Shown here piece after piece: positions 1-64,000 of a stretch of 64,000 bases of DNA (position 1 is the first letter of the stretch; each line of letters opens with the position of its first letter). The notes under the pieces are model-generated. The model did not search any database. It saw nothing but the letters and a program-made list of their open reading frames with translations, and was not told the DNA's origin. The position numbers and the translations under genes were made by a program. Source of the stretch: Mesonia aestuariivivens (lineage in GTDB: Bacteria; Bacteroidota; Bacteroidia; Flavobacteriales; Flavobacteriaceae); NCBI RefSeq assembly GCF_019311235.1, contig NZ_JAHWDF010000001.1, positions 310,001-374,000 on the forward strand, given 5' to 3'.

Positions 1-2
1 AA

Positions 3-65
3 CCTGGAAGTCGTATTTCTTTTAGCTGTTGGGTAGGAGAGAGTGTAAGAGTACCTGCACTTTAG
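3..65 (+). CDS. 3' end of an unidentified upstream gene (partial)
   Basis: The first bases read open in frame 3 for 20 codons and end in TAG at 63-65, ten bases before the lptC start. The tail is rich in Ser, Val and aromatic residues and ends in Val-Pro-Ala-Leu. The other two forward frames stop sooner (at 34-36 and 23-25). Too little is visible to name the product; it could be the C-terminus of the gene preceding lptC in one operon. Confidence 0.35.
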   Translation, partial: PGSRISFSCWVGESVRVPAL

Positions 66-75
66 TAAAGTATTT

Positions 76-642
76 ATGTATATCACATATCATCATATTT
101 TAAAAGGCATTGTTGCATTAGTTTTTGCAACAATGCTTTTTTCATGTCAAAATGGTTTAAATGAAGCGCGAAAATTTGATGTAGATTATCAAGCTCCGCT
201 AACTGTGGGGGAAGGGATTAATCTTTTTTATACCGATAGCGGTAAAGTAAGAGCTAATCTTAGAAGTCCTAAAATGTTAGATTTTACTAATCTTCAATTT
301 CCATATCGGGAGTTTCCTGATGGAGTAGAAGTAGATTTTTTTAATGAAAAGCAAGAGAAAACCAATATTATAGCAGATTATGGTATTATTTACAATACTA
401 CAAATTTAATAGACCTGAGGGGAAATGTAAAAATTGTGACTGCAGATAGCACCATTTTAAATGCTAAACAATTATATTGGGATCAATCTAATAGTTGGAT
501 TTTTTCTGATGAAAAATATAATATACAAATGACAAACGGAGCGTTAAACGATGGAGAGGGTTTTGATGCTAACGAAAATTTTGATAAATTCATTTCACGC
601 TCCAATGTTGGAGTGCAATATATAGACGAATCTGAAAAATAA
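76..642 (+). CDS. lptC: LptC-family LPS export lipoprotein
   Basis: 188 residues. The N-terminus is a lipoprotein signal with lipobox LFSC (Cys24). The rest is a mostly beta protein of LptC/OstA type, with the recurring pattern of a 'structure to be hidden' strand, a Asp/Asn-rich turn and phrases such as NLIDLRGNVKIVT near residues 110-125. LptC bridges the LptB2FG transporter to the periplasmic LptA beta-jellyroll that carries lipopolysaccharide to the outer membrane. In Bacteroidota it is often lipid-anchored, as seen here. The stop overlaps the start of the next gene by one base (TAATG), which indicates translational coupling in an envelope operon that continues to the CNNM protein. Confidence 0.82.
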   Translation: MYITYHHILKGIVALVFATMLFSCQNGLNEARKFDVDYQAPLTVGEGINLFYTDSGKVRANLRSPKMLDFTNLQFPYREFPDGVEVDFFNEKQEKTNIIADYGIIYNTTNLIDLRGNVKIVTADSTILNAKQLYWDQSNSWIFSDEKYNIQMTNGALNDGEGFDANENFDKFISRSNVGVQYIDESEK

Positions 643-833
643 TGAAGTTTTTTAAATATTTTGAATACGCTTATTTGGTATTTGCGCTACTTTTCTTTTT
701 TGAATCTTATCGTATATGGGGAGAATCTGAAAGTAGAGGTTACCTGTGTATATTTTTAGGTTTTGTAGCCGCCTTTATGTATTTCTTTAAGCGAAGGTTT
801 AGAAAAAAGTTAGAAGAACGTACTAAGCGCTAA
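642..833 (+). CDS. small membrane protein, unknown function
   Basis: 63 residues with two predicted hydrophobic segments (about 8-22 and 33-48), the second followed by a very basic tail (RRRFRKKLEERTKR). Both its start and its stop overlap the neighbouring genes by one base, so it is translated as part of the lptC operon. That tight coupling supports it being a real gene. The positive-inside rule places the C-terminus in the cytoplasm. I recognise no family; its position between LptC and a CNNM protein suggests an envelope role, but that is inference from position only. Confidence 0.7.
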   Translation: MKFFKYFEYAYLVFALLFFFESYRIWGESESRGYLCIFLGFVAAFMYFFKRRFRKKLEERTKR

Positions 834-2122
834 TGCATACAGAAATCATAATTATTGTTTTTTCTCTTATCTTGTCAGCCTTTTTCTCAGGGATGGAGAT
901 CGCTTATGTGTCTTCCAATAAGATACATATAGAAATAGAAAAAAAACAAGGAGACTTTTTAGCTAAAATCTTGGATAGACTTACCCGAAAGCCTTCTAAA
1001 TTTATTGCCACTATGTTGGTGGGTAATAATATTGCTTTAGTAATTTATGGTTTCTATATGGGTGATCTATTGGTAGACTGGCTTACCCAAATGGGGCCTT
1101 TTGAAAATAGTTTTTTAAACTATTGGATTAGAGACGGACTTATTTTTAGCCAAACTTTAATATCTACGCTAGTTATTCTTTTTACAGCTGAATTTTTACC
1201 GAAAGTCTTCTTTCAGATTTACGCCAATTCCCTCTTAAAAATATTTGCTTTACCAGCCTATTTCTTTTACATCATATTTAGCTTTATTTCTGCATTTATC
1301 ATTTGGATTTCAGATTTAATGCTGAAACTTTTTTTTAAAACCGAAGGAGACGAGGTGCAATTGGCATTTAGTAAAGTAGAGTTGGGAAACTATATTTCAG
1401 AACAGATGGAAACGGTAGAAGAACATGATGAAATTGATTCTGAAATTCAGATTTTCAAAAATGCCTTAGAGTTTTCAGAAGTGAAATCTAGAGAAGTGAT
1501 GATCCCGCGTAACGAAATCGTAGCTGTAGATAGTACAGAGTCTCCTAAAAATTTAATTAAGATTTTTACAGAGACAGGTCTCTCTAAAGTATTGGTTTTT
1601 AAAGAGACAAGTGACGATATAATTGGTTATGTGCATAGTTTCGAGATGTTTAAAAATCCTAAAGATATTCAATCTATACTAATGCCTGTGCTTAATGTGC
1701 CTGAAACCATGTTGGTGAATGATGTGTTAAACATGCTCATTAAAAAGCGTAAAAGTATAGCAGTCGTAATCGACGAATATGGCGGAACCAGTGGAATGAT
1801 GACGGTAGAAGATATTGTAGAAGAACTTTTTGGAGAAATAGAAGATGAGCATGATCCTATCGTGTTGTTAGAAGAGCAATTAGCGGAAAATAAATATCGT
1901 TTCTCCGCCCGTATAGAAGTAGATTACATTAATGAAAATTATAAATTTAATTTACCCGAAGGTGATAATTATGAAACCCTCGGCGGTTGGATTGTCAATC
2001 ATACCGAAGAAATACCTGACCAAGGAGGGAAGGTTTATATAGAGAACTTTAGAATCACAATTGTAGAAGTTTCAAACACCAAAATAGAGTTGGTTGAGTT
2101 AGAAATATTAGAAGAAGATTAA
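833..2122 (+). CDS. CNNM/CBS-domain membrane protein (hemolysin/CorC family)
   Basis: 429 residues. An N-terminal CNNM transmembrane domain (about 1-165, three to four helices, opening with FFSGMEIAYVSS) is followed by an acidic linker and a CBS pair (about 200-330, with SREVMIPR and VVIDEYGGTSGMMTVEDIVEELFGEI cut at that family signature) and a C-terminal CorC/HlyC domain (about 350-425). The family includes Mg2+/Co2+ efflux proteins and GldE of gliding flavobacteria. I see nothing that decides between ion transport and a GldE-like role. It is the last gene of the lptC operon; an 84-base gap precedes the folding factor. Confidence 0.85.
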   Translation: MHTEIIIIVFSLILSAFFSGMEIAYVSSNKIHIEIEKKQGDFLAKILDRLTRKPSKFIATMLVGNNIALVIYGFYMGDLLVDWLTQMGPFENSFLNYWIRDGLIFSQTLISTLVILFTAEFLPKVFFQIYANSLLKIFALPAYFFYIIFSFISAFIIWISDLMLKLFFKTEGDEVQLAFSKVELGNYISEQMETVEEHDEIDSEIQIFKNALEFSEVKSREVMIPRNEIVAVDSTESPKNLIKIFTETGLSKVLVFKETSDDIIGYVHSFEMFKNPKDIQSILMPVLNVPETMLVNDVLNMLIKKRKSIAVVIDEYGGTSGMMTVEDIVEELFGEIEDEHDPIVLLEEQLAENKYRFSARIEVDYINENYKFNLPEGDNYETLGGWIVNHTEEIPDQGGKVYIENFRITIVEVSNTKIELVELEILEED

Positions 2123-2206
2123 TTGTTTACTTTTTAAGACATATATGTTTTATATTTTCTTTTAATATCTTATTTTCGCCCACTATTTAGTTAAAAATCA
2201 TATAAA

Positions 2207-4282
2207 ATGGCAGTATTAAATAAAATCAGACAACGTTCTGTTTTCTTAATTATAATTATCGCTCTTGCCCTATTCTCTTTTGTATTGGCAGACTTGTTTA
2301 AAAGTGGTGGACTTTCCGGGCAGAAAAATCAAAATACAATAGCTACCATTAATGGTGAAGATGTAACACGAGAAGATTTTGCTAGAAAAGTAGAAGGATT
2401 TCAACGTAACAGAAGAAATGTATCAAGTACTCAAGCTGTAAATCAAGTTTGGGATATGACATTGCAAGAAGAATTACTAAAAGAGCAGATAGAAAAAACA
2501 GGCATCTTAGTAGGTGACGACCAGTTTAATATGATGCTTAAACAAGTATATGCAGGTAACCCTAATTTTACAAATCAAGCAGGAATGTTTGATCGTGCTG
2601 TTTTAGAAGAATATGTTGCCAATTTAAAAGCAACTTCCCCACAAGCTTATGCACAATGGGAGTCTATGGAAGAGCAAATTGTATTGCAAGCCAAAAACCA
2701 AATTTACTACAATATGATTAGAGCAGGTGTAGGTGCAACTTTAGTTGAAGGTGAACAAGCTTACTTACTGCAAAATGAAAGTGTAGATTTAAAATATGTG
2801 ATGCTTCCTTACGCTAATGCAGAAAATGTAGAAGTTTCTAAAGAAGAAATTAAAGACTACATCAAAAAACATAAAGCACGTTTTGAAAAAGAAGCGAACA
2901 CAAATATTAAGTACGTTTATTTTGAAGAAAAAGCTTCAGCTAAAGACGAAAAAGAGGCTAGAGAAGAGTTAGAAGCAGAAGTCAGTAATTTTAACGCTGC
3001 TGAAGATGTAGAGCGTTTTATAGCTTCAAACTCAGACATGCCTTACGATGCTACTTTTAAATTCAAATCTGCATTGCCTTCAGAAAATGCTAATCAGATA
3101 TTTAATTTAGAAGAAGGTCAAACTTACGGCCCATATAAAGAAAACGGTTTTTGGAAATATGCTAAAATAACCGGAGTAAAGCAAATCGCAGATTCAGTTA
3201 AATTAAGAAGAATTTTAGTTTCGTATCAAGGTTCTGCAATAGACCAAGGAGATTTTACGCAAACCAAAGAACAAGCTAAAAATTTAGCAGATAGTATTGC
3301 TGAAGTAGTGAAAGCTGATATTGCTAAATTTGATGAGTTAGCGCCAACATATTCAGACGATCCAAGATCTAAAGATAATGGTGGAGATTTAGGATGGAAT
3401 CGTTATTCTAACGCTCGTCTAACTCCAGAAGTAAAAGATTTTGCTTACAATAACACAAAAGGTTCTGTAGAAGTTGTAGAAAATCAATTAGGTTTTCATG
3501 TAGTGATGGTAGAGCAAGCTAACAATAAGCAAAAAGCGATACAAGTAGCAACCATTGCAAAAAGTATAGAGCCATCAGAAGATACTTCTAGTGAACTATA
3601 TACAGAAACTACTAAGTTTGAAATGCAAGCAGCTGATGGAGATTTTGATAAATTAGCAGAAGAAAGTAGCTATCAAGTTAAAAAGGTGACTAATATTAAA
3701 GCGATGCAAGAAAATCTTAATGCCGCTTTAGGGAATCAAAGATCAATTGTAAAGTGGACTTTTAACGAAGAAACTAAAGTAGGTGATGTAAAACGTTTCG
3801 ATTTACCTTCAGGTTACGTTGTTGCTAAACTTACAGGTAAAAATAAAAAAGGTTTACAATCTCCAGAAGAAGCATCACCAGAAGTTACGCCTATTCTAAG
3901 AAAAGAAAAACAAGCGAAACTTATTGAAGATAAAATTTCAGGAAAAAGTATGGATGAAATTGCTGCTAGCGAAAATACAAAAGTCCAAACCGCTAATGCA
4001 ATCACATTAAGTAACCCAACTTTACCAGGAGCTACAAGTGAACCTGAAGTTGTAGGAGCTGCTTTTTCATTAAAAAGTGGTGAAACAACAGAACCTTTAG
4101 CTGGTAAGAAAGGAGTTTATGTAGTAGAGTTAGTGAAAAAGAATGAAGTTACTCCGTTAAATTCTTATAAAACTTTTGCTAATAGAGAAAGCAACACTAG
4201 AGCTGCAAATGCATTATCTAGAGTGAATGAAGCCTTAGAGAGTTCGGCAGAAATAGAAGATCATAGAGCAGACTTCTATTAG
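2207..4282 (+). CDS. PpiD/SurA-like peptidylprolyl isomerase
   Basis: 691 residues. One transmembrane anchor near the N-terminus (about 11-30) leads to a SurA-N-like chaperone region (about 40-220) and a parvulin-type rotamase domain (about 335-440, with LRRILVSY and GGDLGWNRYSNARL), then a second, degenerate parvulin-like stretch (about 560-650). This is the PpiD arrangement: an inner-membrane-anchored periplasmic folding factor for secreted and outer membrane proteins. Length matches the Bacteroidota family. The start ATG has an A-rich leader. A rho-independent terminator follows 20 bases downstream. The call to PpiD rather than SurA rests on the anchor. Confidence 0.85.
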   Translation: MAVLNKIRQRSVFLIIIIALALFSFVLADLFKSGGLSGQKNQNTIATINGEDVTREDFARKVEGFQRNRRNVSSTQAVNQVWDMTLQEELLKEQIEKTGILVGDDQFNMMLKQVYAGNPNFTNQAGMFDRAVLEEYVANLKATSPQAYAQWESMEEQIVLQAKNQIYYNMIRAGVGATLVEGEQAYLLQNESVDLKYVMLPYANAENVEVSKEEIKDYIKKHKARFEKEANTNIKYVYFEEKASAKDEKEAREELEAEVSNFNAAEDVERFIASNSDMPYDATFKFKSALPSENANQIFNLEEGQTYGPYKENGFWKYAKITGVKQIADSVKLRRILVSYQGSAIDQGDFTQTKEQAKNLADSIAEVVKADIAKFDELAPTYSDDPRSKDNGGDLGWNRYSNARLTPEVKDFAYNNTKGSVEVVENQLGFHVVMVEQANNKQKAIQVATIAKSIEPSEDTSSELYTETTKFEMQAADGDFDKLAEESSYQVKKVTNIKAMQENLNAALGNQRSIVKWTFNEETKVGDVKRFDLPSGYVVAKLTGKNKKGLQSPEEASPEVTPILRKEKQAKLIEDKISGKSMDEIAASENTKVQTANAITLSNPTLPGATSEPEVVGAAFSLKSGETTEPLAGKKGVYVVELVKKNEVTPLNSYKTFANRESNTRAANALSRVNEALESSAEIEDHRADFY

Positions 4283-4301
4283 AAAAGAGTTCTTTTAAAA
4301 T

Positions 4302-4336
4302 AAAAAAAACCGTTCCTTTTTGGAGCGGTTTTTTAT
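4302..4336. terminator. bidirectional intrinsic terminator
   Basis: An 11-bp stem, AAAACCGTTCC (4306-4316) with GGAGCGGTTTT (4322-4332) and one G-U pair, has a five-T loop. A-run on one side and T-run on the other allow it to serve both the PpiD-like gene and the convergent GHMP kinase gene, whose stop begins at 4340. Confidence 0.85.
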
Positions 4337-4337
4337 T

Positions 4338-5267
4338 TTAAAATACCATTTCAGAAAAATCGATTACCGTGGAGAATCCTTTTTCTTTAAAATAAGCTTT
4401 TTCTTTATCTTTACCGGTGGCTATTATAAAATCTCCTCCCCAAGCACCTAAACTTTTTAAGCTTCGAGGATAGTCTTTAAAAAGACGTTCTTTAACGGTT
4501 GGCATTCCTAAGATATTAGCTAAGATATTTTCGTGAGTTTCTATTAAATTTTCAAAGCCTAAAATAGAACTCGTATTTAAGGTTTTAGTGGTTATTTCAT
4601 TTATCTTTTTAATCCATTCTTTCTTTCGAGCTAAATCTTGCTTTCGATAATGCTCAATGCCTTCTCGACTATTTTGCTTTTGATTTAGATGAACAAAAAA
4701 CAATTCATCTTTAAAGCTAGGAGCAAATCTTACTCCTTCGACTAAAGGATTTTTATTTTCTTGAAGTTGAAACAAAATAGGATTTGAATGTTTCGCACAG
4801 GCTAAATCGTAACCGCTCCCTCCAAAAGTATTCGCTAATAGTTCGTAAGGATTTATTTTTGCCCAAGTCGCTAAATTATTGATAAGCGTTGAAGAAGAAC
4901 CCAATCCCCAATCTTGAGGGAATTCTAATTCAGTAGTCAATGAGTATCCAGTTTCTTTAAATAATTCTGGTTGTAATTCTCGTAAGTAAGAAAGAATTTT
5001 CACTAAGGTTTGGCAGATCTCTTTCTTATTAGAAGTTGCTAGTTTCTTCTTCGGAAGAAATTCTGCTGCGGTGATTTCATATTCTTGTTCAAACCAAGTA
5101 TTTCCAAAGCAATCAATACTTTTCCAAGAGATTCTGTTTTTTTCAATTTCAGAAACGCGTAGCGACTGACCTTTTTTTGTAGGTACCGCCAAAGCTTTTG
5201 CGCCGTCTAAAATTAAATATTCAGCGGTGAGTAAAAGTTTGCCGTGGCTGTAAAACTTAGTTTTCAT
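4338..5267 (-). CDS. GYDIA-family GHMP kinase (mevalonate pathway)
   Basis: 309 residues. It shows the GHMP phosphate-binding loop GLGSSS (121-126) and the downstream GGSGYDLA block (149-156) that names the Bacteroidota GYDIA group (Leu here in place of Ile). GHMP kinases phosphorylate small metabolites with ATP; adjacent to HMG-CoA reductase this one most plausibly acts as mevalonate or phosphomevalonate kinase in isoprenoid synthesis. That substrate is inferred from context. Its start overlaps the end of the reductase gene by 11 bases, so the two are co-translated. The shared terminator at 4302-4336 ends the unit. Confidence 0.8.
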   Translation of the reverse strand: MKTKFYSHGKLLLTAEYLILDGAKALAVPTKKGQSLRVSEIEKNRISWKSIDCFGNTWFEQEYEITAAEFLPKKKLATSNKKEICQTLVKILSYLRELQPELFKETGYSLTTELEFPQDWGLGSSSTLINNLATWAKINPYELLANTFGGSGYDLACAKHSNPILFQLQENKNPLVEGVRFAPSFKDELFFVHLNQKQNSREGIEHYRKQDLARKKEWIKKINEITTKTLNTSSILGFENLIETHENILANILGMPTVKERLFKDYPRSLKSLGAWGGDFIIATGKDKEKAYFKEKGFSTVIDFSEMVF

Positions 5268-6570
5268 TTCTTAGACTTTTAATAATTTCAACCACTGCAC
5301 TATGCGTTACAGTGTTGCTTTTAAAATGTTCAACTACCTGTTGGCGTTCAGTTTCATTAGCTTCAAACTGATTAAGAATATTCATTAAATGCATTTTCAT
5401 ATGTCCCTGCTGAATCCCTGTAGTTGTTAGCGATCTTAAAGCTGCAAAGTTTTGCGCTAAACCAGCAACAGCAACGATCTTCATTAAATCTTTAGCCGAT
5501 GGTTTTTGTAGCATTTCTAAAGCTAACCTTACTAAAGGGTGAAGACTTGTTAAGCCGCCTACGGTGCCTAACGCTAAAGGAATTTCCATCCAGAATCTAA
5601 AGATTCCATTTTCTATAGAAGCATCGGTTAAACTGCTGTAGCTTCCGCTTTTTGAAGCGTAGGCGTGAGCGCAAGCTTCTATGGCTCTAAAATCATTTCC
5701 TGTTGCTAAAACTACGGCATCGATTCCGTTCATGATTCCCTTGTTGTGCGTAACGGCGCGGTAAGGTTCTATTTTGGCAATTTTAACCGCTTCTACAAAT
5801 TTGTGAGCAAATTTTTTGGCATCAGCTACGTTTGGTGATAATTGTTCTACGGGGCAGCTTACTTCTGCTTTCACCAGGCATTCAGGGACGTAATTAGAAA
5901 GAATACTCATAATCACTTCTGGCTGTTCTTCCTCAGAAAAATTAGCGTACAAATTAGCTTCATGAGTAAAAGTTTTGGCAATTTGTTCTAAACACGTGTT
6001 AATAAAATTAGCCCCCATTGCATCTAAGGTTTCAAAGGTGCAATGCAGTTGGTAGTAGTTTTCAATCTCGGCCGTTTTATTGCGAAGTTCTATAGAAGTG
6101 ATTCCGCCACCACGTTTTTCCATATTTTTAGTAATCGCCTTTACTTCTTGAATAAGTTGGGGCTTAACATGATGAAAAAATGTTTCTAATTTCTTAGTCT
6201 CAGCTGCAAAATTAAAATGTACCTGACCTACTTTTTGTGTTGAAAGTACTTCCGCCTTAAAACCGCCTTTGTCTAACCAAAACTTTGCGGCGTTACTGGC
6301 AGCTGCCACCACAGAACTTTCTTCAATCGCCATTGGGATCGTGTAAAGCTCGTTGTTAATTAAAAAATTAGGAGCTACACCAAATGGTAAATAATAATTT
6401 GATACCGTGTTTTCGGTAAACTCATCGTGTAGTTTTTGTAGCTTTTCATCTTTATTCCAATAGAGTTGTAAAGTTTCTTTTGCTTTTTGTGAATTGCTGA
6501 AATGATTTTTAGTAAGCCAAGTTATTTTTTCTTCTTTACTAAGTTTAGAAAAGCCTTTTATTTGCTGCAT
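5257..6570 (-). CDS. hydroxymethylglutaryl-CoA reductase
   Basis: 437 residues, the length of class II HMG-CoA reductases. The family signature ENTVSNYYLPFGVAPN (53-68) is followed by the catalytic Glu in EESSVVAAAS (from 83), the Lys/Asn block HNKGIMNGID and GNDFRA (about 275-295) and a late catalytic His in QQGHMKMH. It reduces HMG-CoA to mevalonate with NAD(P)H, the committed step of the mevalonate route to isoprenoids. No membrane segments are present, as expected for the soluble class II form. A minus-strand TATCTTTG promoter box lies 27 bases upstream. It heads a two-gene operon with the GHMP kinase. Confidence 0.92.
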   Translation of the reverse strand: MQQIKGFSKLSKEEKITWLTKNHFSNSQKAKETLQLYWNKDEKLQKLHDEFTENTVSNYYLPFGVAPNFLINNELYTIPMAIEESSVVAAASNAAKFWLDKGGFKAEVLSTQKVGQVHFNFAAETKKLETFFHHVKPQLIQEVKAITKNMEKRGGGITSIELRNKTAEIENYYQLHCTFETLDAMGANFINTCLEQIAKTFTHEANLYANFSEEEQPEVIMSILSNYVPECLVKAEVSCPVEQLSPNVADAKKFAHKFVEAVKIAKIEPYRAVTHNKGIMNGIDAVVLATGNDFRAIEACAHAYASKSGSYSSLTDASIENGIFRFWMEIPLALGTVGGLTSLHPLVRLALEMLQKPSAKDLMKIVAVAGLAQNFAALRSLTTTGIQQGHMKMHLMNILNQFEANETERQQVVEHFKSNTVTHSAVVEIIKSLRNEN

Positions 6571-6596
6571 GAGTTTTGTCTAATTCAATTGAATGG

Positions 6597-6604
6597 CAAA
6601 GATA
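6597..6604 (-). promoter_or_regulatory. -7 box of the HMG-CoA reductase promoter
   Basis: On the minus strand this reads TATCTTTG, an exact match to the Bacteroidota -7 consensus TAnnTTTG, 27 bases before the reductase ATG. I see no clear -33 TTTG at the expected distance. Confidence 0.6.
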
Positions 6605-6769
6605 CAATTCGCTTTCAAAATAGTTGAAGCTAGTACTCAGAAACTAATTTCAGCTTAATTATAGCTATACATATCCTTAACAAAACATTAGTATTTAACA
6701 TGTAAATTACCTGTTTTTTAATGATTTTTTAGTAAACTTGAGCTTCAAAATTTGAATTCTCTAATCTGT

Positions 6770-8947
6770 ATGAAATTACAACACTTGTTTGTGACTACTT
6801 TTTTAGTGGTTACTGGCTTTATAAATGCTCAAAATAAAGAGATTACGCTAGAAGAAATTTGGGGAGGCGAGTTTAGGCAAGAGTATTTGCAATCGCTACG
6901 TTCTTTAAATAATGGGAAAGAATATGCCGTAAAAAACTTTGATCGCTCAAGCAATACAATGAACGTTGATGTTTATAGTTATGAAACTGGAGAGAAAACG
7001 AGAACACTTATTAGTTCGGCGGATATTGATGGTTTAGATTTTTTTCAAGATTATACCTTAAGTGACAATGAAAATAAAGTAATTCTTTCCACTCAAGTGC
7101 AATCGATTTATAGACATTCAACCACCGGAATTTTCTATGTATACGATTTTGAAACTGAAAAACTTACTTCCATTTCAGAAAACAGAATACAAGAGCCAAC
7201 TTTTTCTCCAGATGCTACTAAAGTAGCTTATGTGTTTAAAAATAATATTTACATAAAAAATCTTTCTTCAGGAGAAACTATACAGGTAACTACAGACGGT
7301 AAAAAAAATGAAGTTATAAATGGCGTTACCGATTGGGTTTATGAAGAAGAATTTGCATTTGTAAGAGCTTTTGATTGGAACAAAACGGGAAGTGAAATTG
7401 CATTTTTGCGTTTTGATGAAACTGAAGTGCCAGAATTTTCTATGGATATGTATGGCACTTACGGTCAACAATTATATCCTACCCAAGAGGTTTTTAAATA
7501 CCCAAAAGCTGGTGAGAAAAATTCTGAGGTTACGTTGCATTTGTATGATGTAGATGCCAAAAAAACTTCAGCAGTTGACTTAAAGAAAGACTACGAATAC
7601 ATTCCAAGAATTAAATGGACAAATAATCCCGAGGTGCTAAGCGTGCAAGCCATGAATAGACATCAGAACAATTTAGATTTAATTTTTGTTAATGCTGAAA
7701 AAAATACTGCGGAAATTATTTTAGAAGAAACCGACGATGCTTATGTAGAGATCACCGATAACCTTACGTTCTTAAATGATAACAGCTTTATTTGGACTAG
7801 TGAAAAAGACGGATGGAATCACATTTACCACTACAGCAAAACTGGAAAACTTCTAGACCAAGTGACGAAAGGAAATTGGGAGGTAACGCAATATTATGGT
7901 TTTGATGCAACGACCGGTAGAATTTATTTTCAAAGTACCGAAAACGGAAGCATAAATCGTGATGTTTTTTCAGTACGTTCTAACGGAAAGAATAAAGTTC
8001 AGCTAACTCAAAAACGCGGATCTAATGATGCAGACTTTAGTGCAGACTTCACCTATTTTATCAACTCATACACAAGTGCAACAATGCCTTACGAGTTTAC
8101 CCTTCACAAAGCTAGAAACGGAAAAAAGATAAGAGATATTAAAGATAATAAAGCTTTGTTAGAAAAATTGAAGCCTTATCAACTTTCTAATAAAGAGTTT
8201 TCTACACTAGAAGTGAACGGTAATGAACTTAATATGTGGACAATTAAACCGAAAGATTATGAGGCGACAAAGAAATATCCACTTTTAATGTTTCAATATT
8301 CAGGCCCAGGATCACAATCGGTAAGCAATACATTTTATGGTTCTAACGATTATTGGTACCAAATGTTAGCACAGCAAGGTTACATGATTGTTTGTGTAGA
8401 TGGTCGTGGTACTGGTTTTAAAGGAGCAGATTTTAAAAAAGTGACCCAAAAAGAACTAGGAAAGTTTGAAGTAGAAGATCAGATAGAAGCTGCTAAAAAA
8501 CTTGGAGCAAGAGAAGATGTAGATGCAGAAAGAATAGGAATTTGGGGTTGGAGCTATGGTGGCTTTATGGCCTCAAACTGTATTTTTCAAGGGAATGATA
8601 CTTTTACGATGGCTATTGCAGTAGCGCCAGTAACAAGCTGGAGATTTTATGATAGCATCTATACAGAACGATACATGACGACACCTCAAGAAAATGCTTC
8701 AGGCTATGATGATAATTCGCCTATTAATCACGTAGATGGTTTAAAAGGAGATTTCTTACTAATTCATGGTAGTGGTGATGATAATGTGCATGTGCAAAAT
8801 ACCATGCAAATGGTAGAGGCTTTAGTGCAAGCTAATAAACAGTTTGATTGGGCGATTTATCCTGATAAAAATCACGGTATTTATGGAGGCAATACAAGAC
8901 TTCATCTTTATACGAAAATGACCAACTTTATAAAAGAAAACTTATAA
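6770..8947 (+). CDS. dipeptidyl peptidase IV, S9 family
   Basis: 725 residues from the ATG at 6770; a TTG six codons earlier is possible, but this ATG opens directly on a signal peptide (MKLQHLFVTT to FINAQ). An eight-bladed beta-propeller DPPIV-N domain (about 90-455) precedes the alpha/beta-hydrolase domain. Catalytic Ser595 lies in GWSYGG, Asp670 in HGSGDDNVH and His702 in DKNHGIYGG. The propeller has the exopeptidase Glu pair in VYEEEF. The enzyme clips X-Pro or X-Ala dipeptides from peptide N-termini in the periplasm. Eighteen bases downstream begins the first of two dipeptide transporter genes, which fits a release-and-import module. Confidence 0.93.
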   Translation: MKLQHLFVTTFLVVTGFINAQNKEITLEEIWGGEFRQEYLQSLRSLNNGKEYAVKNFDRSSNTMNVDVYSYETGEKTRTLISSADIDGLDFFQDYTLSDNENKVILSTQVQSIYRHSTTGIFYVYDFETEKLTSISENRIQEPTFSPDATKVAYVFKNNIYIKNLSSGETIQVTTDGKKNEVINGVTDWVYEEEFAFVRAFDWNKTGSEIAFLRFDETEVPEFSMDMYGTYGQQLYPTQEVFKYPKAGEKNSEVTLHLYDVDAKKTSAVDLKKDYEYIPRIKWTNNPEVLSVQAMNRHQNNLDLIFVNAEKNTAEIILEETDDAYVEITDNLTFLNDNSFIWTSEKDGWNHIYHYSKTGKLLDQVTKGNWEVTQYYGFDATTGRIYFQSTENGSINRDVFSVRSNGKNKVQLTQKRGSNDADFSADFTYFINSYTSATMPYEFTLHKARNGKKIRDIKDNKALLEKLKPYQLSNKEFSTLEVNGNELNMWTIKPKDYEATKKYPLLMFQYSGPGSQSVSNTFYGSNDYWYQMLAQQGYMIVCVDGRGTGFKGADFKKVTQKELGKFEVEDQIEAAKKLGAREDVDAERIGIWGWSYGGFMASNCIFQGNDTFTMAIAVAPVTSWRFYDSIYTERYMTTPQENASGYDDNSPINHVDGLKGDFLLIHGSGDDNVHVQNTMQMVEALVQANKQFDWAIYPDKNHGIYGGNTRLHLYTKMTNFIKENL

Positions 8948-8965
8948 TAATATAACATAAGAGAT

Positions 8966-10525
8966 ATGACTTCACATACAGTTCCTGCTCATAAAAAAGA
9001 ACTTTTAGGGCATCCGGTAGGGCTTTATATTTTGTTTTTAACCGAAATGTGGGAGCGTTTTAGTTATTACGGAATGCGAGCAATTCTAACGCTTTATATG
9101 GTTGCTAAAACCACAGAGGCTAACCCCGGATTAGGATGGGATAAAGGTGAAGCATTAGCCCTTTACGGTTGGTACACCATGTTAGTGTATGTGATGTCTA
9201 TCCCAGGTGGGATGATTGCCGATAAACTTATTGGTCAGAAAAAATCAGTGCTCTATGGGGCTATTATTCTTTGTTTTGGTCACGGTGTTTTAGCGATTGA
9301 ACAAGATTGGGCATTTTACACAGGGCTAGGTCTAGTTATATTAGGGGTTGGTTTGTTAAAACCTAATGTTTCTACGTTAGTGGGAGGTTTATATAAAGAA
9401 GGAGACATAAGAAGAGATAAAGGGTTTAGTATATTTTATATCGGGATTAACCTTGGTTCTTTATTAGCAACAACATCTGTAGCAATCGTTGCTCAACAAT
9501 ATGGATGGCATTATGGTTTTGGTTTAGCGGGAATCGCTATGTTGATTGGCTTGGTCGTTTATATTTGGGGACAAAAATTTCTGACTCACGTTGGTAATCA
9601 AGCAACCGAAAAAGATCCGAATGAAGTTTCAATTCCAGATTTATATAAAGATCTTTTTAGCTCTCCGATTCAGTTAGGAGTTACTGCTCTTTTATTAGTT
9701 TTATCAGCTTACGGTTGGTACGTATTGGGTTGGTCTTATGGATTATTATTCATCTTTCTTTCAGCAATTACAGCTTTAATGATGATGATTTACAAAGATT
9801 TAGAACTGAAAATAAATAAAGACCGTTACTTAGTTTTATTACTTTCCTTTTTAATTGTGATTGTATTCTGGGGAGCTTTCGAGCAAGCGGGTGGTTTAAT
9901 GAATATTTATACACAAGATAAAACAGATCGCGTATTACTGGGTTACGAGATTCCTGCGGCGATGTTTCAGGGGTTAAACGCAGCTTTCATTATTATATTT
10001 GCTACAGTAGTTGCTGGTTTCTGGGCTAAAAGAAAATTAAAAGGTCATGAAGCATCTTCCTTATTCAAAATGGCGATTGGTGTGATTATCATGGGACTCG
10101 GTTTTGTGTTTATGGTATTCGCTTCCATGGAATTTGATGAAGAAGGTAGCTCAGCTATGTATTGGTTAGTGTTAGCGTATTTATTTCATACGATAGGAGA
10201 ATTATGTGCTTCGCCAGTTGCACTTTCATTTATCACAAAATTAGCTCCACTACGTTATGCTTCTTTAATGATGGGAGTTTATTTTGCAGCTACAGGTTTA
10301 GGAAATAAAGTTGCTGGATTGTTGGGAGAAGGCTCAGAAGAAGTAGGAGAACAAACTATTTTCTTAGGAATAACCATTTTTACGGTTATTTTTGGCTTGT
10401 TAGTGATAGCTATCTTAAAACCGCTAAAGCGTCTAACGCATGGTGCAGAAGATAAAGAACGTAAGTTAGATCAGGTAGAAGACAACGAGCCTTACGAAAT
10501 AGAAGAAAATTTACAACAGAATTAA
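8966..10525 (+). CDS. POT/PTR-family peptide:proton symporter
   Basis: 519 residues with about 14 hydrophobic helices. The POT proton-coupling motif ExxERFxYYG is present (Glu27 to Gly36), as is a later family block around FFxxFEQAGG-like residues near 300-310 (FWGAFEQAGGLMN). POT proteins import di- and tripeptides with protons across the inner membrane. It sits 18 bases after the dipeptidyl peptidase IV gene and 21 bases before a second POT gene, so the three are probably one transcript that feeds dipeptides released in the periplasm into the cytoplasm. The C-terminal tail is long and acidic. Confidence 0.92.
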   Translation: MTSHTVPAHKKELLGHPVGLYILFLTEMWERFSYYGMRAILTLYMVAKTTEANPGLGWDKGEALALYGWYTMLVYVMSIPGGMIADKLIGQKKSVLYGAIILCFGHGVLAIEQDWAFYTGLGLVILGVGLLKPNVSTLVGGLYKEGDIRRDKGFSIFYIGINLGSLLATTSVAIVAQQYGWHYGFGLAGIAMLIGLVVYIWGQKFLTHVGNQATEKDPNEVSIPDLYKDLFSSPIQLGVTALLLVLSAYGWYVLGWSYGLLFIFLSAITALMMMIYKDLELKINKDRYLVLLLSFLIVIVFWGAFEQAGGLMNIYTQDKTDRVLLGYEIPAAMFQGLNAAFIIIFATVVAGFWAKRKLKGHEASSLFKMAIGVIIMGLGFVFMVFASMEFDEEGSSAMYWLVLAYLFHTIGELCASPVALSFITKLAPLRYASLMMGVYFAATGLGNKVAGLLGEGSEEVGEQTIFLGITIFTVIFGLLVIAILKPLKRLTHGAEDKERKLDQVEDNEPYEIEENLQQN

Positions 10526-10546
10526 ATTAATATCGAAATATAAAAG

Positions 10547-12325
10547 ATGGCAGAAGTAGTAGCATCAGCAGAGCATAACGAGTTCTTTAAAAGTAAAGTT
10601 TTAGGGCATCCTGCGGGACTTTTTGTTTTATTTTTCACAGAAATGTGGGAGCGTTTTTCTTTTTATGGAATGCGTGTATTATTGGTTAACTTCTTGACTA
10701 TGGCAGTGGTCGGTGTCGATTTTCCTGGTTGGGGATGGTCTACAGCAAATGCTGGAGCTTTATATGGTACCTATGCCGGGCTCTTATATTTAACTCCCAT
10801 CCTAGGAGGAATTATCGCAGATAGACTTATTGGTTATAGATGGGCAGTAGTCGTTGGAGCTATTTTAATGACTATAGGGCATGCCGCCATGGCTGTAGAG
10901 ACAGAAATTATGCTCTATGTAGGTTTAGGTTTTTTAATTTTAGGAACCGGTTTTTTTAAGCCTAATATCACCTCTATTATTTCTGAAATGTATAGATTTT
11001 TGCCAGAGAAAAAAGATGGTGCTTATACCATTTTCTATATGGGGGTAAATGCTGGCGCTTTCTTCGGAATGATGCTCTGCGGTTATTTGGCAGAAAAATT
11101 AGGTTGGAGCTGGGGCTTTGGTCTTGCGGGTATATTTATGTTATTAGGAACACTTCAGTTTTGGTTAGCAAAACCACTTTTTGGTAAGATTGGAGGAGTG
11201 CCTGAGAAAGGAAGAGAAGTAGAAGTTTCTGAAGAAGAAAAGAAAGACTACAAAGCAAATCCATTTTCAATTTTCGATAAAGTCTTAATTATTATAAGTG
11301 CAGCACTTGGTCTCTTATATTTAATTAACGACCCTACCTCTAAAATTGGTGATGTAAATTTACTTCCTGAAAAAATGCCTTTTGAAATAGGAATAGATTC
11401 TATATCAGGACCTATAGGTTTCGCTATTATTGGCTTGGTTTTATTTTTGGTGCTCATCGTTTCTAGAATTTCAAGATATACCAAAGTGGTTCGTGATCGT
11501 ATGATTGCTGTAGTGATATTTGCATTCTTTACGGTTGTGTTTTTCTTATGTTTTGAGCAGGCAGCTTCTTCTTTGGTGTTATTTGCTAGAGATTATGTAG
11601 ATAGAACTTTAGAAGGGAATGCAGCACTTATTTACAATATCATTAATTCTTTGCTTACTATTATTCCATTAGGGATCATAACTTGGGTATTAATTTTACT
11701 ATGGAAACAAACGCATAAAAGAGTCTTAGGTTCAAATGTTGTACTTATGGTTTGCTTTTTAGGGGTTTGGGCCTTAGTACTATGGATGTTAGGAAGAGAG
11801 TTTTCTTCAGATTCTATTGAAATTACAGTATCTTGGTTTAGTATTTTGAACTCGTTTTTCATAATTACTTTTGCCTCTATGTTTTCAAAATGGTGGGAAA
11901 GTAAATACAACCCTTCTGCAGCTTTAAAATACGGAATTGGCTTAGTATTGGTAGGTGTTGGTTTTGCATTTTTAGCCTACGGTTCAGATGGGGTAAACCC
12001 TGGAATTAAAGTGAGTATGATTTGGCTAATATTGGCCTATTTATTCCACACCTTAGGAGAACTTTGTCTATCACCAGTAGGGCTCTCTTACGTAAGTAAA
12101 TTAGTGCCAGGTAGAATGATTGCCCTAATGTTCGGGATGTGGTATTTAGCGATCGCTATAGGTAACAAATTAGCAGGTTCACTGGGAGGAATGGTAGATA
12201 GCATTAAAGAAGACTATGACTTGTCTACTTTCTTTTTAATATTCACAATTATACCTATTGTAGCTGGAATACTTGTTTCTTTATTACACCCGATACTCAA
12301 AAAACTAATGCACGGAGTAAAATAA
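10547..12325 (+). CDS. second POT/PTR-family peptide symporter, long form
   Basis: 592 residues. The ExxERFxFYG motif (Glu32 to Gly41) and overall helix pattern match the preceding gene, but it is 73 residues longer, chiefly because of an extended loop after the sixth helix (about 225-300). FFLCFEQAASSLVLFARD near 330-345 corresponds to the substrate-site block of the family. Two unlike POT paralogues in tandem suggest division of labour by peptide size or charge; the longer form is common in Bacteroidota. It lies 21 bases after the first and is probably cotranscribed. Confidence 0.9.
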   Translation: MAEVVASAEHNEFFKSKVLGHPAGLFVLFFTEMWERFSFYGMRVLLVNFLTMAVVGVDFPGWGWSTANAGALYGTYAGLLYLTPILGGIIADRLIGYRWAVVVGAILMTIGHAAMAVETEIMLYVGLGFLILGTGFFKPNITSIISEMYRFLPEKKDGAYTIFYMGVNAGAFFGMMLCGYLAEKLGWSWGFGLAGIFMLLGTLQFWLAKPLFGKIGGVPEKGREVEVSEEEKKDYKANPFSIFDKVLIIISAALGLLYLINDPTSKIGDVNLLPEKMPFEIGIDSISGPIGFAIIGLVLFLVLIVSRISRYTKVVRDRMIAVVIFAFFTVVFFLCFEQAASSLVLFARDYVDRTLEGNAALIYNIINSLLTIIPLGIITWVLILLWKQTHKRVLGSNVVLMVCFLGVWALVLWMLGREFSSDSIEITVSWFSILNSFFIITFASMFSKWWESKYNPSAALKYGIGLVLVGVGFAFLAYGSDGVNPGIKVSMIWLILAYLFHTLGELCLSPVGLSYVSKLVPGRMIALMFGMWYLAIAIGNKLAGSLGGMVDSIKEDYDLSTFFLIFTIIPIVAGILVSLLHPILKKLMHGVK

Positions 12326-12371
12326 AAAGCTATTTACAAAATATGCTTTGGAATAGTTTTTGAAATTAAAA

Positions 12372-12914
12372 ATGAATATGAAAAAGAGTTTGTTAACAAT
12401 TATAGTTCTTCTCCTAACGCTAGCTGTTAGTGCGCAAGAAATTGAATGGATGAATATGAATGAGGCTTTAGCAGCACAGAAAAAAGAGCCTAAGAAAATT
12501 TTTATGGATGTCTATACAGAGTGGTGCGGTCCTTGCAAATTGTTAGATAAAAATACTTTTCATAATAAAGATGTAGTGAAATTTATAAATGAAAATTTCT
12601 ATGCCGTTAAATTTGACGCAGAAGGAACCGAAAAGATAGATTATCAAGATTTTGTTTATACCAATCCTAACCACGATCCTAATAGAAAAGGTAGAAACGC
12701 ACAACATTTATTTGCCCATGCCTTAAAAGTTTCGGGTTATCCTAGCATGGTTTTCTTTGATGAAAAGTCTGATGTTATTGCACCAATTACCGGTTATCAT
12801 ACGCCTAAAGACTTAGAGATTTACTTAAAAATGATAGCTAGTGATGATTATAAAGAATTAACTACTAACGAGGCTTGGCAAGAATATGAAGCTAATTTTG
12901 AAGGTTCTTTTTAG
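12372..12914 (+). CDS. periplasmic thioredoxin-fold protein
   Basis: 180 residues from ATG 12372 (an upstream TTG and a later ATG at 12378 are alternatives; the latter gives the tidiest signal peptide, MKKSLLTIIVLLLTLAVSAQ). The thioredoxin active site is WCGPC (51-55). A 25-residue insertion after the second strand carries an Asn/His-rich loop. Probably a periplasmic thiol oxidoreductase or reductase for secreted proteins. It follows the POT pair by 46 bases and may share their transcript; the shared terminator lies inside the convergent comEC gene. Confidence 0.85.
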   Translation: MNMKKSLLTIIVLLLTLAVSAQEIEWMNMNEALAAQKKEPKKIFMDVYTEWCGPCKLLDKNTFHNKDVVKFINENFYAVKFDAEGTEKIDYQDFVYTNPNHDPNRKGRNAQHLFAHALKVSGYPSMVFFDEKSDVIAPITGYHTPKDLEIYLKMIASDDYKELTTNEAWQEYEANFEGSF

Positions 12915-12953
12915 TAATATATAAATTTTGATGTTGAAAATGTGCTAAGATGT

Positions 12954-14990
12954 TCAACGATCAATGATGAAAGCTCCCTTTTCACCTGTGTAGTGAAGAG
13001 GGAGCTTCTTTTTTACACAAGTTTTTCTCCAACGTTGCACATAAGAGCGGTAATTATTTCCATCGGCAATAACCTGATCAGGGTTTAATTCTTCAATCAC
13101 ATGCTCTAAATTAATTTTTGGAGAATTACTTAATAATATATAATTGACCTTGACGTTTTTCGGTAATTTGTAAATTCCTAAACTATCAATCACTAATAGT
13201 TTTTTATTTTCAGTAATCGCATAAATGTTTTTTATCGGAAATTGTTTAGCTTGTTTGATAGCTAATTCGGTTTTAAAATTATCGATTGTGTTTAAAGAAT
13301 AGCCATGTAAGCTGTCGTTACAGTAAATGTTGAGTTGGTAATTTTCTTTTTCTGCTAAAAGAGTTTTTCTGTTTTGATGCAGAATATAAAACTTATCAAT
13401 TTTATAAATCCTGTAGAATTCATAAATAAAGAAAAACTGAAAGTTAAGCATTGATAAGAGCACAGCGTAAATAAAAGTCTTTTTGTAGTATTTTATAACT
13501 AGAAATACTAAAAGGATGAATAAGTATAAAGAAAGCATCATTTTTTTTGTAAAAAAGATATTTTCAAGAAGTAGACCGTCCATACTTGCAATCTTATGAA
13601 TAATCCATAATAAGAGGTCTAAGCACATTGCATAACCCTCATAGATTAAAGGAATTTCTAATTGAAGAGATGATGCTATAATGGCAATAATCCCCAAACT
13701 TAATAGAATAAATAACCAAGATAGAATCAATAAATTAGCTATTAGAAACATAGCAGGAAATTGATGAAAGTAGAATATGCTGAGCGGTAGTACTCCCAAT
13801 TGTGCACAGAAGCTCACTAAAATTAAATCTATCGACTTTCTGCCCAACCAGTTTTTAATGTAAAATTTATTTTTTAGTAAAGGTTGAAAACTAATAATCC
13901 CCAAGACGGCCAAGTAGCTCATTTGAAAACCTACAGAAAATATAAGATAAGCATCATAAATTAACATTACTAAGGCCGACAGGCAAAGCATATTAAATGT
14001 AGAACCTTTTCTATTGAAGATGAGCCCAGCATTTAGAAAGCTAAACATTAATGCCGCTCTAATCACAGATGGTGAGCAGCCTACAATCAAAGCAAATGCC
14101 CAAATACAAATCACACTCAATCCATAAGCAATCCACTTTCCTGCTTTTAATTTCTTTAAAGGTGTAAATAAAACATTAAGTATAATTAAAAGAATACCAA
14201 CATGTAAACCAGAAACTGCTAATATATGAACCACTCCAGCAGCTGTAAAATCATGATAAATATCTTTACTTAATTCTTTTCTTTGGCCTAAAAGTAATGC
14301 AGCAGTTAAATTAATTTGGTTTTTTGTAAAACCGCTTTGATGTAGACTTTCTAGAATTTGTCGACGAAATTTTTCTGCCGTCTTCTTAAAATAAAAACCT
14401 TCATTTTCTGAAATATTTACCTCATTAATTTCAGTACTCACCTGCTTAAAAACTTGTTGCTTCTTTAAGTATAATTGGTAGTTAAACTGATGCGGATTAA
14501 GTGGTGCAAAAACATCGTTTAGTTTTTCTTTTAAAATAATAGAGCTTCCAATTGCTAATCCTTTTTGAGTAGAATCTTTTTTAATAGAGAGTAGAACTTT
14601 ACCTTCAGTTGGTTTTTTTTGGAGTGTTTTTACATCTAATAAGTAATTAAAATAATAACGATTTGGCTTAAGTTTATCTGTAATAACGCCTTCTATTAAA
14701 AGCTCTTCTTTTAAATTTTGATGAATGTAATGTTGCTTTTTATTTTCAACACGTTGCAATTGAGCTATAGTAAACCCAATGGTAAGCATTGTAAAACCAA
14801 CCAAAAGGGTATGAAAAGGGCTAAAAAATAACTTAGATTTACTGTAGTAATAGTTAGTAAAAAATAAGAAAAGTATAAGCCATAAAAGCCCTAAGGTATA
14901 TTTTAATGGAACTAAAAATTGAAACCCTAAAACAATACCAAGAATAAAAAGTGGGGTAATGAATAAAATGGGATGGTTTACTAACTTCAT
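12954..14990 (-). CDS. comEC: ComEC/Rec2-family DNA uptake channel
   Basis: 678 residues from ATG at 14990; a GTG two codons upstream is less likely. An N-terminal DUF4131 region with three helices (about 1-150), the central Competence domain with VHILAVSGLHVG (about 250-262), CSPSVIRAALM and many helices (to about 510), and a truncated C-terminal part lacking a full metallo-beta-lactamase HxHxDH motif are seen. ComEC conducts single-stranded DNA through the inner membrane in natural transformation. Short ComEC proteins without an active nuclease domain are usual in Flavobacteriia. It is the last gene of the minus-strand surE-lpxB cluster. Confidence 0.88.
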   Translation of the reverse strand: MKLVNHPILFITPLFILGIVLGFQFLVPLKYTLGLLWLILFLFFTNYYYSKSKLFFSPFHTLLVGFTMLTIGFTIAQLQRVENKKQHYIHQNLKEELLIEGVITDKLKPNRYYFNYLLDVKTLQKKPTEGKVLLSIKKDSTQKGLAIGSSIILKEKLNDVFAPLNPHQFNYQLYLKKQQVFKQVSTEINEVNISENEGFYFKKTAEKFRRQILESLHQSGFTKNQINLTAALLLGQRKELSKDIYHDFTAAGVVHILAVSGLHVGILLIILNVLFTPLKKLKAGKWIAYGLSVICIWAFALIVGCSPSVIRAALMFSFLNAGLIFNRKGSTFNMLCLSALVMLIYDAYLIFSVGFQMSYLAVLGIISFQPLLKNKFYIKNWLGRKSIDLILVSFCAQLGVLPLSIFYFHQFPAMFLIANLLILSWLFILLSLGIIAIIASSLQLEIPLIYEGYAMCLDLLLWIIHKIASMDGLLLENIFFTKKMMLSLYLFILLVFLVIKYYKKTFIYAVLLSMLNFQFFFIYEFYRIYKIDKFYILHQNRKTLLAEKENYQLNIYCNDSLHGYSLNTIDNFKTELAIKQAKQFPIKNIYAITENKKLLVIDSLGIYKLPKNVKVNYILLSNSPKINLEHVIEELNPDQVIADGNNYRSYVQRWRKTCVKKKLPLHYTGEKGAFIIDR
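12971..13014 (+). terminator. plus-strand terminator embedded in the comEC 3' end
   Basis: A 15-bp stem, AAGCTCCCTTTTCAC (12971-12985) with GTGAAGAGGGAGCTT (12993-13007) and one wobble pair, has a seven-base loop and is followed by CTTTTTT. It lies 57 bases beyond the thioredoxin stop on the plus strand, within the last codons of comEC on the minus strand. Confidence 0.75.
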
Positions 14991-15025
14991 TACCACTTAA
15001 AGTTAGTAAAAAATAATTTATTTTT

Positions 15026-15541
15026 CTAAAAAACTCTTTTCGCGATAATAAAAGCATCGTTCCAATAATGTTCATTCAATGAAGAAACAATTACTCCTCT
15101 TGAGGTTGTTGAATGTACAAAGTTTACACTTCCAGGAACAAGTTCAACCACTAGGCCTACGTGATTAATCACATTTTTATTTTTATTGGTTTGGAAAAAA
15201 AGTAAATCTCCAACATTAATTTCATTAGCGTGTAGCGATCTTCCTTCTTTTGCCATATCTCGTGATACTCTCGGTAACCTAATATTTTCACTTAAAAAAG
15301 AAGTATAAATAAGTCCGCTGCAATCCATTCCTTTTTTAGTAGTTCCGCCATATTTATAACGAGTTCCTTGAAAGTCTAAGGCATAATCTGCAACTCGCGT
15401 AGCTGTAGGCACAGGATCATAACGATAAGAACTACTTTTTTTCACGGGCCCGCTTGCTGGGGAGTGAGAAGCAATTCTTTTTTTACTTCCGCAAGAGATA
15501 AGTGTAAACGATAATATAAAGGCTAACAGTAATTTATTCAT
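15026..15541 (-). CDS. NlpC/P60 (C40) peptidoglycan hydrolase lipoprotein
   Basis: 171 residues. Lipobox LISC places Cys17 as the lipidated residue. The NlpC/P60 domain (about 45-170) has catalytic Cys74 in MDCSGL, His127 in NHVGLV and a third polar residue His143 in FVHST. Such enzymes cleave the gamma-D-Glu-diaminopimelate bond in peptidoglycan stems. It is anchored in a membrane facing the periplasm. The start overlaps the end of lpxB by eight bases, so it belongs to the surE-lpxB-comEC unit. Confidence 0.92.
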   Translation of the reverse strand: MNKLLLAFILSFTLISCGSKKRIASHSPASGPVKKSSSYRYDPVPTATRVADYALDFQGTRYKYGGTTKKGMDCSGLIYTSFLSENIRLPRVSRDMAKEGRSLHANEINVGDLLFFQTNKNKNVINHVGLVVELVPGSVNFVHSTTSRGVIVSSLNEHYWNDAFIIAKRVF

Positions 15542-16655
15542 TCTTATTAATTTTTTTATAGATAAGCTTTGCGGTAGCCTGGCTTGCTCCAGACCCTCCT
15601 AATTTATCTTTTAAAACTCTATAATCATTAAATAATTGTTCTCGGTAAGAAGGAGTTAATAGTTTTGATAATTCAGTTTTTAAATTTTTCACATTAAATT
15701 CATGCTGAATGAGCTCTTTTGCCACTTCTTTATTCATAATTAAATTGACCAAAGAAATATAATCAAGTTTAATTACGCGTTTAGCAATTTCATAAGAAAT
15801 TCTACTCCCTTTATAACAAACAACTTCTGGTACGTTAAATAAAGCGGTTTCTAGCGTTGCTGTGCCCGAAGTAACTAAGGCTGCGGTAGAAACACTTAGC
15901 AAGTCATAGGTTTTATTCATAATCAAGAAAACATTACTTTTCTTTAAAAAAGGCTCGTAAAACGATTGATCTTGACTTGGTGCTCCAGCAATTACAAATT
16001 GATAATCTTCAAAATCTTTAGTAACCTGAAGCATATTGCTTAGCATTTTAGCGATTTCTTGCTTTCTGCTTCCGGGTAAAAGTGCAATAATAGGTTTAGA
16101 AGATAATTGGTGTTTTTGGGTGAATTGTTCAAAAGAAATTTCATTTCTATTTTCTATAGCATCTAAAAGCGGATGGCCCACAAAATGTACAGGAAACTGA
16201 TGTTTGTCTTCATAAAAGTCTTTTTCGAAGGGAAGAATAACATACATCTCATCAATATCCCTTTTAATAGCTTTGATGCGGTTCTCTTTCCAAGCCCAAA
16301 TTTGCGGAGAAATATAATAATGTGTAGTGTAACCTTTCTCTTTAGCCCATTTTGCTATTCTAAAATTAAACCCAGGATAGTCGATAAACAAAATAACATC
16401 GGGTTGAAAGTTTTCTATATCTTGCTTGCAAATCTTAATGTTTTTAAAAATCGTTTTTAAGTTGAATAAAACTTCAACAAATCCCATAAAGGCTAAATCT
16501 CGATAATGTTTAACAAGTTTACCTCCTTGTTTTTGCATAAGATCGCCACCCCAAAATCTAAATTCTGCATTTGGGTCTTCTTTTTTTATCGCTTTCATTA
16601 AATTAGAAGCGTGTAAATCTCCCGATGCTTCACCGGCAATGAGGTAATATTTCAT
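15534..16655 (-). CDS. lpxB: lipid-A-disaccharide synthase
   Basis: 373 residues, the usual LpxB length. It opens with MKYYLIAGEASGDLHASNLM, the family's N-terminal signature, and contains FIDYPGFNFRIAK (about 90-102), PQIWAWKENRI (about 120) and ALLPGSRKQEI (about 192), the GT-B/GT19 landmarks. It joins UDP-2,3-diacylglucosamine to lipid X to give the lipid A disaccharide at the inner membrane. One base separates it from the small membrane-protein gene upstream, and its end overlaps the NlpC/P60 gene. Confidence 0.97.
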   Translation of the reverse strand: MKYYLIAGEASGDLHASNLMKAIKKEDPNAEFRFWGGDLMQKQGGKLVKHYRDLAFMGFVEVLFNLKTIFKNIKICKQDIENFQPDVILFIDYPGFNFRIAKWAKEKGYTTHYYISPQIWAWKENRIKAIKRDIDEMYVILPFEKDFYEDKHQFPVHFVGHPLLDAIENRNEISFEQFTQKHQLSSKPIIALLPGSRKQEIAKMLSNMLQVTKDFEDYQFVIAGAPSQDQSFYEPFLKKSNVFLIMNKTYDLLSVSTAALVTSGTATLETALFNVPEVVCYKGSRISYEIAKRVIKLDYISLVNLIMNKEVAKELIQHEFNVKNLKTELSKLLTPSYREQLFNDYRVLKDKLGGSGASQATAKLIYKKINKNE

Positions 16656-16656
16656 C

Positions 16657-16938
16657 TTAATTAAATTTTAAAATGGCAATGCTTACTGCTGCTATTAAAG
16701 TGGCAATGAGTACACCGCGAGAACGATAAGGTTGGTTTTTCTTTAAAAAGACAAAAAAAGGTAAGAAATTAGCAATTGCTCCAAGGGCAATAATGCTTCC
16801 TAAAAAATCTTCTTCTCTAGCTTTAATAATCGTCTCTTCTAGTCCGTTTGGAGAAAAAAGTGTGATGTATAGGTAAATTCCTGCAAGGTTAGCAAAGAGT
16901 CCTACCAGTAAGCCAATAACTATTTCTTTTTTAATCAT
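16657..16938 (-). CDS. small membrane protein between surE and lpxB
   Basis: 93 residues with three hydrophobic stretches (about 5-30, 48-62 and 75-90). It overlaps the surE end by eight bases and stops one base before lpxB, so it is firmly inside the operon. Small proteins of this type occur at the same place in other Flavobacteriia as far as I recall. No catalytic motif is seen; function unknown. Confidence 0.75.
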   Translation of the reverse strand: MIKKEIVIGLLVGLFANLAGIYLYITLFSPNGLEETIIKAREEDFLGSIIALGAIANFLPFFVFLKKNQPYRSRGVLIATLIAAVSIAILKFN

Positions 16939-17713
16939 TTAAGCTCCAGGTGTTAAGTTCTTTTAAGTAATGATGTGCAGTAAGATCAAATTGTACGGGC
17001 ACTAAAGATACATAGCCATTTTCTAAAGCCCATTCATCTGTATCTTCACCTTCGTCTTGATTTACAAATTTACCGGTGAGCCAATAGTAGTCTCTGCCTT
17101 GAGGGTTGGTACGTTTATCAAATTCTTCTACCCAGTGTGCTTTTGCTTGGCGACAAACTTTAATGCCTTTAATTTCTTTTTCGGTTAATTTAGGAAAGTT
17201 TACATTTAAAACCATTCCTTGTGGCATACCTTCGTCTAACACTCTTTTTGTGATCGTTTTTATAAATTTAGTCGTAGGTTTAAAATCTGCGGTAAGAGAA
17301 TAGTCTAATAAAGAAAAACCAATAGCAGGAATTCCTTCGGTACCGGCTTCAACCGCCGCACTCATTGTGCCAGAGTAAATTACATTAATAGAAGAGTTGG
17401 AGCCGTGATTAATACCACTAACACACAAATCTGGTTTTCTTTTTAAAACTTCTTGAGTTGCAATTTTTACACAATCTGCTGGCGTCCCAGAACAACTAAA
17501 CTCTTGGTGGTCTTCTGTTTCTTTTAACTGTACTGGGTCGCAATATAAATTATCGTTAATGGTTATAGCATGCCCCATTCCGCTTTGTGGACTATCAGGT
17601 GCAACTACAACTACGTCGCCAATTTCTTTCATAATGTTAATGAGATGTCTAATTCCTGGGGCGGTAATCCCATCGTCATTGGTGACTAAAATTAATGGCT
17701 TATCTTTACTCAT
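16931..17713 (-). CDS. surE: 5'/3'-nucleotidase SurE
   Basis: 260 residues. The metal-binding start LVTNDDGITAPG (Asp13, Asp14) is followed by VVVAPDSPQSGMGHAIT and SGINHGSNSSINVIYSGTM, the three defining SurE blocks. SurE removes phosphate from nucleoside monophosphates and short polyphosphate. It is probably the promoter-proximal gene of the five-gene minus-strand cluster that continues to lpxB and comEC. The 203-base region before the divergent prc gene has AT-rich promoter-like sequence but no exact TAnnTTTG box that I trust. Confidence 0.96.
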   Translation of the reverse strand: MSKDKPLILVTNDDGITAPGIRHLINIMKEIGDVVVVAPDSPQSGMGHAITINDNLYCDPVQLKETEDHQEFSCSGTPADCVKIATQEVLKRKPDLCVSGINHGSNSSINVIYSGTMSAAVEAGTEGIPAIGFSLLDYSLTADFKPTTKFIKTITKRVLDEGMPQGMVLNVNFPKLTEKEIKGIKVCRQAKAHWVEEFDKRTNPQGRDYYWLTGKFVNQDEGEDTDEWALENGYVSLVPVQFDLTAHHYLKELNTWSLND

Positions 17714-17922
17714 AACTGTTTTTTTATGCTAAAATAAACAATTCTTTCCCAACGAAAATAATCTTTACCTATAATGCAGAGTAAATAGTATTATGATTGT
17801 TTTATAAGGTTAGTACTAAAAAAAATATTAATTTTATGTCTTGCCAAAATTTCTCTGAAATTTAAAACTGACAATAAAAAATTTTGGCATAGTTTTTAAA
17901 GTGATATTATAGAAATTTGCTA

Positions 17923-20076
17923 ATGAACCTAAATAGATTTATGAAAAGGAATTATAAAGTTTTTTTGTTAGGGCTATTACTGGCAGTTGCCTCTTGTAGT
18001 TTTACCACCAAAGAGTTTGATCCAGACTCAGATAAAGATGAAGTGCTTATTGAGTTGATCTCATTTGTGTTAAGCAAAGGGCACTATGACCCTAAAGACA
18101 TTGATGATGAGTTCTCTAAAAGTGTTTATAAAAGTTTTTTAAATAGAATTGATGCAAGAAAACGCTATTTCTTAAAAGAAGATATTAAAGAGTTTCAAAA
18201 GTTTGAAGATAAGATTGATGATCAAATCAATGCACATCAAATCGATTTTTTCAACCTGACTTATTCTAAATTAGAAAATCGTCTAAAGGAAACAAAAGCT
18301 TATTATCCTGAAATTTTATCAAAGCCTTTTAATTTTAACGAGGAAGAAGAAATAGATACAGATTATGATAAAATTGATTATGCCGGATCTAAAGCTGAAT
18401 TAAAAGAAAGATGGAGAAAACAATTAAAGTTTTCTACCTTAAGTACGTATTACGATTTAAAGAAAGAGGAAGAAGCAAAAGCAAAGGAAGATGAAAGCTA
18501 TTCGACTAAATCTGATGCTGAATTAGAAAAAGAGGCAAGAGAAACTACTAAAAGTTCATTAGATGAATTTTACGATCTAAATGAAGATATAGAGCGTAAA
18601 GATTGGTTTGGCGTTTATATAAATTCTATTGTAGAAGAATTTGATCCGCATACGTTTTACTTTGCGCCAAGAGATAAAGAACGCTTTGATATTCAAATGT
18701 CAGGAAGCTTAGAAGGTATTGGAGCAAGGCTTCAAAAAAAGATGGATAATATTAAAGTAGTAGAGATTATCTCTGGAGGTCCTGCTTGGAGAAGTGAAGA
18801 GTTAGAGGTAGGAGATTTAATTCAGAAAGTGAAACAAGAAGAAGAAAAGGAGCCTGTAAATATTATAGGAATGCCAATAGATGATGCGGTAGATTTAATT
18901 AAAGGCCCCAAAGGAACCAAAGTTACTTTAACAGTTAAAAAAGTAGATGGTACTGTTCAGGATATTATCTTAGAAAGAGATGTGGTAGAAATAGAAGAAA
19001 CCTATGCTAAAAGTGCGATGGTGAGTAAGAATAATCGTAATTATGGCTTAATTAATTTACCACGATTCTATTTTGATATGGATGATGCCAAAAATAGAAC
19101 CGCAGCTTCAGATATCAAAAAAGAAATTATTGAGCTTAAAGACCAAAATATGGATGGTCTTGTGATAGATTTGAGAAATAATGGCGGAGGTTCGCTAGCA
19201 ACAGTTATAGATATTGCCGGGTTATTTATTGAAAAAGGCCCTGTAGTTCAGGTAAAATCTGGAAATGGAGAACGAGAAGTGTTAAAAGATAAAGACAAAG
19301 AAATTTTATGGGATGGGCCATTAGTAATCTTAGTGAATGAGCTTTCTGCTTCTGCTTCAGAAATCTTAGCAGCGGCAATGCAAGATTATAAACGAGCTAT
19401 CATTATAGGAAGCAAACAAACTTATGGTAAAGGGACTGTTCAGAACGTGATCGATCTTAACCGTTGGATGCGCAATAGTGATTTAGGAGACATGGGCGCC
19501 TTAAAAATGACTACCCAAAAGTTTTACCGTGTAAACGGTGGGTCTACACAATTAGAAGGTGTAAAAAGTGATGTAGTGGTGCCAGATCGTTATAGTTATA
19601 TTGATATAGGTGAAAAAGATACAGAAAACCCATTACCTTGGGATCAAATTGAGCCTGCAAATTATAAAGAATGGGACGGTTATGCAGATTTTGATAAAAC
19701 ATTAGAAAAAAGCAAGCAACGAATGGCAGCTAGTAAGCAACTTCAGCTTATTGATGAAAGTGCAAAATGGATTAGTGAACAGAGAAATGAAGATGTTTAC
19801 CCATTAAACTACACTACTTACGTGCAGCAAATAAATGAAAATGAAGAGTTAGCGAAACACTTTGATTCTATAACTAGTTACAAAACCAACTTGAGTTTTG
19901 AAGCGCTACCTAATGAAAAAGAAATGTTTGTACAAGATAGTACACTCCAAGAAAAAAGAACACGTTGGCATAAAAATTTAAGCAAAGATGTTTATGTAGA
20001 AGAAGCTGTAAATGTATTAGAAGATTTAAAAGAAAGTGTAGAGAAAAAATCTAAATTAGCAAATAATAAAAAATAA
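17923..20076 (+). CDS. prc: carboxy-terminal processing protease, Tsp/Prc type (S41)
   Basis: 717 residues from ATG 17923 (TTG 17917 and ATG 17941 are alternatives; the last gives a compact signal). A lipobox VASC near residue 23 suggests a lipoprotein. Order of domains: N-terminal Tsp region (about 40-230), PDZ (about 245-335, opening GSLEGIGARLQ), S41 protease (about 350-560) with the nucleophile in SASASE and the general-base Lys in GKGTVQ, then a C-terminal DUF3340-like tail rich in charged residues. Prc trims or degrades periplasmic proteins, including peptidoglycan hydrolases. One base separates it from the permease gene that follows. Confidence 0.93.
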   Translation: MNLNRFMKRNYKVFLLGLLLAVASCSFTTKEFDPDSDKDEVLIELISFVLSKGHYDPKDIDDEFSKSVYKSFLNRIDARKRYFLKEDIKEFQKFEDKIDDQINAHQIDFFNLTYSKLENRLKETKAYYPEILSKPFNFNEEEEIDTDYDKIDYAGSKAELKERWRKQLKFSTLSTYYDLKKEEEAKAKEDESYSTKSDAELEKEARETTKSSLDEFYDLNEDIERKDWFGVYINSIVEEFDPHTFYFAPRDKERFDIQMSGSLEGIGARLQKKMDNIKVVEIISGGPAWRSEELEVGDLIQKVKQEEEKEPVNIIGMPIDDAVDLIKGPKGTKVTLTVKKVDGTVQDIILERDVVEIEETYAKSAMVSKNNRNYGLINLPRFYFDMDDAKNRTAASDIKKEIIELKDQNMDGLVIDLRNNGGGSLATVIDIAGLFIEKGPVVQVKSGNGEREVLKDKDKEILWDGPLVILVNELSASASEILAAAMQDYKRAIIIGSKQTYGKGTVQNVIDLNRWMRNSDLGDMGALKMTTQKFYRVNGGSTQLEGVKSDVVVPDRYSYIDIGEKDTENPLPWDQIEPANYKEWDGYADFDKTLEKSKQRMAASKQLQLIDESAKWISEQRNEDVYPLNYTTYVQQINENEELAKHFDSITSYKTNLSFEALPNEKEMFVQDSTLQEKRTRWHKNLSKDVYVEEAVNVLEDLKESVEKKSKLANNKK

Positions 20077-20077
20077 T

Positions 20078-21199
20078 TTGCTGTTGAATACTTCTTCAAA
20101 CTCATTAAGTCAATTAGCGCTCCAGAGGTTTAAAAAAAACTTCTGGGGCGTTTTCAGTTTCTGGTTTGTGTTACTTTTCTTTTTCTTGGCGTTGGGCGCT
20201 TATCTTATTGCTCCTGATGATTCAGAAAATGCGAATCAAATGCATTTGCCTATACACTCTAAGTCTCCCGGCTTTACAGTAACTATGTTAGAAATTCCTT
20301 CGGCAGTTCGTACAAATGAAAAATCTTGGTGGTCTCAACTTTTCTTCGGAAAAAAAATGGTGAATAATGAAATTCCTATCAATTCATACGCTTTTGAAAA
20401 AGATCAACTAAAAGTTACTACTTATCATGAGGGAGCAATAGAAGGATTAGAAAAAAATTATAATATAGCTGAAACTTTTCCAGAAGAAAATTCAACAAAA
20501 AAAATTGAAGCAAAATATATTCAGCAAAAAACCTTTTTATTAGGTACCGATAAATACGGAAGAGATTTATTAAGCAGAATGCTAGTGGGTATTCGTATAT
20601 CATTATCTATTGGCTTTGTAGCCGTATTTATTTCTTTAGTGATTGGTATGAGTTTAGGTGCAATTGCTGGTTATTTTGGCGGAAAAACAGATGCCGCTAT
20701 TATGTGGCTTATTAATATTACTTGGTCTATACCTACACTATTATTGGTGATCGCTATAACTTTAGCTTTAGGTAAAGGTTTTTGGCAGGTGTTTATTGCA
20801 GTAGGGTTAACCATGTGGGTAGAAGTAGCTAGGGTAGTACGCGGACAAGTAATGGGGGTGAAAAAAATGCAATATGTTACCGCAGCTAGAGCCTTAGGTT
20901 TTGGTCATACTAGAATAATCATCAAACATATTATACCAAATGTGTTAGCGCCCTTAATCGTTATTTCTGCAGCAAATTTTGCAGCAGCAATTTTAATAGA
21001 AAGCGGCTTAAGTTTTTTAGGTATTGGAGCGCAACCTCCTATGCCAAGTTGGGGCTCTATGATTAAAGATCATTATAGTTATATTATTTTAGGAAAACCC
21101 TATTTAGCGATTATTCCAGGGGTGGCAATTATGGGCTTGGTGATGGCATTTATGTTAATTGGTAATGCCTTAAGAGATGCTTTAGATGTGAAAACATAA
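20078..21199 (+). CDS. OppC-type ABC transporter permease
   Basis: 373 residues, starting at TTG 20078 or TTG 20084; no ATG fits before the conserved NFWGVFSFW segment. An N-terminal helix (about 22-45), a large periplasmic stretch of about 100 residues, and a five-helix permease core follow. The core carries LLGTDKYGRDLLSRML and the EAA-type loop in AARALGFGHTRIIIKHIIPNV. This is the OppC/DppC half of a peptide or nickel importer. No partner permease, ATPase or binding protein is in the window, so substrate is unknown. Bacteroidota often encode these subunits separately. Confidence 0.88.
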   Translation: MLLNTSSNSLSQLALQRFKKNFWGVFSFWFVLLFFFLALGAYLIAPDDSENANQMHLPIHSKSPGFTVTMLEIPSAVRTNEKSWWSQLFFGKKMVNNEIPINSYAFEKDQLKVTTYHEGAIEGLEKNYNIAETFPEENSTKKIEAKYIQQKTFLLGTDKYGRDLLSRMLVGIRISLSIGFVAVFISLVIGMSLGAIAGYFGGKTDAAIMWLINITWSIPTLLLVIAITLALGKGFWQVFIAVGLTMWVEVARVVRGQVMGVKKMQYVTAARALGFGHTRIIIKHIIPNVLAPLIVISAANFAAAILIESGLSFLGIGAQPPMPSWGSMIKDHYSYIILGKPYLAIIPGVAIMGLVMAFMLIGNALRDALDVKT

Positions 21200-21231
21200 A
21201 TTGATAAACAATACAATTAAAAAAATATACC

Positions 21232-21621
21232 ATGGCAACAATTTTTACAAAAATTATTAGTGGAGAGATACCGAGTTACAAAGTAGCAGAAACAGAAGAT
21301 TTCTTCGCTTTTTTAGATATTAATCCTAATGCAAAAGGTCATACTTTGTGCGTTCCAAAAAAAGAAGTGAATAAAATCTTTGATTTAGATGAAGAAACTT
21401 ACTTGGGTTTAATGAAGTTTTCAAGAAAAGTAGCTTTAGCTTTAAGAAAAACAATAGATTGTAAGCGTGTAGGAATGTCTGTAATTGGTTTAGAAGTGCC
21501 TCACGTTCATGTACATCTTATCCCTTTAAATGAGATGAAAGATGCTACGTTTGGTTCTAAAACAAAACTTAATGAAGAAGAGTTTAAAGCAATAGCAGAA
21601 GAAGTAGCCGCAAATTTTTAA
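21232..21621 (+). CDS. HIT-family nucleotide hydrolase/transferase
   Basis: 129 residues. The histidine triad is HVHVHLIP (91-98), and the N-terminal half has the FAFLDINPNAKGHTLCVPK block typical of HinT-like proteins, split here only by the motif limits. These dimeric enzymes hydrolyse nucleoside phosphoramidates or related nucleotides. The end overlaps the end of the convergent histidine kinase gene by four bases. I see no operon partner; an A-rich leader precedes ATG. Confidence 0.94.
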   Translation: MATIFTKIISGEIPSYKVAETEDFFAFLDINPNAKGHTLCVPKKEVNKIFDLDEETYLGLMKFSRKVALALRKTIDCKRVGMSVIGLEVPHVHVHLIPLNEMKDATFGSKTKLNEEEFKAIAEEVAANF

Positions 21622-22769
21622 GCTATTTTTTTAAGTTTAATTTCAAAAGTAGTGCCTTTGCCTAATTCGCTTTTTAAAACTTTAATCTTACCATCGTGAT
21701 ATTCTTCTATAATTCGTTTAGCTAAAGACAAGCCTAGTCCCCAGCCACGTTTTTTAGAAGTATATCCCGGTTTAAATATTTTTTTAAATTTTATTTTTGG
21801 AATTCCTTTGCCGGTGTCGGTAATCAGAATATGAACCCATTTGGCGTCTTGTGTAATTTCAACATCAATATCTCCTTTTCCTTTTAAAGCATCGATAGCA
21901 TTTTTTACAATGTTTTCTATGGTCCAGCTAAAAAGTTGCTTATTTAAACTTACTTGAATATTTTCTTTGGGCAATTTTAAATTGAAATGAATAAGCTTAG
22001 AGCTTCTGGCTTTTAGGTACTCGTAAGAATCTCTAGTTTCTTCTACAATATCTGTGGGTTCAAGATTTGGAAGAGAGCCAATTTTAGAGAAACGATCGGT
22101 AATGATTTGCAACCTTACAATATCTTTTTCCATTTCTTCAATGTAAGATGGATCTACATTTTCTTGTTTTAAAATTTCTGTCCACCCTACTAGAGAAGAT
22201 AAAGGAGTGCCTATTTGGTGAGCCGTTTCTTTTGCCATTCCTGCCCAGAGTAAGCTTTGGTCATGAGATTTGGCCGTAGAATAGAAATAATAAAGCATCG
22301 CTAAATAAAGCAATACAATAACAACAATGCCTATAGGGAAATACTTAAGTTTATTAATTAAGCTTGAATTGCCGTAATACAGGGTTCCAAAAACTTCATT
22401 TTCATAAACAATTTCAATAGGTTGGTAATCGAGGGCAAACGCTGTGACGAGTTCTTGTAATTTATCATGGTCATTGGCTAATTCTCTAGCGATATTTCTA
22501 GTTTCATAAAGATCTTCTTTTCGGTGATATATAATCATGGGAGTAGAAGTGTTTTTAGACATCACTTCTAGTTCTATCGGGATATCTTCGTTGAGGTCAC
22601 TATTAAGAACTTCAGAATAAGCCTTTACCCATATTTCCATCTTTTCACGTTCTTCTTTTTTTAAACGATTAAAAAATATAGAAACATTCCACAAAAAAAT
22701 GCTTACAATAGCAATAGAAGAAATGGTGATAAACCATCGAGTAAAGCGGTGTTCGTCAGAAAATATCAT
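21618..22769 (-). CDS. orphan sensor histidine kinase
   Basis: 383 residues. Two transmembrane helices (about 11-33 and 143-163) flank a periplasmic sensor of about 110 residues. The dimerisation/phosphoacceptor helix has His184 in ETAHQIGTPLSSL, with Gly-Thr where most kinases have Leu-Lys. The catalytic domain has the N box in ENIVKNAIDAL, DTGKGIP and GWGLGLSLAKRI. No response regulator gene is adjacent, so its partner lies elsewhere. It is probably monocistronic; its upstream neighbour, the flavin reductase gene, is divergent. Confidence 0.93.
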   Translation of the reverse strand: MIFSDEHRFTRWFITISSIAIVSIFLWNVSIFFNRLKKEEREKMEIWVKAYSEVLNSDLNEDIPIELEVMSKNTSTPMIIYHRKEDLYETRNIARELANDHDKLQELVTAFALDYQPIEIVYENEVFGTLYYGNSSLINKLKYFPIGIVVIVLLYLAMLYYFYSTAKSHDQSLLWAGMAKETAHQIGTPLSSLVGWTEILKQENVDPSYIEEMEKDIVRLQIITDRFSKIGSLPNLEPTDIVEETRDSYEYLKARSSKLIHFNLKLPKENIQVSLNKQLFSWTIENIVKNAIDALKGKGDIDVEITQDAKWVHILITDTGKGIPKIKFKKIFKPGYTSKKRGWGLGLSLAKRIIEEYHDGKIKVLKSELGKGTTFEIKLKKIA

Positions 22770-22857
22770 AAATTAAAGGGACTAAGAATTTTAAATATAA
22801 TGGTTTTTCTATTTAATTATTGTTTTATTACAGTTTTAAATTCCTCTTAGTAATAGT

Positions 22858-22865
22858 TACCTTTG
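22858..22865 (+). promoter_or_regulatory. -7 box upstream of the flavin reductase gene
   Basis: TACCTTTG matches TAnnTTTG exactly and lies 16 bases before the ATG at 22882. No -33 TTG at the usual spacing is obvious. Confidence 0.6.
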
Positions 22866-22881
22866 TAAAAATTAAAAACTC

Positions 22882-23760
22882 ATGTTATCAATCAGTCCTA
22901 AAGATATTGCCACCCAAAAACTTTATGGTTTAATGGTGAGTAGTGTTGGTCCCAGACCAATTGCATTTGCAAGCACTGTAAATGCTAAAGGCAAGCCTAA
23001 TTTAGCGCCCTTTAGTTTTTTTAATATGATGAGTGCCAACCCGCCGGTTTTGGTGTTTTCTCCCGTATTGAAAATTAGTGATCAGTCGAGCAAGCATACG
23101 CTACAAAATGTTGAAGATAACAAAGAAGTTGTGATCAATGTGGTTAATTATAATATCGTGCAGCAAATGTCATTAGCTAGTACCGCTTATGCTGAAGGTG
23201 TAAATGAGTTTGAAAAAGTAGGATTGACCATGCAAGATTCTGAAACGGTTACTCCTTATAGAGTAAAAGAATCTCCGGTACAGTTTGAGTGCAAAGTAAC
23301 CCAAATTATAAAGTTAGGAGAAGAAGGTGGAGCCGGAAATTTGGTGTGTTGTGAAATTTTAAAAATGCACATTGCAGATGAAGTATTAGATGATGATCAA
23401 AAAATAGATCAATTTAAACTCGATCAGGTAGCTAGAATGGGTGGGAGCTATTATTCTAGAGCCAATCAAGGTTTGTTTGAAATTCCTAAACCTGTATCTT
23501 CTATGGGTATGGGTGTAGATGCTTTGCCACAAGAAATAAGAACCAGTAAAATCTTAACCGGTAACGATCTAGGAAAATTAGCAACCATACAAACCACTCC
23601 TTCTGCAAACGAAGTGAAAGCATTTTTAGTTGAAAATAAATTAAATGAATATGTTACGGAAAGTTCTTTAGAGAAAATTCATGCCATCGCAAAAGAATAC
23701 CTCAAAAAAGAAGAAGTACTTAACGCTTGGAAAATATTATTAGCAAAAAGTAAGAATTAA
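22882..23760 (+). CDS. FMN-binding flavin reductase-like protein
   Basis: 292 residues. The N-terminal 200 residues form a flavin reductase/split-barrel domain: MVSSVGPRPIAFAST (about 18-32), LAPFSFFNMMSANPP (about 41-55) and CKVTQIIKLGE (about 136). Such proteins bind FMN and may reduce flavin with NAD(P)H; members with the GPRPIA signature are usually single-component flavoproteins of unknown substrate. The last 80 residues form a helical extension. The next gene, a DUF3127 protein, starts eight bases later and is probably cotranscribed. Confidence 0.85.
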   Translation: MLSISPKDIATQKLYGLMVSSVGPRPIAFASTVNAKGKPNLAPFSFFNMMSANPPVLVFSPVLKISDQSSKHTLQNVEDNKEVVINVVNYNIVQQMSLASTAYAEGVNEFEKVGLTMQDSETVTPYRVKESPVQFECKVTQIIKLGEEGGAGNLVCCEILKMHIADEVLDDDQKIDQFKLDQVARMGGSYYSRANQGLFEIPKPVSSMGMGVDALPQEIRTSKILTGNDLGKLATIQTTPSANEVKAFLVENKLNEYVTESSLEKIHAIAKEYLKKEEVLNAWKILLAKSKN

Positions 23761-23768
23761 AATAAACT

Positions 23769-24146
23769 ATGGAAGTACAAGGAAGAATTAAAAAAATTGA
23801 CGAGACTAAAACATTTGGGAATAATGGTTTTAGAAAGCGTGAGGTTGTGGTGACCACAGAAGAGCAATACCCGCAGCATATTTTAGTAGAGTTTATTCAA
23901 GATAAATGTGATTTGCTAAATAACTTTAATACCGGCCAACAAGTTAAAATAGGGATTAACTTACGCGGAAGAGAATGGGTAAACCCTCAAGGAGAAACGA
24001 AGTACTTTAACTCTATTCAAGGGTGGAGAATTGAAACTTTACAACCAGCAGCTCCACAAGGAGGAGGAAATACGCCACCACCAGCAGATCATTTTGAACC
24101 TGCACAAGATTTTAACGAAGAAGATCACGACGATTTACCATTCTAA
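23769..24146 (+). CDS. DUF3127 protein, OB-fold-like
   Basis: 125 residues. The first 95 residues match the Bacteroidota DUF3127 family (MEVQGRIKKI opening, FRKREVVVTTEEQYPQ, INLRGREWVNPQGETKYF in two parts). The predicted all-beta core and a disordered Gly/Pro/Asp-rich tail ending DDLPF resemble single-stranded-DNA-binding protein, whose acidic tip docks partner proteins. That likeness is an inference: the family has no established function that I know. It follows the flavin reductase gene by eight bases and is closed by a strong terminator. Confidence 0.85.
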   Translation: MEVQGRIKKIDETKTFGNNGFRKREVVVTTEEQYPQHILVEFIQDKCDLLNNFNTGQQVKIGINLRGREWVNPQGETKYFNSIQGWRIETLQPAAPQGGGNTPPPADHFEPAQDFNEEDHDDLPF

Positions 24147-24171
24147 AGAATAAATTTTAGGGAATAATTAG

Positions 24172-24197
24172 AAAAACCGACCTTAAGGTCGGTTTTT
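24172..24197. terminator. perfect palindromic intrinsic terminator
   Basis: AAAAACCGACC (24172-24182) pairs perfectly with GGTCGGTTTTT (24187-24197) across a TTAA loop. It lies 25 bases after the DUF3127 stop. Its A- and T-flanks would let it work in either direction. Confidence 0.9.
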
Positions 24198-24212
24198 CGT
24201 CTAGTGGTGTTA

Positions 24213-24278
24213 AATTAACCTTTTGAGGCAAATTCAAAAAAGCAATGATGAACAAAGTTCTATCCCAAAAGGTTAATT
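24213..24278. repeat. 13-bp inverted repeat upstream of aat
   Basis: AATTAACCTTTTG (24213-24225) is repeated inverted as CAAAAGGTTAATT (24266-24278), with near-symmetrical purine/pyrimidine continuation and a 40-base spacer. It lies between the DUF3127 terminator and the aat gene, which starts 77 bases further on. It could be a regulator-binding pair or an RNA stem; no T-run follows it. Confidence 0.6.
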
Positions 24279-24355
24279 CAAATATCGACGAAATTTTTAT
24301 AAATAACAATTAGATTGCTGTTTTAATTGTTGTTAAATCATTATTTATCAGTTAG

Positions 24356-25003
24356 ATGCATATTTTAGGAGACGAAAATATTTTTCCTTCAGTAGAAAAT
24401 ACAGATATTGAAGGTCTACTAGCAGTTGGCGGAGATTTATCACCATCCCGATTATTGCTGGCCTACCAGTCGGGTATTTTTCCTTGGTATGAAAAAGGAC
24501 AGCCTATTTTATGGTGGAGTCCAGATCCGCGAATGGTTTTGTATCCAGAGCAGCTTAAAGTCTCTAAAAGTATGCGTCAATTGATTAAAAAAGGAACTTT
24601 TTCGGTTACTTATAATCAGTGTTTTGAAAAAGTAATTAGAAATTGTGCGGTGATTAAACGAGATGGTCAATTAGGGACTTGGATTACTGAAGAAATGATA
24701 ACTGCTTACATGCAACTTCATCAGCAAAAAATTGCAACTTCTGTTGAGGTTTGGCAAGATGAAGAACTGGTAGGAGGTTTATATGGTATCTATCTTAGAG
24801 ATAAACATATATTTTGTGGTGAAAGTATGTTCGCAAAAGTGAGCAATGCTTCTAAATATGGATTTATATCTTTAGTAAAACAATTAGCGCAAGAAGGCGT
24901 GAAATTAATAGATTGTCAGGTTTACACGCCGCATTTAGAAAGTTTAGGAGCTTATGAAATTGATCGTGAATTATTTATAGATCACTTACATGGTAATTTT
25001 TAG
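24356..25003 (+). CDS. aat: leucyl/phenylalanyl-tRNA--protein transferase
   Basis: 215 residues. The family opening FPSVENTDIEGLLAVGGDLS is followed by LLAYQSGIFPWYEKGQPILWWSPDPR and CGESMFAKVSNASKYGFISL read in pieces, all diagnostic of Aat. The enzyme adds Leu or Phe from aminoacyl-tRNA to N-terminal Lys or Arg, marking proteins for ClpAP/ClpS degradation in the cytoplasm. Its last 18 bases overlap the end of the convergent DUF2490 gene. Confidence 0.96.
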   Translation: MHILGDENIFPSVENTDIEGLLAVGGDLSPSRLLLAYQSGIFPWYEKGQPILWWSPDPRMVLYPEQLKVSKSMRQLIKKGTFSVTYNQCFEKVIRNCAVIKRDGQLGTWITEEMITAYMQLHQQKIATSVEVWQDEELVGGLYGIYLRDKHIFCGESMFAKVSNASKYGFISLVKQLAQEGVKLIDCQVYTPHLESLGAYEIDRELFIDHLHGNF

Positions 25004-25699
25004 ACTACTAATTAGAAAAAGTTGTGTATAAGGGTTCTGGGTAAAATTTCGATAGCGATATTCAAGACCAAAATTTAGCTCAGTATTTTTATAAATACGA
25101 CATTTTAAATAGTTGCTATACCTCACTCCAAAATTTGGCGTTTCTATTTTTCCCATTTCCCAAACTCCTTCTAAGCTTGTTACTAAATCTAATTGATTAC
25201 TACTGGCTTCTTTAGGTGCTAAAGGAACCTGAAAAGAAAAGCGATACCGTGTACGGTAAGTTGTATAGTTTCTAAACCTTTGAGCTAGACGTATGCGATG
25301 AGCTATAGAAAAATGTTCATATTTTTTGCTGTAGCTATATTGTTCATTAATGCGGGTCTCATTATGCTTTTGTGTGAAAATTTCAATAAAACGATACTTA
25401 ATTCCTGCAGTAAATTTTCCGTGAACGCCAATTCTTCTACTTGTAGTATGATTTAATTCTAAAAACTGACCTTGAAATTTTGTTTCTTTTTTAAAATTAC
25501 TACTATTTTCTAGATCAGTATATACAATATTACGTTGTGCAATCCCAAAAGTATATGACCAAGGACTTTCATTTTTTAGCGTTAATGAAATTGCAGGATT
25601 AATGTAGCCAATAAAATTTTCTTGAGCCGAAAGCTTTCCAAACAGTAGAATTAGAAAGAAAAATAAATATCTAAATTTTTTAGAAAATAAGATAATCAT
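24986..25699 (-). CDS. DUF2490 outer membrane beta-barrel protein
   Basis: 237 residues. A basic, very hydrophobic signal segment ends at KLSAQ (about 25). The remainder consists of alternating amphipathic strands ending in aromatics, with Tyr/Arg-rich strand pairs, as in DUF2490 proteins predicted to form an outer membrane barrel of about ten to twelve strands. The final residue is Met after ISSLKIT, so the usual terminal aromatic is missing. Function unknown. The end is shared in opposite orientation with aat (18 bases). Confidence 0.78.
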   Translation of the reverse strand: MIILFSKKFRYLFFFLILLFGKLSAQENFIGYINPAISLTLKNESPWSYTFGIAQRNIVYTDLENSSNFKKETKFQGQFLELNHTTSRRIGVHGKFTAGIKYRFIEIFTQKHNETRINEQYSYSKKYEHFSIAHRIRLAQRFRNYTTYRTRYRFSFQVPLAPKEASSNQLDLVTSLEGVWEMGKIETPNFGVRYSNYLKCRIYKNTELNFGLEYRYRNFTQNPYTQLFLISSLKITM

Positions 25700-25940
25700 A
25701 AGTGTTGCTTGTCCCTTCTCTTTATCGAACGACCAGAAATGACCTACAAAATCAATGGGTGATATTCATTTTAAAGATAAGCTAGATAACATTTTTTAAG
25801 TACATAGAAGAAACTTAAGAAGTGTTGTTTCTACAATTCTAGTAAAATGAACAGTTGATTTCTGGTTTTCTAGAGCGTACAATACTAAGTAATCTAACTA
25901 AAATAAACACTTAAAAAAATAATTATTTAGTAACAATTAA

Positions 25941-26510
25941 TTAACCTATAATTTCTTGATGACGAAAACAGGAAACTTCATGATCGTTAACCATTCCTGT
26001 AGCTTGCATGTATGCATAAACTACCGTAGAGCCTACAAATTTAAAACCACGCTTTTTTAGATCTTTACTTAAACGATCACTGATAGTGGTGGTGGTGGGT
26101 GCCTTTTTATAATCTTTAACCTGATTCTGAATAGGCTGATGATCTACAAAACTCCAAATGTAGTTGCTGAAACTTCCAAACTCTTGCTTAATTTCTATAA
26201 AATGCTGAGCATTGGTTACCGTAGATCTCACTTTAAGCTTGTTTCTTATAATCCCAGCGTTTTGGAGTAATTGCTGAATTTTCTTTTCAGAATAATGAGC
26301 TATTTTTTGATAATTAAAATCATCAAAAGCTTTTCTAAAGTTTTCACGTTTTCGTAAAATAGTAATCCAACTTAAACCTGCTTGGAACGTCTCTAAGACT
26401 AAAAATTCAAAAATGATTTGATCATCATAAACAGGAACGCCCCATTCTTGATCGTGATAAGCTTCATAAAGCGCATCACCTTCACACCAACCGCATCTTT
26501 TTTTAGTCAT
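25941..26510 (-). CDS. tag: DNA-3-methyladenine glycosylase I
   Basis: 189 residues. Zinc-binding Cys4/His17-type residues open the protein (KKRCGWCEGD, YHDQEWGVP), followed by LETFQAGLSWITILRKRENF and a C-terminal His/Cys pair in NDHEVSCFRH, all hallmarks of Tag. It excises N3-methyladenine from alkylated DNA in base excision repair. The gene stands alone; 241 bases of AT-rich sequence without a visible gene separate it from the DUF2490 gene. Confidence 0.96.
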   Translation of the reverse strand: MTKKRCGWCEGDALYEAYHDQEWGVPVYDDQIIFEFLVLETFQAGLSWITILRKRENFRKAFDDFNYQKIAHYSEKKIQQLLQNAGIIRNKLKVRSTVTNAQHFIEIKQEFGSFSNYIWSFVDHQPIQNQVKDYKKAPTTTTISDRLSKDLKKRGFKFVGSTVVYAYMQATGMVNDHEVSCFRHQEIIG

Positions 26511-26559
26511 TTTCTTAGATTTATTAGCAAAAGTAATTTAAAAATTACGAGCGCTGCCT

Positions 26560-26567
26560 TAGCTTTG
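26560..26567 (+). promoter_or_regulatory. -7 box of a thioredoxin-family gene
   Basis: TAGCTTTG, an exact TAnnTTTG match, lies 17 bases before the ATG at 26585, in the short gap between this gene and divergent tag. Confidence 0.6.
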
Positions 26568-26584
26568 TAGTAAAATTATACCAA

Positions 26585-27193
26585 ATGGAAACCTCTGTAC
26601 AAAATCAGTTCATAGAAGAAAGTTTACAACAAGCTTATAGCTATGAGCAATACTTAAAACTTGTTGAAGAATTGTTAGCTGAAGGCAAATCTACCTCGTT
26701 TCAAAAAGAGGATGGCTTAGCTGAATATTCTAAACTTAATTTACGTCGCATGAAACGCTGGGATAAAACTCTAAAGATTTCTCCTGAAGCAGAAGCGCAA
26801 CTAAAAGCTTATCATGAAAAACTAATCTGGGTAGTTATTGCTGAAAGTTGGTGTGGAGATGCAGCACATAGTTTACCAGTAATAAATCAATTGGCAGCAT
26901 TAAATCCCAATATAGAGATGAAAGTAGTGTTACGAGATCAAAACGAAGCCTTAATGAATGAGTTTCTAACTAACGGCGGAAAATCGATTCCGAAATTGGT
27001 GATGTATAAACCATCCACAAAAGAAGTAATTGCAGATTGGGGCCCACGACCACAAATCGCTACTAAAATGGTAGAGGCTTATAAAGCAGAACACGGTTCA
27101 TTAGACACGGAATTTAAAGAGCAATTACAAGTTTGGTATAATAAAGATAAAGGGCAGGCTATCGCTAAAGAAATTTCTAACTTATTAATTTAA
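26585..27193 (+). CDS. thioredoxin-like protein with a single active-site Cys
   Basis: 202 residues without a signal peptide, so probably cytoplasmic. The thioredoxin fold is recognisable from IWVVIAESWCGDAAHSLPV (about 79-97): the CxxC motif is reduced to Cys-Gly-Asp-Ala, leaving one cysteine. A cis-Pro loop follows at KSIPKLVMY (about 138). This Bacteroidota group is annotated only as thioredoxin family; the missing resolving Cys argues against a standard disulfide reductase and suggests a monothiol or chaperone-like role. Confidence 0.82.
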   Translation: METSVQNQFIEESLQQAYSYEQYLKLVEELLAEGKSTSFQKEDGLAEYSKLNLRRMKRWDKTLKISPEAEAQLKAYHEKLIWVVIAESWCGDAAHSLPVINQLAALNPNIEMKVVLRDQNEALMNEFLTNGGKSIPKLVMYKPSTKEVIADWGPRPQIATKMVEAYKAEHGSLDTEFKEQLQVWYNKDKGQAIAKEISNLLI

Positions 27194-27248
27194 AATATAA
27201 TCATGAACTATTTTCTTTGCTTATATTTAGTTATAAAATAGAACAATA

Positions 27249-28181
27249 GTGCAGGAAATAGCAATTGCGCTTCACGGCGGAGCAGGTACATTAATTAATG
27301 GTGAAATGACACCTGAAAAAGAGAAAGAATATAAAAATGTACTTTCTCTTGCCTTAAAGAAAGGTTATAAAGTATTAGAAAAAAAGGGTAACGCCACCGA
27401 TGCTGTACAAACTGCAGTTATAGTCATGGAAAATTCAGACTTATTTAACGCAGGAAAAGGAAGCGTTTTTACAGCAGACGGAACCCACGAAATGGAAGCG
27501 GCAATTATGGATGGTAAAACCAGACAATCTGGAGCAGTCGCTTTGGTTACTGGAGTTAAAAATCCAATATTGTTAGCGCGAGCTGTGATGGATAAAAGTC
27601 AGCACGTGTTTTTAGCCGGAGAAGGAGCTATCAACTTTGCTGAAGAGTTAAAATTAGATTTTGCCAAACCAGAGTATTTTTATAATGAATTACGCTATCA
27701 ACAATGGCAAAAAATTAAAGATTCAGAAAAATTTCAGTTAGATCATTCAGCAATCAAAAATTCTAAGATGGGTACTGTTGGTTGCGTAGCATTAGATAGT
27801 AGCGGTAACTTAGCTGCGGCTACTTCTACAGGAGGAATGACAAATAAAAAAGTTGGTCGCTTGGGAGATAGCGGTATTGCAGGTGCTGGTAATTATGCAA
27901 ATAATAAAACCTGTGCGGTAAGTTGCACAGGTAGCGGTGAATATTTTATTCGTGGGGTAGTAGCTTACGATGTTTCTTGCCTTATCGAAATGAAAGGCCT
28001 AAGCTTAGAGGAGGCTACGCAAGAAGTTATACAAAAGAGAATTTTAGAAATTGGAGGTGATGGAGGTTTAGTCGCGATTGATACCCAAGCAAATATCTCT
28101 ATGCAATTTAATACCGAAGGGATGTACAGAGCTTGTAAAACATCTAAAGGTGTCGAGCATATCGCTATCTATCAAGATTAA
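27249..28181 (+). CDS. iaaA: isoaspartyl peptidase/L-asparaginase (Ntn hydrolase)
   Basis: 310 residues starting at GTG. ALHGGAGTL (7-15) and GNATDAVQTAV are family blocks. The precursor self-cleaves before Thr176 (SKMGTVGCVALD), the N-terminal nucleophile of the beta subunit; GGMTNKKVGRLGDS and CTGSGE complete the active site. It hydrolyses beta-aspartyl dipeptides, including the beta-Asp-Arg released from cyanophycin. Its end overlaps the convergent cyanophycinase gene by four bases, and cyanophycin synthetase is next along, so it is likely the last step of cyanophycin breakdown. Confidence 0.93.
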   Translation: MQEIAIALHGGAGTLINGEMTPEKEKEYKNVLSLALKKGYKVLEKKGNATDAVQTAVIVMENSDLFNAGKGSVFTADGTHEMEAAIMDGKTRQSGAVALVTGVKNPILLARAVMDKSQHVFLAGEGAINFAEELKLDFAKPEYFYNELRYQQWQKIKDSEKFQLDHSAIKNSKMGTVGCVALDSSGNLAAATSTGGMTNKKVGRLGDSGIAGAGNYANNKTCAVSCTGSGEYFIRGVVAYDVSCLIEMKGLSLEEATQEVIQKRILEIGGDGGLVAIDTQANISMQFNTEGMYRACKTSKGVEHIAIYQD

Positions 28182-29047
28182 GAAGGTTTGGAATCTGTAG
28201 AGCTAGAGAAAATCTTTACTCTTTTTTTATCTAAATTAAAATGGCATCCGCTAGCTAAAACGTGGGTTTTCAAATCGACAATGGTCATTTGCTCTCCCAC
28301 TTTTATATCATTTTGGTTACTATATTTCAATTCGCTGGCATCAAAAAGAATAATCATTCCAGAACCAATTACTTCAAAAGTTTTACATTTTTTAACCACC
28401 AATCCAGTATTTTCAGCTAACCCCACTCCTATATATTCCGGAAATCTAGATACCGCTTCTGCTAAACGGCCAAATCTACCACGGCGTATAAAATGAGAAT
28501 CTATGGTTAAGTTGGGGATAAAACCAAGTCCTTGCCCCATAGACACAGAACCTTTATTAAACAGTTCTTTGCCTCCACCGCCGGTAATCATCTCTTGTGA
28601 CATACACATAGCGCCAGCACTGGTTCCTGCAATGACAAACTTCTCATTCTTGTAACGTTCTAAGAGTATTTGATGAATTTTTGTACCTCCAATTTTATGA
28701 GTGATTTTAGATTGATCTCCGCCAGAGAACAAAACACAGTCAGCTTGTTCAATTAAATGAATGTTCTTTTTATCTTCAGCATCTTCACGATTTCTAATAT
28801 CTGCAATCGATATGTTGCTGCAATTTAATTTTTTAAAAGCTTCTAAATAATTTTGTGCCACTTCCTCCGGGATTCTACTAGCAGTAGGTACGACTACGAT
28901 ATGAGATTCGGTACCTCCTGTTTCTTGTACAACTCTGGCAAGAATACTTTCTTCAATAAACTCTAAATGGTCTTGCTCGCTGGTTTCAATACCCATTCCT
29001 TTATCTTCATTGCCGCCTATTATAATTAAAATTCCTTTTTCACTCAT
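28178..29047 (-). CDS. cphB: cyanophycinase (S51 serine peptidase)
   Basis: 289 residues from ATG 29047; the in-frame GTG just before it is less likely. The family opening ILIIIGGNEDK is followed by VVVPTASRIPEE, VLFSGGDQSKI and the nucleophile elbow AGTSAGAMCMS (about 143-153), then IDSHFIRRGRFGRL. The enzyme cuts cyanophycin to beta-Asp-Arg dipeptides in the cytoplasm. It is transcribed divergently from cyanophycin synthetase, 86 bases apart, and converges on isoaspartyl peptidase. That arrangement allows separate control of synthesis and breakdown. Confidence 0.95.
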   Translation of the reverse strand: MSEKGILIIIGGNEDKGMGIETSEQDHLEFIEESILARVVQETGGTESHIVVVPTASRIPEEVAQNYLEAFKKLNCSNISIADIRNREDAEDKKNIHLIEQADCVLFSGGDQSKITHKIGGTKIHQILLERYKNEKFVIAGTSAGAMCMSQEMITGGGGKELFNKGSVSMGQGLGFIPNLTIDSHFIRRGRFGRLAEAVSRFPEYIGVGLAENTGLVVKKCKTFEVIGSGMIILFDASELKYSNQNDIKVGEQMTIVDLKTHVLASGCHFNLDKKRVKIFSSSTDSKPS

Positions 29048-29133
29048 CACATGTTATTTGTTTGCTAAATTAAATCAATTGGAGATGAGAAGAGCTACTT
29101 TTAGATAAAAGAAATATTTACCTATACCAGCTC

Positions 29134-31758
29134 ATGAAAATTAGAGAAATAAACGCGTTAAGAGGTCCAAATTATTGGTCAATTAAAAGAGAAAAGTTGA
29201 TTGTCATGATACTGGATCTTGAAGACCTAGAGGAGAGACCTTCTGATAAAATAGAAGGCTTTTACGATCGTCTTCAGCATTTATTACCTAGCTTATATAT
29301 ACATCATTGCTCCGAGGGTCACGAAGGCGGATTTTTAGAAAGAGTGAAAGATGGTACTTGGATGGGGCATGTTATCGAGCATATCGCTTTGGAAATTCAA
29401 ACTTTAGCGGGCATGGATACTGGTTTTGGTAGAACGCGTGATTATGGAGAAAAAGGGGTTTATCATGTAGTATTTTCTTATGTCGAAGAAAGCGTGGGCA
29501 GGTATGCTGCAGAAGCTGCTGTGAAAATTTGTGAAGCAATTATAGATGCTAAACCGTATGACTTAGAAGCAGATGTACAACGAATGCGAGAATTGCGTGA
29601 TCGCGATCGTTTAGGTCCAAGTACAGGTTCTATTATTGCTGAAGTAGAAAAAAGGGGTATTCCTTGGATTAGATTAAACGAAAATTCTCTTTGCCAGCTG
29701 GGTTACGGTAATAAACAAAAAAGGATACAAGCAACAGTTACGAGTGAAACAAGTTGTATTGGAGTAGAAATAGCAGGTGATAAAGAAGAAACTAAATATT
29801 TATTAGAACAAGCAGAGGTTAGAACTCCAAGGGGAGAAATTATTTCAACCAAAGCAGAACTTAAAGAAGCCTGTGAGCAAATTGGCTTTCCCTTAGTTAT
29901 TAAACCAATAGACGGAAATCATGGACGTGGGATAACGGTCGATATAAATAATTTAAAGCAAGCGCAAAAAGCATTTATTGCTGCTCAAAAAGTATCGAAT
30001 ACTGTCATTGTTGAAAAACAAATCTTTGGTCACGATTATCGACTGCTGGTGATTAATAATGAATTTGTTGCTGCAGCCAAACGTACTCCAGCTCATGTGA
30101 TAGGTGACGGGATTTCTACGATTGAACAACTTATCAATCAATTAAACGCAGACCCTAGAAGAGGTTACGGTCATGAGAATGTATTAACGATGGTCACGAT
30201 AAATGAATTAACAAAAACTATTATTGCGGCTAAAGGTTATGAACTAACAGCTGTATTAGAAAAAGATGAAACACTTGTTTTAAAAGATACAGCTAATTTA
30301 AGCACCGGAGGAACTGCCGAAGATGTTACCGATATTGTACATCCAGAAAATGTAACGATGGCAGAACGCATTTCAAGAATAATAGACTTGGATATTTGCG
30401 GAATAGATGTCATGACACAAGATATTAGTAAACCCTTAGATCATACAGAAGGAGCCGTTTTAGAGGTCAATGCCGGGCCAGGTTTTAGAATGCACTTGGC
30501 GCCCACCTTAGGAAAACCAAGAAATGTAGCAGCTATGGTGGTAGATAAATTGTTTCCACAAAAAGATGATACAGGAAGAATTCCAATTATAGCCATAACA
30601 GGAACTAATGGTAAAACCACAACTACAAGACTACTTGCGCATATGGCGAAAATGAGAGGTTGTCGAGTAGGTTATACCACAAGTGACGGTATCTATATTC
30701 ATAATCATTTAATTAAAAAGGGAGATTGTACAGGACCTCAAAGTGCGGAGTTTGTACTTAGAGATCCAACCATTAATATTGCTGTTTTAGAATGTGCTAG
30801 AGGAGGTTTGCTTCGTTCTGGCTTAGGGTTTTCGAAGTGCGATATAGGTATTGTAACTAACGTAAGCGAAGATCATTTGGGCTTAAAGGGTATTCGTACC
30901 ATAGAACAATTGGCAAGAGCAAAATCTGTTATAGTAGAATCGGTCATGCCTAACGGTTGTTCTATTCTTAATGCCGATGATGATCAGGTTTATGAAATGA
31001 GAGCCAATATAGTTAGTCATCTCGCTTTATTCTCTTTAGAGGAAAACAATCCTAGAATAAAGGAATTACAAGAAAATGGCGGAGTGACAGCTGTCTATGA
31101 AAATGGATATGTGACTCTATTTAGGGGTACAAAACGTATGCGAATTATGAAAGCAGAAAATATTCCGTTAACGCACGGTGGGAAAGCCATTTTTATGATT
31201 CAAAATATATTGCCAGCAATTATAGCAGCAGATGCTCAAAACATAAGTATTCAAGATATGAAAGCAGCTTTACAAACTTTTATTCCCTCTTCTTCACAAA
31301 CACCAGGAAGATTAAATCTATATAATTTTAGAGAGTTTCAAGTATTGTTAGATTATGCTCACAACCGCGCAGGCTTAAAAGCGTTAAAGAAATTTACAGA
31401 TGCTTTGAGTGTATCTAAAAAAGTAGGAATAATAGCTGGAATAGGCGATCGCCGGGAAGAGGATAATATTGAAATTGGAAAAATTGCAGCTCAAATGTTT
31501 GATGAGGTCATCATCAGAAGCGATAAAGATTTAAGAGGTCAAAAAGAAGACGATTTAATGAAGATGGTTGAAAGGGGCATATGCTCTGTAAGCCCTAACC
31601 ATCCTCAAATAGTTATTCCAGATGAAGGAGAAGCGCTTGCCTACGCTGTAAGAAATGCAAAGAAAGATTCCTTAGTAGTACTATCTTGTGACGATATCGA
31701 AGAAGCAACCAAACTTATTAAAAAACTCCAAAAAGAAGATAGAGCAGCGCTAGTTTAA
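29134..31758 (+). CDS. cphA: cyanophycin synthetase
   Basis: 874 residues, the length of CphA1. An N-terminal domain (about 1-160, opening MKIREINALRGPNYWS) is followed by an ATP-grasp domain (about 215-475; FPLVIKPIDGNHGRG, VLEVNAGPGFRMHL) and a Mur-ligase-like domain with P-loop GTNGKTT (490-496) and DYAHNRAGLKAL (about 735). It polymerises Asp with Arg side branches, primer-dependently, into the reserve polymer cyanophycin; ATP-grasp and Mur modules add Asp and Arg in turn. With cphB and iaaA this gives a complete storage cycle. Confidence 0.97.
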   Translation: MKIREINALRGPNYWSIKREKLIVMILDLEDLEERPSDKIEGFYDRLQHLLPSLYIHHCSEGHEGGFLERVKDGTWMGHVIEHIALEIQTLAGMDTGFGRTRDYGEKGVYHVVFSYVEESVGRYAAEAAVKICEAIIDAKPYDLEADVQRMRELRDRDRLGPSTGSIIAEVEKRGIPWIRLNENSLCQLGYGNKQKRIQATVTSETSCIGVEIAGDKEETKYLLEQAEVRTPRGEIISTKAELKEACEQIGFPLVIKPIDGNHGRGITVDINNLKQAQKAFIAAQKVSNTVIVEKQIFGHDYRLLVINNEFVAAAKRTPAHVIGDGISTIEQLINQLNADPRRGYGHENVLTMVTINELTKTIIAAKGYELTAVLEKDETLVLKDTANLSTGGTAEDVTDIVHPENVTMAERISRIIDLDICGIDVMTQDISKPLDHTEGAVLEVNAGPGFRMHLAPTLGKPRNVAAMVVDKLFPQKDDTGRIPIIAITGTNGKTTTTRLLAHMAKMRGCRVGYTTSDGIYIHNHLIKKGDCTGPQSAEFVLRDPTINIAVLECARGGLLRSGLGFSKCDIGIVTNVSEDHLGLKGIRTIEQLARAKSVIVESVMPNGCSILNADDDQVYEMRANIVSHLALFSLEENNPRIKELQENGGVTAVYENGYVTLFRGTKRMRIMKAENIPLTHGGKAIFMIQNILPAIIAADAQNISIQDMKAALQTFIPSSSQTPGRLNLYNFREFQVLLDYAHNRAGLKALKKFTDALSVSKKVGIIAGIGDRREEDNIEIGKIAAQMFDEVIIRSDKDLRGQKEDDLMKMVERGICSVSPNHPQIVIPDEGEALAYAVRNAKKDSLVVLSCDDIEEATKLIKKLQKEDRAALV

Positions 31759-31828
31759 TTTTTTTTAAAATAAAAAAACATAACCATTATATATGTATAT
31801 TGCTTAGGTATAACTTAATAACGGTTTC

Positions 31829-32386
31829 ATGAAAACATCATTATTTATCGTATCGTTTTTTATAGGTATTGCTGGGTTTGCTCAGCAAGAGCAAGACTCT
31901 CTGTCAGTTAAAAAACATGAATTAAAATTTAACTTAGCAATGGCAATTGCAGGAATCCCAGAATTAACTTACGAATACTTTATAGAAGATAATACTAGTG
32001 TTGGTCTTTCTGTAGGGGTAGGTTTGGATTCTCCTGAAGATTTAGATTTGCGACTTTTAGTTACTCCATACTACAGAATATTTTTTGGTAAAAAGCAAAA
32101 CGCTGGTTTTTTTATAGAAGCGAATGCCGCTGTAGCAACTTATCATGATAAATACACTTACTACAATTATTATTATGATGAATCTGGAGACTATGTCAGA
32201 ACACAGGTTGAAGCAATAGATGAGAAAACCACTAATTTTGGTTTAGGAGCCGCTATTGGGTTTAAGTTATTAACGCGTAATAATTATGTAGGAGAGATTT
32301 TTACTGGAGCTGGTAGATTGTTTGGCGATAGTAATGACTATGAAGTTTATCCTAGATTAGGCATAAGTTTAGGGAAACGTTTTTAA
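31829..32386 (+). CDS. outer membrane beta-barrel protein, unknown
   Basis: 185 residues. Signal peptide MKTSLFIVSFFIGIAGFAQ is clear. The mature part shows eight or so alternating strands, a Tyr-rich loop (about 110-125) and a C-terminal Phe, as in small outer membrane barrels of the OmpW/OmpA-barrel type. It follows cphA by 70 bases in the same orientation, but with a separate-looking leader. No function can be given. Confidence 0.75.
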   Translation: MKTSLFIVSFFIGIAGFAQQEQDSLSVKKHELKFNLAMAIAGIPELTYEYFIEDNTSVGLSVGVGLDSPEDLDLRLLVTPYYRIFFGKKQNAGFFIEANAAVATYHDKYTYYNYYYDESGDYVRTQVEAIDEKTTNFGLGAAIGFKLLTRNNYVGEIFTGAGRLFGDSNDYEVYPRLGISLGKRF

Positions 32387-32390
32387 TAGT

Positions 32391-33104
32391 TTAAGTAAGT
32401 TTTTCTGGTTTTGGTAAGGTTTCGATAAACTCGTCAATGGTGTAAGCATTTTCAACCTTAAAATCTCCAATTTTGGTTCTTCGTAAAACAGATAAATGAG
32501 CACCACTTTCTACTGCTCTTCCAAAATCGTGGGCCAAACTTCTAATGTAAGTTCCTTTGCTGCAAGAAACTCTAAAATCAACTTTAGGAAGGTCAATTTT
32601 TGTTAATTCGAATGAAGAAATAGTTACAGTTCTAGCGTTAATTTTTACTTCTTCTCCTTTTCGAGCATATTCATATAAGCGTTTGCCATCTTTTTTTAAA
32701 GCTGAAAATATGGGAGGTAATTGTTCTATAGCTCCAGTAAATTGTGTTGTTGCTTGCACAAGTTTTTCTTCGGAAAGATGATCGGTAGCAAAAGTAGCGT
32801 CGATCTCTGTTTCTAAGTCATAGGAAGGTGTAGTTGCGCCTAGCGTAAACGTGCCTGTGTACTCTTTTTCTTGGCCTTGAAATTCTTCAATTCTTTTGGT
32901 GAATTTCCCTGTGCAAATCACTAATAAGCCTGTCGCTAGAGGATCTAATGTTCCTGCATGTCCTACTTTTATTTTTTTGATACCACAGTTTTTTCTAATA
33001 AGCCAACGCACTTTATTCACCACCTGAAAGGAAGTCCATTCTAGGGGTTTGTCGAATAATAAAATTTGTCCGTTTTTAAAATCTTCTGCAGTAAAAGAGG
33101 TCAT
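32391..33104 (-). CDS. truB: tRNA pseudouridine(55) synthase
   Basis: 237 residues. The TruB signature VGHAGTLDPLATGLL with catalytic Asp follows the N-terminal ILLFDKPLEWTSF block; ATTSYDLET-like and FRVSCSKGTYIRSLAHDFG blocks complete the core. It converts U55 in the T-loop of tRNAs. The C-terminal PUA-like extension seen in some bacteria is absent, as is common in Bacteroidota. It belongs to the conserved flavobacterial neighbourhood ftsX-DUF3098-uppP-truB, here interrupted by a 311-base gap that holds a structured repeat. Confidence 0.96.
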   Translation of the reverse strand: MTSFTAEDFKNGQILLFDKPLEWTSFQVVNKVRWLIRKNCGIKKIKVGHAGTLDPLATGLLVICTGKFTKRIEEFQGQEKEYTGTFTLGATTPSYDLETEIDATFATDHLSEEKLVQATTQFTGAIEQLPPIFSALKKDGKRLYEYARKGEEVKINARTVTISSFELTKIDLPKVDFRVSCSKGTYIRSLAHDFGRAVESGAHLSVLRRTKIGDFKVENAYTIDEFIETLPKPEKLT

Positions 33105-33311
33105 AGCTTTTTAATTTCGTGCCAAAGATGAACTTTTCGCTGCTATTTACAAAATGAATTCTTTGTGTTGACTTTAGAATATTTATAATGCAAGTAGCCT
33201 AAAAAGATAATTTAAAACAAAGTCAATTGGTTTTGAATAATAGTTGTGTTGGATATAGCCCTAGAAGTTTTACTTTGGATAGCTTCTGAAATCGTAATTT
33301 ATTACATGCAT
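33105..33311. other. noncoding gap before the structured repeat
   Basis: Together with the repeat that follows, this forms a 311-base gap between truB and uppP. The first part has a near-consensus minus-strand CATCTTTG box (33121-33128 region) that could serve truB. Otherwise it is AT-rich, with no ORF above 30 codons that looks coding and no tRNA. Confidence 0.5.
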
Positions 33312-33416
33312 TAGCGATAGGAAACAGCATCCTTTTTTATTTTGAATTTTGAGAGTTGAAACATAAAAAAGATATAGTGAATAGCCCCGGCCCGAAACGA
33401 AGAGTGGGGAATGCCC
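33312..33416 (+). ncRNA. structured repeat, copy A (Flavo-1-like)
   Basis: Reading the plus strand: a short GAT..ATC hairpin ending CAGCATCC, a T-run (from 33333) that can pair with an A-run before GATATAGTGAATAG, then GCCC-rich sequence with GGCCCGAAACGAAG and a closing GCCC at 33416. The same order of blocks occurs at 40181-40272 and, on the minus strand, at 39833-39920. The element ends exactly at the last base of the convergent uppP stop codon. It recalls the Flavo-1 RNA motif of Flavobacteria; I could not check that against Rfam. Confidence 0.55.
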
Positions 33417-34204
33417 TAAGTGTAACTCACCACAATCGCAATTACTCCAACTATTAAGCAGTAAATGGCAAAATAACTCAGTTTGCTTTTCTTCACTAAA
33501 GAAATCATCCAGGTGCAAGCAAAAAGTCCAGAGATAAATGCGGCGATAAAACCTACAATAAGGCCAGTACTATTTCCGGTATGCGTTAAATTTCCGTCGA
33601 GTACATCTTTAGCGATCTTACCTAGAATTAAAGGTACCACCATTAAGAAAGAAAAGCGAGCAGCTTTAGTTTTATCGTTACCTAATAATACAGAAGTAGA
33701 AATAGTAGAGCCACTTCTAGAAATACCAGGAAGTAATGCAATAGCTTGCGCTATACCAATAATAAATGCGTTGGAAAAACTTACAGGTTTGCCTGTGTTT
33801 TTGGCTTTATCGGCGAGCCAAAGTAAAACAGCAGTCACAATAAGCATGAAACCTACCAGTAAAACGCTGCCACCAAATAGTTGCTCTAATTGTTCTTCAA
33901 ATAAAATACCCACTAAGGCTGCGGGAATCATGGAGATGATGATTTTTAGCGAGAATTTTGTTTCTTCATTCCATTTAAATTGAAGTAAACCGCGTAAAAT
34001 TTCCCAAATATCTTTTCTGAAAATCACGATCGTACTTAGTGCGGTTGCAAAATGCATCACTACAGTAAAAAGTAAAGATTCTTCAGGCACACTGTTATCA
34101 CCTAAAATGGCTTTACCTAATTCTAGATGTCCGCTAGAAGAAACGGGTAAAAATTCTGTTAATCCTTGAATTACACCAAGAATTAGAGAGTCTAAAACAT
34201 CCAT
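33416..34204 (-). CDS. uppP: undecaprenyl-diphosphate phosphatase
   Basis: 262 residues, about seven helices. Both BacA/UppP active-site blocks are present: GLTEFLPVSSSGH (14-26) and LLPGISRSGSTIS (about 150-162). It dephosphorylates undecaprenyl pyrophosphate at the inner membrane so the lipid carrier can be reused for peptidoglycan and surface glycans, and overexpression gives bacitracin resistance. Its start overlaps the DUF3098 stop by one base, so it is translated in the ftsX operon. Confidence 0.97.
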   Translation of the reverse strand: MDVLDSLILGVIQGLTEFLPVSSSGHLELGKAILGDNSVPEESLLFTVVMHFATALSTIVIFRKDIWEILRGLLQFKWNEETKFSLKIIISMIPAALVGILFEEQLEQLFGGSVLLVGFMLIVTAVLLWLADKAKNTGKPVSFSNAFIIGIAQAIALLPGISRSGSTISTSVLLGNDKTKAARFSFLMVVPLILGKIAKDVLDGNLTHTGNSTGLIVGFIAAFISGLFACTWMISLVKKSKLSYFAIYCLIVGVIAIVVSYT

Positions 34205-34464
34205 TATTTATTCTTCGGATTTAAAAGAATGGCATAAACCTCAATACCAAAGCCTAATAAAACCAATGTTGGCGCTAACCTGATTCTTCGCCAGTTATAA
34301 ATCTCTGGATTAAAAACTTCGGGATCATCACTACCACCACCAGACATTAAGATAAAACCTAACACAATTACTGCGATACCTATTAGCATATATTGGTAGT
34401 TTTTCTTTTCGAAAATAAAGTAAGGTTCTGGTTTTTGTTCTTGTTTGCGTTTTTGTTCTCCCAT
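34204..34464 (-). CDS. DUF3098 small membrane protein
   Basis: 86 residues. A polar, Lys/Glu/Gln-rich N-terminus precedes two hydrophobic helices (about 26-43 and 63-80) separated by a Gly/Ser/Asp loop (GGGSDDPEVF). This is the DUF3098 pattern found beside ftsX in Bacteroidota. Its role is unknown; the fixed position between FtsX and UppP suggests an envelope or division task. One-base overlap with uppP, 40 bases after ftsX. Confidence 0.88.
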   Translation of the reverse strand: MGEQKRKQEQKPEPYFIFEKKNYQYMLIGIAVIVLGFILMSGGGSDDPEVFNPEIYNWRRIRLAPTLVLLGFGIEVYAILLNPKNK

Positions 34465-34504
34465 TTTTTTAATTTAAAACTGAACTATAATTCAGTGTAA
34501 AATT

Positions 34505-35383
34505 TTAATAATATAGCTCGTCTGTTTGTAGATTTAAGAAACGTTGAGTAGCAAAGAAGGTGCTTATCCAACTAATAATTATTCCTATAAAAAAAACAGC
34601 GGCAAATAAACCAATTAATAAATTTCTATCGGCTAAGATATAAAGTTGCGGAAAACTTTGGTTAACATAATAAAGTACCCCGCCCATTCCTGCTAAGGCT
34701 ATAATGGCGCCAATTACTCCTAAGCGAACACTTTTCCATATAAAAGGTCTGCGTATAAAGCCTTTGGTGGCTCCGACCATTTGCATTGTTTTAATGGTAA
34801 AACGTTTGGCATAAACAGAAAGGCGTATCGAGCTATTGATTAATAAGACTGCAATAAATAAGAAAATTCCGCTAATAACTAAAATCCAGAAACTAATTCG
34901 TTTTACATTATCATTTAATAAAGCAATTAAAGGTTTGTCATACACTACATCGTCTACAAAATCTTTCTGTGAAAGGTCACGAGAAATTTCAGCGATTTGT
35001 GTTTCAGAAACATAATCGGCATTAAAAAATACATCAATTGAATTTTGTAGCGGATTATAGCCTAAAAATTCCATAAAATCTTCTCCAATCTCTTTGCTGT
35101 GTTGTTGGGCAGCATCTTCTTTAGAGATAAAGCGAGTGCTTTTGGTATAATCTGCAAGTGCTAAACTTTTTTCAAGCTGATCAATTTCTACTTCTTTAGC
35201 GGTGTCTTTTAAGAATACGGTAAGTGCGATTTGCTCTTTAAAGTGATCGGCAACTTTTTTAGTATTCAATACTAAAATCCCTAAAAGGCCTAGTAAAAAT
35301 AGAACCAAAGAGATGCTTATTACTACAGAAAAGTAAGACGAAATCAATCGTCTTTTCTGGTATTTTTCAAAAGATGAACTCAT
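34505..35383 (-). CDS. ftsX: FtsX-like cell-division ABC permease
   Basis: 292 residues. One N-terminal helix (about 19-40), a periplasmic domain of about 120 residues, then three helices (about 165-185, 220-240, 258-280) give the FtsX topology; MQMVGATKGFIRRPF (about 200) is the family's cytoplasmic loop. With the ATPase FtsE, FtsX activates peptidoglycan hydrolases at the septum. ftsE is not next to it, which is usual in this phylum. It leads the minus-strand operon ftsX-DUF3098-uppP. Confidence 0.93.
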   Translation of the reverse strand: MSSSFEKYQKRRLISSYFSVVISISLVLFLLGLLGILVLNTKKVADHFKEQIALTVFLKDTAKEVEIDQLEKSLALADYTKSTRFISKEDAAQQHSKEIGEDFMEFLGYNPLQNSIDVFFNADYVSETQIAEISRDLSQKDFVDDVVYDKPLIALLNDNVKRISFWILVISGIFLFIAVLLINSSIRLSVYAKRFTIKTMQMVGATKGFIRRPFIWKSVRLGVIGAIIALAGMGGVLYYVNQSFPQLYILADRNLLIGLFAAVFFIGIIISWISTFFATQRFLNLQTDELYY

Positions 35384-35474
35384 AGATGCCGCACAAGTTT
35401 TTTGTAAAAATAATAAAGTAAATTAAACGCTAGTCTTTAAAACGTCTAAACTTTTCATTTTCGTACATTAATGG

Positions 35475-35482
35475 TACTTTTG
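35475..35482 (+). promoter_or_regulatory. -7 box of the leuS promoter
   Basis: TACTTTTG, an exact TAnnTTTG match, lies 42 bases before the leuS ATG at 35525. The divergent ftsX gene starts 92 bases away on the other side. Confidence 0.6.
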
Positions 35483-35524
35483 TCTTTCATAATTCAGCAT
35501 TCGTAAACACGATAAATCATAAAA

Positions 35525-38500
35525 ATGAGCTACAACTTTAACGAGATCGAAGCCAAATGGCAAAAACATTGGGCAGAACACCAAACCTTTAAAGCGACAA
35601 ACCACAGCGATAAAGAAAAATTTTATGTGTTAGATATGTTTCCTTATCCGTCGGGAGCAGGTTTACACGTGGGGCATCCGTTAGGGTATATTGCTAGTGA
35701 TATTTATGCACGTTATAAAAGACATCAAGGCTTTAATGTGCTGCATCCGCAAGGTTACGATTCGTTTGGATTACCGGCAGAACAATATGCCATTCAAACA
35801 GGTCAACATCCGGCAGACACAACCAAAGTTAATATACAAGGAGGAATTGATAAGTCTGGTAATAAAATTGCTGGTTACCGTAATCAACTCGATAAAATAG
35901 GCTTTTCGTTTGATTGGAGCAGAGAAGTGCGTACCAGCGATCCTAATTATTACAAATGGACGCAGTGGATCTTCATTCAGCTTTTTGAAAGTTGGTACGA
36001 TGTAGCAGAAGGCAAAGCTAGACCAATTGCAGAACTTAGAGCAATTTTTGCTACGGAAGGGAACAGCCAAATCAACGCGGCTTGCGATGAGGATGTAACT
36101 GAATTTTCTACGGAAGACTGGAATGCATTTTCAGAAAAAGAACAAGAAGAAATTCTTTTAAAATATAGATTAACCTACCTAGCGGAAACCGAGGTAAACT
36201 GGTGTCCGCAATTAGGGACTGTTTTGGCTAATGATGAAATTGTAAATGGCGTTTCAGAACGTGGCGGTTATCCGGTAGTTCGAAAAAAAATGAAACAATG
36301 GAGTATGCGAATTTCTGCTTATGCAGAACGTTTGCTCCAAGGGTTAAATGATATCGATTGGACTGAGAGTCTAAAAGAAAGTCAGCGCAACTGGATCGGA
36401 AAATCGGTAGGAGCGTCGGTAACTTTTAAAGTGAACGATCATCAAGATACAATTGAAGTATTCACTACGCGTCCTGATACGATTTTCGGAGTAACATTTA
36501 TGACGCTAGCTCCAGAGCACGAGCTGGTTTCAGAAATTACTACTCCCGTGCAAAAAGAAGCGGTAGAAGCGTATGTTGAAGCAACAGCCAAACGTAGCGA
36601 GCGAGAACGAATGGCCGATGTAAAAACCATTTCAGGAGTATTTACCGGAGCTTATGCTGAGCATCCGTTCACCAAAGAACCAGTGCCAATTTGGATTGGT
36701 GATTATGTGTTGGCAAGCTACGGAACCGGAGCGGTAATGGCCGTGCCTTGTGGGGATCAGCGTGATTTCGATTTTGCAAAACATTTCGAAGGAAAACCAG
36801 GGATGCCAAAAATTAAAAACATTTTTAAAGACGTCGATATTACGGAAGCTGCACACGCCGATAAAGAAGGAACCGTGATCGCAAATTCAGATTTCTTAAA
36901 CGATCTTTCTTATAAAAAAGCTTTAAAACGAGCGGTTGTTGAATTGGAAAAAATGGGTCAAGGTAATGGGAAAACCAATTATCGCCTACGTGATGCGGTA
37001 TTTAGCCGTCAGCGTTATTGGGGAGAACCCTTCCCTGTTTATTACGTAAACGGAATGCCAAAAATGATCGATACGGCTCATTTGCCTATTCAGTTACCAG
37101 AAGTTGAAAAATACCTACCCACCGAAGAAGGAGAACCACCATTAGGTCGTGCCGATGTTTGGGCTTGGGATACACAAAAGAACCAAGTGGTAAGCAACGA
37201 CTTAATTGATGATAAAACTGTATTTCCTTTAGAATTGAATACGATGCCGGGTTGGGCAGGAAGCTCTTGGTATTTCTTCCGTTATATGGAAGATGAAAAA
37301 CGCGATGAGGTTTTCGCTTCACCGGAAGCTTTAAACTATTGGCAAAATGTAGATTTATATATTGGCGGTAGCGAGCACGCCACCGGGCATTTACTGTACG
37401 CACGTTTCTGGACTAAATTTTTAAAAGATCGTGGCTTTGCTCCCGTAGAAGAACCTTTTAAAAAGCTCATCAACCAAGGAATGATTTTGGGAGAAAGTTC
37501 AATTCCACCAAGAGCAATTTTCAGATTAGTTTCGAATTTAGATGGACTAAAAGATTTGCCTGATGATTATTATGAAGTTAAGGCTGATTTGGTTGAAAAC
37601 TCTAAAAGTGTTTTTATATCAGCAGACCTATTAAAAAAAGGAACAAGGTTTATACAAGACAGTCTTAATAGTTTGGATGTTATAAAATCAATTACTCAAG
37701 AATTTGTACATATCATTAAGAATTCATTAAAACTTGAAATAGATGAAGAATCTGTATACGCTCAATATACTGGATATAGCAATCCAAGAATAAATTTAGA
37801 ATTTTTAGTAGGAGTTACGGATGAGTTAAATATTCAAAAATTGAAAAACTCAGGAGATGTAGAGCTAAAAGATGCAATATATTTGGATATAAATGGCCAA
37901 CCAATAACAAGTGAAGATCAAAAATTTCTGTCTTTAAGAGAGGTTGAGAAGATGTCTAAAAGATGGGGTAACGTCGTCAATCCAGATGATATTTGTGTAG
38001 ATTATGGCGCCGATACCTTGCGGATGTATGAGATGTTTTTGGGTCCGTTAGAGCAAGCCAAACCTTGGAATACAGCAGGAATCACCGGTGTACACAACTT
38101 CTTAAAAAAACTATGGAAGTTATACCATAATGACGAAGCGTTTGCAGTAACCAATGCAGAACCAAGTAAAGACTCGTTAAAAACCTTGCATAAAACCATC
38201 AAAAAAGTAATCGAAGATATTGAGAACTTCAGTTTTAATACTTCTGTTTCTACCTTTATGATTTGTGTAAATGAATTGACTTCACAAAAATGTACTTCTA
38301 AAGCCATTCTAGAACCTTTAGCCGTTTTAATTTCGCCTTACGCGCCACATATTGCTGAAGAATTATGGAGTAAGTTAGGAAATGAAGGCAGCGTTGCGTT
38401 TGCCGCTTACCCAAAATTTGAAGAAAAACATTTAAAAGAAAGCTCTAAAACTTATCCGGTTTCTTTCAACGGGAAAATGCGTTTCACCATGGATTTATCA

Positions 38501-38629
38501 CTAGACCTTTCCAAAGATGAATTAGAAGAAATCGTGATGAATGATGAACGTACTAAAAAACAATTAGACGGAGCAACCCCTAAAAAAGTAATCATTGTTC
38601 CTGGTAAAATTATAAATATTGTAAAATAA
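35525..38629 (+). CDS. leuS: leucyl-tRNA synthetase with an atypical leucine-specific region
   Basis: 1034 residues. Landmarks: class I HVGH (48-51); the Bacteroidota-type insertion around 165-210; the CP1 editing domain with TTRPDTIFG and GTGAVMAVP; the catalytic core resuming at LRDAVFSRQRYWGEPF; and a C-terminal anticodon-binding domain from about 840. The signature normally KMSKS reads KMSKR (809-813). Residues about 656-804 (nucleotides 37,492-37,936) replace the leucine-specific domain with a longer sequence I do not recognise. GC there is far lower (64/240 counted at 37,561-37,800 against 98/240 at 37,201-37,440). The frame is intact, and LGPLEQAKPWNTAGITGVHN resumes normally afterwards. 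Presumably the sole functional leuS, unless another copy lies outside. Confidence 0.95.
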   Translation: MSYNFNEIEAKWQKHWAEHQTFKATNHSDKEKFYVLDMFPYPSGAGLHVGHPLGYIASDIYARYKRHQGFNVLHPQGYDSFGLPAEQYAIQTGQHPADTTKVNIQGGIDKSGNKIAGYRNQLDKIGFSFDWSREVRTSDPNYYKWTQWIFIQLFESWYDVAEGKARPIAELRAIFATEGNSQINAACDEDVTEFSTEDWNAFSEKEQEEILLKYRLTYLAETEVNWCPQLGTVLANDEIVNGVSERGGYPVVRKKMKQWSMRISAYAERLLQGLNDIDWTESLKESQRNWIGKSVGASVTFKVNDHQDTIEVFTTRPDTIFGVTFMTLAPEHELVSEITTPVQKEAVEAYVEATAKRSERERMADVKTISGVFTGAYAEHPFTKEPVPIWIGDYVLASYGTGAVMAVPCGDQRDFDFAKHFEGKPGMPKIKNIFKDVDITEAAHADKEGTVIANSDFLNDLSYKKALKRAVVELEKMGQGNGKTNYRLRDAVFSRQRYWGEPFPVYYVNGMPKMIDTAHLPIQLPEVEKYLPTEEGEPPLGRADVWAWDTQKNQVVSNDLIDDKTVFPLELNTMPGWAGSSWYFFRYMEDEKRDEVFASPEALNYWQNVDLYIGGSEHATGHLLYARFWTKFLKDRGFAPVEEPFKKLINQGMILGESSIPPRAIFRLVSNLDGLKDLPDDYYEVKADLVENSKSVFISADLLKKGTRFIQDSLNSLDVIKSITQEFVHIIKNSLKLEIDEESVYAQYTGYSNPRINLEFLVGVTDELNIQKLKNSGDVELKDAIYLDINGQPITSEDQKFLSLREVEKMSKRWGNVVNPDDICVDYGADTLRMYEMFLGPLEQAKPWNTAGITGVHNFLKKLWKLYHNDEAFAVTNAEPSKDSLKTLHKTIKKVIEDIENFSFNTSVSTFMICVNELTSQKCTSKAILEPLAVLISPYAPHIAEELWSKLGNEGSVAFAAYPKFEEKHLKESSKTYPVSFNGKMRFTMDLSLDLSKDELEEIVMNDERTKKQLDGATPKKVIIVPGKIINIVK

Positions 38630-38651
38630 CCCTATAATTTCAGGGGTTGGT

Positions 38652-38700
38652 AAGGGTGTTTTAAACTTTTTTAAGTTGAACACCCTTATTCTTTATTTTA
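38652..38700 (+). terminator. leuS intrinsic terminator
   Basis: AAGGGTGTT (38652-38660) pairs with AACACCCTT (38679-38687); the interior TTAAACTT/AAGTT extends the stem imperfectly. The T-rich run ATTCTTTATTTT follows. It begins 22 bases after the leuS stop and argues against the TTG at 38676 as the start of alanine dehydrogenase. Confidence 0.8.
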
Positions 38701-38732
38701 ATTCTATTTTTAGGAAACCAAAACTAACAGTT

Positions 38733-39833
38733 ATGATTGTAGGTGTTCCTAAAGAAATTAAAAACAACGAAAGTAGAGTAGGGATGACTCCTGCCGGAGT
38801 TTTAGAACTTACCAAACGAAATCACAGAGTTTACGTACAAACCACCGCAGGTGTGGCTAGCGGATTTTCAGATGAAGATTATCAACACGTAGGAGCGCAA
38901 ATTTTACCTTCTATCGATGCCGTTTACGCAGAAAGCGATATGATTGTAAAAGTAAAAGAACCTATTCCTGAAGAATACAGTCTCATTAAAGAAGATCAAG
39001 TGGTGTTTACTTATTTTCATTTCGCCGCCGATCAAGAACTTACCCAAGCGATGCTCGATAGTAAATCGGTTTGCATTGCCTACGAAACCGTGCAAGATGC
39101 TAACGGTAGATTGCCGCTGTTAACTCCAATGTCTGAAGTTGCGGGAAGAATGTCTATTCAGCAAGGCGCAAAATATCTTGAGAAACCCGTCAAAGGAAAA
39201 GGCTTATTATTGGGTGGCGTTCCGGGAGTTTCTCCGGGTAAAGTATTGGTCTTAGGTGCCGGAGTGGTGGGCATTCAAGCCGCAAAAATGGCAGCCGGTT
39301 TAGGCGCGCACGTCACCATTCTAGATATTAATATGGATCGACTGCGTTACGTGAACGATATTATGCCCAGCCATGTCGTCACCGAATTTTCCAATGAATA
39401 CAATATTCGAAAACATATAAAAACCCACGATTTAATAATTGGTGGTGTTTTAATTCCCGGAGCCAAAGCGCCTAAACTTATCACCAGAGATATGCTTAAA
39501 GATATGGATCCGGGTACCGTGATTGTAGATGTGGCCGTAGATCAAGGCGGTTGTATAGAAACGACAAAAGCTACTACTCACCAAGATCCTGTGTATATTA
39601 TCGATGAGGTAGTTCATTATTGCGTGGCCAATATGCCGGGCGCTGTTCCGCATACGTCTACGGTTGCATTAACCAATGTCACGCTGCCTTATGTGATTCA
39701 ACTGGCAGAAAAAGGTTGGGAGAAAGCCTGTCAAGAAGACGAAGCTTTACATAAAGGACTTAACCTAATACACGGAAAAGTGGTTTATCAACCCATTGCC
39801 GAAGCTTTTGGCTGGGAAGAAGTTTGTAATTAG
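38733..39833 (+). CDS. ald: alanine dehydrogenase
   Basis: 366 residues from ATG 38733, which begins the canonical MIVGVPKEIKNNESRVGMTP; an upstream TTG would fall inside the leuS terminator. Substrate-binding Lys and His lie in VKVKEP and FHFAAD; the NAD site is VLVLGAGVVGIQAAKMAAGLGA (a GxGxxG Rossmann loop, about 172-180). PGAVPHTST near 300 is also conserved. It interconverts alanine and pyruvate with ammonia release or capture. Codons are GC-rich for this window (59 of 120 bases at 39,241-39,360 by hand). Probably monocistronic. Confidence 0.96.
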   Translation: MIVGVPKEIKNNESRVGMTPAGVLELTKRNHRVYVQTTAGVASGFSDEDYQHVGAQILPSIDAVYAESDMIVKVKEPIPEEYSLIKEDQVVFTYFHFAADQELTQAMLDSKSVCIAYETVQDANGRLPLLTPMSEVAGRMSIQQGAKYLEKPVKGKGLLLGGVPGVSPGKVLVLGAGVVGIQAAKMAAGLGAHVTILDINMDRLRYVNDIMPSHVVTEFSNEYNIRKHIKTHDLIIGGVLIPGAKAPKLITRDMLKDMDPGTVIVDVAVDQGGCIETTKATTHQDPVYIIDEVVHYCVANMPGAVPHTSTVALTNVTLPYVIQLAEKGWEKACQEDEALHKGLNLIHGKVVYQPIAEAFGWEEVCN

Positions 39834-39920
39834 GGCGTTTCCCTGCGGGTCGGGCTATTCATTTCAATTCCTCGTCTCGCTAACGCGCGACTGCGGGATT
39901 TTCATTGCTATCCCTAACGC
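39833..39920 (-). ncRNA. structured repeat, copy C (Flavo-1-like)
   Basis: Read on the minus strand from 39920: GCGTTAGGGATAGCAATGAA, AATCCC closing a GGGAT hairpin, a GC-rich inner hairpin (GCGCGTTAGCGAGAC), then GAATAGCCCGACCCGCAGGG and a terminal GCCC. Block order matches copies A and B, although the inner hairpin sequence differs. The element ends at the last base of the ald stop codon, mirroring copy A next to uppP. Confidence 0.55.
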
Positions 39921-40180
39921 AAAACCTCCCCAGCCTATCGGGCACTCCTCCTTTAAAAGGAGGGGAACTTTTTATATAGGTTATTGATTTTTCTCAACAA
40001 TAATAAGTATTTGCATCATTCCGGACTTCATCCAGAATCTCATCTTACTTTATTTAAATCATTATAAACTTCCTTCCCTTTCAAGGGAAGGTGGCTTATG
40101 GAGCGATAGTGAAATAAGTCGGAAGGGTTTTATCTGAGTTAAGTTAAAATTTTAAAATGAACACTAGTTTTTTTGCATAA
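39921..40180. other. hairpin-rich noncoding gap
   Basis: Part of a 514-base gap between ald and the YugP-like gene. It holds two perfect GC-rich hairpins: CCTCCTTT (39947-39954) with AAAGGAGG (39956-39963), and CCTTCCCTT (40072-40080) with AAGGGAAGG (40083-40091). Neither has a long T-tail. The surrounding phrases (CCTCCCCAGCC, GGCACTCCTCC) look like degenerate members of a dispersed repeat. No gene is visible. Confidence 0.6.
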
Positions 40181-40272
40181 GGGATGGAAGCGGCATCCTT
40201 TTTTAGGTTGCTTATGTAGTAAGCAGCATAAAAAAGATATAGCGTACAGCCCGACCCGAAGGGATATGCCCA
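40181..40272 (+). ncRNA. structured repeat, copy B (Flavo-1-like)
   Basis: This is the clearest copy. GGATG (40182-40186) pairs with CATCC across GAAGCGG; a T6-A stem closes on ATAAAAAA around an inner TGCTTA/TAAGCA hairpin; then GATATAGCG, AGCCCGACCCGAAGGG (with a CCC-GAA-GGG hairpin) and a terminal GCCC. It sits 76 bases upstream of the YugP-like gene, in the same orientation. Confidence 0.6.
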
Positions 40273-40347
40273 AGAAGACAAAACGTCACTTATTTAAATT
40301 GGCTAGATTTTTGATTTCTTATTGTTAAAACTGAAAAAGAAAAAATT

Positions 40348-41043
40348 ATGATGGGATATTATGTGCTTATCGGACTTATTATGCTGATGAGTTGGTATGT
40401 GAGCCATAAGCTGAAATCGAAATTTAAAGAATACTCAAAGGTTCATTTACAAAATGGAATGAGTGGAGCTGAAATAGCTCGTAAAATGTTAGAGGATAAT
40501 GGAATTTACGACGTAAAAGTAATTTCTACGCCTGGGCAATTAACAGATCATTACAACCCACAAAAGAAAACGGTAAATTTAAGCGAAAGCGTCTACAATC
40601 AGCGTAATGCCGCAGCGGCAGCTGTCGCTGCACACGAATGTGGTCACGCAGTACAACACGCAAAAGCTTATGGTTGGTTAAAGATGCGAAGCACATTGGT
40701 GCCAGTGGTCAGTGTGGCTTCTCGTTTTAGTCAGTTTGTAATTATGGGCGGAATTATTTTAATGGCAGCGGTTTCTTTTGGAGTCGGGCAAATGGTTTTA
40801 TTGGCAGGAATTATTCTTTTCGGAATGGGAACTTTGTTTAGTTTTATCACTTTACCCGTAGAATACGATGCGAGTAACCGTGCTTTGGCCTGGTTAAAAG
40901 CAGAAAACATTGTGACTCCGCAAGAATATGAAGGTTCTAAAGATGCTTTAAAATGGGCAGCGAGAACTTATGTGGTTGCGGCAGTAGGTTCTTTAGCGAC
41001 GCTACTTTACTTCGTTGGAATATTTTTAGGAAGTAGGGATTAA
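40348..41043 (+). CDS. YugP-type zinc metallopeptidase, membrane-bound
   Basis: 231 residues. One helix at the N-terminus (about 4-20), the zincin motif in AAHECGHAVQH (about 95-105) and three later helices (about 128-150, 150-170, 205-225) with a conserved LPVEYDASNRAL block at about 170 match the YugP/Zn-peptidase-2 family. HExxH is seen as HECGH. Likely an inner membrane metallopeptidase; its substrate is unknown. It is flanked by repeats upstream and by a terminator and empty sequence downstream. Confidence 0.88.
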   Translation: MMGYYVLIGLIMLMSWYVSHKLKSKFKEYSKVHLQNGMSGAEIARKMLEDNGIYDVKVISTPGQLTDHYNPQKKTVNLSESVYNQRNAAAAAVAAHECGHAVQHAKAYGWLKMRSTLVPVVSVASRFSQFVIMGGIILMAAVSFGVGQMVLLAGIILFGMGTLFSFITLPVEYDASNRALAWLKAENIVTPQEYEGSKDALKWAARTYVVAAVGSLATLLYFVGIFLGSRD

Positions 41044-41070
41044 ATTTATTTTAAAGAACTTGATTTATAT

Positions 41071-41108
41071 AAAATGCTTTTCATAAAAAATGAGAAGCAT
41101 TTTTATTT
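41071..41108 (+). terminator. intrinsic terminator of the metallopeptidase gene
   Basis: AAAATGCTTTTCAT (41071-41084) pairs with ATGAGAAGCATTTT (41091 region, 41090-41104) with one wobble, then T-rich sequence. It starts 28 bases after the stop. Confidence 0.8.
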
Positions 41109-41417
41109 GTCTGAAAGATAACGTCTGGAATAACTCCAATTCATTTTATAAAAAGGATAACTCTCTTGGGGTATACATAGTTATAGGCCTATCAATAAAG
41201 GTTTGTTTATCCTAAGTTTAAGGTAAGCTCACTTTACAATACCTCTATAGTAAGACCACTGTTTTTATGGCAAAGTGTGGTTTCTGTGTGGATTGAGTAT
41301 GGAGGCAGTGTGGGTTAGCTAAGAATATGCTATAAAGTTTTTTATGAAAAGCGATAAAGATACGATTGTTTTGTATGCCCAAATCCTTGTTGAGTACATT
41401 AAATTGATCTATGTAAT
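41109..41417. other. empty intergenic stretch
   Basis: Over 300 bases without a convincing gene. A 38-codon frame starts at ATG 41344 (Met-Lys-Ser-Asp-Lys) and runs through the next hairpin to 41460; it has no leader or family likeness, and I do not call it. G-rich runs such as GTGTGGATTGAGTATGG are unusual for the window. It may be a decayed gene or the site of a small RNA. Confidence 0.4.
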
Positions 41418-41458
41418 AAGAAAGCCGTTTGGAAAGAAATTTTTAAAACGGCTTTCTT
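41418..41458. terminator. 13-bp hairpin after the saccharopine-dehydrogenase-like gene
   Basis: AAGAAAGCCGTTT (41418-41430) pairs perfectly with AAACGGCTTTCTT (41446-41458) around a 15-base loop. It lies ten bases beyond the minus-strand gene's stop. The downstream T-tail on that strand is poor, so it may stabilise the 3' end rather than terminate efficiently. Confidence 0.6.
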
Positions 41459-41468
41459 GAGTTTTAGT

Positions 41469-42839
41469 TTACCCTACTACATTATCTTCATTATAACCAA
41501 GATATTTACGCTCTTTTTCTTTAAAGACAATTCCGTTTTCGGAAAGCTCTTTTAAAATAGGTTCGTAAATTTCTTTAGTGATTGGTCGCAAAACTCCTGT
41601 TGTGGTAATTTCTTTATTTAAAATTTTTAGGGTCGCAATGGCCACGGGTAAACCAACGGTTTTTGCCATAGCGGTATAGGTTTGATCTTCACCAATTAGC
41701 GCCATTGTTGAATCTATTTGATTGGTTTTACCATCAAGTTCATAACCAAATTTATGGTACATCACAATCATATCTTTATCATCGACAGCTAGCGTCCATT
41801 TTTCTTCTAATATTTTTTGAAGTGCTTGGGCAGGCGTGGCATTTTTAATTCCAATTTTTTTATTTCGGTTAAAAATATCGAGTTCTAATAATTTTTCCCA
41901 CATTACATCATCCTGATCTATTTTAAGGTTGTAGCGCGTTTTTAATTCTACAGAATCGGTTGGAGAATACGGTAGAAAAGAATTGACGAAATCTCGGTAA
42001 CTCATATTTTCTGAATCTTCTAACGTGTAGGTGTCATCGGTCATTCCTAATTGTACAAACATATTCCAAGCTTTGCTAAAACCAACACGGCGTAATGTTC
42101 CTCTGTAAAGTGTTTTTATATTTTCTAATCCGTATATACTTCTATATTTTAAAGAATCACGATTAGCAAGACCTTCAAACTTTCCATAGTTTTCAACTTT
42201 TAAAAATTCTGTTCTTCTAAACAATCGGTGATAAGGAATGTATTTGTACTGGCCTTCTTGCATAAATACAGCAGCTCCTCCTTGGCCAGCAACGACTACG
42301 TTTCTAGGATTCCAAGTGAATTTGTAATTCCAAAGGTTGGTGTCGCTTTCTGGTGCGACAAGACCGCCAGTAAACGATTCAAACAAGAGCATTTTTCCGC
42401 CTTTTGCTCGAATACGGTCAATCACTTGCATGGCACTCATATGATCGATCCCAGGATCTACACCGATTTCGTTCATAAAGGTGAGTCCTTTTTGCTTCAC
42501 CTCTTCGTCAAGAGCTTGCATTTCGTCACTCACATAAGAAGCGGTGACCAAGTTTTTATTGAATTTTACACAATCTTTAGCCACCTCAATATGAAATCGA
42601 GCGGGAAGCATCGAAATCACAATGTCGGCATCTTGAATGGCTTTTTGGCGCTCTTCAGTGTTAAAAATGTCAAGCTGAATGGCTTGAGTATGTGCATGCT
42701 TTCCTGCAAAACTTTTAGCATTTTCTAACGAAAGATCTGCAATAATAATTTTAATTTTTTCTTCCTTAGACTTGTCTGTAAGGTACTTGATAAGTGAAGC
42801 GGTAGATTTTCCTGCACCTATTAATAATATATTTCGCAT
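41469..42839 (-). CDS. saccharopine dehydrogenase-family protein
   Basis: 456 residues. An N-terminal Rossmann domain (LLIGAGKSTASLIKYL, about 4-19) and the long C-terminal saccharopine-dehydrogenase domain, with EIGVDPGIDHMSAMQVID (about 122-139) and SFTGGLVAPESDTNLW, match the LYS9/saccharopine reductase type. Members oxidise or form saccharopine in lysine metabolism, or act as lysine 6-dehydrogenase. No lysine-catabolic partner is adjacent, so the reaction cannot be fixed. It is divergent from the DUF423 gene, 72 bases away. Confidence 0.87.
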   Translation of the reverse strand: MRNILLIGAGKSTASLIKYLTDKSKEEKIKIIIADLSLENAKSFAGKHAHTQAIQLDIFNTEERQKAIQDADIVISMLPARFHIEVAKDCVKFNKNLVTASYVSDEMQALDEEVKQKGLTFMNEIGVDPGIDHMSAMQVIDRIRAKGGKMLLFESFTGGLVAPESDTNLWNYKFTWNPRNVVVAGQGGAAVFMQEGQYKYIPYHRLFRRTEFLKVENYGKFEGLANRDSLKYRSIYGLENIKTLYRGTLRRVGFSKAWNMFVQLGMTDDTYTLEDSENMSYRDFVNSFLPYSPTDSVELKTRYNLKIDQDDVMWEKLLELDIFNRNKKIGIKNATPAQALQKILEEKWTLAVDDKDMIVMYHKFGYELDGKTNQIDSTMALIGEDQTYTAMAKTVGLPVAIATLKILNKEITTTGVLRPITKEIYEPILKELSENGIVFKEKERKYLGYNEDNVVG

Positions 42840-42911
42840 GTTTAAGTTTACTTGGTTAATTTTGTGGTTCTATCAAAGTACTAAATAAAATACCATTAAA
42901 AAAAATTATAG

Positions 42912-43301
42912 ATGCAGAGAAAGTTATTAATATTAGGAGTTGTACTTGGAGTTTTAGCTGTAATTTTAGGTGCATTTGGGGCTCACGGATTAAAGCATTA
43001 TTTAACGCTTGAAGAGCTAAATAGTTATGAGACAGGAATACGATATCAATTTTATCATGCACTTTTAGCGCTCATAATTGCGAATACTTCGATTTTTTCA
43101 AATAAAACTAAGAATATTTCATTTTATTCAATTTTAACAGGGGTAGTTTTGTTTTCAGGTTCTATTTATTTACTAACGACCTCTAGTATAACAGGGGTTT
43201 CTTTTAAAAGTATTGCAATTTTGACTCCACTTGGGGGTGTTCTTTTAATCTTGTCGTGGTTAGTTTTGTTGTTTAACTTGTTGAAAATGAGAAATAAATA
43301 A
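42912..43301 (+). CDS. DUF423 membrane protein
   Basis: 129 residues with four helices. The signature VLAVILGAFGAHGLKHYL (about 14-31) followed by YQFYHALLAL identifies DUF423 (YwdK type). Function unknown. It ends 72 bases before pckA and has its own short, A-rich leader. Confidence 0.9.
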   Translation: MQRKLLILGVVLGVLAVILGAFGAHGLKHYLTLEELNSYETGIRYQFYHALLALIIANTSIFSNKTKNISFYSILTGVVLFSGSIYLLTTSSITGVSFKSIAILTPLGGVLLILSWLVLLFNLLKMRNK

Positions 43302-43337
43302 ACCTTTGAAGTTGTTAGGGATTATAGATTTTATTTC

Positions 43338-43345
43338 TATTTTTG
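43338..43345 (+). promoter_or_regulatory. -7 box of the pckA promoter
   Basis: TATTTTTG matches TAnnTTTG exactly, 28 bases before the ATG; a TTG at 43312-43314 lies 23 bases upstream as a possible -33 element. Confidence 0.6.
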
Positions 43346-43373
43346 TTAGACAAACACAACAAATTATTTATAT

Positions 43374-44972
43374 ATGCCTTCAAATAGCCTAGTTTCGAAA
43401 TCGTTTTCGTTATCTAAGTACGGAATTAAAAAAGCAGCTGTTCATTATCAATTGTCTCCACAAGAATTACATCAAATTTCCATCAATAAAAATATGGGGG
43501 TTGAAACAGATTCTGGAGCTTTAGCTGTGAACACTGGAGAATTTACCGGTAGATCACCACAAGATCGTTTTATTGTAAAAGATAACGTAACTAAAGATAA
43601 AGTTTGGTGGGGGAATATAAATATTCCTTTTGCTGAAGATAAGTTTGATGCACTTTATCATAAAATGATTACTTATTTAGCTGAAAAAGAATTGTATGTG
43701 CGTGATGCTTATGCCTGTGCAGATCAAGATTATCGATTAAATATTCGTGTGATTAATGAATTTCCATGGAGTAACATGTTTGCTTACAACATGTTTTTAC
43801 GTCCAGAAGAAGAGGAGCTAGAGAATTTTCAAGAAGATTGGCTCATCGTTAATGCTCCAGGCTTTCATGCTAATCCAGATAAAGATGGAACTCGTCAGCA
43901 TAATTTTGCCATTTTAAACTTTAGCAAAAGAATCGCTTTAATAGGCGGTACCGGATATACTGGGGAAATTAAAAAAGGAATCTTTTCAGCATTAAACTTT
44001 ATACTTCCCGTAGCGAAAAATGTTTTACCCATGCACTGTTCTGCCAATGTTGGAGAAGAGGGAGATACCTCAATTTTCTTTGGTCTTTCAGGAACAGGAA
44101 AAACAACTTTATCTGCAGACCCTAACCGTAAACTTATTGGTGATGATGAGCACGGCTGGACACCAGATAATAAGGTTTTTAATTTTGAAGGCGGTTGTTA
44201 TGCTAAAGTAATTAACCTCTCAGAAGAAATAGAACCAGCTATTTATAAGGCTATAAAACCTGGCGCCATCCTCGAAAATGTAATTGTGAATGAACAAGGT
44301 AAGGTAGACTTTAAAAATGTTTCTATTACTCAAAACACTCGTGTAAGCTATCCTATAGATCATATCGATCATATTCAAATTCCATCTGTAGGCGAAAACA
44401 CTAAAAATATTTTTTTCTTAACGGCAGATGCATTTGGCGTTTTGCCTCCTATCAGTAAACTTAACCCAGGGCAAGCAGCTTATCATTTTATAAGTGGTTA
44501 CACGGCAAAAGTAGCAGGAACAGAAGAAGGAATTACAGAGCCAGTCCCTAGCTTTTCGGCTTGCTTTGGTGCTCCTTTTATGCCATTACATCCCACGAAG
44601 TATGCAGAAATGCTGAGTTCAAAAATGAAAGCATCTGGGGTAAATGTTTGGTTAGTAAATACAGGTTGGACTGGCGGTCCTTATGGTACGGGTTCTAGAA
44701 TGAAGTTAACATATACACGAGCAATGATTACTGCAGCGATGAAAGGCGATTTAAATGAAGTAGGCTACCATACCCACCCTGTATTTGGTCTCGAAATGCC
44801 CAAAGAATGTCCACAAGTACCTAAAGAGGTATTAAATCCAAAATCAACTTGGGAGAATGAAGAAGCTTACCATAAGAAAGCTCATTTATTAGCCTCTTTC
44901 TTTAATGATAACTTTAAAAAATATGAAGATAACGCTAATGATGAAATTTTAAAAGGAGGCCCCGTCGTTTAG
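43374..44972 (+). CDS. pckA: phosphoenolpyruvate carboxykinase (ATP)
   Basis: 532 residues. RSPQDRFIV (about 56-64), the kinase-1a P-loop GLSGTGKTT (237-245) followed by LIGDDEHGW with metal-binding Asp, and NTGWTGGPYG (about 430) are the ATP-type PEPCK signatures. It converts oxaloacetate to phosphoenolpyruvate with ATP, the entry to gluconeogenesis, expected in a peptide-using bacterium. The gene stands alone between its promoter and a strong bidirectional terminator. Confidence 0.97.
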   Translation: MPSNSLVSKSFSLSKYGIKKAAVHYQLSPQELHQISINKNMGVETDSGALAVNTGEFTGRSPQDRFIVKDNVTKDKVWWGNINIPFAEDKFDALYHKMITYLAEKELYVRDAYACADQDYRLNIRVINEFPWSNMFAYNMFLRPEEEELENFQEDWLIVNAPGFHANPDKDGTRQHNFAILNFSKRIALIGGTGYTGEIKKGIFSALNFILPVAKNVLPMHCSANVGEEGDTSIFFGLSGTGKTTLSADPNRKLIGDDEHGWTPDNKVFNFEGGCYAKVINLSEEIEPAIYKAIKPGAILENVIVNEQGKVDFKNVSITQNTRVSYPIDHIDHIQIPSVGENTKNIFFLTADAFGVLPPISKLNPGQAAYHFISGYTAKVAGTEEGITEPVPSFSACFGAPFMPLHPTKYAEMLSSKMKASGVNVWLVNTGWTGGPYGTGSRMKLTYTRAMITAAMKGDLNEVGYHTHPVFGLEMPKECPQVPKEVLNPKSTWENEEAYHKKAHLLASFFNDNFKKYEDNANDEILKGGPVV

Positions 44973-44994
44973 GTGATTTTCAATAATTATAAAT

Positions 44995-45026
44995 AAAAAA
45001 AGGGCATTTTTAAATGCCCTTTTTTT
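44995..45026. terminator. bidirectional terminator between pckA and hemD
   Basis: AGGGCATTT (45001-45009) pairs with AAATGCCCT (45012-45020), flanked by A6 and T6 that extend the stem. It serves the convergent pckA and hemD genes. Confidence 0.9.
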
Positions 45027-45032
45027 AAAGTA

Positions 45033-45779
45033 TTATTTCTTATTATGCTCTTTAATGTATTTTTCTAAGGCCATAGTCATAGAAGGTGTTTCTGGTGTTG
45101 GTGCTTTAATGTCTACAGTTAATCCGTGTTCTTTTGCGGCTTTGATGGTAGAATTACCAAAAACAGCAATTCTGGTATTCTTTTGCTCAAAGTCTGGAAA
45201 GTTTTCAAATAAAGATTTAATGCCACTGGGGCTAAAGAAAACAACTACATCATAGAAAACTTTTTCTAAATGAGATAAATCGCTAACTACAGTTCTGTAG
45301 AAAACTCCTCGCTTCCAAGTAATACCAATTTTATCTAACTGTTTTGGGACAGCAGGTTTTAACATGTCTGAAGAAGGAAGTAAAAATTTTTCATTTTTAT
45401 ACTTTTTAACCAAAGGCATTAACTCAGGAAAGGTTCTTTTACCTACATAAATTTTACGCTTTCGATACACCACGTATTTCTGTAAATAATAGGCGACAGC
45501 TTCGCTTTGGCAGAAGTATTTTAAAGAATCAGGAACCTTAAAACGCATTTCTTCTGCAATTCTAAAGAAATGATCTACTGCATTTCTACTGGTAAGTATA
45601 ATGGCGGTGAAGTTAGATAAATCGATCTTTTGCTGTCTAACTTCTTTAGAAGGTACTCCGTCTACGTGAATAAATGGAATAAAATCGATCTTTACTTTTT
45701 GTTTTTGTTCTAAATCGGAATAAGGACTATTCTCTACCTTAGGTTCTGGTTGAGAAATTAAAATAGTTTTAACTTTCAT
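45033..45779 (-). CDS. hemD: uroporphyrinogen-III synthase
   Basis: 248 residues. Two similar alpha/beta lobes are joined by short linkers; AIILTSRNAVDHFFRIA (about 55-71) and VVFFSPSGIKSLFENF (about 178-193) are the paired HemD landmarks, and AVFGNSTIKAAKEHGL follows. It closes hydroxymethylbilane to uroporphyrinogen III for haem. The family is poorly conserved, but these blocks and the neighbouring DUF4271 gene, a usual flavobacterial partner, make the call firm. Confidence 0.9.
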   Translation of the reverse strand: MKVKTILISQPEPKVENSPYSDLEQKQKVKIDFIPFIHVDGVPSKEVRQQKIDLSNFTAIILTSRNAVDHFFRIAEEMRFKVPDSLKYFCQSEAVAYYLQKYVVYRKRKIYVGKRTFPELMPLVKKYKNEKFLLPSSDMLKPAVPKQLDKIGITWKRGVFYRTVVSDLSHLEKVFYDVVVFFSPSGIKSLFENFPDFEQKNTRIAVFGNSTIKAAKEHGLTVDIKAPTPETPSMTMALEKYIKEHNKK

Positions 45780-45802
45780 AGCGCTGTGTTTTTAGATCGA
45801 AA

Positions 45803-46468
45803 TCATTGTGCACTCGTAAACACTTTATACAAAATGAAATAAGGTGCGATTTCAAGAGTGCAAAGGTACAAAATAAAATAAAACCAATTACCTAAAACCA
45901 GCTTTTGCTGTTTTGAATAATACTTTAACAGTATTAAAATATTAGCTATGCCCCATATAGCGAAGATGATATAAGCAAAAATCATAGAATTTTGCCATTT
46001 ATATATTAACATAATTAAAAAGGGTAACATTAAGAAAGACAGCAAATTTTTATAAGTGATTTTATAAAAAATGTAATTATCTAAAATTCGATGTATCGTG
46101 AAAACCTCTCCTATAATTTTTTCAATTAAATATTTCACCCCAATTAAAATGTTGTAACCCACTAAAATTTGGATATATAATAAATAAGAATTTTTAGTAA
46201 TAGTAGTATTAGGTGTTAGTTTTAAAAAATAAAAAATAGCAAGAGAAATAACTAGACTATGCCCTATAAATAAAATAAAACTGAATAGATTAAACACAGA
46301 TATGGTTCTTTTATGAGAGGTGAAATACTTATTAGAGATAAAAATTCTAAAAAAGTCTCGAAAGTCTTCTGTGAAGTATATTTTAGAAAAGGTGAGTAAT
46401 AGCAAAATTGTAAATAGCACTATGCTTACCCAGTCATTAGAAGAAAAAGAACGCGTTATCGCTTCCAA
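45803..46468 (-). CDS. DUF4271 membrane protein
   Basis: 221 residues, starting at TTG because no ATG precedes the conserved SNDWVSIVLF opening. Six or seven hydrophobic helices are spaced along the length; NKYF and LEIAPYFILYK near the end match DUF4271. Its fixed position before hemD in Flavobacteriia suggests a link with tetrapyrrole supply or simply shared transcription; the family has no known function. Twenty-three bases separate it from hemD. Confidence 0.82.
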   Translation of the reverse strand: MEAITRSFSSNDWVSIVLFTILLLLTFSKIYFTEDFRDFFRIFISNKYFTSHKRTISVFNLFSFILFIGHSLVISLAIFYFLKLTPNTTITKNSYLLYIQILVGYNILIGVKYLIEKIIGEVFTIHRILDNYIFYKITYKNLLSFLMLPFLIMLIYKWQNSMIFAYIIFAIWGIANILILLKYYSKQQKLVLGNWFYFILYLCTLEIAPYFILYKVFTSAQ

Positions 46469-46536
46469 ATTATTTTTTTTGACAAATTTAAAATTAAATA
46501 GCTAAAAAATTAGAAATAGGAGAGTTTAAAAATAAT

Positions 46537-46544
46537 TACATTTG
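46537..46544 (+). promoter_or_regulatory. -7 box of the glycosyltransferase-dihydroorotase operon
   Basis: TACATTTG matches TAnnTTTG exactly and lies 16 bases before ATG 46561. Confidence 0.55.
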
Positions 46545-46560
46545 CTCAAAAATTGCACCC

Positions 46561-47289
46561 ATGTCGAGGCGGCTCGTAATTATACCTACTTATAACGAAA
46601 TTGAAAATATTGAACGTATTTTACGTAATGTTTTTTCCCAAAGGGCGTCTTTTGATGTGCTTGTGGTAGATGATAATTCTCCCGATCAAACGGCAGAAAA
46701 AGTTAAAGAACTTCAAGCAGAATTTTCAACACAGTTATTTCTTGAAATTCGAACCCAAAAATCAGGTTTGGGTACTGCTTATATTCATGGTTTTAAATGG
46801 GCATTAGCCAGAGATTATGCGTATATTTTTGAAATGGATGCAGATTTTTCACATAATCCTAATGATTTGATTAGGCTTTATAGTGCTTGTGTAAAGCAAG
46901 AAGCAGCTGTGGCTATTGGATCACGATATTTAACTGGAGTAAATGTTGTTAATTGGCCCATGAATAGGGTTTTGATGTCTTATTTTGCTTCAAAATATGT
47001 GAAATTAATTACGAGAATGAACATTCAAGATACTACCGCGGGTTTTGTGTGTTACCAAAGAGAAGTTTTAGAAGCTATTAATTTAGATAACATACAGTTT
47101 ATAGGCTACGCGTTTCAAATAGAAATGAAGTTTAAAGCCTACTTAAGAAATTTTAAAATTGTAGAAGTTCCTGTTATTTTTACGAATCGTACAAAAGGAG
47201 AATCAAAATTAAGCGGTAATATTATTTCTGAAGCCGTTTTTGGGGTGATTAAAATGAAAATTAAAAGTTTATTTGGCAAAGAGATATGA
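46561..47289 (+). CDS. polyprenol monophosphomannose synthase-like GT2
   Basis: 242 residues. PTYNEIENIERI (8-19), VVDDNSPDQTAE (about 35-46) and the metal-binding EMDADFSHNP (about 95-104) define the dolichyl-phosphate mannose synthase branch of GT2. No C-terminal membrane domain is present. It transfers a hexose from a nucleotide sugar to a polyprenyl phosphate at the inner membrane, for use in glycan or protein glycosylation. Its stop overlaps the dihydroorotase start by four bases. Confidence 0.9.
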   Translation: MSRRLVIIPTYNEIENIERILRNVFSQRASFDVLVVDDNSPDQTAEKVKELQAEFSTQLFLEIRTQKSGLGTAYIHGFKWALARDYAYIFEMDADFSHNPNDLIRLYSACVKQEAAVAIGSRYLTGVNVVNWPMNRVLMSYFASKYVKLITRMNIQDTTAGFVCYQREVLEAINLDNIQFIGYAFQIEMKFKAYLRNFKIVEVPVIFTNRTKGESKLSGNIISEAVFGVIKMKIKSLFGKEI

Positions 47290-48629
47290 AAAAGATTTTA
47301 ATTAAGAATGCTAATATTGTTAATGAAGGTAAAGTATTTGAAGGTGATGTGTATATCGAAAATGATATCATCGTTGAGGTTGCAGATAGCATTAGTGCAA
47401 AGTCTCAAGATGTTCAAGTATATGATGCAGAAGGCAAGTATTTGCTTCCTGGTGTAATCGATGATCAAGTTCATTTTAGAGAACCTGGTTTAACGCATAA
47501 AGAAGATATAGAACACGGTTCTAAAGCAGCTATTGCAGGTGGAATTACTTCTTTTATAGAAATGCCAAATACAATACCTCAAACCACTACAATAGAAAAG
47601 TTAGAAGAAAAATTCGCTATCGCAGCTGAAAAGGCTTATGCTAATTATTCTTTTATGTTTGGCGGTACTAACGATAATTTAGAGGAAATTAAAAAGGTTA
47701 ACCCTAAAACTACAGCAGCTTTAAAGTTGTTTTTAGGCTCTTCTACCGGAAATATGCTTGTCGATGATGAAAAAGTTTTAGAGCAAATTTTTAAACATTC
47801 CCCCTTGTTAATTGCGGCGCATTGTGAAGATGAGCAAACTATAAAAGATAACCTAGCCAAGTATAAAGAAGAATTTGGAGATGATATTCCTATCATTTAT
47901 CATCCAGAGATTAGAAGTGAAGAGGCTTGTTACATCTCTTCTTCAAGAGCGGTAGCTTTAGCAAAAAAGACTGGCGCTAGACTTCATGTATTTCATCTTT
48001 CTACCGCAAAAGAACTAGCCCTTTTTAGCAATAAAAAGCCTTTAAAAGATAAAAAGATTACTGCAGAAGTTTGTATTCATCACTTATGGTTTAACAACGA
48101 ACAATACAACGAGAAAGGAACCCATATTAAATGGAACCCTGCAGTAAAAACGAAGAAAGATCAAGAAGCACTTTTTAAAGCATTGTTAGATGATAAATTA
48201 GATGTGATCGCGACAGACCACGCTCCACATACTAAAGAAGAAAAAAATAATGTGTACACTAAAGCACCTAGTGGCGGGCCTTTAGTACAACATGCGTTAC
48301 CAGCTATGTTAGAGTTTTATCATAAAGGTAAAATCTCTTTAGAAAAAATAGTAGAGAAAATGTGTCATAATCCTGCTATTCTTTTTGAAATTGAAAAGCG
48401 AGGTTATATTAAAGAAGGCTATAAAGCAGATTTAGTTTTAGTAGATCTAAATGCCCCTTGGACGGTACAAAGTGATAATATTTTATATAAATGTGGTTGG
48501 TCTCCTTTTGAAAAAACCACCTTTAGATCTAGAATCACACATACGTTTGTGAATGGTAAATTAGTGTATAAGAACTTTAAAGTTCTGGGAGTGAGAAATG
48601 CAGAACGACTAACTTTTGATAGGTCATGA
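47286..48629 (+). CDS. pyrC: dihydroorotase (class I), variant metal motif
   Basis: 447 residues. The amidohydrolase core is clear: FREPGLTHKEDIEHG, the carboxylated Lys147 in AALKLFLGSS, metal His in AAHCED and HVFHLST, and catalytic Asp in ATDHAPHTKEEK. The first metal motif, usually D-x-H-x-H, reads Asp59-Asp-Gln61-Val-His63, so one zinc-binding His is Gln. I believe this is common in Flavobacteriia. It cyclises carbamoyl-aspartate in pyrimidine synthesis. Four-base overlaps on both sides place it mid-operon. Confidence 0.9.
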   Translation: MKKILIKNANIVNEGKVFEGDVYIENDIIVEVADSISAKSQDVQVYDAEGKYLLPGVIDDQVHFREPGLTHKEDIEHGSKAAIAGGITSFIEMPNTIPQTTTIEKLEEKFAIAAEKAYANYSFMFGGTNDNLEEIKKVNPKTTAALKLFLGSSTGNMLVDDEKVLEQIFKHSPLLIAAHCEDEQTIKDNLAKYKEEFGDDIPIIYHPEIRSEEACYISSSRAVALAKKTGARLHVFHLSTAKELALFSNKKPLKDKKITAEVCIHHLWFNNEQYNEKGTHIKWNPAVKTKKDQEALFKALLDDKLDVIATDHAPHTKEEKNNVYTKAPSGGPLVQHALPAMLEFYHKGKISLEKIVEKMCHNPAILFEIEKRGYIKEGYKADLVLVDLNAPWTVQSDNILYKCGWSPFEKTTFRSRITHTFVNGKLVYKNFKVLGVRNAERLTFDRS

Positions 48630-49075
48630 AAAAGTTTTTTCTAAATAGTATATTTATTTTAACGATTGGCTTTTTATTTTCTTGCCAAAGCGTAGAAAAT
48701 GCAAATCAGCCCGAAAATTTAATTCCAGAAGATCAAATGGTCAATGTACTCACAGATCTTTTACGTTTAGATGCAGCAGAAGGGTACTCTACTATAGAAT
48801 TTGAAAAAAGAGAAGTTACTACCAAAGATTTAATATTTAAAAAATACAGTGTAGATAGTTTACAGTTTGCAAAAAGTACAGCTTATTACGCCGAAAACTT
48901 TAAATTAAATGAACGTATTTATGATCGAGTTCAAGAACGATTAGAACATCAAAAAAATATTTACGATTCGCTCATTGAGGTAGAAAAAGATACCAACAAA
49001 GAATTGCAAAAAATAAATGATGAAGTAAGAAAAGTAAGACTAAAAGAGGGAAGAATATTAGATACGATAAACTAA
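48626..49075 (+). CDS. DUF4296 lipoprotein
   Basis: 149 residues. Lipobox LFSC (Cys20) ends a clear signal segment. Residues 30-115 match DUF4296 (LIPEDQMVNVLTDLLRLDAAEG, read in two parts, and FKKYSVDSLQF), a helical domain of Bacteroidota lipoproteins. A charged coiled-coil-like tail follows. Function unknown. It overlaps the dihydroorotase end by four bases, and nine bases separate it from the convergent epimerase. Confidence 0.85.
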   Translation: MKKFFLNSIFILTIGFLFSCQSVENANQPENLIPEDQMVNVLTDLLRLDAAEGYSTIEFEKREVTTKDLIFKKYSVDSLQFAKSTAYYAENFKLNERIYDRVQERLEHQKNIYDSLIEVEKDTNKELQKINDEVRKVRLKEGRILDTIN

Positions 49076-49084
49076 TCCTGATTT

Positions 49085-50095
49085 TTAGTGCGTAAGTTTA
49101 AAATAGTGAGCAGTTTTTGAAATACTTTTTTTAATTGGAGTAAATTTAAAATCCAACTCTTTTTTAATTTTAGAATGATCATAATAAGATTTGCTAAAAG
49201 CTCCTTTAATAGCGTTTTTAGCAATTTCTTGATGCGTGTTGAACAGTTTTCTTCCTACGTATTGAAATAGCCAGCCTATAAAAACCATCCAAGGTTTTAG
49301 CTCTTTATCAGGAACTGGTCGGTCAAGTTCTTCTGCAATATTTTCTAAAACCTGCTTAAAAGAGCAACTTTCTGCCACCAATGTATATTGTTCATTTACA
49401 ATAGAACTGTAGGTTAATAGCACCATGGCCCTCGTAACATCTTCTACCGCGACAAAGCCTGTCACTAATGGCGGGTAAAACGAAAGTTTGTTATTTATTT
49501 TACTAAAAAGTATACCGCTACCTGTGTTAAAATTTCCGGCACCAATAATAACGCCAGGATTTACCATCACTACAGGTAAGCCTTCTTGGCTAGCGCGCCA
49601 AACTTCCATTTCGGCTCCGTACTTAGAGATAGAATAGTTGTTGTGCTCTGCTTCATTATTTCTAGGTGAATTTTCGGTGATTTTCTTACCGCCAAGTTCA
49701 CTTCCTAATGCCGCAATAGAACTTACATGGCAAAACTTTTTAATGTTTTTATAGAGCGATAGATTTACCACATTGGCGGTACCTTCAATATTTATTTTCC
49801 GAAGTAATTGGTAGTGTTTAGGGTTGTAAGAAATATACCCTGCGCAATGATAAACAAACTTAATTCCTTCAAAAGCATCTTCTAATTCGGGTACTTTGGT
49901 AATATCAGCTTGCACCCATTCAATTTTTTTTAATAGGGTTTCAGCTTCATTTCCTAACCTAAATTTTATAATTTCTTTTGTGGCTTTAATTTTACTTTTA
50001 GTTCTATATAAAGCTCTAATTTGGCTTTCTTGCAGCAGTAAATCTGCTAATAAATGAGAACCCACTAAACCGGTAGCACCTGTAACTAAAATCAT
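49085..50095 (-). CDS. NAD-dependent epimerase/dehydratase family protein
   Basis: 336 residues. An extended short-chain dehydrogenase: VTGATGLVGSHL (4-15), the ADIT block, VSSIAALG (about 124) and the active-site YSISKYGAE (Tyr-x-x-x-Lys, about 153-161). The closest types are dihydroflavonol-4-reductase-like or sterol-dehydrogenase-like SDRs. Substrate unknown. It stands alone; the 265-base gap upstream holds the tyrS promoter. Confidence 0.88.
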   Translation of the reverse strand: MILVTGATGLVGSHLLADLLLQESQIRALYRTKSKIKATKEIIKFRLGNEAETLLKKIEWVQADITKVPELEDAFEGIKFVYHCAGYISYNPKHYQLLRKINIEGTANVVNLSLYKNIKKFCHVSSIAALGSELGGKKITENSPRNNEAEHNNYSISKYGAEMEVWRASQEGLPVVMVNPGVIIGAGNFNTGSGILFSKINNKLSFYPPLVTGFVAVEDVTRAMVLLTYSSIVNEQYTLVAESCSFKQVLENIAEELDRPVPDKELKPWMVFIGWLFQYVGRKLFNTHQEIAKNAIKGAFSKSYYDHSKIKKELDFKFTPIKKSISKTAHYFKLTH

Positions 50096-50264
50096 AAGGT
50101 AAAGATAAGAAACTGTTTAAGTTTTTTACTTTGTTTTACTAAGATATCTTCTTCTTCATTCTTAAAAAATGAAATTTTATAGAAGGAAAAAGTGACTTAA
50201 AAAGCTGAAAAATTATTTTAGCGAGTTTCAGGCTCTTGTAAATAGGAAAATTTTGAGTTTCTCC

Positions 50265-50272
50265 TATCTTTG
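50265..50272 (+). promoter_or_regulatory. -7 box of the tyrS promoter
   Basis: TATCTTTG matches TAnnTTTG exactly. It lies 88 bases upstream of the tyrS ATG, leaving room for an untranslated leader of about 80 bases. Confidence 0.55.
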
Positions 50273-50360
50273 TAAATCTTAGTTATAATTGTAAGTGCTA
50301 AAATTTTAGTGGCAAACAATTGTATTTTAAATTGAAAAATAATATTAAAGACCTAAAATA

Positions 50361-51656
50361 ATGTCTAAAAATTTTGTTGAAGAATTAACGTGGAGAGGAA
50401 TGTTACACGATGTAATGCCAGGAACCGAAGAGCATTTGCAAGAAGAAATGCGTTCTGCTTATATAGGCTTTGATCCTACTTCTGATTCTTTACATATAGG
50501 TAGTTTAGTGCCAATTATGGTGTTAGCGCATTTTCAAAGATGCGGACATAAACCTTACGCGCTTATTGGTGGAGCTACTGGTATGATTGGTGACCCAAGC
50601 GGAAAATCACAAGAGCGAAACTTACTAGATGAAGAAAATTTAAGAAAAAACCAAGCAGGGGTTAAAAAGCAACTTTCTAAGTTTCTAGATTTTTCTGGTA
50701 CAGAAGAAAACGGTGCTGTGTTAGTAAACAATTACGACTGGATGAAAGAATTTTCATTTTTAGAATTTGTGAGGCATGTAGGGAAGCACATTACTGTAAA
50801 TTACATGATGGCTAAAGATTCGGTTAAAAAACGCCTTTCTTCAGAATCTAGTGAAGGCATGAGTTTTACAGAATTTACTTACCAACTGTTACAAGGTTAT
50901 GATTTTCTTCATCTATATAAGACAAAAAATTGTACACTTGAAATGGGAGGTAGTGACCAATGGGGAAACATTACGACGGGTACAGAGTTAATAAGAAGAA
51001 TAGCTAGCGGAAAAGGCTATGCGCTAACTTCTCCTTTAATAACAAAAGCAGATGGTACTAAATTCGGAAAATCTGAAGGAGGGAATATTTGGTTAGATCC
51101 AGAGCGAACTTCACCTTATAAGTTTTACCAGTATTGGATTAATACCAGCGATGAAGATGCCGAAAAGTTTATTAAAATTTTCACTTTCTTAGAAAAAGAA
51201 GAAGTAGAAGGTTTGGTCAAACAACATCAAGAAGCTCCACATACGCGTGTTTTACAAAAACGTTTGGCTGAAGAAATTACAGAAATGGTACATTCTAAAG
51301 AAGATTTAGAAAATGCTATTAAAGCTTCTCATGTGTTATTTGGAAAAAGTACTGCAGAAGATTTAAAAGGTCTTGATGAAAAAACTTTTTTAGATGTTTT
51401 CGACGGCGTGCCACAAGCAGAAGTTGCAACAGCTAAAATTGAAGCTGGCTTAGATATGATTGCTGCGCTTGCTGCAGAAACTAATTTTTTACCCAGTAAC
51501 GGTGAGGCGAGAAGAGCGTTAAAAGCAAACTCGGTTTCTGTAAATAAAGAAAAGGTAAAAGAAGACTTTACCATAACCACAGCAGATTTAATTAATGATA
51601 AATATGTAATTATTAATAAAGGGAAGAAAAACACCTATATTATTAAAGCGGTTTAG
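50361..51656 (+). CDS. tyrS: tyrosyl-tRNA synthetase
   Basis: 431 residues. The class I HIGH-type motif is HIGSL in [12 protein letters not shown] (about 45-50); the KMSKS equivalent is KFGKS (about 234-238); [12 protein letters not shown] binds tyrosine. The last 70 residues form an S4-like RNA-binding domain. This is the bacterial TyrS form with full length. It charges tRNA-Tyr. Promoter and terminator suggest a single-gene unit. Confidence 0.97.
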
Positions 51657-51679
51657 TTATTTAAAATTATAGAAAAGCA

Positions 51680-51705
51680 AAAGCCCGGTAATCACACCGG
51701 GCTTT
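51680..51705 (+). terminator. tyrS intrinsic terminator
   Basis: AAAGCCCGGT (51680-51689) pairs perfectly with ACCGGGCTTT (51696-51705) around a six-base loop; only a short CT-tail follows. It begins 23 bases after the tyrS stop. Confidence 0.8.
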
Positions 51706-51823
51706 CTAAATAACTAACCAATCTATTATGAAAAAACTTTCATCTTAGCATATAATAAGACGAAGCAAAGCTTTACTAATTACAGAAAAACTTCATCTTA
51801 ACATAAGAATAACAATTTTCAAA

Positions 51824-52804
51824 TTAGAGCACCATTAAGTTACAGCCTCTAACATCACTATGATCAAACCTTCCCAAGATTTCATAGCTATTTTCTCCAA
51901 TTTTTTTTCCTAAATCTTGCGTCGCAATAAATGAGCAAGAATTTAAATTAGCGAGATCTATTACATTAATACCGCCAGTTTTACCTTCGGCTACATAACT
52001 TAAAGCATCTTCTGTATCTCTTATAAGAAGCTTCATGGTGTTTGGGCAATTAAAAACGCCTTCACCTTTAGAATAGGCTTGTGAGAGTAATTCTGTCATT
52101 CCATATTCCGAATGAATTTGGTCTACGCCAAAACCTTCTTTTAAAATTTCATGAAGTTCTGTTCTAATCATTTCTTTGCGTCTGCCTTTCATTCCGCCAG
52201 TTTCCATAACAATGGTGTTTTTTAATTGAAACTGTTCTCGTTCTACTAAATCTAGCAAAGCAAAAGAAACCCCAATAAGCAACACCTTTTTCCCTTCTTG
52301 CTCTAATTTTTTGAGTAATGTGGCTAGTTCTTCTAATTCATCTAAATAAAAACCACTTTCTGGGTGTTTACTTTTATGAATAAAATGGTTCGCCATGTAA
52401 ATTAATGAAGAGCCTTTACGCTCTAAATAAGCAGGAAGTAGTGCTAAGGTGACATACTCTTCTATTGCGCCATAAAACCCCTCAAAAGCTTTGATAAAGC
52501 TTTTCTCATAGAGGTTAAGGTTGGTGACTAAATGTTTGCTTGTTAAGTTACCGGTGGTGCCACTGCTGGTAAAGGTTTCTTCTATATTTTTTGAAGAAGA
52601 TAGAATTTGATGATTTTTAAAAAAATCTATGGGTAAAAACGGAATGTCTTGAAGTGTTTTTACGTGTTGAGGTTGAATATTTAAAAGCTTACAGAACTTT
52701 TGATATACCTCATTGTTTTGGTATTGAAATTGAAAAACCTGAAGACTTGTGTTTACAAAATCTGCTTCATTTTTAATGCCGAAAATTTGTTCTTCTAATT
52801 TCAT
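51824..52804 (-). CDS. LuxE/PaaK-like acyl-protein synthetase
   Basis: 326 residues. The AMP-binding block FTSSGTTGNLTSKH (about 80-93), IHSEYGMTELLSQAY (about 235) and GINVIDLANLNSCSFIATQDLG read in parts match the LuxE branch of acyl-activating enzymes. LuxE-type proteins activate a fatty acid with ATP and hold it on a Cys. No luxC, luxD or luciferase gene is near, so bioluminescence is not implied; activation of another acyl group or a surface lipid is possible. Monocistronic. Confidence 0.82.
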   Translation of the reverse strand: MKLEEQIFGIKNEADFVNTSLQVFQFQYQNNEVYQKFCKLLNIQPQHVKTLQDIPFLPIDFFKNHQILSSSKNIEETFTSSGTTGNLTSKHLVTNLNLYEKSFIKAFEGFYGAIEEYVTLALLPAYLERKGSSLIYMANHFIHKSKHPESGFYLDELEELATLLKKLEQEGKKVLLIGVSFALLDLVEREQFQLKNTIVMETGGMKGRRKEMIRTELHEILKEGFGVDQIHSEYGMTELLSQAYSKGEGVFNCPNTMKLLIRDTEDALSYVAEGKTGGINVIDLANLNSCSFIATQDLGKKIGENSYEILGRFDHSDVRGCNLMVL

Positions 52805-52841
52805 TTGAATTTAAAAATTTCAGCAAAAATAAGAAAATAAA

Positions 52842-52864
52842 AAAGCGCCCGAGTAGGGCGCTTT
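52842..52864 (-). terminator. terminator of the T9SS cargo gene
   Basis: AAAGCGCCC (52842-52850) and GGGCGCTTT (52856-52864) form a perfect 9-bp stem with a five-base loop; on the minus strand it is followed by a T-run. It lies 22 bases after that gene's stop. Confidence 0.88.
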
Positions 52865-52885
52865 CAATATTATAAAAAGTTAAGC

Positions 52886-54610
52886 TTATTTTACAATTAA
52901 TTTTTTAGTAGCAGAAACTCCATCTTGAGAAACTTTTACTAAATATACTCCTGTAGTTAAAGCAGAAACATTTAATTGACTGTTAATGTTTTTAGCGGCT
53001 AATACTCTTTTACCTAATAAATTATAAACCTCTACGTTTACCGCTCCTGTAGTTTTTGTTTGAATTGAAACAAAACCATTTGAAGCTGGGTTAGGGTAAA
53101 GTGAAAATTGAGAAGTTGTAAACTTATCTGCTGCTAAAGTAGCGTTTACATCTGTCGCGAAAATTTGCGGAGTTACAGGATCAGTTCCGTTATCAAATTG
53201 CGCAGCAATACCTACTACATTTAATGTGTTTGTTGGAATTACTTCATCTATATAATCTGCATCCCAGAAGTTAGTTCTCATAGTAATTTGATCAGTTCCG
53301 TTTGAAAGCATATAGTTTGAAGCGGTAGCAAATGTCACAGTACCATCAGCATCAGTAAAGCTTACGTTTTCAAAAGCAATCATTTCAGATTCGTAATCTG
53401 CGTAGTTATTAGTAAATTCTGCAATAGTTACTATTTGTGGAGAAACAGTAAGGCCAGTAGAGGTTGCTGCACCAGGATCTGTTTCAGGAACAAATTGAAG
53501 TACTCCATTATAAGAACTTAATTCACCAGTTACTCCTGTGATACCATCACCAATGCTGTAAGTTGTGGTAATATTACCTTCACTATCATCAATTAAAATA
53601 GCAGCTGTAGCATCTTCAATATATTTTTGATTTCTGTTACTTTGTTGGTAAGTAAGGACAGCTTCGCTAGTTAATGTGTAGGTTTCACCAATAGTACCTG
53701 CTCTTAAATCTGCAATAGAGCTAACATTTGTAGAAGGCTCACATTCAGGAGAAGTAATCGTGTTAGTAATACTACAACTCGTACTAGTAATTGTATATGT
53801 GAAATCTGTACCTTCTGGTATTCCTGTAACTACAATGTTTCCACTCGCCATTGTATCAGGGTCATCTGTACTTGTGATAGTTCCTTCATTTATAACGAAA
53901 TTGTAAGTTTCTGTACCTCCACCTTGAAAAGTACCGGTTACCGTATAGGTGTCAGTTCCTGAGGTTACATTGTCACAGGTAACATCTGTTATAGAAAGAG
54001 TTAAAGGGCAAGAAACGGTGCCTGGTGTAAAACTAGCAATTCCTATAATAGATTCGAAGGTATTACCGCCTTGACAGCTACCTTGTCCATCTAAAGCTAA
54101 GTTATAGAAAGTCCAATCTCCTTGATTAAAAGATCCGTTTGCAGTGGTTCCAGTATTTCTTTTTGCATACCCATCTTTGTATTCCCAAAATTCTCCAGTA
54201 CCATCTACAGCATCTACACCGTATTGATCTATTACAGAGGAGTCACTGTCTAAGATAATTCTAATTCCGTCATCACCATTAACATTTACAACACCATCAT
54301 TTAAAACGTTAGATGCAGAAGGATATTCAGAAGGGAAGAGTTCAGGAGAGCTACTATCACTATACACATATATGAAATCATCTGTAACAGTTCCAAATGA
54401 GGAAAGGCTTGTCGTTGTGCCCCAGCTACCTCCGTTAGATTGTTTTTCTATAGAATATAATGAAAAATCTACAGCACCATCAGCATAAATTTCTACTACT
54501 TTTGGGTTTCCTCCAGAACAGTCTCCATCAGCTATCATGGTAATAATTGGTGTTTGTCCAAATGAAATAAGTGAAATCATAAGGGCAAATAATAAAGTAA
54601 TTTTCTTCAT
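52886..54610 (-). CDS. secreted protein with lamin-tail-like and DUF5689-like domains and a T9SS sorting domain
   Basis: 574 residues. Signal peptide ends at SFGQ (about 18). An N-terminal domain (about 22-180) resembles a lamin-tail fold (PKVVEIYADGAVDFS, DDFIYVYSDSS). A repeat-like beta region with cysteines (about 200-290) follows, then a DUF5689/OB-like domain (about 295-470). The last 75 residues are a type A T9SS sorting domain: FSLYPNPASNGFVSI, VYNLLGKRVL and a final KKLIVK. It would be exported across the outer membrane by type IX secretion and attached or released. Its neighbours are a beta-helix lipoprotein and a TonB receptor in the same orientation. Confidence 0.85.
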   Translation of the reverse strand: MKKITLLFALMISLISFGQTPIITMIADGDCSGGNPKVVEIYADGAVDFSLYSIEKQSNGGSWGTTTSLSSFGTVTDDFIYVYSDSSSPELFPSEYPSASNVLNDGVVNVNGDDGIRIILDSDSSVIDQYGVDAVDGTGEFWEYKDGYAKRNTGTTANGSFNQGDWTFYNLALDGQGSCQGGNTFESIIGIASFTPGTVSCPLTLSITDVTCDNVTSGTDTYTVTGTFQGGGTETYNFVINEGTITSTDDPDTMASGNIVVTGIPEGTDFTYTITSTSCSITNTITSPECEPSTNVSSIADLRAGTIGETYTLTSEAVLTYQQSNRNQKYIEDATAAILIDDSEGNITTTYSIGDGITGVTGELSSYNGVLQFVPETDPGAATSTGLTVSPQIVTIAEFTNNYADYESEMIAFENVSFTDADGTVTFATASNYMLSNGTDQITMRTNFWDADYIDEVIPTNTLNVVGIAAQFDNGTDPVTPQIFATDVNATLAADKFTTSQFSLYPNPASNGFVSIQTKTTGAVNVEVYNLLGKRVLAAKNINSQLNVSALTTGVYLVKVSQDGVSATKKLIVK

Positions 54611-54634
54611 AATAAAAAGTGTTTTATTGAATCA

Positions 54635-54642
54635 CAAATATA
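54635..54642 (-). promoter_or_regulatory. -7 box of the T9SS cargo gene
   Basis: On the minus strand this reads TATATTTG, an exact TAnnTTTG match, 24 bases before the ATG at 54610. Confidence 0.55.
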
Positions 54643-54697
54643 AGCATTTGTTTAATTTTTAAATGTTACCGAATCTTTAATTTCTTGAAGCATAAAT

Positions 54698-54732
54698 AAA
54701 AAAGGCCTGTGCATTTTAGCACAGGCCTTTTT
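54698..54732 (-). terminator. terminator of the beta-helix gene
   Basis: AAAAAGGCCTGTGC (54699-54712) pairs with GCACAGGCCTTTTT (54719-54732) perfectly around a six-base loop. It follows the minus-strand beta-helix stop by 17 bases. Confidence 0.92.
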
Positions 54733-54749
54733 ATAGTATTAATTACTAG

Positions 54750-55883
54750 TTAATCTATAGTCCATCCTGCAGCCCAGCTTGGCATATCAGCACCGTTACC
54801 AGCACCTGTAGAAGTTCCTTCAGTAATGAAAGAAGTGTCTCCAGCATAATCTGTTACATTATCTACTTCATCAAACTGAATGTTTGTGAAAGTAATTTCT
54901 CCAGCAGCTACTTGGCTGTTTGCTTCTGGATCATCTGTTGCAGGTTTGATGTAGATTCCTTTTTCGTAACCATTGATGTATACATTTGATATAGCCCATT
55001 TTCCGCCTCCTTCTTTAATGAAGAAACCTCCTTCAGAGCCACCTCCAACGATAGATACGTTAGAAATTGTTGCGTCTGTCATAGGTGTGGCAGCGCCATT
55101 ATCACCATTATTAGACCCTTCAATACCTGCTTTAGTACCGCCTTTGATGTACCAGTAGTTTCCTGATCCGTTCCATCCGTCAGCAAAATCGATAGAATCA
55201 TCTCCACTTCCTATAGAAACTAAATGATTACCTTCTACAGTACCTCCAAAAAATTCTACACCATCATCTTTACCCATATAAGATTGAACGTAATCTACAG
55301 TTGTACCATTACCTACTCCAAATAAAGAAAGTCCATTAAATTGCTTATCTCCATTAAACTCAGCTCCAGTATATTCTAATCTTAAGTATTTAATAGAACC
55401 AGAATTATCGCTAACTTCAGAACCGCCGTAAGTTAAATTAGAAACCTCAGCAGTTGCAGTTTGTCCACCATCACCACCTTTGTTGGTTGGTGCTTTACCA
55501 CAAACTACAAGACCACCCCAATCTCCAGGAGCTGGTGTCTCGTTTGCAGATGTCATAACAACTGGGTTGTTAGCTTCTCCTTCAATAAAAATTTTACCTC
55601 CTTGAGCAACAGCAATATATGCGCTAGTTCCTCCGCTAGCAGAAATTTTAGTACCTGCAGGAATTGTAAGTGAAGCACCACTTTGAACCACAACAGGTCC
55701 AGTTAATTGGTATGTTTTTGAAGCATCTAACTCAGCCTCGTCACCATCATTTAATGTTAATTGAAAATCTGAAGGGTCGATAGTTACTTCGTCACCATCG
55801 TTGTTTGTGTTGTCATCATCATCTGAACATGAGGTTACAAATAGTGCAGATAAAGCAAAAACCGAAAGAAAGAATTTTTTCAT
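54750..55883 (-). CDS. predicted beta-helix surface lipoprotein
   Basis: 377 residues from ATG 55883; the longer frame to 55916 has an unlikely start. Signal MKKFFLSVFALSALFVTSC ends in lipobox VTSC (Cys19), followed by an acidic SDDDD run that in Bacteroidota can act as a surface-export signal. The rest is Gly/Asn/Ser-rich with repeated short strands (SGASLTIPAGTKI, GGKIFIEGEANNPVVM), as in parallel beta-helix proteins. No enzyme motif is seen. Its position beside a TonB receptor suggests ligand capture or polymer binding. Terminators on both sides make it a separate transcript. Confidence 0.78.
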   Translation of the reverse strand: MKKFFLSVFALSALFVTSCSDDDDNTNNDGDEVTIDPSDFQLTLNDGDEAELDASKTYQLTGPVVVQSGASLTIPAGTKISASGGTSAYIAVAQGGKIFIEGEANNPVVMTSANETPAPGDWGGLVVCGKAPTNKGGDGGQTATAEVSNLTYGGSEVSDNSGSIKYLRLEYTGAEFNGDKQFNGLSLFGVGNGTTVDYVQSYMGKDDGVEFFGGTVEGNHLVSIGSGDDSIDFADGWNGSGNYWYIKGGTKAGIEGSNNGDNGAATPMTDATISNVSIVGGGSEGGFFIKEGGGKWAISNVYINGYEKGIYIKPATDDPEANSQVAAGEITFTNIQFDEVDNVTDYAGDTSFITEGTSTGAGNGADMPSWAAGWTID

Positions 55884-55967
55884 TGTTTTAGTGTTTAATT
55901 TGATTGTTTGATGCAAAAGAACGATACAACTTTGTATTAGAGTTTATGTAAACATTAAGTGTATATT

Positions 55968-55994
55968 AAAAAAACCTCCTTTTTTAAGGAGGTT
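55968..55994 (-). terminator. terminator of the TonB receptor gene
   Basis: AACCTCCTT (55973-55981) and AAGGAGGTT (55986-55994) form a perfect 9-bp stem; the minus strand continues in a run of seven T. It lies 27 bases after the receptor stop. Confidence 0.9.
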
Positions 55995-56020
55995 CTTAAC
56001 ATTGGCTTAATTCTAAATAT

Positions 56021-58789
56021 TTAAAACTTATAACTAGCTGAAAAGCTGAGGGTTCTTCCTTTGTTGAAAGATCTTGTTAAAACATTTTGAGTTTGTTGTA
56101 ATTGTTCAACAGTGGGGTTAAGTAAGTTTTTAGCAGAAATACCTATTCCAAAGTTTTTGGTTAAATTAGATTTGATAATTAAATCTAATGTCACAAAACC
56201 TTTATCTTCTAAACCTCCTCTTTGGTTGTTTCCTATAGCATATAATCTGTCGGAGAAATAATTTACTGCTGCGGTAGCCATAATGTCCATACTTTGTGAA
56301 AATTCTTTGCTATAGCTAATATCTCCATTAACTAACCAGTCAGAAGCTCCTGTTAGTGGACCATTTTCTTCTGTAAATTGTACGCTGTAGTTTGTTTCTT
56401 TTCTTACTTTCTCTGCATCAAAATCTTGTTTTGTATTTAAATAAGAGATATTGGTTCCAAAACTTAATTTTTCTTCTAAATTATCATTTTCAGATTTTAA
56501 TGAAAAGATATCTTTTCTTACTTCAAGTTCTGCACCTACACCTTTTGCTTGATCGCCAGAATTTACCCAAGAGATATCGTTAGTGGCAGAAGCGATAGTG
56601 GTTTCATTAATTGGATTTTCAATAATTTTTCCAAAAATTCCAAAAGAAATGAGCTCACCAGATTTTGGAAAAAATTCCCATTTTAAATCTGCATTATAAT
56701 TGGTAGATGAATATAAATCTGGATTACCAAAATATGTATTAGTTATATCTACATATTGAAACGGAGCTCTTTCTATAAATTGTGGTAACGTATAGGTTTT
56801 ACTCGCGGCAAATTTTAAATTTTGTTTTTTATTTAATTCATATTTTAAAGATAAGCTAGGTAGTACCTGAGTTTCTTTTAAAGTGCTTTCACCACCAACT
56901 GGAGCAATAGCAGTTATCCATTCAATATTTTGTTCAATATTCTCTACTCTTACACCAGTATTTAAAATTAATTTTCCAAAGTTATATTGAAGATTAATAT
57001 AACCTGCGTTTATAAATAAATCTCCATCATATGTTTCTGGTTTTTCTGTAGATCCGCCAAATAAAGTTTTTATTTGAAATAAACTCTGATCATATGAGGA
57101 TTGTGTAAAAAATTCATCCAAGTTATTAAAGTCTACGATTGGGTAATCGTTAGGATTGTTGTATGTTTTTAAAGAAAAGTTATATTGGGTTGCTTCAAAA
57201 GCAACATCTTTAGTCCTTATATTATATCCTGCAGTTATTTTTCCTTTATAATCATTTTCTTTTTTCGCAAATTGAAAAGTAGCACTTAACCTACCCGCAA
57301 TTTCATCTTCAGTTAACTCTTGATAAAACCTATGATTATTTGCATCAGAGAGTTCGGATAAGGTTTTGATACTTAGGTCTCCATCGTCATCTATTGGTCT
57401 AAGTGTGTTTTGCATGCGGTCTGGAATAGAGCTAATCATAGAATTGTAAGTTGCTCCCCAGTCAATGCTTAAATTTTCTTTTATCTTATGTTCACCTAAT
57501 AATTGATTAACTAGTAACTGAGTTCTTTTAAAAGTTGATCTTCTTACGATACCACCCCCATTAGCAGCTTCATCAAATACATCTATAGTTCCGTAGTATT
57601 CTTCGTGCGCTTGATTGGTAGAGTTTATATAAAAACCGTTGTACTTGATGTTGTGATCATTGTTAATTTTATAAGTAGAATTTAGCATAAATGTACTCCC
57701 TGTGGTATAGTCATAAGATTCGTAATCAAAATTCTTTCTTGCTACCCCTTGAGTAGAAATACCACCTCTTGCAATTCCTTCTTTGTAAGTAAAATCGTTT
57801 CCAAATGAAGCATGCCCAAAAAGACTTATTCTACTTTCTGTACCTAGATCGAAACTTTTACCTCCAGTAAACCCTAAACTTGTATTGATTGGGTCTCTAT
57901 CTTTTAATTCCCAACTAGTATCAAAATTGTATCCAGACAAGGCATTGGCTGGTGGGTTTTTGTCATAAAACCCTGTAAAATTAGGTCCGTCTTGTTGTTT
58001 AAATTTATCAACGCCAATAGCATTCGTATTCACACCAGTACCGATATTAACTTCAAAAAAACCAGGTCCTTTATAGTCTTTTCCAGCAATATTTATACTT
58101 GCACCGCCAAAATCTCCGTAATTTCTAGTGACGTAGGTTTTATCAATATCGATAGCTTCGATAATATCTGTAGAAAAAATACCTAGATCTATATTCTTAT
58201 TTAAAGAGTTGTTAGAGGGAATAGGTAAGCCGTTAAACATAGTAGAATTATAGCGATCGCCTAGACCACGAACGTAAATATTACTAGAGCCTTCCTCTTT
58301 TGAGATCCCTGTAGTTTTGGTGACTGCGGTGGAAGCATCAGAAACTCCTTTTCGAGCAAGTTCTTGAGTTCCTATAGATTGTTTCATTTCAACCGCTTTT
58401 TTTTGCTCAAGAAGTAAGGCAGATTCTTTTTCTCTACTGTTTACTACTTGAATAAGAACTTCGTCTAAAGCGGCTGCACTTGCTCCTAAACCAGAGTTTA
58501 TGGTCGTAACTTTATTGGCTACAACTTTAACATTGGGTACTTCTAAGGTTTCATAACCCACAAAACTAAAGACAACAGTATAACTTCCAGGTTCAATATT
58601 TTCAATTTGGTAAAGTCCGTCAAAGTCTGTAGTGGTACCTTTTCCTGTACCTTTAATGGTGACGTTAGCAAATGGTAGGGGCTGGTTTCCGGTTTCTTTA
58701 TCGTTGAGAAGACCGGCAATTGAACCTGTACCTTGTGCAAACGAAAATGCTGATACAAGGCAAATTAGTGTGTTGATAATTGTTTTCAT
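56021..58789 (-). CDS. TonB-dependent receptor with carboxypeptidase-like N-domain
   Basis: 922 residues from ATG 58789, which opens a clean signal peptide (MKTIINTLICLVSAFSFAQ). A carboxypeptidase D regulatory-like domain (about 22-105; SIAGLLNDKETGNQPL, FVGYETLEVPNV) precedes the plug (about 130-240; NIYVRGLGDRYNSTMFNGLP) and a 22-strand barrel ending SFSASYKF with terminal Phe. Such outer membrane transporters import a TonB-driven ligand. No SusD-like partner follows, so it is not a standard glycan pair; the ligand is unknown. A two-component system is divergent, with tandem heptamers between them. Confidence 0.92.
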   Translation of the reverse strand: MKTIINTLICLVSAFSFAQGTGSIAGLLNDKETGNQPLPFANVTIKGTGKGTTTDFDGLYQIENIEPGSYTVVFSFVGYETLEVPNVKVVANKVTTINSGLGASAAALDEVLIQVVNSREKESALLLEQKKAVEMKQSIGTQELARKGVSDASTAVTKTTGISKEEGSSNIYVRGLGDRYNSTMFNGLPIPSNNSLNKNIDLGIFSTDIIEAIDIDKTYVTRNYGDFGGASINIAGKDYKGPGFFEVNIGTGVNTNAIGVDKFKQQDGPNFTGFYDKNPPANALSGYNFDTSWELKDRDPINTSLGFTGGKSFDLGTESRISLFGHASFGNDFTYKEGIARGGISTQGVARKNFDYESYDYTTGSTFMLNSTYKINNDHNIKYNGFYINSTNQAHEEYYGTIDVFDEAANGGGIVRRSTFKRTQLLVNQLLGEHKIKENLSIDWGATYNSMISSIPDRMQNTLRPIDDDGDLSIKTLSELSDANNHRFYQELTEDEIAGRLSATFQFAKKENDYKGKITAGYNIRTKDVAFEATQYNFSLKTYNNPNDYPIVDFNNLDEFFTQSSYDQSLFQIKTLFGGSTEKPETYDGDLFINAGYINLQYNFGKLILNTGVRVENIEQNIEWITAIAPVGGESTLKETQVLPSLSLKYELNKKQNLKFAASKTYTLPQFIERAPFQYVDITNTYFGNPDLYSSTNYNADLKWEFFPKSGELISFGIFGKIIENPINETTIASATNDISWVNSGDQAKGVGAELEVRKDIFSLKSENDNLEEKLSFGTNISYLNTKQDFDAEKVRKETNYSVQFTEENGPLTGASDWLVNGDISYSKEFSQSMDIMATAAVNYFSDRLYAIGNNQRGGLEDKGFVTLDLIIKSNLTKNFGIGISAKNLLNPTVEQLQQTQNVLTRSFNKGRTLSFSASYKF

Positions 58790-58810
58790 GTGATCGTTTT
58801 CTTTTCGGTG

Positions 58811-58818
58811 CAAAGGAA
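58811..58818 (-). promoter_or_regulatory. candidate -7 box of the TonB receptor gene
   Basis: On the minus strand this reads TTCCTTTG, one mismatch from TAnnTTTG. The beta-helix gene has a similar TTCTTTTG box before its start. The heptamer repeats begin about 20 bases further upstream, where a -33 element would be, as in an activator-dependent promoter. Confidence 0.4.
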
Positions 58819-58837
58819 GTTAAGCCGTGTATGATAA

Positions 58838-58897
58838 ATGTTATTGGTTTGTTAAGAATCTATGGTTTTACTGTTACGAAAAAGTTATTAATGTTAT
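58838..58897. promoter_or_regulatory. candidate PhoB/OmpR-type operator (11-bp direct repeats)
   Basis: GTTA-cored heptamers start their core at 58840, 58851, 58873 and 58884: spacings of 11, 22 and 11 bases. Individual units read ATGTTAT, TTGTTAA, CTGTTAC and AAGTTAT, and a fifth (ATGTTAT, core 58893) is two bases out of register. OmpR-family regulators bind direct heptamers with this pitch, and the E. coli Pho box unit is CTGTCAT with four-base spacers. The array lies between a TonB receptor gene and a PhoB-like regulator gene. Confidence 0.5.
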
Positions 58898-58910
58898 CTA
58901 TCTAAAAGAT

Positions 58911-58942
58911 TTGTTAACTTAGAGATTTTAATATTATCTTTA
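58911..58942 (+). promoter_or_regulatory. promoter of the two-component operon
   Basis: TTG at 58911-58913 and TATCTTTA at 58935-58942 are separated by 21 bases, close to the Bacteroidota -33/-7 arrangement (one mismatch in TAnnTTTG). The regulator ATG is 34 bases downstream. Confidence 0.5.
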
Positions 58943-58976
58943 CTTTTACGCCCAATTAAATACCACCTTTTTAATT

Positions 58977-59660
58977 ATGGAAAACCAGAACATTACCATC
59001 CTATTAGTAGATGATGAGCCAGATATCTTAGAAATTGTAGGTTATAACCTTTCTGCGGAAGGCTATACGGTGATTACTGCAGAGAATGGATTGAAAGCAG
59101 TTAAATTAGCTAAAAAGAAAAAGCCAGATTTAATTATATTAGATGTGATGATGCCAGAGATGGATGGTATCGAGGCTTGTGAGCAAATTAGAAAAATTCC
59201 AGATTTGCAGAATACCATCATTACCTTTTTAACTGCTAGAGGTGAAGATTACTCTCAAGTAGCTGGTTTTGATGCAGGAGCAGACGACTATATTACCAAA
59301 CCTATTAAACCTAAACTTTTAATTAGTAAGGTGAAAGCACTTTTAAGACGCTTAAAGTCAGAAGAAAACGAAGAAAATATTACTACAATAGGAGATCTAA
59401 CCATTAATAGAGATGAGTATAAAATTGTAAAAGGTAAAGAAGAAATTATTTTACCTAGAAAAGAATTTGAACTGTTATCTTTATTAGCTTCTAACCCTGG
59501 TAAAGTATTTAAAAGAGAAGATATTTTAAATAAAGTATGGGGTAATGAAGTAGTCGTTGGTGGAAGAACGATTGATGTTCATATTAGAAAACTTCGAGAA
59601 AAAATTGGAGATAATAAGTTTAAGACCGTAAAAGGGGTGGGTTATAAGTTTGTAATTTAA
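58977..59660 (+). CDS. PhoB/OmpR-family response regulator
   Basis: 227 residues. Receiver domain (about 5-120) with acidic pocket Asp12/Asp13, phosphoacceptor Asp56 in LIILDVMMPEMDG, and Lys in DDYITKPIKP. A winged-helix DNA-binding domain (about 135-225) ends ...DVHIRKLREKIGDNKFKTVKGVGYKFVI in the family pattern. It shares a TAATG overlap with the kinase gene, so the two form a pair. Its closest character is PhoB/PhoP-like; assignment to phosphate sensing is an inference from the kinase topology and repeat spacing. Confidence 0.93.
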   Translation: MENQNITILLVDDEPDILEIVGYNLSAEGYTVITAENGLKAVKLAKKKKPDLIILDVMMPEMDGIEACEQIRKIPDLQNTIITFLTARGEDYSQVAGFDAGADDYITKPIKPKLLISKVKALLRRLKSEENEENITTIGDLTINRDEYKIVKGKEEIILPRKEFELLSLLASNPGKVFKREDILNKVWGNEVVVGGRTIDVHIRKLREKIGDNKFKTVKGVGYKFVI

Positions 59661-60739
59661 TGGCAAAAGAGTTTAAACGTTCCTATAAATTTGCATTTTA
59701 TACCTCCTTATTCATTACCATATTTACAACCCTATTATTGGTAGTTCACGAGGTGTTATTTGCTACTTTTTATTTACCGTATGTAGTAGGGTTTGCAATT
59801 ACCGTTTATTGCTTTGCTTTTTTAATTATTCAACTAAGGATAGAGCATTTTATTTATAGACGAGTAAAAGCAGTTTACGATAACGTTTCGTTATTAGAAT
59901 CTTCCTCGTTACAAGAACAGCAAGTCACTACAGATATGGCAACGCTTACGCGTGAAGTAGAAAAATTTGCCGAAGGGAAGAAACTAGAAATAGAAACCCT
60001 GAAAATTAGAGAAAATTACCGTAAAGAATTTATGGGTAACGTCTCTCATGAATTAAAAACACCTCTGTTTACCGTACAAGGTTATATTCTAACTCTTATT
60101 GATGGTGCTATAAAAGACAAGAATGTTCGAGATAAATATTTAAACAGAGCTAGTAAAGGCTTAGACCGTCTTATCTATATCGTTAAAGATTTAGATATGA
60201 TTACCAAATTAGAAACTGGTGACTTGCATTTAGTTGAAGAAGAATTTGATATTATTGAAGTTGTCGAGAGTGTTTTTGATTTGTTAGAAATGAAAGCTCA
60301 GAAGAAAAACATTTCTTTAACGTTCGATATCGATTATGAAACGCCTGTGTATGTTTTTGCAGATAAAGATAAAATACAGCAAGTAGTAACTAATTTAGTG
60401 GTAAACTCTATTAAATACGGTAAATCTGGCGGTACTACCGAAGTAAGTGTAGAAAACCTTATTAAAAATAAGGTGATTGTAAGAACTACAGATAACGGCG
60501 AAGGTATACAGCAAAAAAATATCCCTAGACTTTTTGAACGTTTCTATCGGGTAGATAAGAGTGGTTCCCGTAAAGAAGGCGGCTCTGGTTTAGGACTTTC
60601 TATAGTAAAACATATTCTCGAAGCTCATCACGAAAAAATATATGTAGAAAGTGACTTTGGCGTAGGTAGTGAATTTTCTTTTACGCTAGAAAAGGGAAAA
60701 CATGTCACTCCACTCAGGAATGCTATTGCCAAATCTTAA
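59660..60739 (+). CDS. PhoR-like sensor histidine kinase
   Basis: 359 residues. Two helices (about 11-30 and 36-58) with almost no periplasmic loop, as in PhoR, which senses through membrane partners. No PAS domain follows, only a short linker helix. His130 lies in NVSHELKTPLFTVQGY; N box NLVVNSIKYG, G1 DNGEGI and G2 GGSGLGLSIV complete the ATPase. It would phosphorylate the regulator encoded just before. The last 54 bases overlap the end of the convergent glycosyltransferase gene. Confidence 0.93.
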   Translation: MAKEFKRSYKFAFYTSLFITIFTTLLLVVHEVLFATFYLPYVVGFAITVYCFAFLIIQLRIEHFIYRRVKAVYDNVSLLESSSLQEQQVTTDMATLTREVEKFAEGKKLEIETLKIRENYRKEFMGNVSHELKTPLFTVQGYILTLIDGAIKDKNVRDKYLNRASKGLDRLIYIVKDLDMITKLETGDLHLVEEEFDIIEVVESVFDLLEMKAQKKNISLTFDIDYETPVYVFADKDKIQQVVTNLVVNSIKYGKSGGTTEVSVENLIKNKVIVRTTDNGEGIQQKNIPRLFERFYRVDKSGSRKEGGSGLGLSIVKHILEAHHEKIYVESDFGVGSEFSFTLEKGKHVTPLRNAIAKS

Positions 60740-61738
60740 ACCTTGATAGAGTTTTATTTCTTCTAATTTTTCAATAGTAAAATGATGTTGCTTGCAGTAA
60801 GGAGCAATGTTGTTTTCTTGTAAGCGTTTAGCAAGATAAATTTGTTCTGTTTGCCCAGGTGTGGGAATAAAAAATGCCTTCTTCTCCAATTTGGCTAAAT
60901 CCATTAAAGTAGTGTAACCTGACCTAGCAAGTATGTTTTCGCTTTGGTTAAATGCATTTTCTAAAGCTTTACCTATTAAGAAATTATAAATGGTTAGATT
61001 TTCTCGAGTTTCTTTAGTTTGTACCTCATCCATTACTCCTCTAATAAAAATTATTTTTCGCGGATCATCTTTTAATTCATGCAATAACTTTTCTTCTAAA
61101 AGCGTGCGTTGAGGTTCAGGCCCAGAGAGCATCACCATTAAATCGTAAATTATTGGTAACTCTCTTTTGTTTAATCGGCTTAAGGGTCCAATGTATTTTA
61201 ATTGAAAATCATTTTTTTCTTTTAAATGACCTAGTTTTCCACTTAAATTAGGCTCTTGTTCTAGATCTGGCACCCAACATTCTTTAAACTTTTTAATGTA
61301 ACGTTGATGTAATTTAGAGCTAAAGTAGGTAGTCTTCCCAGAAAGAACATTAAGCTGATGCGTGATAAATACCGAGGGTATAAATTTGCAATTAACCCCA
61401 AGTCTATTGTCAGAAATAATTCCGCTTAAATCTTCTTTAGTGTAAATTTCTAATGCTATTTTGCGTTCTTCAGTAATTGTTTTGGAGATTTTGAATGTCT
61501 TTAAAAGTATTTTCGATTTAAAAAAATACCCTTTTTTTGCATACCTAATGTCATACGAGGGGAGTTCGTAAAACTTCAAGTGAGGAAATTCTTTTTTTAG
61601 TAAAGCAAGTGCGCTTCCGTCAGAAGCAATAATCGGTTCAAAATTATTTGCTTCTAATGCGTTAATAATAGGGATGCATCTAGTGGCATGTCCCAATCCC
61701 CAATTTAATGGAGCGACTAAAATCTTTTTTTTCGGCAT
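60686..61738 (-). CDS. glycosyltransferase-like protein (MurG/UGT-type fold)
   Basis: 350 residues from ATG 61738, which starts MPKKKILVAPLNWGLGHATR; the longer frame upstream is poorly coding. The GLGHATRC block (about 13-20) and a C-terminal ILARSGYTTLMDLAKLEKKAFFIPTPGQTEQ region, read in parts, match the GT-B group related to MurG and UDP-glycosyltransferases. Donor and acceptor unknown. It overlaps the kinase end by 54 bases and is divergent from trmB, 68 bases apart. Confidence 0.8.
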   Translation of the reverse strand: MPKKKILVAPLNWGLGHATRCIPIINALEANNFEPIIASDGSALALLKKEFPHLKFYELPSYDIRYAKKGYFFKSKILLKTFKISKTITEERKIALEIYTKEDLSGIISDNRLGVNCKFIPSVFITHQLNVLSGKTTYFSSKLHQRYIKKFKECWVPDLEQEPNLSGKLGHLKEKNDFQLKYIGPLSRLNKRELPIIYDLMVMLSGPEPQRTLLEEKLLHELKDDPRKIIFIRGVMDEVQTKETRENLTIYNFLIGKALENAFNQSENILARSGYTTLMDLAKLEKKAFFIPTPGQTEQIYLAKRLQENNIAPYCKQHHFTIEKLEEIKLYQGLRFGNSIPEWSDMFSLF

Positions 61739-61806
61739 AATCAAAAATAACTTTATTAGGCTCTGCTTTATTTTATTTAATTTTACCAAAATATTAAATA
61801 ATACCT

Positions 61807-62481
61807 GTGGGAAGTAAAAATAAATTAAAGCGCTTTAAGGAAAATGAAACATTTAAAAATGTTCTTCAGCCTAGCCGAGAAGAAATTACGAATAAAGATT
61901 TCAAATTGAAAGGAAAATGGGCAAAAGAATTTTTTAAAAATGATTTGCCTATTGTATTAGAGTTAGGTTGTGGGAAAGGTGAATATAGTGTTGGTCTTGC
62001 TAAAATGTATCCTGAAAAAAACTTTTTAGGTATAGATATTAAAGGGGCACGTTTCTGGCGCGGAGCAAAAACGGCTTTAGAAGAAGAAATGAATAACGTG
62101 GGATTTTTACGAACACAAATAGAATTAATAGATCTTGTTTTTGCTGAAAATGAAATTGATGAAATTTGGATTACTTTCCCAGATCCTCAAATAAAATACA
62201 AGCGCACCAAGCATAGGCTTACCAATACCGAGTTTTTACAGAAATATAAAAAAATACTTCATACTGATGGTGTGGTGAATTTAAAAACCGATAGCGAATT
62301 TATGCACGGTTATACCTTAGGCTTATTACATGGCGAAGGGCACGAAATTTTACATGCCAATCACGACGTGTATAAAAACGAATATTCACCAAAAGAAGTG
62401 GTAGGTATACAAACTTTCTACGAAAAACAGTATCTTGAAGAAAATAAAAAAATAACCTACATTAAATTTCGTGTAAAATAA
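61807..62481 (+). CDS. trmB: tRNA (guanine-N7-)-methyltransferase
   Basis: 224 residues starting at GTG. The SAM site LELGCGKGEYSVGLA (about 51-65) is followed by FLGIDIKGARFWRGAKTA and WITFPDPQIKYKRTKHRL (about 123-140), the TrmB signature. It methylates G46 in the variable loop of tRNAs. It stops seven bases before the next gene, with which it is likely cotranscribed. Confidence 0.96.
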   Translation: MGSKNKLKRFKENETFKNVLQPSREEITNKDFKLKGKWAKEFFKNDLPIVLELGCGKGEYSVGLAKMYPEKNFLGIDIKGARFWRGAKTALEEEMNNVGFLRTQIELIDLVFAENEIDEIWITFPDPQIKYKRTKHRLTNTEFLQKYKKILHTDGVVNLKTDSEFMHGYTLGLLHGEGHEILHANHDVYKNEYSPKEVVGIQTFYEKQYLEENKKITYIKFRVK

Positions 62482-62487
62482 TTACTC

Positions 62488-63114
62488 TTGGAAGAATCTA
62501 AACTTTTTTTATTTACATTTTTAGCAGCATTGGGTGGAGTAATTCCTCCTGGTTTAGTGAATATGACCGTCGCCAAATCTTGCGTAGAAAGAGGTAAGCG
62601 TAGCGGTTTGTTTGTAGCGATTGGTGCTTCTACTATTGTATTGATTCAATCATTTTTTGCTATTTTATTATCAAAATATATCTTAAGTCACCCGTATGTA
62701 AATAAAATGCTACTTCGGGTAGGCTTGGTGGTATTTCTAATTTTGATGATTTATTTTTTCATTCAGGCTAAAAAAAATAAAAAAATAAATACTAATAAGC
62801 AGAATAAAGCGGGTAAAAGTTACTTTAAAGGATTGACCGTAGCGGTTTTTAACGTTTTTCCAATCCCTTATTTTGTTGCCTTAAGTACCGCTTTTGCTCC
62901 TCAAAATGGTAAGTACGATATGGTAGATATGGTAATTTTTGCTTCGGCAGCATGTTTAGGAACACTCGCAACACTTTATGGGTATGTAATAGGTTTTACT
63001 AAAATAGAAAAACATACTCAATCATTTAGTAAATATTCTAATTACTTCATGGCTGGGTTAATGTTTGTTTTGGTTGTCATTACGCTTATAAAAATATTTA
63101 AACCTTTTTCATGA
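62488..63114 (+). CDS. LysE-family amino acid exporter
   Basis: 208 residues, starting at TTG because no ATG precedes the conserved opening. About six helices; FLAALGGVIPPGLVNMTVAKSCVERGKRSG (read in parts, about 9-38) matches the LysE/RhtB N-terminal region, where a Pro-Gly-rich first loop is typical. It would export an amino acid or similar small molecule; substrate unknown. Its stop overlaps the alkyltransferase-like gene start by four bases. Confidence 0.83.
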   Translation: MEESKLFLFTFLAALGGVIPPGLVNMTVAKSCVERGKRSGLFVAIGASTIVLIQSFFAILLSKYILSHPYVNKMLLRVGLVVFLILMIYFFIQAKKNKKINTNKQNKAGKSYFKGLTVAVFNVFPIPYFVALSTAFAPQNGKYDMVDMVIFASAACLGTLATLYGYVIGFTKIEKHTQSFSKYSNYFMAGLMFVLVVITLIKIFKPFS

Positions 63115-63440
63115 GTGATGCTAGCTTCTTTGAAAAAGTTTATGAGGTCGCCAAACAAATTCCTTATGGTAAAGTAACTACGTACGGAGCTATCGCTAAA
63201 GCGATTGGCGCAAAAAAAAGTGCTAGAATGGTAGGTTATGCGATGAACGGTGCTAGCGAAAAAGAAGAAGTGCCAGCTCATCGTGTAGTGAATAGAAAAG
63301 GTTTACTCACCGGTAAGCATCATTTTCAAGGAACTAACCTTATGCAACAACTTTTGGAAAGTGAAGGAGTAGTTGTTAAAAATAACCAAGTTCAGAATTT
63401 AGAGCAGGTTTTATGGGAACCTAAAGGAGATGAAAGTTAA
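63111..63440 (+). CDS. alkyltransferase-like (ATL) DNA repair protein
   Basis: 109 residues. The MGMT C-terminal DNA-binding domain is complete: IPYGKVTTYG with Tyr25, ARMVGYAM with the base-flipping Arg39, and PAHRVV (55-60), where the methyl-accepting Cys of PCHRV is Ala56. ATL proteins bind O6-alkylguanine without repairing it and hand it to nucleotide excision repair. Tyr25 and Arg39 fall at the same numbers as in the characterised fission yeast Atl1. Four-base overlap with the exporter places it in the trmB operon. Confidence 0.92.
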   Translation: MSDASFFEKVYEVAKQIPYGKVTTYGAIAKAIGAKKSARMVGYAMNGASEKEEVPAHRVVNRKGLLTGKHHFQGTNLMQQLLESEGVVVKNNQVQNLEQVLWEPKGDES

Positions 63441-63570
63441 AATTGAATTCGCTTATATTTAGCATTGATAAATTCAATCGATGATCTTCTTAATTACGCT
63501 CTTAACCTGTATATTTGTATTTTAGATTAATTCTAATTAAGAGGTAAAAATAAAGACGTATCATAGCTAT

Positions 63571-64000
63571 ATGAAATTAGATAAGAAAGATATTTTAAAA
63601 GCTTTAGAGACAGTTACTGTTTCTGGAGAAGGACAAAACATGGTAGAAAGTGGCGTTGTAAAAAACGTCAATATTTTTGGAGATGAAGTAGAGGTAGATT
63701 TAACCTTGAAAACTCCAGCAATGCATATTAAAAAAAGAGCTGAGGTAGATGTGATGAAAGCTATTCATGAACACGTTTATAATAAAGCTAAGGTAAAAGT
63801 CAACATTAAGGTAGACGCACCACAAAATAAAAATCCAGAGATTAAAGGAAAAGCAATCCCAGGAATTAAAAATATAGTAGCGGTAGCTTCAGGTAAAGGT
63901 GGGGTAGGAAAATCTACTGTAACTGCAAATTTAGCGGTTACCCTTTCTAATATGGGCTTTAAAGTAGGATTATTAGATGCAGATATTTACGGACCTTCAG
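63571..64000 (+). CDS. Mrp/NBP35-family iron-sulfur carrier ATPase (5' part)
   Basis: The frame opens at ATG 63571 and runs off the window end after 143 codons. An N-terminal MIP18/DUF59-like domain (about 5-85) is followed by the P-loop [10 protein letters not shown] (107-116) and the [10 protein letters not shown] strand (about 135-143), the Mrp/ApbC signature. These ATPases bind and transfer Fe-S clusters. The 130-base gap before it has a weak hairpin but no terminator; the gene probably has its own promoter. Confidence 0.93.

What the first reader, a model, noticed from the sequence alone, without database searches (positions are those of the whole stretch)
37492..37965. Mosaic leucyl-tRNA synthetase with a replaced leucine-specific region and KMSKR signature
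Flanking leuS encodes ordinary Bacteroidota LeuRS, but between GMILG (about residue 655) and the REVEKMSK block (805) the protein is about 150 residues long where I expect about 75-80, and I do not recognise it. It is visibly AT-rich: 64 G/C of 240 bases at 37,561-37,800 by hand count against 98 of 240 at 37,201-37,440. The catalytic loop then reads KMSKR, not KMSKS. The reading frame is intact. This looks like homologous replacement or insertion of a foreign leucine-specific domain within an essential gene, possibly giving resistance to a LeuRS-targeting natural product or altered tRNA handling. The resistance idea is inference only.
Basis: partly seen in the sequence, partly recalled or inferred. 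Interest (0 to 1): 0.75.

Follow-up and report, generated by a model that had tools for sequence, protein, structure and literature searches.

The report
Swappable hypervariable domain in leucyl-tRNA synthetase
In this group of bacteria the essential enzyme that loads leucine onto its tRNA carries, next to its active site, a domain that can be almost completely different between sister species whose enzyme is otherwise nearly identical, which hints at an arms race in a gene expected to be among the most conserved.

Summary
Window leuS (35525-38629, Mesonia) has a 148-aa leucine-specific domain (LSD; 37493-37936; 28.4% G+C against 40.1% for the rest) where 10 of 16 Mesonia genomes have 69 aa. 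The other five long Mesonia LSDs all differ. Of 205 compared leuS (flanks over 60% identical to the window), 89 have long LSDs (81-185 aa), 116 short ones (67-79). Where flanks are at least 95% identical, all 17 long-long pairs have LSDs at most 52% identical and none shares a type; 78 short-short pairs (75 from one genus-like group) have median LSD identity 95-99%. Long types recur across genera and do not track the backbone (Mantel r 0.02; short 0.50). In three G+C-rich leuS the LSD has 42-56 points less GC3 than its gene. So the LSD is a hypervariable, exchanged module inside an essential gene. KMSKR is not part of it: 19 of 116 short-LSD enzymes have it, and only this one of 89 long ones. 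The driver is inferred: most likely an antagonist (toxin, phage factor, antibiotic) that binds the LSD/KMSKS face. Nine searches of the held library listed no description.

The parts
35525..38629 (+). leuS, leucyl-tRNA synthetase, 1034 aa, the only leuS found in this genome
   Evidence: frame; Pfam editing domain PF13603, tRNA-synt_1 PF00133, anticodon domain PF08264; one full match in the own genome, three partial ones of 25-34% identity
37472..37492 (+). left conserved border, NQGMILG (residues 650-656)
   Evidence: invariant in the 16 Mesonia sequences; position
37493..37936 (+). long, AT-rich leucine-specific domain of a type not shared closely with any sequence found (residues 657-804)
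   Evidence: no Pfam family; no second copy in the genome
37610..37621 (+). VFIS strand (residues 696-699), part of the loose scaffold that most long LSDs keep
   Evidence: three hydrophobic residues plus S in 75 of 95 long LSDs, shuffled mean 24.7, maximum 37; strand 48-50 of the LSD model
37937..37963 (+). right conserved border REVEKMSK and the KMSKR catalytic loop (KMSKR 37949-37963); the R is an ordinary variant

Best explanation
In Flavobacteriaceae and some other Bacteroidota the leucine-specific domain of LeuRS is a swappable surface module. A conserved short form (about 69 aa) alternates with a large set of long forms (about 81-185 aa) that share only a loose scaffold. Long forms are exchanged between species and genera at or near the conserved borders NQGMI.G and EKMSK, so that sister species keep a nearly identical enzyme with unrelated LSDs. 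The pattern is shown; homologous recombination through the borders is inferred. The most likely driver, also inferred, is selection for being different: an antagonist that recognises the LSD/KMSKS face (a phage protein, a competitor's toxin or an antibiotic) penalises common forms. The window carries one such form in a background that had KMSKR.
For: 17 of 17 long-long pairs with flanks >=95% identical have LSDs 20-52% identical and none shares a type, while short-short pairs have medians 95-99%. LSD similarity tracks the backbone for short forms (Mantel r 0.50, p 0.005, n 116) and not for long ones (r 0.02, p 0.17, n 88). 53 similar pairs among 95 long cores, at most 45 between genera; shuffled cores give 0-2 hits in each of 20 replicates. 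Sharp borders. leuS is the extreme of 62 frame pairs. G+C-rich leuS with AT-rich LSDs: GC3 .397/.868.475/.890.244/.806. One leuS in each of the 115 of 119 relatives with a match. LSD and KMSKS changes in agrocin-immune AgnB2 (PMC5059758, passages).
Against: No antagonist is known or was found: no phage, plasmid or viral match to this LSD, no defence family. No within-species data and no dN/dS within a type, so selection for difference is not tested. Long and short labels keep some signal on the flank tree (53 changes, all 100 shuffles higher, 57-76). Short LSDs also lie 5.7 points of G+C below their gene, so part of the AT-richness is ordinary. The 17 pairs are not independent (7 in Mesonia), and 75 of the 78 short-short pairs come from one genus-like group, 22 rows in all. 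Two long LSDs in G+C-rich rumen Bacteroidales show no G+C contrast (L066, L114).
Confidence: 0.6

Rival explanations
1. Resistance to one class of LeuRS-targeting small molecule: LSD replacement changes the KMSKS-loop environment and lowers inhibitor binding, as in AgnB2. This is a narrow form of the best explanation.
For: AgnB2 lacks the LSD, has KQSKS and is TM84-resistant (PMC5059758, passages). The LSD buttresses the KMSKS loop (same source).
Against: AgnB2 loses the LSD, here it grows. A small molecule hardly calls for dozens of unrelated forms (56 groups). No second, self-immune leuS in 119 relatives.
Confidence: 0.15
2. Relaxed constraint: the long LSD is a dispensable loop that drifts fast and AT-ward, without exchange and without selection for difference.
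For: The paper on AgnB2 states that the LS domain is not absolutely required. LSDs of both kinds are AT-richer than their genes.
Against: Near-identical enzymes with unrelated LSDs and sharp borders; types shared across genera at 69-79% flank identity; short LSDs stay 95-99% identical at the same flank distance; GC3 contrasts of 42-56 points; kept strand motif.
Confidence: 0.12
3. Selfish in-frame elements drive the turnover: leuS is a hot spot for DUF559 nuclease inserts and small repeat-like peptides, and repair or co-conversion after cutting swaps the LSD.
For: DUF559 insert at one site in 13 of 209 full-length leuS (Pfam in two tested); DUF559-like stretch within the LSD of L069 and L114 at E about 4e-5.
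Against: No significant association with long LSDs: 9 of 88 long against 6 of 121 short, p 0.18, the 9 counting the two inside the LSD. The window has no DUF559 hit. No tract reaching from the insert site to the LSD was seen in G004/G013.
Confidence: 0.1
4. Adaptation to an internal partner (tRNA-Leu set, a regulator or a complex): the LSD co-evolves with something inside the cell.
For: The LSD is reported to matter for tRNA binding and to tell tRNA-Leu isoacceptors apart in E. coli (PMC5059758, passages).
Against: Internal partners of 99%-identical sister enzymes should hardly differ; 17 of 17 close pairs do differ in the LSD. Not tested directly.
Confidence: 0.08
5. Assembly chimera at this locus in the window's genome.
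For: None seen; reads are not available here.
Against: Intact frame, and long LSDs in 88 other leuS of the 205 from many assemblies.
Confidence: 0.01

Closest known systems
Bacterial leucyl-tRNA synthetase with a leucine-specific domain (E. coli, T. thermophilus)
   Same: Same enzyme, same place of the domain just before the KMSKS loop (Pfam; profile match to the solved LeuRS chains).
   Different: The domain is two to three times the usual Bacteroidota length and replaced by unrelated forms between sister species. That E. coli and T. thermophilus LSDs do not behave so is recalled, not tested.
AgnB2, the agrocin 84 self-immunity LeuRS (PMC5059758)
   Same: A LeuRS altered at the LSD and in the KMSKS motif.
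   Different: AgnB2 lacks the LSD, has KQSKS and is a plasmid-encoded extra copy by that paper; here the LSD is enlarged, the loop is KMSKR and leuS is single and chromosomal-contig borne.
Hypervariable receptor or surface-protein domains under arms races (recalled)
   Same: Conserved scaffold, variable core, types shared between species.
   Different: This is an essential cytoplasmic translation enzyme, with no known attacker.

Membership tests
Leucyl-tRNA synthetase | class I catalytic domain, LeuRS editing domain and anticodon-binding domain | tested here: met
   PF00133, PF13603 (E 5e-57) and PF08264 over their cut-offs
Leucyl-tRNA synthetase | HIGH-like and KMSKS-like motifs | tested here: met
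   HVGH (residues 48-51) and KMSK (809-812) invariant over 36 sequences; fifth residue R, as in 19 of 116 short-LSD enzymes
Leucyl-tRNA synthetase | leucylation activity | not testable with these tools
   single leuS in the genome suggests that it must work
AgnB2-type self-immunity LeuRS | LSD absent | tested here: not met
   LSD is 148 aa
AgnB2-type self-immunity LeuRS | KQSKS loop | tested here: not met
   KMSKR
AgnB2-type self-immunity LeuRS | extra copy beside a sensitive leuS | tested here: not met
   one leuS in the own genome and never two in 119 relatives
DUF559-bearing leuS | PF04480 domain in the frame | tested here: not met
   hits in L044 and L047, none in the window protein
Diversity from cassettes or template repeats within the genome | further copies of the variable segment in the genome | tested here: not met
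   DNA and protein searches of the own genome find the one copy only
Any solved fold for the long LSD | structural match of the predicted LSD | tested here: inconclusive
   model pLDDT 72.9, pTM 0.66; no Foldseek match at E<=0.001; best second-look Z 2.4

The most novel reading that the evidence does not exclude
LeuRS of Flavobacteriaceae is an arms-race or recognition locus: its LSD is a polymorphic module with dozens of unrelated forms exchanged across genera, because phages, toxins or competitors bind this essential enzyme there and rare forms win. It would be the counterpart of a hypervariable receptor, but inside the translation machinery.
Probability: 0.4. Interest if true: 0.92.

Novelty: new variant of a known kind. 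Interest (0 to 1): 0.8.

Why it matters
Aminoacyl-tRNA synthetases are used as slow, universal markers. A domain beside the active site that is replaced between almost identical sister enzymes suggests that something attacks or reads LeuRS at this face. Finding that agent could reveal an unknown class of LeuRS-directed toxin, phage factor or antibiotic, and the natural set of alleles (56 groups among 95 long LSDs) makes the question testable by allele swaps. It also means that leuS trees in Bacteroidota should leave the LSD out.

Tried and rejected
KMSKR as part of the import: rejected, it is common with short LSDs and present in congener G005. A one-off event: rejected, 89 of 205 have long LSDs. 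Vertical descent of one expanded LSD in step with the gene: rejected.

Silent cassettes or template repeats in the genome: not found. Second leuS: not found. Repeats within 37400-38000: none.

Phage or plasmid source of this LSD: no match. Three viral contigs hold a leuS, two with a 67-aa LSD and one, L288, with 135 aa; in L288 a frame that I read as a tyrosine recombinase lies just downstream, so it looks like a provirus border.

Known domain or defence family in the LSD: none in Pfam or PADLOC. Fold search of the LSD model: nothing significant (inconclusive). The full-length model has block pLDDT 35-77 in the LSD.

Coupling to the DUF559 inserts: not significant. A first attempt built no profile because my seed pattern failed; only its G+C part is used. 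Excess synonymous change beside the LSD: not seen.

Literature: nine searches of the held library, judged from listings and abstract beginnings only, showed no paper on a hypervariable LSD or on DUF559 in leuS. Of PMC5059758 I saw passages. PMC3643597 is not held.

Rows dropped before counts. L055, L056, L076, L086, L120 (no frame by my pattern) and L105 (motif missing) of 80. L199's 270 is a motif error (really 69), so 39 and not 40 of 80 are long. L229 (no frame) of 74. From I took 70 of 118 matching genomes (30 loci, 40 fetched in listing order, skipping truncated G476 and G446). One search keeps 233 of 240 with enough flank, and 205 of those with flanks over 60% identical to the window; 38 of the 205 are named genomes, some outside Flavobacteriaceae. 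L179 (81 aa) counts as long, but is left out of the long cores (over 85 aa).

Full report
What is there. The window carries leuS at 35525-38629 (+), an intact 1034-aa LeuRS and the only one found in its genome. The genus is Mesonia: the contig of L048 (Mesonia sp. HuA40) has the same length, 202346 bases, as contig C60 of congener G011. Between NQGMILG and REVEKMSK lies a segment of 148 aa (37493-37936) with 28.4% G+C against 40.1% in the rest and GC3 14.9% against 33.3%.

The genus. The 16 Mesonia genomes returned by the genus search were compared. Ten have a 69-aa LSD (49-94% identical among the eight in the table). Six (G000 = window, G002, G004, G006, G012, G013) have 126-148 aa, all different; G000 and G004 are weakly alike (25%, E 0.002). 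G004 and G013 are 99% identical outside the LSD and 48% over 125 aligned residues in it. By 25-codon windows their nucleotide identity is 88-100% except for three successive windows of 37%, 47% and 56% in the LSD. In 100 kb around leuS, 62 orthologous frame pairs of these two genomes have a median lowest 50-aa window of 92% identity; leuS is the extreme with 12%, the next has 38%.

The family. Eighty leuS (the 80 best-scoring listed rows outside Mesonia in a search of 299 family genomes) gave 41 short (68-71 aa) and 39 long (81-153 aa) LSDs, after mending one motif error (L199). The closest two long cores among these 80 are 56% identical (L171/L189). A second genus, probably Flavobacterium (group of G141; the name is inferred from likeness to named L051), shows the same: together with four genomes of a further genus, 29 of 73 are long. 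Named genomes with long LSDs include Winogradskyella wandonensis, Euzebyella saccharophila, Flavobacterium orientale, Mucilaginibacter lacusdianchii, Hymenobacter terricola and H. rubripertinctus. Lengths are two-peaked: of 240, three lie between 80 and 89 aa (81, 83, 89).

Exchange. I used 150 aa before and 225 aa after the LSD as backbone: 205 sequences over 60% identical to the window, 89 long and 116 short. At 95% backbone identity or more, 17 pairs are long-long: LSD identity 20-52%, none sharing a type (core BLAST E<1e-3). The 78 short-short pairs have median LSD identity 99% (4 pairs at 98% or more) and 95% (74 pairs at 95-98%); their minimum is 48%, so some short LSDs change too. 24 long-short pairs have 15-40%. 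These pairs are not independent: 7 of the 17 lie within Mesonia and 6 within the Flavobacterium-like group, and 75 of the 78 short-short pairs lie within that group (22 distinct rows in all). Over all pairs, LSD similarity tracks the backbone for short forms (Mantel r 0.50, p 0.005, the floor of 199 permutations, n 116) and not for long ones (r 0.02, p 0.17, n 88). Shuffled cores give 0-2 hits in each of 20 replicates. Mesonia G006 pairs with G169 and G057, and Mesonia G013 with G133, all of other genera, at 76-79% flank identity; Winogradskyella L049 pairs with G469 at 74%. Long and short need 53 changes on the flank tree of 205 (100 shuffles: mean 67.5, range 57-76; FastTree), so the two forms are widely scattered but keep some signal of descent.

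Foreign make-up. Long LSDs lie on average 10.4 points of G+C below their gene (95 of 96 lower), short ones 5.7 (142 of 143 lower), so part of the AT-richness is ordinary for the LSD. In G+C-rich leuS the contrast is large: GC3 .397 against .868 (H. terricola).475 against .890 (H. rubripertinctus) and .244 against .806 (L288, a viral-collection contig), while a short-LSD Hymenobacter has .882 against .813. Two G+C-rich Bacteroidales from the rumen with another kind of long LSD (L066, L114) show no such contrast.

Borders. Codon identity next to the LSD is about the same in 27 close long-long pairs as in 100 short-short pairs (first 15 codons upstream 0.84 and 0.83, downstream 0.65 and 0.65), so swaps end at or very near NQGMI.G and EKMSK, or the flanks have been levelled since. 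KMSKR occurs in 19 of 116 short and 1 of 89 long enzymes, this one, and congener G005 has a short LSD with KMSKR. My reading is that a long LSD entered a KMSKR background with its right border before the loop; between G000 and G004 the dissimilar block runs to about residue 815, KMSKRWG included.

Structure. Full-length AlphaFold2 with 36 rows gives pLDDT 79.5 overall and 35-77 by blocks in the LSD. The LSD alone with 16 named long LSDs gives 72.9, pTM 0.66: short strands and several helices. No solved fold matches, which with such a model is inconclusive. Most long LSDs keep a strand motif of three hydrophobic residues plus S (75 of 95; 200 shuffles: mean 24.7, maximum 37).

How it may work. 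Shown: two-state length, unrelated long forms on near-identical enzymes, types shared across genera, AT-rich forms in G+C-rich hosts, one leuS in each of the 115 of 119 relatives with a match, no further copy in the own genome. Inferred: recombination through the conserved borders, and selection for difference by something that binds this face. Passages of PMC5059758 say that the LS domain buttresses the KMSKS loop and guides the tRNA, is not absolutely required, and is missing in the agrocin-immune LeuRS AgnB2, which has KQSKS. That makes the LSD a plausible place to escape an inhibitor. A small molecule alone would hardly call for dozens of forms; a protein antagonist (phage or toxin) fits better. 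That last step is inference, and no antagonist was found.

Limits. The nine literature searches saw listings only, and subscription papers are mostly not held.

Noticed in passing
L044 (G005), L045 (G007), L046 (G008), L039 (G012), L047 (G014); aligned with window residue about 304: An in-frame DUF559 nuclease-like domain (PF04480; E 3e-37 in L044 and 1e-34 in L047) sits in the editing domain of leuS in 5 of 16 Mesonia and 13 of 209 full-length leuS in all, flanked by shared peptides such as GYMTGGNN. It looks like a mobile in-frame insert.
   Followed up: partly
L069, L114 (also L066 by eye), LSD of leuS: The long LSD of these Bacteroidales holds a stretch like the DUF559 inserts (profile E about 4e-5 in L069 and L114, none in L066; Pfam finds none in L066).
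   Followed up: partly
L036 (G002), L035 (G006), L039 (G012), L129 (G195): Small extra peptides in leuS (for example TLKQVQGDTRHSELDSES in G002, SPSNS..EGEE in G002 and G012, SPTLSEGKG in the LSD of G195) that resemble translated repeat elements; that they are palindromic repeats is recalled, not tested.
   Followed up: no
window 35828-35875 (residues 102-117): A second two-form site in leuS: an IEGG..KSGNK-like loop in G000, G001, G007, G009, G011 and G015, missing in the other ten Mesonia.
   Followed up: no
L288:2291-7016 (IMGVR_UViG_3300008885_000007): A leuS with a 135-aa LSD at GC3 0.244 against 0.806 in the rest, followed by a frame that reads like a tyrosine recombinase: probably a provirus integrated beside leuS.
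   Followed up: partly
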